Origin: an uncultured bacterium
GTDB lineage: Bacteria > CAIJMQ01
Assembly: GCA_903821905.1 (NCBI GenBank)
Contig: CAIJMQ010000103.1
Span: forward strand, 1 to 20,211
Direction: 5' to 3'
Length of the DNA stretch: 20,211 nucleotides
The notes under the pieces: model-generated
What the model was told of the DNA's origin: nothing
The model's input: the letters and a program-made list of their open reading frames with translations, nothing else
The model's database searches: none
Part shown: positions 1 through 20,211 of the stretch, in pieces
Layout: each line of letters opens with the position of its first letter
Position numbering within the stretch: position 1 is the stretch's first letter
Program-made: the position numbers and the translations under genes

Positions 1-198
1 AATATCAGTAAGAGCGCGCAACTTAAAATCATTGTCGGCAACCAAAGTGATTTTTTTCTCTTTGCGATCATAGGTGATAGAAGCCGAGCTATTCTTAAAG
101 TCAAACCGTTGGGTAAGCTCTTTAGTTGCCTGATTTACCGCGTTATCCATTTCCTGCAGGTCTACTTCAGATACAATATCAAAAGAAAAATTTGCCAT
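1..198 (-). CDS. yajQ: YajQ-family (DUF520) nucleotide-binding protein, N-terminal part
   Basis: The gene runs off the left edge of the window; only the first 66 residues are present. The N-terminus reads MANFSFDIVSEVDLQEMDNA and is followed by a stretch containing RFDFKNSSASI. This matches the opening of YajQ (FDIVSEVDLQE, then RFDFRN). The family folds as two ferredoxin-like domains and members have been reported to bind cyclic di-GMP. No catalytic activity is known to me. The ATG at 198 has a clear GGAGG ribosome site about 8 bases upstream and matches the family start. It lies 28 bases downstream of the receiver gene on the same strand and is probably co-transcribed with it. The pairing of a receiver domain with a possible c-di-GMP effector is suggestive only. 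Confidence 0.9.
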   Translation of the reverse strand, partial: MANFSFDIVSEVDLQEMDNAVNQATKELTQRFDFKNSSASITYDRKEKKITLVADNDFKLRALTDI

Positions 199-226
199 AA
201 TTCAATCCTCCGGGTTTTTGCTAAAT

Positions 227-598
227 TTAACCTAATTGTTCCGTAAGAGTTTCTACTATTTTTTGTATGCTTCCGGATTCTTTATGGATAAACAAAGAAC
301 CTTCCAGAATTTTGTTGTCAAACTGGTGTTTCCCAAGGCCGCTATGATAAATTATCAATATATTCTCATATTGGGGGTTTTTCTTAAGATAATTTCCCAC
401 TGAACCGCCATGCCCTTCCATCATTATGTCTAATATTGCCGCATCGATGGAAGGTTTTTTCTTTGAAAGTATTGTCAGGGCAGAGATTCCGTTGGCAGCT
501 TCTATAACTTCATAACCGCAGCGGGTTTCCAGAACCATTTTCAATGATTGTCTGACAATGTTATCGTCTTCTACCAATAGTATAGTTTTTTTATCCAT
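227..598 (-). CDS. stand-alone response-regulator receiver domain protein (CheY-like)
   Basis: A single receiver (REC) domain fills the 123-residue protein; there is no output domain. Visible features are the acidic pocket after beta-1 (VEDD, residues 9-12), the likely phospho-acceptor D57 in AILDIMM, the switch serine S86 in YHSG, and the conserved lysine K106. The usual Lys-Pro after beta-5 is Lys-Glu here. The loop after D57 is slightly unusual (MMEGHGGS). Its histidine kinase is not in the window, so the pathway is unknown. No ribosome site lies at normal distance: the only AGAGG is about 21 bases upstream. A good promoter sits so close that the mRNA leader would be very short. It lies between a sugar isomerase-like gene and yajQ, all on one strand. 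Confidence 0.88.
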   Translation of the reverse strand: MDKKTILLVEDDNIVRQSLKMVLETRCGYEVIEAANGISALTILSKKKPSIDAAILDIMMEGHGGSVGNYLKKNPQYENILIIYHSGLGKHQFDNKILEGSLFIHKESGSIQKIVETLTEQLG

Positions 599-610
599 TT
601 CTAGATTTAT

Positions 611-640
611 ATTATATTACCTCTATGAGCTGTTCTTCAA
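611..640 (-). promoter_or_regulatory. putative sigma-70-type promoter for the receiver gene and yajQ
   Basis: On the minus strand there is a -35-like TTGAAG (635-640), an 18-base spacer, and a perfect TATAAT (611-616). Transcription would start near 604, only about 6 bases before the ATG at 598. The box overlaps the 3' end of the upstream isomerase-like gene, so it would be an internal promoter that uncouples the receiver and yajQ from the sugar-metabolism operon. This is read by eye only. Confidence 0.45.
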
Positions 641-1540
641 ATTGCAATAGCATATGGGATTAGATTTTGTCCCGTAGATGAAATGATTGCACTTAGTACA
701 TCTTAAGAAATGTTCTTTCGGAGCTTCTCCTCTTAGCATCTTATTGTCCTTAAGCATTCGAACTTCTTTCATCATCCAGCTTAATTCTCTGCCTTGCCAC
801 GGGAGCGATTCAATCATTAAAGGTCTTTTAAATTCTATACTTGATGCAGCGGTAAAAAATTCTGCCCAATTAATATTACCATAGAGTGCTTGTAAGTGCA
901 TGTCTTTAGTTCCGTCGTTATCATGAACATGGAAGTCAAATACTTTTTCTTTTATTACATCAAATGTCTTTAGTACTCCTTTTCCCACATTGGCGTGTCC
1001 GGTATCAAAACAGGTGCCCAGAAAAGGGGAAGAAAATTCATCTAATATTTCTTTTAGGGTTTCAATCTTGTATGCAGGATGCATAGGCAGCATATTTTCG
1101 ACGGCAAGTTTTATGTTTAAGTTTTCTGCTTCCTTAAGCAATGTTTCTAAACTTTTTTTGAAAAGTTCCTCTCTTGAAGGAATATCTGCTTCTTTTTCTA
1201 CTCTGCTGCCGGGATGAATTGTGAGCACCTGCGTTTTTATAATGTTCATCTGCCTCATAACGACAAGATGTAAATTTATTGTATTCTTCCTTATTCTAAA
1301 ACTAGAGCTCGAGAGGTCTTTATCTTCGCCAAAGGGAGCGTGTATTGAAGATATAACAATACTTCTTTTTTCTAAATCTTCTTTCAATTCTAAGAGTTTC
1401 TTTTCCTTTTTATTTAATAGGAATGAAGCATGAGCTTCTATTTCATGAATTTCGGCTTCTCGGAGTATTTCTACTTTTATGTAGAATTCTCCTTTTTGGT
1501 AGTATTCTTCTAATTCGGGGATAATAAGTCCTAAGTCCAT
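623..1540 (-). CDS. sugar phosphate isomerase/epimerase-like TIM-barrel protein with C-terminal cysteine tail
   Basis: The 305-residue protein belongs to the xylose isomerase-like TIM-barrel / AP-endonuclease 2 superfamily. Strand-end motifs are in the expected order: SIHAPFGED (65-73), TIHPG (107-111), LAVENM (145-150, Glu148), GTCFDTGHAN (175-184, Asp179 and His182), FHVHDNDG (203-210) and MIES (242-245, Glu244). These are the usual metal-binding acids and histidines of the barrel. The substrate cannot be told from sequence. After the barrel a short tail carries C281-x2-C284 and C297-x-C299, a possible small zinc knuckle, which is not normal for these enzymes. The start has AAGGA about 9 bases upstream. 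It follows transketolase after 53 bases, so a role in sugar interconversion fits. A DNA repair (endonuclease IV-like) role is less likely because the full set of Nfo metal ligands is not evident. Confidence 0.8.
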   Translation of the reverse strand: MDLGLIIPELEEYYQKGEFYIKVEILREAEIHEIEAHASFLLNKKEKKLLELKEDLEKRSIVISSIHAPFGEDKDLSSSSFRIRKNTINLHLVVMRQMNIIKTQVLTIHPGSRVEKEADIPSREELFKKSLETLLKEAENLNIKLAVENMLPMHPAYKIETLKEILDEFSSPFLGTCFDTGHANVGKGVLKTFDVIKEKVFDFHVHDNDGTKDMHLQALYGNINWAEFFTAASSIEFKRPLMIESLPWQGRELSWMMKEVRMLKDNKMLRGEAPKEHFLRCTKCNHFIYGTKSNPICYCNLKNSS

Positions 1541-1593
1541 GCGTGTTTTCCTTTGGAAGAAATTAATATAACTTCAGAAACGATTGAGGATAC

Positions 1594-3522
1594 CTATTTT
1601 TTTATATTAGATAATACGGTTTGAGTAATACCTGTTTCATCCATCCCAAACATCTTATAAAGTTCATCGGGTTTTCCAGATTCGCCATAATGGTCAACAC
1701 CGAGTTTGATAAATTTTATAGGGATAGATTCTTCTGCTATTACCTGTGCCACCATAGAGCCTAATCCAGTCTCCTTATGATGGTCTTCAAGGGTGACAAT
1801 AAGACCTGTCTTGGCTGCTTGTTTTATCGCTTCCCTATCTATATTTGAAGGGCATGAAATATTTACAACTTTTATAGAATATCCTTTTGTTTTTAGAGAA
1901 TCAGAAACTTTAATTGCTTTCTCTGAAATGGCTCCACAAGTAATTATAGAAGCGTCTTTCCCGTCTCTTAAAATATCTGCCTTACCATATTGAAATTTGT
2001 ATTTTTCTCCAAAGAACAGTGTACCGTCTTCAGCCAGAATTGCAGGAAGTTTTGACCGTCCCATTGCGACTATAAAATTACCTTTTTCCAAAGCTATATA
2101 TCTTATAACTCTGTCAGTCTGGTTAGGGTCGGCTGGAACGATAATTTTATATCCAAACAAATTTCTCATGGCTCCGATGTAGTCTATGCACTGGTGTGTT
2201 TTGCCGTCTTCTCCGACATCTAATCCGCAGTGAGTGCATATAAGTTTGAGATTTGCATGGTTAATATCGTTGAGTCTGTGCTGGTTGTAAGTTTCATCAA
2301 CACCGAATACTCCAAAATCAGCAAAAAAGGTTACGATTCCTTCTGTAGAAATTGCACCTGCAATCGTTGCAGTATTATGCTCTTGAACACCGCCCTGCAA
2401 AAAATTACAGGAACAGTCTTTTGCAAATATGTCCGTCTTCACGGAAACAGCCAAGTCACAGTCCAAAACAACTAAAGGATTTTTGCCGGGCATATTAAAA
2501 TTACGTTTACCGATATCAGCTAAAGCTTTTCCGAATGCACTACGATTATCTGTTTTTTCTGCAGGTCCGTATATAAACGGAGTGCCTACATCTATATTGA
2601 TTTTTTCTTCAGGTCTTTTTCTTAATTGCCCCGAGTAAGGTTTCGCTCTCATTTTGTTGTACTTATCCAAGTCATCTGTAAGCCCTAGTTCTTTTATAGC
2701 TTCTCTGTACTGTTCCAAAGTCAACGGTTTGCCGTGAAATTCCCATTTGTTTTCTATGAATGATACGCCTTTGCCCATAGCTGTACGGGCTATAATGGCA
2801 ACCAGATTATTCTTGCTGGTCGCTCCTTCCCTTAAAGCTTCATAGATTTGTTTATAATCATGTCCGTTAATCTCTAAAACTTTCCAGCCGTCAGCTTCAT
2901 AGTTGTCTTTTATATTCTGCGGCATCACATCATGAATCCATCCTGAAATCTGTAATTGATTGTAATCTATGATAACAGTTAAATTATTGAGATTATATTT
3001 CTTGGCAAATCTTCTTGCTTCGGCAACTTGTCCCTTTGCCTGTTCCCCGTCACTCATTACCACAAAAACATTCCTGTCCTCTTTTTTAATTCTTGATGCG
3101 ATAGCAAAACCGCATCCTGCCGAAAGTCCCTGCCCTAAATTACCGGTTGACCACTCTATACCGGGAACATCTCTTTCGACATGTCCCTCGAAAGGCGTTC
3201 TTTCTTTTCTGAAACCCGCAATCGCTTCGTCAATGTTTATGAACCCCAATCTTCCCAAAGCCGAATATACACCCGGAGAAATGTGCCCGCATGATACTAC
3301 GATTCTATCTCTTAAGGGATGATAAGGTTCTTTGGAGTCAACCTTTGCATAGGAATAAAGAGTAACAAGTATATCTATTGCAGACAATGAACCGCCAGGA
3401 TGTCCTGAAGCAGCAAGGGTTGTCATTTTGAGAATATCACCCCTGCAGAGCCGGGCAATTTCTGCTAAATGTTTTATTTCTTCAGTTTTCAATCTACTGT
3501 CTAAAAAACCTTTATCTTTCAT
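1594..3522 (-). CDS. tkt: transketolase (full length, single chain)
   Basis: The 642-residue enzyme transfers two-carbon ketol units between sugar phosphates in the non-oxidative pentose phosphate pathway, using thiamine diphosphate. The N-terminal half shows GHPGGSLSAID (40-50), SCGHISPGVYSALG (77-90) and the diphosphate/metal-binding segment from MSDGEQAKGQ (156-165) to the Asn of DYNQLQ (near 188). The C-terminal half has the pyrimidine-binding segment with catalytic Glu381 in GGVQEHN, then GLDVGEDGKTHQ (433-444). Many anaerobes split transketolase into two genes; here both halves are fused, close to the usual length of 620-670. No strong ribosome site precedes the ATG. It lies 27 bases after the GH3 gene, so coupled or read-through translation is likely. 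A DXS role is unlikely given the transketolase-like length and motif spacing. Confidence 0.93.
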   Translation of the reverse strand: MKDKGFLDSRLKTEEIKHLAEIARLCRGDILKMTTLAASGHPGGSLSAIDILVTLYSYAKVDSKEPYHPLRDRIVVSCGHISPGVYSALGRLGFINIDEAIAGFRKERTPFEGHVERDVPGIEWSTGNLGQGLSAGCGFAIASRIKKEDRNVFVVMSDGEQAKGQVAEARRFAKKYNLNNLTVIIDYNQLQISGWIHDVMPQNIKDNYEADGWKVLEINGHDYKQIYEALREGATSKNNLVAIIARTAMGKGVSFIENKWEFHGKPLTLEQYREAIKELGLTDDLDKYNKMRAKPYSGQLRKRPEEKINIDVGTPFIYGPAEKTDNRSAFGKALADIGKRNFNMPGKNPLVVLDCDLAVSVKTDIFAKDCSCNFLQGGVQEHNTATIAGAISTEGIVTFFADFGVFGVDETYNQHRLNDINHANLKLICTHCGLDVGEDGKTHQCIDYIGAMRNLFGYKIIVPADPNQTDRVIRYIALEKGNFIVAMGRSKLPAILAEDGTLFFGEKYKFQYGKADILRDGKDASIITCGAISEKAIKVSDSLKTKGYSIKVVNISCPSNIDREAIKQAAKTGLIVTLEDHHKETGLGSMVAQVIAEESIPIKFIKLGVDHYGESGKPDELYKMFGMDETGITQTVLSNIKK

Positions 3523-3549
3523 ATTGTCTTTTACTAATTTAACACAAAA

Positions 3550-5994
3550 TCATTTAAGTTCAAATTCACCTTCAAGGCGGATATCTCTTGAAGAACTTCC
3601 AATCATTACCTTAAATTTACCTGCTTCAGCTACCCAATCTTTTCTACACACATCAAAAAATTTCATATCGGAAGGTTTTAAGATTAAGCTGACGAGTTTC
3701 TTTTCATTGGGTTCCAAATTAACTTTCTTGAACCCCTTGAGTTCTTTAACCGGTCTTTCCACGCTCGATTTTATATCTTTGAGATAAAGTTGAACTACTT
3801 CCGCACCTTCACGTAGACCTATATTTTTTATAGTAAAATTCACCTTTACATTCTCATCTTTCTTGACTTTTTGGGGCGTGATTTTTAAATCACTATAAGA
3901 AAAGTTCGTGTAGCTAAGTCCGTGTCCGAACGGGAATAAGGGTTCAAGATTATTTTTATCAAAATGACGATATCCGACAAAGATACCTTCTTTATAATGA
4001 ACAACACCGTCTACACCGGGATAATTACCATAAGCCGGAGAATCTTCCCATTTTTGCAGGAATGTTATTGGTAGTTTTCCGGAAGGATTCACTTTACCAA
4101 ACAATACATCGGCAATAGCATTGCCTCCTTCTTGTCCGGGATACCAGACTTCTATCAATGCAGGTATTTGATTAATCCAATTGCTCATTAATACGGGAGC
4201 TCCGGTATTCAAAACTACAATGGTCTTTTTGTTGGCTTTTACTATTTCTTTAATTAATTTTTCCTGGCCGCGAGGGAGGAATAAATCATTACGGTCTCCT
4301 CCTTCGCTCTCGAGTCGGTCTGATAATCCTGCAAATACAATTGCAATATCCGACTCTTTTGCAGTCTTAACAGCTTCCTTAATTATATTTTTATCAATTA
4401 TTTTCCAACGCAAGATAATTCTTGTCTCGCCGAAATGTTTATAAAATTCCACCTTAATATCTAAGGGTTTATCTTTCTTTAGTTCAACAACAATTGGTTT
4501 AGCTTGTAAAGGAGTAGTGTCCCAATTATCAAGTATAATTTCCCCATTCAAATATACTCTCGCTCCGTCATCACTAGTCATATTAAAAGCATATTTCGCT
4601 GTTCTTGGTGGGATTAGTTTGCCTGTCCATCTAATAGAAATATTATCCTTAGGCATATTGTCAGGAACCCAAGAATCCCAGTGAAAATCAAGGTGACTAT
4701 CTATCCTGCGGATTAAAGGTTCTCCTTTTAGTGTTATGTTGTTGAAATATTCTCCTGACAGTCCTATCTCCTCTTTTCCTCCTTTTGTAGTACGTAAGTA
4801 TTCAGACCCGATGGGAAGCATCTCATCTTCTATGAAAACTCCCAGCGAATGTTTTATTCTTATTGTTTTGCCAAATTTCTTCTGCAGAGCTTCAAGAGGG
4901 CTGACAGAATAAAACGGGTTACCTCTGGCACTGCCACCACCGCCGGTACGGAGTATTTCCGCATTGGGTCCGATAACAGCAATAGATTTTATTTTCTTAA
5001 TATCAAGAGGGAGAATATTCTTTTCGTTCTTCAAGAGCACGATACTTTCTTGAGATGCTTCTAAAACAAGTTTTCTATGTTCTGGTGTATCTAGTGCGCC
5101 TAGGTCGGGTTTTTTCTGATCAAAAAACCCCATTACAAACATAGTCCTTAGCATTCTTCGGACTTTATCATTAATTTTGGATTCTTTAACCAATCCTCTT
5201 TTTACTGCTTCTAAAACTTTTTCCCGTGTCAGATAAAGGTCTTTCGGCATTTCAATGTCTAATCCGGAAAACAAGGTTGGTATTGTACTGTGCACAGCTC
5301 CCCAATCTGACATCACTAAACCTTTAAACCCCCACTCATTTTTTAATATATCTGTAAGGAGAGCAGTATGTGAACTGCAATGATAACCGTTGAGCCGGTT
5401 GTAGGCGCACATTATTGCCCAAGATTTACCTTCCTGTACTGCAGCTTTGAATGCCGGCAGATAAATTTCACGGAGAGTGCGTTCGTCTACTATTGTGTCA
5501 ATGCTAAACCTGTCATTTTCCTGATTATTACATGCGAAGTGTTTGGTTGTTGCTACGACTTTCTCGCTCTGTATGCCTTTTATATACGACACGGTTATTT
5601 GTGATGTTAAGTGAGGGTCTTCGCCGAATCCTTCGAAATTTCTCCCCGCATGTGGTACTCGTTGAATATTTATGCAAGGTCCAAGTAATACGTTTCGCCC
5701 TTTAGCTTTTGTTTCACGGCCAAGTGCCTGTCCGATTCTTTTTACTAGCTCAGGATCCCAGCTTGCAGCCATGGCAATGCTTGCGGGAAATGCAGTTGCT
5801 TTGCCCCAGCGCACACTTATAGGTCCATCAGTCATATTTAATGCAGGGATGCCCAGTCGTTTATTGGGTTTGGACTCAAAACCTGTTCCACCCAGCATGT
5901 CTATTTTTTCCTCAAGAGTCATACGATGCAGTAAATCTTCTACGCGTTTTTCGATAGGAGATTTAGAATTTTTATAAATAGGTAAAGAAGACAT
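3550..5994 (-). CDS. bglX-like: glycoside hydrolase family 3 beta-glycosidase with inserted PA14 domain
   Basis: The 814-residue enzyme is a GH3 hydrolase that removes beta-linked sugars from non-reducing ends. The TIM-like N-domain carries TTKHFACNNQEND (149-161) and the nucleophile Asp230 in GLVMSDWGA. The second domain carries the acid/base segment ESEGGDR (562-568). A PA14 domain (about 411-535, from GLSGEYFNN to IILRWK) is inserted between them, as in Kluyveromyces-type beta-glucosidase I, where it shapes the substrate pocket. A fibronectin III-like domain ends the protein (about 700-805). There is no signal peptide or membrane segment, so it should act in the cytoplasm on imported glycosides. 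The start has AAGGAG at good spacing. It lies between porB and transketolase, linking sugar release to central metabolism. The exact sugar (glucose, xylose or other) is not decidable by eye. Confidence 0.92.
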   Translation of the reverse strand: MSSLPIYKNSKSPIEKRVEDLLHRMTLEEKIDMLGGTGFESKPNKRLGIPALNMTDGPISVRWGKATAFPASIAMAASWDPELVKRIGQALGRETKAKGRNVLLGPCINIQRVPHAGRNFEGFGEDPHLTSQITVSYIKGIQSEKVVATTKHFACNNQENDRFSIDTIVDERTLREIYLPAFKAAVQEGKSWAIMCAYNRLNGYHCSSHTALLTDILKNEWGFKGLVMSDWGAVHSTIPTLFSGLDIEMPKDLYLTREKVLEAVKRGLVKESKINDKVRRMLRTMFVMGFFDQKKPDLGALDTPEHRKLVLEASQESIVLLKNEKNILPLDIKKIKSIAVIGPNAEILRTGGGGSARGNPFYSVSPLEALQKKFGKTIRIKHSLGVFIEDEMLPIGSEYLRTTKGGKEEIGLSGEYFNNITLKGEPLIRRIDSHLDFHWDSWVPDNMPKDNISIRWTGKLIPPRTAKYAFNMTSDDGARVYLNGEIILDNWDTTPLQAKPIVVELKKDKPLDIKVEFYKHFGETRIILRWKIIDKNIIKEAVKTAKESDIAIVFAGLSDRLESEGGDRNDLFLPRGQEKLIKEIVKANKKTIVVLNTGAPVLMSNWINQIPALIEVWYPGQEGGNAIADVLFGKVNPSGKLPITFLQKWEDSPAYGNYPGVDGVVHYKEGIFVGYRHFDKNNLEPLFPFGHGLSYTNFSYSDLKITPQKVKKDENVKVNFTIKNIGLREGAEVVQLYLKDIKSSVERPVKELKGFKKVNLEPNEKKLVSLILKPSDMKFFDVCRKDWVAEAGKFKVMIGSSSRDIRLEGEFELK

Positions 5995-6050
5995 TTTATT
6001 AGCTCCTTTTTATAAGACTAAGGTGGAAATTGATATATTGAATAGAAAAT

Positions 6051-6986
6051 TTACTCTGATTTTTCACCAGATAGAAATAGTAGTTTTTTCCATTTCTTAT
6101 CAATATCTTCCTGTATCTCAGCAAGAAGTGCTTCGTTGCCTGCCTTTAAGAGATGTTTAAACCTGTCTTGAAGTTTCAAGAATTCAATTATCGGTTTTTT
6201 CTCTTTAGGTTTGTAGGTCAGCTTATGGACTCCTTCATCTACTTCGTATAATGGCCAGAAGCATGTCTCTACAGCTATTCTTCCTGTTTGAAGTGTTTTT
6301 TCGGGAGCACATCCCCACCCAAGACGGCAAGGCGATAGAACATTGATAAAACTGGGGCCATCCTTTGATAGTGCTTTCTGAACTTTCGTTGTTAAGTCTC
6401 TCCAATCACCAACCACTGCTTGGGCAACGTATGGAATATTATGAGCAACCATAATTTCGGTTAAATCTTTGCGGGCTTGTTCTTTACCTGGCTTCACTTT
6501 TCCGGCAGGTGATGTAGTTGTAAATCCTCCCTTGGGGGTGGCGGAAGAGCGTTGAATCCCAGTATTCATATAAGCCTGGTTGTTATAACATACATAGAGC
6601 ATTCTATGTCCTCTTTCTGCAGCACCTGATAATGACTGAAGCCCAATGTCGTATGTTCCGCCATCTCCGCCAAAAGTAATAAAATAAATCTTTGTATCTA
6701 CCGGCAATCGTCCCTGTTTTTTTAATGATTCGTAGGCAGATTCTATACCACTGCATGTTGCGGCGGCATTTTCAAAAGCGCTGTGCATCCATGGCATTTC
6801 CCATGCAGTATAAGGGAATATTGTTGTAGCTACCTCAAGACATCCGGTTGCAGACGTTACAACTAAAGGTTTTGGTGCCGCTAAAAGTACCTGCCTTACG
6901 GCAATACTGGCACCACATCCTGCGCATAACCTATGTCCACCGGACAGCAATTCTTGTTCTTTGGCTAATTCTTTTAAAGTTGGCAT
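6051..6986 (-). CDS. porB: pyruvate:ferredoxin oxidoreductase, beta subunit
   Basis: The 311-residue subunit carries the thiamine diphosphate site and one [4Fe-4S] cluster of POR, which oxidises pyruvate to acetyl-CoA and CO2 while reducing ferredoxin. Cluster cysteines are seen as C21-x2-C24 (HRLCAGCGA), C49 (ATGCLEV) and C220 (SPCRLGW). The diphosphate/Mg site runs from GGDGG (107-111) to CYNNQAYMNTG (133-143). It starts 3 bases after the stop of porA with a GGGAG ribosome site, so the two are tightly coupled. The full porG-D-A-B order is that of Thermotoga-type four-subunit POR. A related 2-oxoacid (2-oxoisovalerate) specificity cannot be excluded, but the length and sequence look like POR. 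Confidence 0.93.
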   Translation of the reverse strand: MPTLKELAKEQELLSGGHRLCAGCGASIAVRQVLLAAPKPLVVTSATGCLEVATTIFPYTAWEMPWMHSAFENAAATCSGIESAYESLKKQGRLPVDTKIYFITFGGDGGTYDIGLQSLSGAAERGHRMLYVCYNNQAYMNTGIQRSSATPKGGFTTTSPAGKVKPGKEQARKDLTEIMVAHNIPYVAQAVVGDWRDLTTKVQKALSKDGPSFINVLSPCRLGWGCAPEKTLQTGRIAVETCFWPLYEVDEGVHKLTYKPKEKKPIIEFLKLQDRFKHLLKAGNEALLAEIQEDIDKKWKKLLFLSGEKSE

Positions 6987-6989
6987 TTT

Positions 6990-8168
6990 CTACTCCCTAA
7001 CCCCTATATAATTAATAAGGTTTTCTGTTCTTCCGGTTTTTACAACTTTTTCTAAATCTTTATAAACATTTTCGATATCTTCCACAAAAATATCTCTTCC
7101 TCCTAAGCCGTATATATAGTTAAGTATTTTGGGTTTTTTCTCAGAATTAGTATATAGAGAAGAAGCAACTTCTGTGCAAACAGGACCTGCATAGGCATTT
7201 AATCCTGTAGAACGGTCTAATACAGCAACAGCTTTTAAGTTAGATAATGCTTTGCTTAGCTTTTCGGCAGGGAAAGGTCTGAAAACTCTGAGTCTTAAAA
7301 GCCCGACTTTCTTTCCCTGTTTTCTTAGATTGTTGACTGCAACTTTTGCCGTGCCTGCCGTAGAACCGATGACTACTATGGCAGTTTCTGCATCTTGCAT
7401 CATATATTCTTCAAAAAGTCCGTAACTTCGCCCGAAAGTTTTATTAAATTCCTGAGCAATTTTTAGGATAACAGGTTCTACCTTATTCATAGCTTCAATC
7501 TGTGAACGTTTATGCTCAAAATAGTAATCGTTGAAGTCTATTGCTCCTATTGTAATGGGATGATTAATGTCTAATAGTGGATGAGCAGGTTTGTATTTAC
7601 CGATAAAATTTTGTACATCTTTATCTTCGAAGGTCTCCACGCCTTCCATTGCATGGCTTATAATAAATCCATCTATTGTTACCATAATTGGCAAAAGACA
7701 TTCTTCTGCAATTCTTACAGCCTGAATTAGACTATCATATGCTTCCTGTGCATTTTCGCAGTAAATCTGTATCCAGCCCGAATCCCTTGCTCCCATAGTG
7801 TCCGAGTGGTCGGCGTGAATATTTATCGGTGCGCTCAAACTTCGGTTGACTTCCGGCATAACAATCGGCAGGCGTAATGCCGAAGCAATGTATAACATTT
7901 CCCACATCAATGCTAAACCCTGAGATGAGGTAGCTGTCATTGCTCTTGAACCTGCGGCAGATGCGCCGATAGTCGCACTCATAGCGCTATGTTCACTTTC
8001 AACCGCTACAAATTCCGTATTAACTTCTCCGTCTGCAGCATACTGGGAAAAAATCTGGACAATTTCGGTGGCTGGAGTTATAGGATATGCAGCCACAACG
8101 TCAGGATTTATCTGTTTCATAGCATATGCTATGGCTTCATTTCCTGTTATTGCAAGTAATTTTCGCAT
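6990..8168 (-). CDS. porA: pyruvate:ferredoxin oxidoreductase, alpha subunit
   Basis: The 392-residue alpha subunit supplies the pyrimidine-binding and substrate-pocket domain of POR. It opens with TGNEAIAYAM (8-17) and the signature AAYPITPATEI (25-35), where the threonine contacts pyruvate in studied PORs. MTATSSQGLALMWEM follows at about 77-91. The C-terminal third, containing VVIGSTAGTAKVAV and the RLRVFRPFP segment, is the transketolase C-terminal-like domain. The ATG has GAGGA just upstream and lies 12 bases after porD. It has no cysteine cluster of its own, as expected. Confidence 0.93.
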   Translation of the reverse strand: MRKLLAITGNEAIAYAMKQINPDVVAAYPITPATEIVQIFSQYAADGEVNTEFVAVESEHSAMSATIGASAAGSRAMTATSSQGLALMWEMLYIASALRLPIVMPEVNRSLSAPINIHADHSDTMGARDSGWIQIYCENAQEAYDSLIQAVRIAEECLLPIMVTIDGFIISHAMEGVETFEDKDVQNFIGKYKPAHPLLDINHPITIGAIDFNDYYFEHKRSQIEAMNKVEPVILKIAQEFNKTFGRSYGLFEEYMMQDAETAIVVIGSTAGTAKVAVNNLRKQGKKVGLLRLRVFRPFPAEKLSKALSNLKAVAVLDRSTGLNAYAGPVCTEVASSLYTNSEKKPKILNYIYGLGGRDIFVEDIENVYKDLEKVVKTGRTENLINYIGVRE

Positions 8169-8180
8169 ATATTCCTCATT

Positions 8181-8483
8181 TCATTTGGACTGTTTTTCAG
8201 AAACCATTGTGATTGCTTTTACAGGTTTAACTGGGCATTCTTCGCTGCAGATACCACATCCCTTACAGTGGTCTAAATCTATTCCTGCAACTTTGCCGTC
8301 TTTAAGTATAATTGAAGAATCAGGGCAGTAAATCCAGCATCTCAAACATTGTATGCATTTTTCTTTATTCCATACGGGACGGATATTCCGCCAATCCCCC
8401 GTCTTATATTCTTTGGCTGTTCCGGCTTCCAGCGTTGCACCTATGGGCAGTTCCTTCCATCCTTTCTTTTTTTCCTCACTCAC
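8181..8483 (-). CDS. porD: pyruvate:ferredoxin oxidoreductase, delta subunit (2[4Fe-4S] ferredoxin-like)
   Basis: The 100-residue subunit wires electrons from porB to external ferredoxin. Two classical cluster motifs are complete: C43-x2-C46-x2-C49-x3-C53P and C73-x2-C76-x2-C79-x3-C83P. The N-terminal 40 residues (WKELPIGATLEAGTAKEYKTGDWR) are typical of PorD. The start is GTG at 8483, overlapping the porG stop by 8 bases (GTGAGTGA). The GGAGG needed for it sits inside the end of porG, which fixes the start and argues for translational coupling. Confidence 0.94.
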   Translation of the reverse strand: MSEEKKKGWKELPIGATLEAGTAKEYKTGDWRNIRPVWNKEKCIQCLRCWIYCPDSSIILKDGKVAGIDLDHCKGCGICSEECPVKPVKAITMVSEKQSK

Positions 8484-9054
8484 CTTTAACCTCCTCGTAT
8501 GCTCTCTTAATTGCCTTAAGATTACCTTCTATAAGTTCGGGCTTTGTCCTGAATTTCTTTTCTAATTTTTTCTTTGTATCATCAAGGACTTTTTCTATAT
8601 CCAAGAGCTTGCTTACCTTAATTAATGCCCCCAACATGGGAGTGTTTGGAATTTCTCTCCCCAGCGTGCTTTTTGATATTCCGGAAGCATCTATCGTAAA
8701 AATTTTCTTCCCCTTTATTCCCATTTCTTTTCGTATTTGGGCAGGAGATAAGGCAGTGTTTATTATAATTACTCCGTCATCTTTAACCCCAGCTGTAGTA
8801 TCAACGGTTGCCATTAATGTTGGGTCGAGGATTACCACGATATCCGGAGAGGTTATGCCACAGTGAAGAGTAATCGGCTCATCACTTAATCGGTCAAAGG
8901 ACTGAACTGGTGCACCCATTCTTTCGGGGCCATATTCTGGGAATGCCTGTATAAATTTACCTGAACTCATTGCTGAATCGGCAAACAAAAGAGCTGCAGT
9001 TTTTGCTCCTTGTCCGCCTCTTCCATGCCAACGTATTTCAACCATATTCTTCAT
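8476..9054 (-). CDS. porG: pyruvate:ferredoxin oxidoreductase, gamma subunit
   Basis: The 192-residue gamma subunit helps bind CoA in POR-family enzymes. It begins with EIRWHGRGGQGAKTAA, the family hallmark, followed by QAFPEYGPERMGAPVQSFDRLS. The rest (DIVVILDPTL, GVIIINTAL, NTPMLGALIK) matches the family. A ribosome site AGGAAG lies about 13 bases upstream of ATG 9054. A second ATG three codons later is possible. It is separated from the ferredoxin gene by 59 bases that contain a terminator-like hairpin, so its mRNA probably comes from read-through. Confidence 0.93.
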   Translation of the reverse strand: MKNMVEIRWHGRGGQGAKTAALLFADSAMSSGKFIQAFPEYGPERMGAPVQSFDRLSDEPITLHCGITSPDIVVILDPTLMATVDTTAGVKDDGVIIINTALSPAQIRKEMGIKGKKIFTIDASGISKSTLGREIPNTPMLGALIKVSKLLDIEKVLDDTKKKLEKKFRTKPELIEGNLKAIKRAYEEVKGE

Positions 9055-9086
9055 TTTTTTTACTCTCTTCCTAAATTTTAGATAAT

Positions 9087-9119
9087 AAAAAAAGAATAGA
9101 ATATTTATTTTTTCTATTC
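9087..9119 (-). terminator. AT-rich intrinsic terminator or attenuator between ferredoxin and porG
   Basis: On the minus strand a perfect 8-bp stem GAATAGAA / TTCTATTC (9112-9119 and 9094-9101) with a 10-base loop is followed by seven T (9087-9093). The stem begins at the ferredoxin stop codon. With only two G-C pairs it should be leaky, giving more ferredoxin than POR transcript. Confidence 0.55.
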
Positions 9120-9305
9120 TTCAATAATTGTTATTGCTTCAACAGGACAATCATCCGTTGCATCTTTTGCACAGTCTTCATGTTCTGGGGGAACTTCATC
9201 CACAATTACCTGAGCAACGTCATCTGTTAACTCAAAAACTTCGGCACAGTTATCAGAGCATAATCCGCATCCTGTACAGAGTTCTTCATCAACTTTTACT
9301 TTCAT
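9114..9305 (-). CDS. small [4Fe-4S] ferredoxin
   Basis: The 63-residue acidic protein is a single-cluster ferredoxin of the Desulfovibrio gigas / Pyrococcus type. Cluster ligands are C10-x2-C13-x2-C16 and C53 in DDCPVEAI. Two more cysteines, C20 and C45, sit where those ferredoxins have a disulfide in place of the second cluster. It is the likely electron acceptor of the POR encoded directly downstream. AGGAGG lies 10 bases before the ATG. It is the first gene behind a recognisable promoter (9360-9388) and is followed by a weak terminator hairpin. Confidence 0.93.
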   Translation of the reverse strand: MKVKVDEELCTGCGLCSDNCAEVFELTDDVAQVIVDEVPPEHEDCAKDATDDCPVEAITIIEE

Positions 9306-9327
9306 CTTTATTTTCCTCCTTTTTGCT

Positions 9328-9342
9328 CCGACGTAACATCGG
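9328..9342 (-). promoter_or_regulatory. small hairpin in the ferredoxin mRNA leader
   Basis: On the minus strand CCGATG-TTA-CGTCGG forms a 6-bp stem (one G-T pair) with a 3-base loop, between the predicted transcription start (near 9353) and the ribosome site (9315-9320). It may only stabilise the 5' end. It does not resemble a riboswitch that I know. Confidence 0.3.
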
Positions 9343-9359
9343 TGTTCAAAATTTTAGAG

Positions 9360-9388
9360 AATTTAACAGATAGAATTCTACAAGTCAA
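9360..9388 (-). promoter_or_regulatory. putative sigma-70-type promoter for ferredoxin-por operon
   Basis: On the minus strand there is TTGACT (9383-9388), a 17-base spacer and TAAATT (9360-9365). The predicted start is near 9353, giving a leader of about 48 bases. It lies just downstream of the trpS terminator-like hairpin, so the ferredoxin-por-GH3-tkt array would be its own transcription unit. Confidence 0.5.
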
Positions 9389-9406
9389 GCCCTATAATAA
9401 AATTGA

Positions 9407-9429
9407 TAATCGGAACATAGTTCCGATTA
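9407..9429 (-). terminator. hairpin at the 3' end of trpS, probable weak terminator
   Basis: A perfect 9-bp inverted repeat TAATCGGAA / TTCCGATTA with a 5-base loop overlaps the trpS stop codon. The following minus-strand bases are T-rich but interrupted (TCAATTTTATT), so termination may be incomplete. On the plus strand an A-rich stretch follows, which does not suit a terminator. Confidence 0.45.
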
Positions 9430-10425
9430 AAAATAATCCAGTCCCATTGTCTTCTTAACAAGACACAACGTTTTCTCGGCCTCTTCTTTGGTTTTTTTAG
9501 TTCCTTCGGCTAATATGTCTTCCACAAGACCTTTATTTTTTTCTAATTTGTTTCTCTTTTCCCTTATGGGGTCCAAAAATCCATTTAAAGCTTTGTTTAA
9601 TTTATCTTTAACCTCTACATCGCCAACAGTGCCTTTCTTGTATCTTGCTTTTAGTTCCTCGACTTCCCCTTTATTTTTATTAAAGGCATCGTGATAAATA
9701 AATACGGGGTTTCCTTCTATATGGCCCGGGTCCGTTGGATGTATTCTTGTAGGGTCGGTATACATCTTCATAACTTTGCTTTTGACGGTCTCCGGCGAAT
9801 CGGAAAGGTATATACAATTATCCAAGGATTTACTCATTTTTGCTTTACCATCTGTTCCGACCAAGGTGGCAACTTCACCTATCAAAGCTTCTGTCTCAGG
9901 AAAAACTTCTCCATACAGGCCGTTAAATCTTCTGGCTATCTCTCTTGTCACTTCCACATGTGATTCCTGGTCTTTGCCTACAGGTACAAGATTTGCCCGT
10001 ACAATAAGAATATCTGCGGCTTGTAGCACGGGGTAACCCAACAGCCCGTAAGATGGGCTTTCTATCTTTAAGTCTCTTATCATTTCTTTTAAGGAGGGGA
10101 CTCTTTCTAATCTTGAGATACTTGTCAACATGGAGAAAATCAATGCCAGTTCCGAAATCTCTGGAATCTTTGACTGTATAAAAATCGTAGATCTTTTAGG
10201 GTCTATACCCACCGAAAGATAATCAAGTACCAAATTCTTAATATTTTGGGAAACTTCACTTATGCTTTTAGAATCGGATTTTGTGGTGAGTGTGTGTAAA
10301 TCGGCGACTATAAAGAAACATTCGTATTCATCCTGTAGTTTCACTCTGTTTTTTAAACTGCCTACATAATGCCCCAAATGTAGTTTTCCCGTAGGACGAT
10401 CGCCTGTCAATATTCTTTTTCGCAA
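9427..10425 (-). CDS. trpS: tryptophanyl-tRNA synthetase
   Basis: The 332-residue class Ic synthetase charges tRNA-Trp. The ATP-binding signature [12 protein letters not shown] (11-22, HLGH form of HIGH) and KMSKS (196-200) are both intact. [10 protein letters not shown] (131-140) and [22 protein letters not shown] (148-169) are typical TrpRS segments. The length is normal. The start is TTG at 10425; it is set by AAGGAG 8 bases upstream and by the family N-terminus (the motif [12 protein letters not shown] begins at residue 8). It is transcribed divergently from the GspF-like gene. Confidence 0.96.
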
Positions 10426-10449
10426 TTTATTTTCTCCTTAAGGACTTGG

Positions 10450-10478
10450 ATTATATCAATATGTTCTCTTTTTGCAAA
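10450..10478 (-). promoter_or_regulatory. putative trpS promoter
   Basis: On the minus strand there is TTTGCA (10473-10478), a 17-base spacer and TATAAT (10450-10455). The -35 hexamer matches TTGACA at four of six positions. It shares the palindrome TTTGCAAA with the opposing promoter. Confidence 0.5.
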
Positions 10479-10501
10479 TATATCACATAGTAATCTATAA
10501 T
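10472..10501 (+). promoter_or_regulatory. putative promoter of the GspF-like gene, near-leaderless
   Basis: On the plus strand there is TTGCAA (10472-10477), an 18-base spacer and a perfect TATAAT (10496-10501). The predicted start is near 10508, about 9 bases before the ATG at 10517, where no ribosome site is visible. Its -35 box overlaps that of trpS on the other strand. Confidence 0.45.
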
Positions 10502-10516
10502 GAATACTAAATACAA

Positions 10517-11503
10517 ATGATAACCCAAAAGCGATTAGCCAATTTTTACCATCAATTCGCCACACTGATTAATGCCGGCGTAAGTATAACTCCAGCATTA
10601 CGGTCTTTGTGGGAATCCACCGGACATATACAATTTAAAAATATAATCTATGGTCTTCGCTCAGAAATTGAAAAAGGTGGAAGTCTTACCGAAGCGATGA
10701 AGCTTTATCCTCATGTTTTTTCTACATTGCAACTAAGCATAATAGAAATAGGAGAAAAAACAGGTAAATTAGGTGAATGTTTAGCAAGGATTGGAGACAA
10801 TCTTGACCGCAACTACAAAATTCAGACAAAATTGATAACAGGTTTTTTATATCCTGTTTTTCTAATTCACGCCGCAATTTTTCTTCCTGCAGTTCCCACG
10901 CTTTTTTTGGGAAGTTTGAGCGCTTTCTTAAGAACAATAGCAATGGGCATAATTCCATTATATGGTTTGGCATTGTTAGTCCTGCTGATAGTAAAATTTT
11001 CTAATAGGAATTATGGACTAAAAAGATTTTTCCAGTATACTTTTGGCTATGTGCCTATAATAGGTCCGTTGATAAAAAGGCTTGCTATAGCTCGTTTTAT
11101 GTGGAACTTAAGCGCACTCCATAGTGCTGGGGAGAATATGGTAAGGGCTGTGACTCTATCGGCACAGGGTTGCGGCAGTATCCCCACTTCAAATGCCATT
11201 TTCCAAGTTCTTCCCGATATAGAGCGGGGCGGGAGTTTAACGTCGGCATTTAAGAAAGTAAGATTTTTCCCGAGCATGGTGATTGAGATGTTATCCGCAG
11301 GTGAACAGAGCGGCAAAATTGATGAAATGCTGAACAAGATAGCAGAATACTATGAAGAGGAAAGCGATGCTGTAGTAAAAAGGATTACCATTATGCTGCC
11401 CGTTTTGGTATATCTTGCAGTGGCGTTCTATATTGGTTATATAGTTATACATTTTTATCTGGGATATTTAGGTCAGATTGATAACCTCTTTCAAGGTATG
11501 TAG
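10517..11503 (+). CDS. type II secretion / type IV pilus inner-membrane protein, GspF/PilC family
   Basis: The 328-residue protein has the two repeated T2SSF domains of GspF/PilC platform proteins. The first is at about 8-125 (FATLINAGVSITPALRSL, with the GGSLTEAM and IGEKTGKLGE signatures). The second is at about 185-318 (LSALHSAGENMVRAV, GGSLTSAFKK, LSAGEQSGKIDEML). Membrane segments are seen near 108-165 and 295-320. It is shorter than typical GspF (about 400), mainly at the N-terminus. Such proteins normally sit beside a GspE/PilB ATPase and pseudopilins; none is present here. No ribosome site precedes the ATG, which fits a near-leaderless mRNA. It could serve a pilus or secretion machine encoded elsewhere. 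Confidence 0.88.
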   Translation: MITQKRLANFYHQFATLINAGVSITPALRSLWESTGHIQFKNIIYGLRSEIEKGGSLTEAMKLYPHVFSTLQLSIIEIGEKTGKLGECLARIGDNLDRNYKIQTKLITGFLYPVFLIHAAIFLPAVPTLFLGSLSAFLRTIAMGIIPLYGLALLVLLIVKFSNRNYGLKRFFQYTFGYVPIIGPLIKRLAIARFMWNLSALHSAGENMVRAVTLSAQGCGSIPTSNAIFQVLPDIERGGSLTSAFKKVRFFPSMVIEMLSAGEQSGKIDEMLNKIAEYYEEESDAVVKRITIMLPVLVYLAVAFYIGYIVIHFYLGYLGQIDNLFQGM

Positions 11504-11512
11504 GGTATGAGG

Positions 11513-11541
11513 TTGACATGTGCTTTAAGAGAAATTAAAAT
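11513..11541 (+). promoter_or_regulatory. near-consensus promoter for tsaB-malic enzyme-PAC2 operon
   Basis: TTGACA (11513-11518), a 17-base spacer and TAAAAT (11536-11541) give eleven of twelve consensus positions. The predicted start is near 11548. It separates this operon from the GspF-like gene, which ends at 11503. Confidence 0.65.
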
Positions 11542-11547
11542 TCGCTC

Positions 11548-11577
11548 GCCTCGTTAGAAAGTTATTTCTAAACGGGC
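11548..11577 (+). promoter_or_regulatory. 5'-terminal hairpin in the tsaB leader
   Basis: Arms 11548-11560 and 11565-11577 pair over about 12 bp (GCC/GGC, CGTT/AACG, AGAAA/TTTCT, one bulge each side) with a 4-base loop. The stem begins at the predicted transcription start, a position that often protects mRNA. No T-run follows, so it is not a normal terminator. No ribosome site lies between it and the ATG at 11594. Confidence 0.45.
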
Positions 11578-11593
11578 AACCATAAAATTTAAA

Positions 11594-12280
11594 ATGAAGA
11601 TTTTAGGAATTCAGACATCTACTTTAATATGGAGTATTGCTCTTGTGGACGGAGAAAAGATTCTCGGTGAGTACACTTTTGATTCATATGAGCACCTCTC
11701 TAAAATATTAGTCCCGGCTATTGATGAGCTTGGTAAAAAGACTGGTCTTAAGAAAGAGGAATTGGACGGGATAGCCGTTGCAAAAGGTCCCGGTTTATTC
11801 ACAGGCGGGCGAATGGGCATATCTGTTGCAAAAGGTTTATCTATGGGTTTGGACATTCCAGTAGTTGGCATATCAACGTTAGAAGCACTTGCTGTTAATC
11901 TTTCTTATACTTCTTATCCAATCTGCCCTATAATTCCATCGCGTGGTCAAGATATTTATACGGCGATATATGAAGTTTCGGCAAAAGGTCTTAAAAAAAT
12001 AGAAAAAGAATCCGTCTTTAATGTGGAGGATTGGCTTAAAACAATACACAAACCAACGCTATTTGTCGGAGATGGTGCTGTTAAGTATAAAGATACAATA
12101 AAGAAAAGATTAGGCAAGTCAGCCCTTTTTGTTCCGACGTCTTTAAACTATCTTAGAGCTTCAGATATTGCTTTTCAGTCAATAGGAAAAATGAAAAAGG
12201 CGAGCAAGTTGTCATATCTAAACTTGAAAGCAGAATATTTAAGACCCGCCGTAGAAATTACAAAAAAGAAAAGGAAATAA
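11594..12280 (+). CDS. tsaB: tRNA threonylcarbamoyladenosine (t6A) biosynthesis protein TsaB
   Basis: The 228-residue protein is an ASKHA-fold partner of TsaD in making t6A at position 37 of ANN-decoding tRNAs. It begins ILGIQTSTLIWSIALV, has the signature AKGPGLFTGGRMGISVAKGL (63-82, GPGSFTGLRIG in the family), and ends with the LKAEYLRP motif. The length is typical of TsaB and much shorter than TsaD. No Shine-Dalgarno is seen before the ATG; a stable 5' hairpin lies upstream. The malic enzyme gene begins only 2 bases after the stop. TsaD and TsaE are not in the window. Confidence 0.93.
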   Translation: MKILGIQTSTLIWSIALVDGEKILGEYTFDSYEHLSKILVPAIDELGKKTGLKKEELDGIAVAKGPGLFTGGRMGISVAKGLSMGLDIPVVGISTLEALAVNLSYTSYPICPIIPSRGQDIYTAIYEVSAKGLKKIEKESVFNVEDWLKTIHKPTLFVGDGAVKYKDTIKKRLGKSALFVPTSLNYLRASDIAFQSIGKMKKASKLSYLNLKAEYLRPAVEITKKKRK

Positions 12281-12282
12281 TA

Positions 12283-13470
12283 ATGAAAAATGACGTATAT
12301 TCGCAGTCCATTAAATTGCATAAGAAACTGAAAGGGAAACTGGAGATAATCTCAAAAGTACCTCTTAAAACAAAAAAAGATTTGTCTCTTTTATACACGC
12401 CCGGAGTGGCGCAACCTTCCAAAGATATTGCAAAAGATAAAGACAAAGCATATATGTATACAGGCAGAGGAAATCTTGTAGCTGTAGTATCTGACGGCTC
12501 TGCAGTATTGGGACTGGGCAATATCGGCCCGGAAGGCGCTATGCCCGTAATGGAAGGTAAATGTTTACTTTTTAAAGAATTAGCCGGAGTGGATGCATTC
12601 CCTATATGTTTAGACACGCAGGATGTCGATGAAATATGCGCCTGCGTAAAACATCTTGAGCCGACATTCGGCGGGATAAACCTTGAAGATATTTCCTCGC
12701 CTCGCTGTTTCTTGGTTGAGGAAAAATTAAAAAAGATACTTAGCATTCCCGTATTCCACGACGACCAGCACGGCACTGCTGTTGTAGTATTAGCCGCGCT
12801 TATTAACGCGTTGAAACTAACAGAAAGAAAACTCTCGCAAATTAAAGCTGTTATCAACGGCACCGGTGCCGCAGGCGTAGCAATAGCCAAACTTCTATTA
12901 AGCACAGGAGTCAAAGATATTCTGATGTGCGATACCAGCGGAATTATTTATCATGGACGCAAAGACAATATGAATTTCATAAAAAAAGAAATGGCATTAA
13001 TTACCAACAAGAAAGGTTTGAAAGGTAGTTTAAAAGATGCTCTTGTTTCAAGTAATATGTTCATCGGTGTATCAGCGCCTAATTGTGTTACCAAGGAAAT
13101 GGTTAAGACAATGGAAAAAGACCCGATAATATTTGCCATGTCTAATCCTATTCCTGAAATAATGCCCGATGAAGCAAAAAAAGCAGGTGCAAGAATAATA
13201 GGCACAGGCAGGTCGGATTTCCCGAATCAGATAAACAATGTATTGGGCTTCCCAGGTATTTTCAAAGGGGCTTTTTCTGTAAGAGCCAGCTGCATAAACG
13301 AACCAATGAAACTTGCAGCTTCATATGCAATAGCTTCACTTGTACCCGAGAGTAAATTAAGAGAAGATTACTTTATTCCTTCACCTCTTGATAGAAAAGT
13401 CGCATTAAAAGTTGCGGAAGAAGTAGCAAAAGCGGCAATAAAATCCAAAGTTGCCAGGATAAATAAATGA
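12283..13470 (+). CDS. maeB-like: NAD(P)-dependent malic enzyme (malate to pyruvate, oxaloacetate-decarboxylating)
   Basis: The 395-residue short-form malic enzyme converts malate to pyruvate and CO2 with reduction of NAD(P). It shows LYTPGVAQP with the catalytic Tyr38, Lys93 in MEGKCLLFK, metal ligands Glu135-Asp136 (GINLEDISSPRC) and Asp160/Asp161 (VFHDDQHGTA). The Rossmann loop is GTGAAGVA (193-200), and AMSNPIPEI and NQINNVLGFPGIFKGA follow. It lacks the phosphotransacetylase-like tail of long MaeB. AAGGAA lies upstream of the ATG. Its stop overlaps the PAC2 start (ATGA), so the two are translationally coupled. Its product feeds the pyruvate:ferredoxin oxidoreductase encoded elsewhere in the window. 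Confidence 0.94.
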   Translation: MKNDVYSQSIKLHKKLKGKLEIISKVPLKTKKDLSLLYTPGVAQPSKDIAKDKDKAYMYTGRGNLVAVVSDGSAVLGLGNIGPEGAMPVMEGKCLLFKELAGVDAFPICLDTQDVDEICACVKHLEPTFGGINLEDISSPRCFLVEEKLKKILSIPVFHDDQHGTAVVVLAALINALKLTERKLSQIKAVINGTGAAGVAIAKLLLSTGVKDILMCDTSGIIYHGRKDNMNFIKKEMALITNKKGLKGSLKDALVSSNMFIGVSAPNCVTKEMVKTMEKDPIIFAMSNPIPEIMPDEAKKAGARIIGTGRSDFPNQINNVLGFPGIFKGAFSVRASCINEPMKLAASYAIASLVPESKLREDYFIPSPLDRKVALKVAEEVAKAAIKSKVARINK

Positions 13471-14447
13471 TAAAAATCTATTCAAAACCGAAAGTCAAAA
13501 AACCGATATTAATCGCCGCTTGGCCCGGAATGGGCGGAGTTGCTTTCAAGACCGCTTCATATCTTATGCAAAAACTACCTATGAAAGAATTTGCCGAAAT
13601 CCCTTCACCTCAATATGTTCCTCCTACGGCAATAACAGCAAAGAACAATATAATCCAGTCGCCTTATTTCCCAAAGAACAAGTTCTATTATTACAGTTCC
13701 CCAAATTCTTCAAATGATATAGTCATATTCTTAGGCGAAGCCCAGCCGTCATCTTCCAAACAATATGAGCTTGCTCAGGAAATCGTAAAATTTGCAAAGA
13801 AACTTAATGTAAAACTAATCTATACCATGGCGGGAATGCTTCTTTATGAAGACAAGCAGGACAAGTTAAAAGTATGGAGCGTTGCCACGGATTCCAAGAT
13901 TATCGATAAATTAAAATCATACGAAATCAAACCAAAGAAAGAAGCATACATAAGCGGATTAAACGGTCTGCTTCTTGGTGTGGCAAAAGAAGCGGGAATC
14001 TCCGGCGCGTGCCTTCTTGCAGAACTGCCTTTCTATGCAATACAGCTCGAATATATTCCGTCCTGTCTTGTTACTCTTGAAGTTTTAGTAAAGATGTTGA
14101 ATCTCAAAATTAATATGAAAGAAATGGAATTATCAGCTGTTGATTGCAAAAAACAAATACAAAGCTTGATAGAACATATAAGAGAATCCATGCTGGTAGA
14201 AGACCCGGAAGAACAACAAGGTGAACTTGAACCGGAAGAAGAGGACCTTTCTAAAAAACTTGAAAAAGAATTAGGTATAAGTTCCGAAATCCCGGTTGAG
14301 GTCAGAAACAGAATAGACAAACTCTTCGACACCGCCAAAAAAGACACAACAAAAGCATTAGAACTAAAAGCACTTCTGGATAAATGGGAACTATTCAAAT
14401 ACTACGAAGATAGATTTTTAGATTTATTCAAGAAAGAAAATCAGTAA
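13467..14447 (+). CDS. PAC2-family (proteasome assembly chaperone-like) protein
   Basis: The 326-residue protein is of the PAC2 family. Seen are ILIAAWPGMGGVAFKTASYL (14-33), DIVIFLGEAQPSS (84-96), LIYTMAGMLL (117-126), then ISGLNGLLLGVAKEAGISGACLLAELPFYA (162-191) and a stretch up to about 210 resembling the family. Family members occur in archaea and actinobacteria, where some assist proteasome or ATP-independent substrate handling. A role here is unknown. After the core come an acidic linker (about 245-260) and a charged helical tail ending KKENQ; there is no C-terminal HbYX motif. The ATG overlaps the malic enzyme stop by 4 bases and has AGGA upstream. A diverged relic of its 3' end lies at 18014-18085. 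Confidence 0.88.
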   Translation: MIKIYSKPKVKKPILIAAWPGMGGVAFKTASYLMQKLPMKEFAEIPSPQYVPPTAITAKNNIIQSPYFPKNKFYYYSSPNSSNDIVIFLGEAQPSSSKQYELAQEIVKFAKKLNVKLIYTMAGMLLYEDKQDKLKVWSVATDSKIIDKLKSYEIKPKKEAYISGLNGLLLGVAKEAGISGACLLAELPFYAIQLEYIPSCLVTLEVLVKMLNLKINMKEMELSAVDCKKQIQSLIEHIRESMLVEDPEEQQGELEPEEEDLSKKLEKELGISSEIPVEVRNRIDKLFDTAKKDTTKALELKALLDKWELFKYYEDRFLDLFKKENQ

Positions 14448-14455
14448 AAACTCAC

Positions 14456-16207
14456 CTACTGCGCTGTCGGTCTCTGTGGCTGTTGTGCTTCGTGAGGCAT
14501 GTTAGGTTCTGCCCCAAAACTATAACTGACAGTAAACCATCCTGTTGTTTTCGAGTATTCCTTCTCAGGGTCTTTATCGAGTGCATCAAAGTACTCTCCG
14601 CGTAATGCAAGAGACCAATTATCGCTTAAGTTATAAACCAGTCCCACATTATATGAATAGGTTGGACGGTTTGCCTCTGGGTCTTGGCGCTCATATCCAG
14701 TTGAGGCTTGTGCTTCAGCAAACAATTTGTGTGTAATATTTTTGCTTGCATATATACCTAAAGAATAGGAATTAATAGAATTCGGATTGAAATATCCGTT
14801 AAATTTCTGCTCTGCCCAGTCGGAATAATAATAATTGTAATAAAGTTTTATATAGGGGTCTTGTTTCAACCGGTACTCTAACTTTGAAAATATAGTATTC
14901 TGACTGTTCCCGTCGGAATATTCTCCTGTCTTGTATTGCGCCGAAAACAACCAGAACCGGTTCGGTTTTAAATCTAAAGAAAAAGAACCGCTGTTTACTA
15001 TAATATTGTTATGTAAAGCCGTGATATCTTCGAACGTTTCGCGGCCGTACCCCAGGTAAAAATGCAATAAGTCACTCGGCATTAGTGTAATCCAGGTATT
15101 GGTTGTAAGAGGGGCAAAATCCGTGTCATCATAGCCACTAACATATATGTAAGAATCAGCCGCAAGGTAAGATGTGAAACGTCTGTTTATATCTATTCCG
15201 CCACGTTGAAAATTCAGTGAAGGTTTGTTTTTCTGGCGGTAAATACCGTCTTCATAGGAAGCGCCCATAACTGAGTAATCGTCAATATATTTCCCGGCGT
15301 GTAATCCGACGGATGTGATATCGAGTTTGTTACTATCAGAAGAGAAACGGTTTGACTGGTTTATGTGCACTGTCCTTATATTTTGTATCTGGCTATAAAG
15401 CTTTCTTGCAGCATGACGTTCCGGGTAAAGTGTAAATAACTTCTCAAGTGTGTTTAACGCCAAAGCGTCCTGTCCGTCCCAGTGATAAGCAAATGCTATG
15501 CCCTCAAGCGCATCGGGATTAGATGAGTTTTCTTCTAGAATATCCTGATATCTTTCTATGCCCTGTTTATAATATCCTTGCCATACACTCATACGAGCCA
15601 TACCGTTTAAGGCATTAATATTTTTTGGTTCTCTTGCAAGTACCTTTTGATAAAGTACAGTTGCTTTTTCTAATTTATCATCCCAACTTAATACTTCTGC
15701 CTTGCCTAGAAGTGCATTTATAGAAGCGGGACTTAAGGCAAGCACTGCATCGTATTTATTTATTGCTTTTTTATGTTGATTGTCCCAAACTAATGCCTGA
15801 GCCAACCCAAGTGTTATCTCTATATTGTCCGGCTCTAATTTCTCGGCTGTTTGATAAGTCTCAATCGCTTTCTTAAGCTGTCCGTTCCACTTATACTGGT
15901 CGGCAAGTTCCTTAATTATTTCTTTTTCTTTCTGAGGGTAATCTTTACGAATGCGTTCGAATAATGCTATTGCTTCATTATGACGGTCGGCATAAGTATA
16001 AACTCTTGCCCATTCTATTAACATATTTGGGTCACGAGTAAGCCAATCTGAAATACTCGTATAAAGTTCAATCGCTTCTTTATATGATTTCTTATCTACT
16101 AATTGCCGTGCTTTATTTAGAACTTCGTTGTCTGTCTCTAGAGAAAAAGAGACTAAAGAAAAACAACACAAAAAACATAAGGTCAATAGAAGTGTTTTAA
16201 TTCTCAT
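14456..16207 (-). CDS. TPR-repeat outer-membrane beta-barrel protein, probable exopolysaccharide export
   Basis: From ATG 16207 the protein has 583 residues. A signal peptide (MRIKTLLLTLCFLCCFSLVS) is followed by about seven TPR-like repeats (roughly 25-280, for example KKAIETYQTAEKLEPDN, KKAINKYDAVLALSPAS). A C-terminal half of alternating aromatic beta strands follows (YIKLYYNYYYSDW, WSLALRGEYF, WFTVSYSF). This TPR-plus-barrel layout is that of PgaA/BcsC-type exporters. After the last strand comes a Pro/Gln-rich tail of about 16 residues, so the terminal aromatic is not at the very end. The start overlaps the glycosyltransferase stop by 11 bases. A GTG at 16243 would add 12 residues before the signal peptide and is less attractive. 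It probably exports the polymer made by the adjacent GT2. Confidence 0.82.
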   Translation of the reverse strand: MRIKTLLLTLCFLCCFSLVSFSLETDNEVLNKARQLVDKKSYKEAIELYTSISDWLTRDPNMLIEWARVYTYADRHNEAIALFERIRKDYPQKEKEIIKELADQYKWNGQLKKAIETYQTAEKLEPDNIEITLGLAQALVWDNQHKKAINKYDAVLALSPASINALLGKAEVLSWDDKLEKATVLYQKVLAREPKNINALNGMARMSVWQGYYKQGIERYQDILEENSSNPDALEGIAFAYHWDGQDALALNTLEKLFTLYPERHAARKLYSQIQNIRTVHINQSNRFSSDSNKLDITSVGLHAGKYIDDYSVMGASYEDGIYRQKNKPSLNFQRGGIDINRRFTSYLAADSYIYVSGYDDTDFAPLTTNTWITLMPSDLLHFYLGYGRETFEDITALHNNIIVNSGSFSLDLKPNRFWLFSAQYKTGEYSDGNSQNTIFSKLEYRLKQDPYIKLYYNYYYSDWAEQKFNGYFNPNSINSYSLGIYASKNITHKLFAEAQASTGYERQDPEANRPTYSYNVGLVYNLSDNWSLALRGEYFDALDKDPEKEYSKTTGWFTVSYSFGAEPNMPHEAQQPQRPTAQ

Positions 16208-17549
16208 TTTTTTCGCGAGTTGTTGCAATCCATTTCTTATCACCCATTATCTCATCCCTTATTGCCACCAAGTGAGCCATGCTCTTAAAGATGGTATGAG
16301 GCCATACAAATATTGCATAATTGATATACCAGAAAGCTGAAGTTCGGGGTATAGATGTATTTTTATATGAAGCTATCACTTGATAAGGTCCGCTGAATAA
16401 AGTGTAAATAAGTGCAAAAATAATATAACCGTTTAATGGAAGTTCAACTTTTGCTCTATAAAGCCAAAATGCAAATAGAACAGGGAAGATAAGCGTACTT
16501 AAGATATCGTACGTAACGCGCCAGGATAATAAAGTTGTCCATAAAAATTTTTGTGGAAAATTTAAATACTTGTTCTTCCACGTTGCTATCTGGTATTTTA
16601 ATGAACACTGAAACCATCCCTGAGACCAGCGTTTGCGCTGATACCACAAATTTTTTATCGTAGTAGGGGCTTTTTCTTGTGAGACTATACTGCGGTCATG
16701 CACTATATGATATCCGCCAAGCAGAGCGCGTATAGTAGAATCTATATCTTCAGTTAACATTTCTTTATCAAACTTTATTTTCTTAATAACATCACTCTTC
16801 CAGTATCCGTTCGAACCGCCGAACAGCGTGGAATTAAACAAAATAGATTTAGCTGCGTGGTGAATAATATAAATCGTCTCAAATTCAATCTCTACCACAC
16901 GGCTTATTAGCGATTCTTTACCGTTACGAATCTTACAGGTTCCCTGCACGATATCATATCCTTCATCAAGCCACCGCCATGCGCGCTGTAGACAATCCGA
17001 GGCAACCATATGGTCTGCATCAAGCAAAACTATCATCTTTCCCGAAACCATATCCAGAGCATAATTTAAATTTTCACTTTTCCCGTGCGAGCCGTAAGCA
17101 TTAGCCAAAATCAACTCAGGCCACTTTAAAGCAAGTTCCCTTAACTTAAGTTCCAGCTCCTCCAGATGAGGTGTGTTATAAACCAGAATAACCTCTATAC
17201 CATCCTTTGGACGCTGCACATTTTGCAGGATATTAAGCAAAGTTGTTTCTATAACGCTCACTTCATTTGGCAGATAAGCAACTACTATAAAGGTGGTCTT
17301 GGGGAGGGGAATATGTTCCGCAGTAGATAACTCCTTAAATCGTTTTCTTTTGAGGACAATAGTGGTTTGTAAATATGTCAAACTCGCCTGAAAGACCAGA
17401 ATAGTAACCAAAAAAGTGTAACTTATATTAAGTACGGTGGGCCAACGCTGGGCCAACAAAAAGAAAACCAGCGTAGGTATAACGATAATAATAAGTAAGA
17501 TTTCAAATATCTTGAAACATTCATTTACATCTCTCCGAGTTATATTCAT
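16197..17549 (-). CDS. processive membrane glycosyltransferase, GT2 family (exopolysaccharide synthase-like)
   Basis: The 450-residue protein has two N-terminal membrane segments (about 13-33 and 42-62), a cytoplasmic GT-A domain (about 84-310) and several C-terminal membrane segments (about 335-425). This is the plan of PgaC/BcsA/hyaluronan-type synthases. Motifs: SHGKSENLNYAL (154-165), DAD (177-179, DxD), TED (267-269, catalytic base) and QRKRW (304-308, QxxRW of processive enzymes). The first conserved Asp region reads VILVYNTP, without the usual Asp pair. No PilZ domain is attached, so regulation by c-di-GMP is not evident. The sugar and polymer are unknown. A TPR/barrel exporter overlaps its end, and two small ferritin-like genes precede it by 20 bases. 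Confidence 0.88.
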   Translation of the reverse strand: MNITRRDVNECFKIFEILLIIIVIPTLVFFLLAQRWPTVLNISYTFLVTILVFQASLTYLQTTIVLKRKRFKELSTAEHIPLPKTTFIVVAYLPNEVSVIETTLLNILQNVQRPKDGIEVILVYNTPHLEELELKLRELALKWPELILANAYGSHGKSENLNYALDMVSGKMIVLLDADHMVASDCLQRAWRWLDEGYDIVQGTCKIRNGKESLISRVVEIEFETIYIIHHAAKSILFNSTLFGGSNGYWKSDVIKKIKFDKEMLTEDIDSTIRALLGGYHIVHDRSIVSQEKAPTTIKNLWYQRKRWSQGWFQCSLKYQIATWKNKYLNFPQKFLWTTLLSWRVTYDILSTLIFPVLFAFWLYRAKVELPLNGYIIFALIYTLFSGPYQVIASYKNTSIPRTSAFWYINYAIFVWPHTIFKSMAHLVAIRDEIMGDKKWIATTREKNEN

Positions 17550-17569
17550 AAAAGGGCACCGTTTAATTT

Positions 17570-17758
17570 TTACTTAAGCAGAAGCAATAACTTTTGCCAG
17601 AGCTTAACGTGTTTAAGCTCGTCCTTTGCTATTTTGCCAAACGTTTCTTTCATTGTCGGCATATCTACTTTTTCTGTTAGGTCAGAATAGATATCATAAG
17701 CATTCTTGTCTAAAGCCAATAACTGCAGCATTCTTGCTTCCAATACACGCTTACTCAT
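17570..17758 (-). CDS. half-size ferritin-like helical hairpin protein (second of a pair)
   Basis: The 62-residue protein is predicted to be two helices. It reads like one half of a rubrerythrin/ferritin-like domain: helix one with LLALDKNAYDIYSDLTEK (Asp17 where the family has Glu, then Tyr21 and Tyr24), helix two with IAKDELKHVKLW, giving an intact E47-x2-H50 metal motif. A normal ferritin-like domain needs four helices, so it must dimerise or pair with the preceding 73-residue protein. Its ATG overlaps the upstream stop by 8 bases (ATGAGTAA), and AAGGA (17767-17771) lies 8 bases before it, so it is independently initiated and translationally coupled. Metal binding is inferred, not shown. 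Confidence 0.7.
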   Translation of the reverse strand: MSKRVLEARMLQLLALDKNAYDIYSDLTEKVDMPTMKETFGKIAKDELKHVKLWQKLLLLLK

Positions 17759-17972
17759 CTTTTAATTCCTTTATCATTTTGCCTACGATACTTCCATGCC
17801 TGGAGCTATCCTTCTTTATGGAAAGTATAATATTCCGGATTTGCTTGCTTTTCTTCGGGTCTATGTCTTCAGAGAAAAGTTCGGGCTGAAGTAAATCAAT
17901 AAGAGATACAACCATTTTCTCTTCCATCTCGTAAGCCCTTCGTAACCTGTCTAAAAGTTCTTCCTTATCCAT
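17751..17972 (-). CDS. half-size ferritin-like helical hairpin protein (first of a pair)
   Basis: The 73-residue, highly charged protein is predicted as two helices. The first (AYEMEEKMVVSLIDLLQ) has acidic candidates Glu15, Glu17 and Glu18. The second (IRNIILSIKKDSSRHGSIVGKMIKEL) has Asp55 and His59. This looks like the other half of a ferritin-like bundle, with DxxxH in place of ExxH. I chose ATG 17972 rather than the longer start at 17987: AGGAAGG lies 5 bases before 17972, inside what the longer form would translate, and the promoter would start transcription near 17985. The gene heads a four-gene unit with the GT2 and TPR-barrel genes. A single-base frameshift splitting one gene is the main alternative. 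Confidence 0.65.
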   Translation of the reverse strand: MDKEELLDRLRRAYEMEEKMVVSLIDLLQPELFSEDIDPKKSKQIRNIILSIKKDSSRHGSIVGKMIKELKDE

Positions 17973-17977
17973 ATTAA

Positions 17978-17984
17978 CCTTCCT
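17978..17984 (-). promoter_or_regulatory. ribosome binding site that decides the start of the first small ferritin-like gene
   Basis: The minus-strand bases AGGAAGG lie 5 bases before ATG 17972 and would be coding if the upstream ATG at 17987 were used. Confidence 0.6.
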
Positions 17985-17991
17985 CATGCGT

Positions 17992-18021
17992 ATTCTATAT
18001 TCTGCACCCCGCTTATGTCAA
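17992..18021 (-). promoter_or_regulatory. strong promoter for the small ferritin-like / GT2 / TPR-barrel operon
   Basis: On the minus strand there is a consensus TTGACA (18016-18021), an 18-base spacer and TAGAAT (17992-17997, five of six). The predicted start is near 17985. The -35 box lies in the antisense of the decayed PAC2 copy. Confidence 0.6.
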
Positions 18022-18085
18022 AAACAGAACAGATAAACTCTTAAAAGACAGATTTCTGGATTTATTTAAGAAAGAGAATCAGTAG
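18014..18085 (+). pseudogene. relic of the 3' end of a PAC2-family gene
   Basis: Reading from 18017 in frame gives VKNRTDKLL, one Lys, then DRFLDLFKKENQ and a stop. The intact PAC2 gene ends VRNRIDKLF, 27 further residues, then DRFLDLFKKENQ and a stop. By eye, 23 of 27 bases match in the first block (14301-14327) and 33 of 39 in the second (14409-14447). All differences in the second block are synonymous. The relic lacks 26 codons (in frame) and everything upstream of about the Pro-Ala-Tyr-Val codons. It has no start codon in frame and is not expected to be expressed. Confidence 0.75.
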
Positions 18086-18095
18086 AGAATTTCTT

Positions 18096-18791
18096 TTATT
18101 CTATCTTATCAGATTTTTTCAAATTACATTTTGCACACAATAAACGTATATTTTTTGCTGTTAGGCTTGTTCCACCTCTTGAGAATGGCAAGTCATGATC
18201 AAAATGTAAATTCTTATTCGAAGTACATAATACGCATCTACCTTTATCCCTTTGCCATACTTCTTTCTTGACTTCTGTTGGAATTAGTCTGGTATGTTCG
18301 ATATCAATATATAACTTATGATTTGCGTGATTTACGCTTTGGTTCTCGGATAGTTTTAATATAAAAACAAAAACGGTTCTTCGTCCATCAAATTGAGTTT
18401 TATAATCTATTAAGTTGAAAAAACCTTTTAATGACCAAACTCCTGGCAGAATTTTTTCATATGCCTTAACTAATTCAGGGATAGATTGGCTTATTTTATA
18501 TCGTTCCACAGCATTAATGAAATAACCATTTTGTGTTAATTTACCATTGCGCGTGTTTCGCGGTTGGTCTAATTCTTTAGGATTAATTTCATGCGATGTG
18601 CGAGGTTCATCATGACCTTCATATTCAATAGTAACACCATCATTAAGGATCTTGTCTCTATAAGGTGCATTCGTTCTTCTAGACATCAAAATCAAAGAGT
18701 AGTGAGGGTTTATTCTAAAATTCATTCCTTTCTGAAGAGTTTGTTTTTCTGCATTACACATCTCACTATATGAAAAAATCTGATCTAACAT
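18096..18791 (-). CDS. HNH endonuclease with N-terminal SRA/YDG-like domain (possible modification-dependent nuclease)
   Basis: The 231-residue protein ends in an HNH nuclease: VWQRDKGRCVLC (179-189, first CxxC), HFDHDLPFSRGGTS (196-209, catalytic His199 in DH), Asn214, and LLCAKCNLKKSD (217-228, second CxxC). The N-terminal two thirds (NPHYSLILMSRRTNAPYRDK, then IEYEGHDEPR) resembles the SRA/YDG-type fold of Type IV restriction-like enzymes that read modified DNA bases. That assignment is from memory of the family and is less sure than the HNH. No ribosome site precedes ATG 18791. ATG 18758 (MCNAEKQ) is an alternative that would start closer to the conserved part. It follows the GyrI-like gene by 10 bases. 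Confidence 0.82.
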   Translation of the reverse strand: MLDQIFSYSEMCNAEKQTLQKGMNFRINPHYSLILMSRRTNAPYRDKILNDGVTIEYEGHDEPRTSHEINPKELDQPRNTRNGKLTQNGYFINAVERYKISQSIPELVKAYEKILPGVWSLKGFFNLIDYKTQFDGRRTVFVFILKLSENQSVNHANHKLYIDIEHTRLIPTEVKKEVWQRDKGRCVLCTSNKNLHFDHDLPFSRGGTSLTAKNIRLLCAKCNLKKSDKIE

Positions 18792-18801
18792 ATATTTCTA
18801 T

Positions 18802-19404
18802 TTATATTTTCTTCACTCTATATCTTATTATTGTCTGATAATCCGTGGGTTTTACAAGTCCCAAAAGGTCTGGACCTTTTAGATATTCTTCTTCGTGGTC
18901 GCCGATTATCCGATAACCTTTAGTTTGGATATAGTTCATTAACTTTTTAATTGTTGGCCATTCCTGGTCATACGAACCGACATGAAGAATTTCTGCGACT
19001 GTGCCGTATTCCCAGGTAACAAGTTTCACTTGGCTGTCTTTTAAAGGCGGAAGTTGTGTAACATTATCCGAAACCTGCATTGCATATTTGCCGACCAAAG
19101 TTCCCATTTTATTAAAGTCACCGGACCAACGGGCTTTGGGTAGTGGATTGGGTATGCTGTTTCCATATCCTTTTAGTTGATAAAATGCAGGGAAAAGCTC
19201 CTGCATTGCTTTGCCTGCCGTTGCGTTAGGGTTGCCTTTTAGCTCAATCTCAATAACTTTTTGATTCGGCATTTCGGTGATTCTCGGCTCTTTCAAAGAT
19301 TCATATTGGCTAAGGTTAGCGACATAAGGTTTTTCAAGAAAGAATACAACCAAGGCAGCAACAATTAGGATAATCCCAATGATTACAATTAGTGCTTTTT
19401 TCAT
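18802..19404 (-). CDS. membrane-anchored GyrI-like small-molecule-binding domain protein
   Basis: The 200-residue protein starts with a single hydrophobic segment (about 4-24, ALIVIIGIILIVAALVVFF), a membrane anchor or uncleaved signal. The C-terminal half has the GyrI-like / AraC effector-binding signature: EILHVGSYDQEWPTIKKL, then GYRIIGDHEEEYLKGPD and a final RYRVKK. Such domains bind small, often cationic or drug-like molecules. With no DNA-binding domain and an anchor, this one would act outside the cytoplasm or at the membrane. GGAGGAG lies 5 bases before the ATG. It sits 15 bases after the AlkD-like gene. Its ligand is unknown. Confidence 0.83.
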   Translation of the reverse strand: MKKALIVIIGIILIVAALVVFFLEKPYVANLSQYESLKEPRITEMPNQKVIEIELKGNPNATAGKAMQELFPAFYQLKGYGNSIPNPLPKARWSGDFNKMGTLVGKYAMQVSDNVTQLPPLKDSQVKLVTWEYGTVAEILHVGSYDQEWPTIKKLMNYIQTKGYRIIGDHEEEYLKGPDLLGLVKPTDYQTIIRYRVKKI

Positions 19405-19419
19405 GCTCTCCTCCTTTTT

Positions 19420-20127
19420 TTATTTCTCCATTGCTTTTTTCCTCAGGTTCTCCGGCATTTTTTCTATGGCATAGCGTAGAGCAGTGCGTGACATAACTTT
19501 TTTGTGCTTTACAACATAATCAAAAGTTTCTTTTTGATGTTTTCTGCTTGCTTCTTTCAGGAGCCATCCGTAGCCCTTTTGTACCATATCGTCAGCGTCT
19601 AACAATAAGCTGTCAGCTATTTCAAAAACATCTTTAAGGAACATTCCTTTTCTGGCGGGCAGGATAAGTGTTACTGCCGAAGCGCGTTTCGTCCATCTGT
19701 TTTTTGATTTTGTCCAGATTTTAAGCTGTTTAATATACTGCGGGAAGGTTTCAATAAACGTTCCGATTGTGTGGTTACAAAGAGTATCGCATTCTGCCCA
19801 ATTGCTGACGTTCTTATTAACCCATCTTTCAAATATCTTAAAATCCTCCGGTTCAAAATCTTTATGGAGATAATGCGACCAATTATAAGCAATAAAAGCT
19901 TCTTCTATGTAACCCGATTTTAGAAGTTCTTCGCAGAGGGCGAAGATTTCAGCTTTGGTTTTGTCTTTTATGTTTTTGAAAGATTCTTTGCCAATCTTGA
20001 CGGCGACAGGTGCTGTTACGCCGTAGATTTTGATTTTTTCTTTGAAGAAGGTCTGTGCGGTTTTCTTTGTCTTTTCAGAAGCGTTTTGTTTTAGTTGTTT
20101 GCGGATTGCGTTTATTGTCTTGCTCAT
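19420..20127 (-). CDS. alkD-like: AlkD-like DNA alkylation repair protein (HEAT-like DNA glycosylase)
   Basis: From ATG 20127 the protein has 235 residues of HEAT-like helical repeats, the AlkD fold that excises alkylated purines such as 3- and 7-methyl adducts. Active-site positions known from Bacillus cereus AlkD (W109, D113, R148, W187) fall almost in register: Trp110 and Asp114 in SNWAECDTLCNHTIG, Arg148 in WTKRASAV, Trp188 in VQKGYGWLLKE. So it should be active. A TTG at 20136 would add three residues; ATG 20127 is preferred, though the ribosome site is weak for both. It heads the operon with the GyrI-like and HNH genes. The 84 bases upstream to the window edge are AT-rich, with a possible -10 (TATACT) but no convincing -35. 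Confidence 0.9.
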   Translation of the reverse strand: MSKTINAIRKQLKQNASEKTKKTAQTFFKEKIKIYGVTAPVAVKIGKESFKNIKDKTKAEIFALCEELLKSGYIEEAFIAYNWSHYLHKDFEPEDFKIFERWVNKNVSNWAECDTLCNHTIGTFIETFPQYIKQLKIWTKSKNRWTKRASAVTLILPARKGMFLKDVFEIADSLLLDADDMVQKGYGWLLKEASRKHQKETFDYVVKHKKVMSRTALRYAIEKMPENLRKKAMEK

Positions 20128-20211
20128 ATATATCAAAACTCAAGTATATTCTTTTTTAACAAAATTGAGTATTCTGTGTCTAATGTTATATTTTTTGAAA
20201 TATTTTTTCCA

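What the first reader, a model, noticed from the sequence alone, without database searches (positions are those of the whole stretch)
17570..17972. A ferritin-like four-helix bundle split into two overlapping mini-genes
Two predicted helical-hairpin proteins (73 and 62 residues) overlap by 8 bases, each with its own ribosome site. The second has an intact ExxH (E47, H50) in a rubrerythrin-like context; the first has DxxxH (D55, H59). Neither can form a four-helix bundle alone, so they may make a two-part di-metal site, in the spirit of dimeric encapsulated ferritins but as a heterodimer. The alternative is one gene broken by a single-base shift.
Basis: partly seen in the sequence, partly recalled or inferred. 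Interest (0 to 1): 0.62.

Follow-up and report, generated by a model that had tools for sequence, protein, structure and literature searches.

The report
Two-gene split ferritin-like pair
Two tiny overlapping genes each encode half of a ferritin-like protein; the same two-gene arrangement is kept in dozens of related bacteria, next to or fused with biofilm-signalling and oxidative-stress genes, so it looks like a real, undescribed two-part metal protein rather than a broken gene.

Summary
The window carries gene A (17754-17972, 73 aa) and gene B (17573-17758, 62 aa) on the minus strand, overlapping by 8 nt, each with its own ribosome site. I found A in 72 of 384 Omnitrophota genomes. Of 81 A genes, 78 have B directly downstream. 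None is fused: in 76 the frames differ, and in 2 a stop intervenes. A and B are ancient paralogues (HHalign 96%; two clean clades, support 0.999). B carries the diiron half-site D/E..ExxH; its nearest solved relatives are encapsulated ferritins and designed 'due ferri' hairpins. A keeps E17 and H59 in 78/78, but S/T replaces the Glu of ExxH. One clade lost B's ligands and A's extra polar residues together, which suggests a shared site. B is fused to PilZ, GGDEF or receiver-CofD domains in 12 loci. Neighbours include polysaccharide synthases, oxidative-damage genes, hemerythrin/CRP and two-component genes. Best reading: an obligate heterodimeric half-ferritin with an asymmetric metal site, used as a redox or iron input for exopolysaccharide and stress control. 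Physical pairing, metal binding and signalling remain untested.

The parts
17751..17972 (-). Gene A: 73-aa helical hairpin, invariant E17 and H59, S56 in place of the ExxH Glu; no Pfam or NCBIfam family
17570..17758 (-). Gene B: 62-aa helical hairpin with diiron half-site D17, E47xxH50
17751..17758 (-). 8-nt overlap of A stop and B start (ATGAGTAA), consistent with translational coupling
17978..17984 (-). Shine-Dalgarno-like AGGAAGG for A, 5 nt before ATG 17972
   Evidence: read directly
17767..17770 (-). Shine-Dalgarno-like AGGA for B, 8 nt before ATG 17758; such sites precede 45 of 60 clear B starts against 25% of random positions
16197..17549 (-). GT2 polysaccharide synthase (PgaC / cellulose synthase-like), conserved next to A-B; likely client in the window
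14456..16243 (-). TPR plus beta-barrel export-porin-like protein (PgaA/BcsC-like), conserved after the synthase

Best explanation
A and B are two co-translated helical-hairpin proteins that arose by an old duplication and are kept unfused. Each hairpin is half of a ferritin-like four-helix bundle, so one A and one B should pair, antiparallel, around one shared metal site: from B, D/E17, E47 and H50 (a full diiron half-site); from A, E17 (perhaps with E18 or D55) and H59, with Ser/Thr replacing the fourth Glu. The asymmetric site would bind iron or another metal and react with O2 or peroxide, or change redox state. That state would be passed through B, which carries PilZ, GGDEF or receiver-CofD domains in other species, to control exopolysaccharide and stress outputs; in the window the likely client is the adjacent GT2 synthase and TPR-barrel exporter. 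Shown: two genes, conserved pairing, A-B homology, ligand pattern, no fusion, fusions and contexts of relatives. Inferred: physical heterodimer, bound metal, redox sensing, control of the synthase.
For: 78 of 81 A genes have B directly downstream, never fused. A and B are homologous (96.3%, E 1.5e-9) and form two clean clades that evolve together (0 misplaced, support 0.999; r 0.74). A E17/H59 78/78; B D/E17 71, E47 70, H50 70 of 78; one clade of seven pairs lost B's ligands and A's E18/D55/[ST]56 together. B matches designed diiron hairpins, EncB, EncC, EncFtn and rubrerythrin in sequence and fold. B is fused to PilZ, GGDEF or receiver-CofD in 12 loci. Neighbours: GT2 29/78, GH26 15, receivers 17, FAD disulfide reductase 13, OGG 12, hemerythrin 9.
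Against: No complex was modelled and no metal or activity is known. The two single-chain models of joined A-B did not give a clean ferritin bundle. A lacks the second ExxH Glu, so it may not complete a di-metal site. Linked genes would show correlated trees without contact. The co-loss of ligands is one evolutionary event. In the window no output domain is fused to B.
Confidence: 0.55

Rival explanations
1. The A-B heterodimer is an enzyme first (peroxidase, ferroxidase or similar, rubrerythrin-like) that protects neighbouring functions from oxidants, with no signalling role.
For: Thirteen pairs sit beside an FAD disulfide reductase or an 8-oxoguanine glycosylase, several also near rubrerythrin and 160-aa ferritin-like genes. 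B matches rubrerythrin and ferroxidase hairpins.
Against: Fusion of B to PilZ, GGDEF and receiver-CofD, and neighbouring receivers and kinases, fit an input module better. A has lost one catalytic Glu. One clade lost B's site but kept the pair beside receivers.
Confidence: 0.25
2. A and B do not pair with each other: B is a homodimeric half-ferritin like EncFtn, and A is a separate homodimer or adaptor.
For: EncFtn hairpins are homodimers (PMC5012862); B has a complete half-site; lone B-like hairpins exist in the same phylum (L061, L065).
Against: Strict pairing, order and co-evolution, and the joint loss of polar residues in A and B in one clade.
Confidence: 0.12
3. The pair is a metal-free structural or adaptor coiled coil.
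For: Seven pairs lack B's ligands but keep the pair and a signalling context.
Against: The ligand residues are the most conserved positions in the rest.
Confidence: 0.06
4. One gene broken by a frameshift or sequencing error.
For: The two frames overlap, and the joined sequence matches Rubrerythrin.
Against: The split is conserved in 78 loci with different junctions and frames, and no fused form was seen.
Confidence: 0.01

Closest known systems
Encapsulated ferritin (EncFtn, EncB/EncC; PMC5012862, PMC11202242)
   Same: Two-helix half-ferritin with E plus ExxH; a bundle completed only by pairing two chains; B hairpin superposes on EncB (1.1 A, 59 residues)
   Different: EncFtn is one gene, a symmetric homodimer within a decamer, cargo of an encapsulin. 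Here two diverged genes, an asymmetric site, no encapsulin in 22 genomes, fusions to signalling domains
Rubrerythrin / sulerythrin (PF02915)
   Same: Joined A+B passes the Pfam cut-off; sulerythrin makes its bundles from hairpins of two chains by domain swapping (PMC12833474)
   Different: Single chain with two ExxH motifs; here two chains and only one ExxH
Designed due ferri (DF) diiron hairpins (2hz8, 1mft)
   Same: Top sequence matches of the B profile (E 8e-12): minimal hairpins forming a diiron bundle
   Different: Artificial; no A-like partner with a degenerate half-site
Hemerythrin-GGDEF sensors such as Bhr-DGC (PMC9388753)
   Same: Diiron four-helix unit linked to c-di-GMP output; a works-like comparison only
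   Different: Different family and His-rich ligand set, a single chain

Membership tests
Encapsulated ferritin (EncFtn) | Two-helix hairpin with E and ExxH | tested here: met
   Met by B; A has [ST]xxH instead
Encapsulated ferritin (EncFtn) | NCBIfam EncB family cut-off | tested here: not met
   14.9 bits against 90
Encapsulated ferritin (EncFtn) | Encapsulin shell in the genome | tested here: not met
   PF04454 absent in 22 genomes including the window's (84% complete); positive controls found
Encapsulated ferritin (EncFtn) | Homodecamer with symmetric ferroxidase centre | not testable with these tools
   Needs complex modelling or experiment
Rubrerythrin (PF02915) | Pfam gathering score of each protein | tested here: not met
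   A 13.7, B 20.6, cut-off 22.8; artificially joined 32.2
Rubrerythrin (PF02915) | Single-chain four-helix domain with two ExxH motifs | tested here: not met
   Two separate chains in 78 loci; A lacks the Glu
Ferritin-like superfamily (fold level) | Hairpin fold and diiron half-site | tested here: met
   Met by B. A by homology to B; A's own structural match is unspecific
Hemerythrin-type sensor | Hemerythrin domain and ligand set | tested here: not met
   No hemerythrin family match in A or B
PgaC/PgaA polysaccharide system (neighbour genes) | NCBIfam equivalog cut-off | tested here: not met
   Synthase 89.6 bits against 422.3; porin 59.2 against 366.65: related, product unknown

The most novel reading that the evidence does not exclude
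A-B represents the unfused, duplicated and diverged stage proposed on the way from homodimeric half-ferritins to single-chain ferritins, and has been recruited as an obligate heterodimeric metal sensor that plugs into c-di-GMP, two-component and polysaccharide systems across a bacterial phylum.
Probability: 0.3. Interest if true: 0.82.

Novelty: new variant of a known kind. Interest (0 to 1): 0.62.

Why it matters
Work on encapsulated ferritin proposed that four-helix ferritins arose by duplicating and linking a two-helix ancestor, linkage relaxing the need for a symmetric site (PMC5012862). Here is a widespread natural module in which duplication and asymmetry exist without the link, so that idea becomes testable. 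If the sensor reading holds, it adds another diiron input, beside hemerythrin, for c-di-GMP and exopolysaccharide control in a barely cultured phylum. The genes are short, have no Pfam or NCBIfam family of their own, and would usually be called hypothetical.

Tried and rejected
Frameshift or sequencing error: rejected by 78 conserved split pairs. Programmed frameshifting to a fused product: rejected, since three frame relations and variable spacing cannot share one mechanism. Fission of the local 160-aa fused ferritin-like protein in the order A then B: not supported, since B resembles its N-terminal half and A neither half. Encapsulin cargo: no encapsulin. Plasmid and viral carriage: no match in one search each. 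AlphaFold2 of window A and B joined by a +1 word for folding only (133 aa, pLDDT 93.6, pTM 0.57) gave two good hairpins on one straight helix, so it says nothing about docking. AlphaFold2 of a relative read through its stop (L135, 149 aa, pLDDT 88.6, pTM 0.68) aligned with rubrerythrin and sulerythrin over 123-132 residues only at rmsd 6-7.5 A, inconclusive. Hits in the window's own taxonomic family (L004, L005) are longer ferritin-like proteins, not orthologues. Literature searches found no description of split heteromeric half-ferritins, in an open-access library only.

Full report
WHAT IS THERE. The window (contig C103 of an 84% complete MAG, 1.3 Mb) holds two ORFs on the minus strand: A, 17972 to 17751 (73 aa), and B, 17758 to 17570 (62 aa). 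They overlap by ATGAGTAA and each has a Shine-Dalgarno-like site. A possible upstream start of A at 17987 is not supported by homologues, which begin at the same residue as the 17972 ATG. Downstream follow a GT2 polysaccharide synthase (16197-17549) and a TPR plus beta-barrel protein (14456-16243). Upstream is an HNH endonuclease gene.

IS THE SPLIT REAL. A B-protein scan of the genome collection gave one hit, an Omnitrophota MAG (L002) with 56-57% identity and the same order A-B-GT2-TPR/barrel, but with a 4-nt ATGA overlap instead of 8. Profile searches over 384 genomes of that phylum found B relatives and then A in 72 genomes. Fetching these regions gave 81 A genes, 78 with B directly downstream. 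The junction varies (ORF-level overlap of 11 nt in 42 pairs; others -8, -4, -1, 0, +1, +2, +3 and more). The B frame is +1 in 64, +2 in 12 and 0 in 2, where a stop separates them. SD-like motifs precede 45 of 60 clear B starts against 25% of random positions. No continuous A-B frame was seen. The frameshift alternative is excluded.

WHAT A AND B ARE. Alone, neither window protein reaches a Pfam or NCBIfam cut-off; artificially joined they match Rubrerythrin with 32.2 bits (cut-off 22.8). The B profile matches designed due-ferri diiron proteins (best E 8e-12), TM1526, EncB, EncC, EncFtn and rubrerythrin in the PDB; A has no significant match. By profile comparison A and B are homologous (96.3%, E 1.5e-9). 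B also matches the N-terminal half of the 160-aa ferritin-like family common in these genomes (97.5%), whereas A matches neither half. In one tree of all 156 proteins, A and B form two clean clades (0 misplaced, support 0.999), and their distance matrices correlate (r 0.74, permuted maximum 0.08). So the duplication came before the spread of the pair, and the two copies have travelled together. The correlation alone would also follow from linkage.

LIGANDS. Across 78 pairs, A has E17 78, H59 78, E/D18 68, D/E55 63 and S/T56 69; B has D/E17 71, Y24 64, E47 70 and H50 70. Taking the loops in the model as fold lines, A E17 faces 55/56 and B D17 faces E47, so E17, D55/S56 and H59 of A occupy the places of D17, E47 and H50 of B (inference from helix limits). 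The ExxH Glu is therefore S/T in A. A clade of seven pairs (monophyletic in both trees, support about 0.99) lost B's D/E17 and ExxH, and its A proteins lost E18, D55 and S/T56 but kept E17 and H59. It is one event, but it ties the A residues to the B site.

STRUCTURE. AlphaFold2 of window A and B as one chain (joined by reading GATG as one codon, for folding only) gave two confident hairpins (pLDDT 93.6) connected by one straight helix. The B hairpin superposes on EncB (Z 10.7, 1.1 A, 59 residues) and on EncFtn at 0.7 A over 61. A natural pair in the same frame, read through its stop, gave pTM 0.68 and only loose whole-chain alignment with rubrerythrin and sulerythrin. Direct docking of A on B could not be computed.

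CONTEXT. B carries C-terminal output domains in 12 loci: PilZ (nine by sequence, two checked by Pfam), GGDEF (L139), receiver plus CofD (L044, L048). Within two upstream and three downstream same-strand genes: GT2 29 of 78, TPR 19, receivers 17, GH26 15, FAD disulfide reductase 13, OGG glycosylase 12, CRP 11, 160-aa ferritin 9, hemerythrin 9, histidine kinase 8 (one member of most clusters was checked by Pfam, the rest assigned by BLAST clustering). Two themes recur: exopolysaccharide/c-di-GMP and oxidative stress. The known parallel in function is hemerythrin-GGDEF, where the diiron redox state controls c-di-GMP synthesis (PMC9388753).

BEST READING. An obligate A-B heterodimer forming one ferritin-like bundle with an asymmetric metal site, acting as a redox, O2 or iron input. 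Steps shown: two genes, conserved pairing, homology, ligand conservation, fusions and contexts. Steps inferred: physical pairing (I would give 0.8), metal (0.65), sensing rather than catalysis (0.55), control of the neighbouring synthase in the window (0.4).

NOVELTY. EncFtn authors proposed that ferritins arose from duplication and linking of a half-ferritin (PMC5012862). A-B has the duplication and the asymmetry without the link. Whether it is a relic or a later unfused duplicate is open. Literature searches found no description, within an open-access library only.

LIMITS. Only the window's small phylum (7 genomes) and Omnitrophota could be searched; genomes are MAGs; no complex modelling; no expression data.

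Noticed in passing
L044:3971-5491 and L048:3983-5494: B hairpin fused to a receiver domain and a CofD/YvcK-like domain in one 503-506 aa protein, with A as a separate gene just upstream.
   Followed up: partly
L052 (G079), minus strand ORF of 344 aa: A B-like hairpin fused to a GGDEF-like protein with no A gene next to it.
   Followed up: no
L061:325-513 and L065 (59-aa ORF near 5977-6156, minus strand): Lone B-like hairpins (59-62 aa, E..ExxH) without an A partner in the fetched stretch: possible homodimeric half-ferritins in the same phylum.
   Followed up: no
L115, L116, L149, L151, L153-L155: A clade of pairs in which B lost D/E17 and ExxH and A lost E18/D55/[ST]56, next to receivers and kinases: possibly a metal-free derivative.
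   Followed up: partly
L124, L140, L148: Three A genes with no recognisable B downstream.
   Followed up: no
window 18096-18791: HNH endonuclease gene directly upstream of A, same strand; not seen beside A-B in other loci.
   Followed up: no
L049/L051/L117 and others: Recurrent cluster TPR protein - GT2 - GH26 glycosidase - A - B(-PilZ): looks like an undescribed exopolysaccharide system in Omnitrophota.
   Followed up: partly
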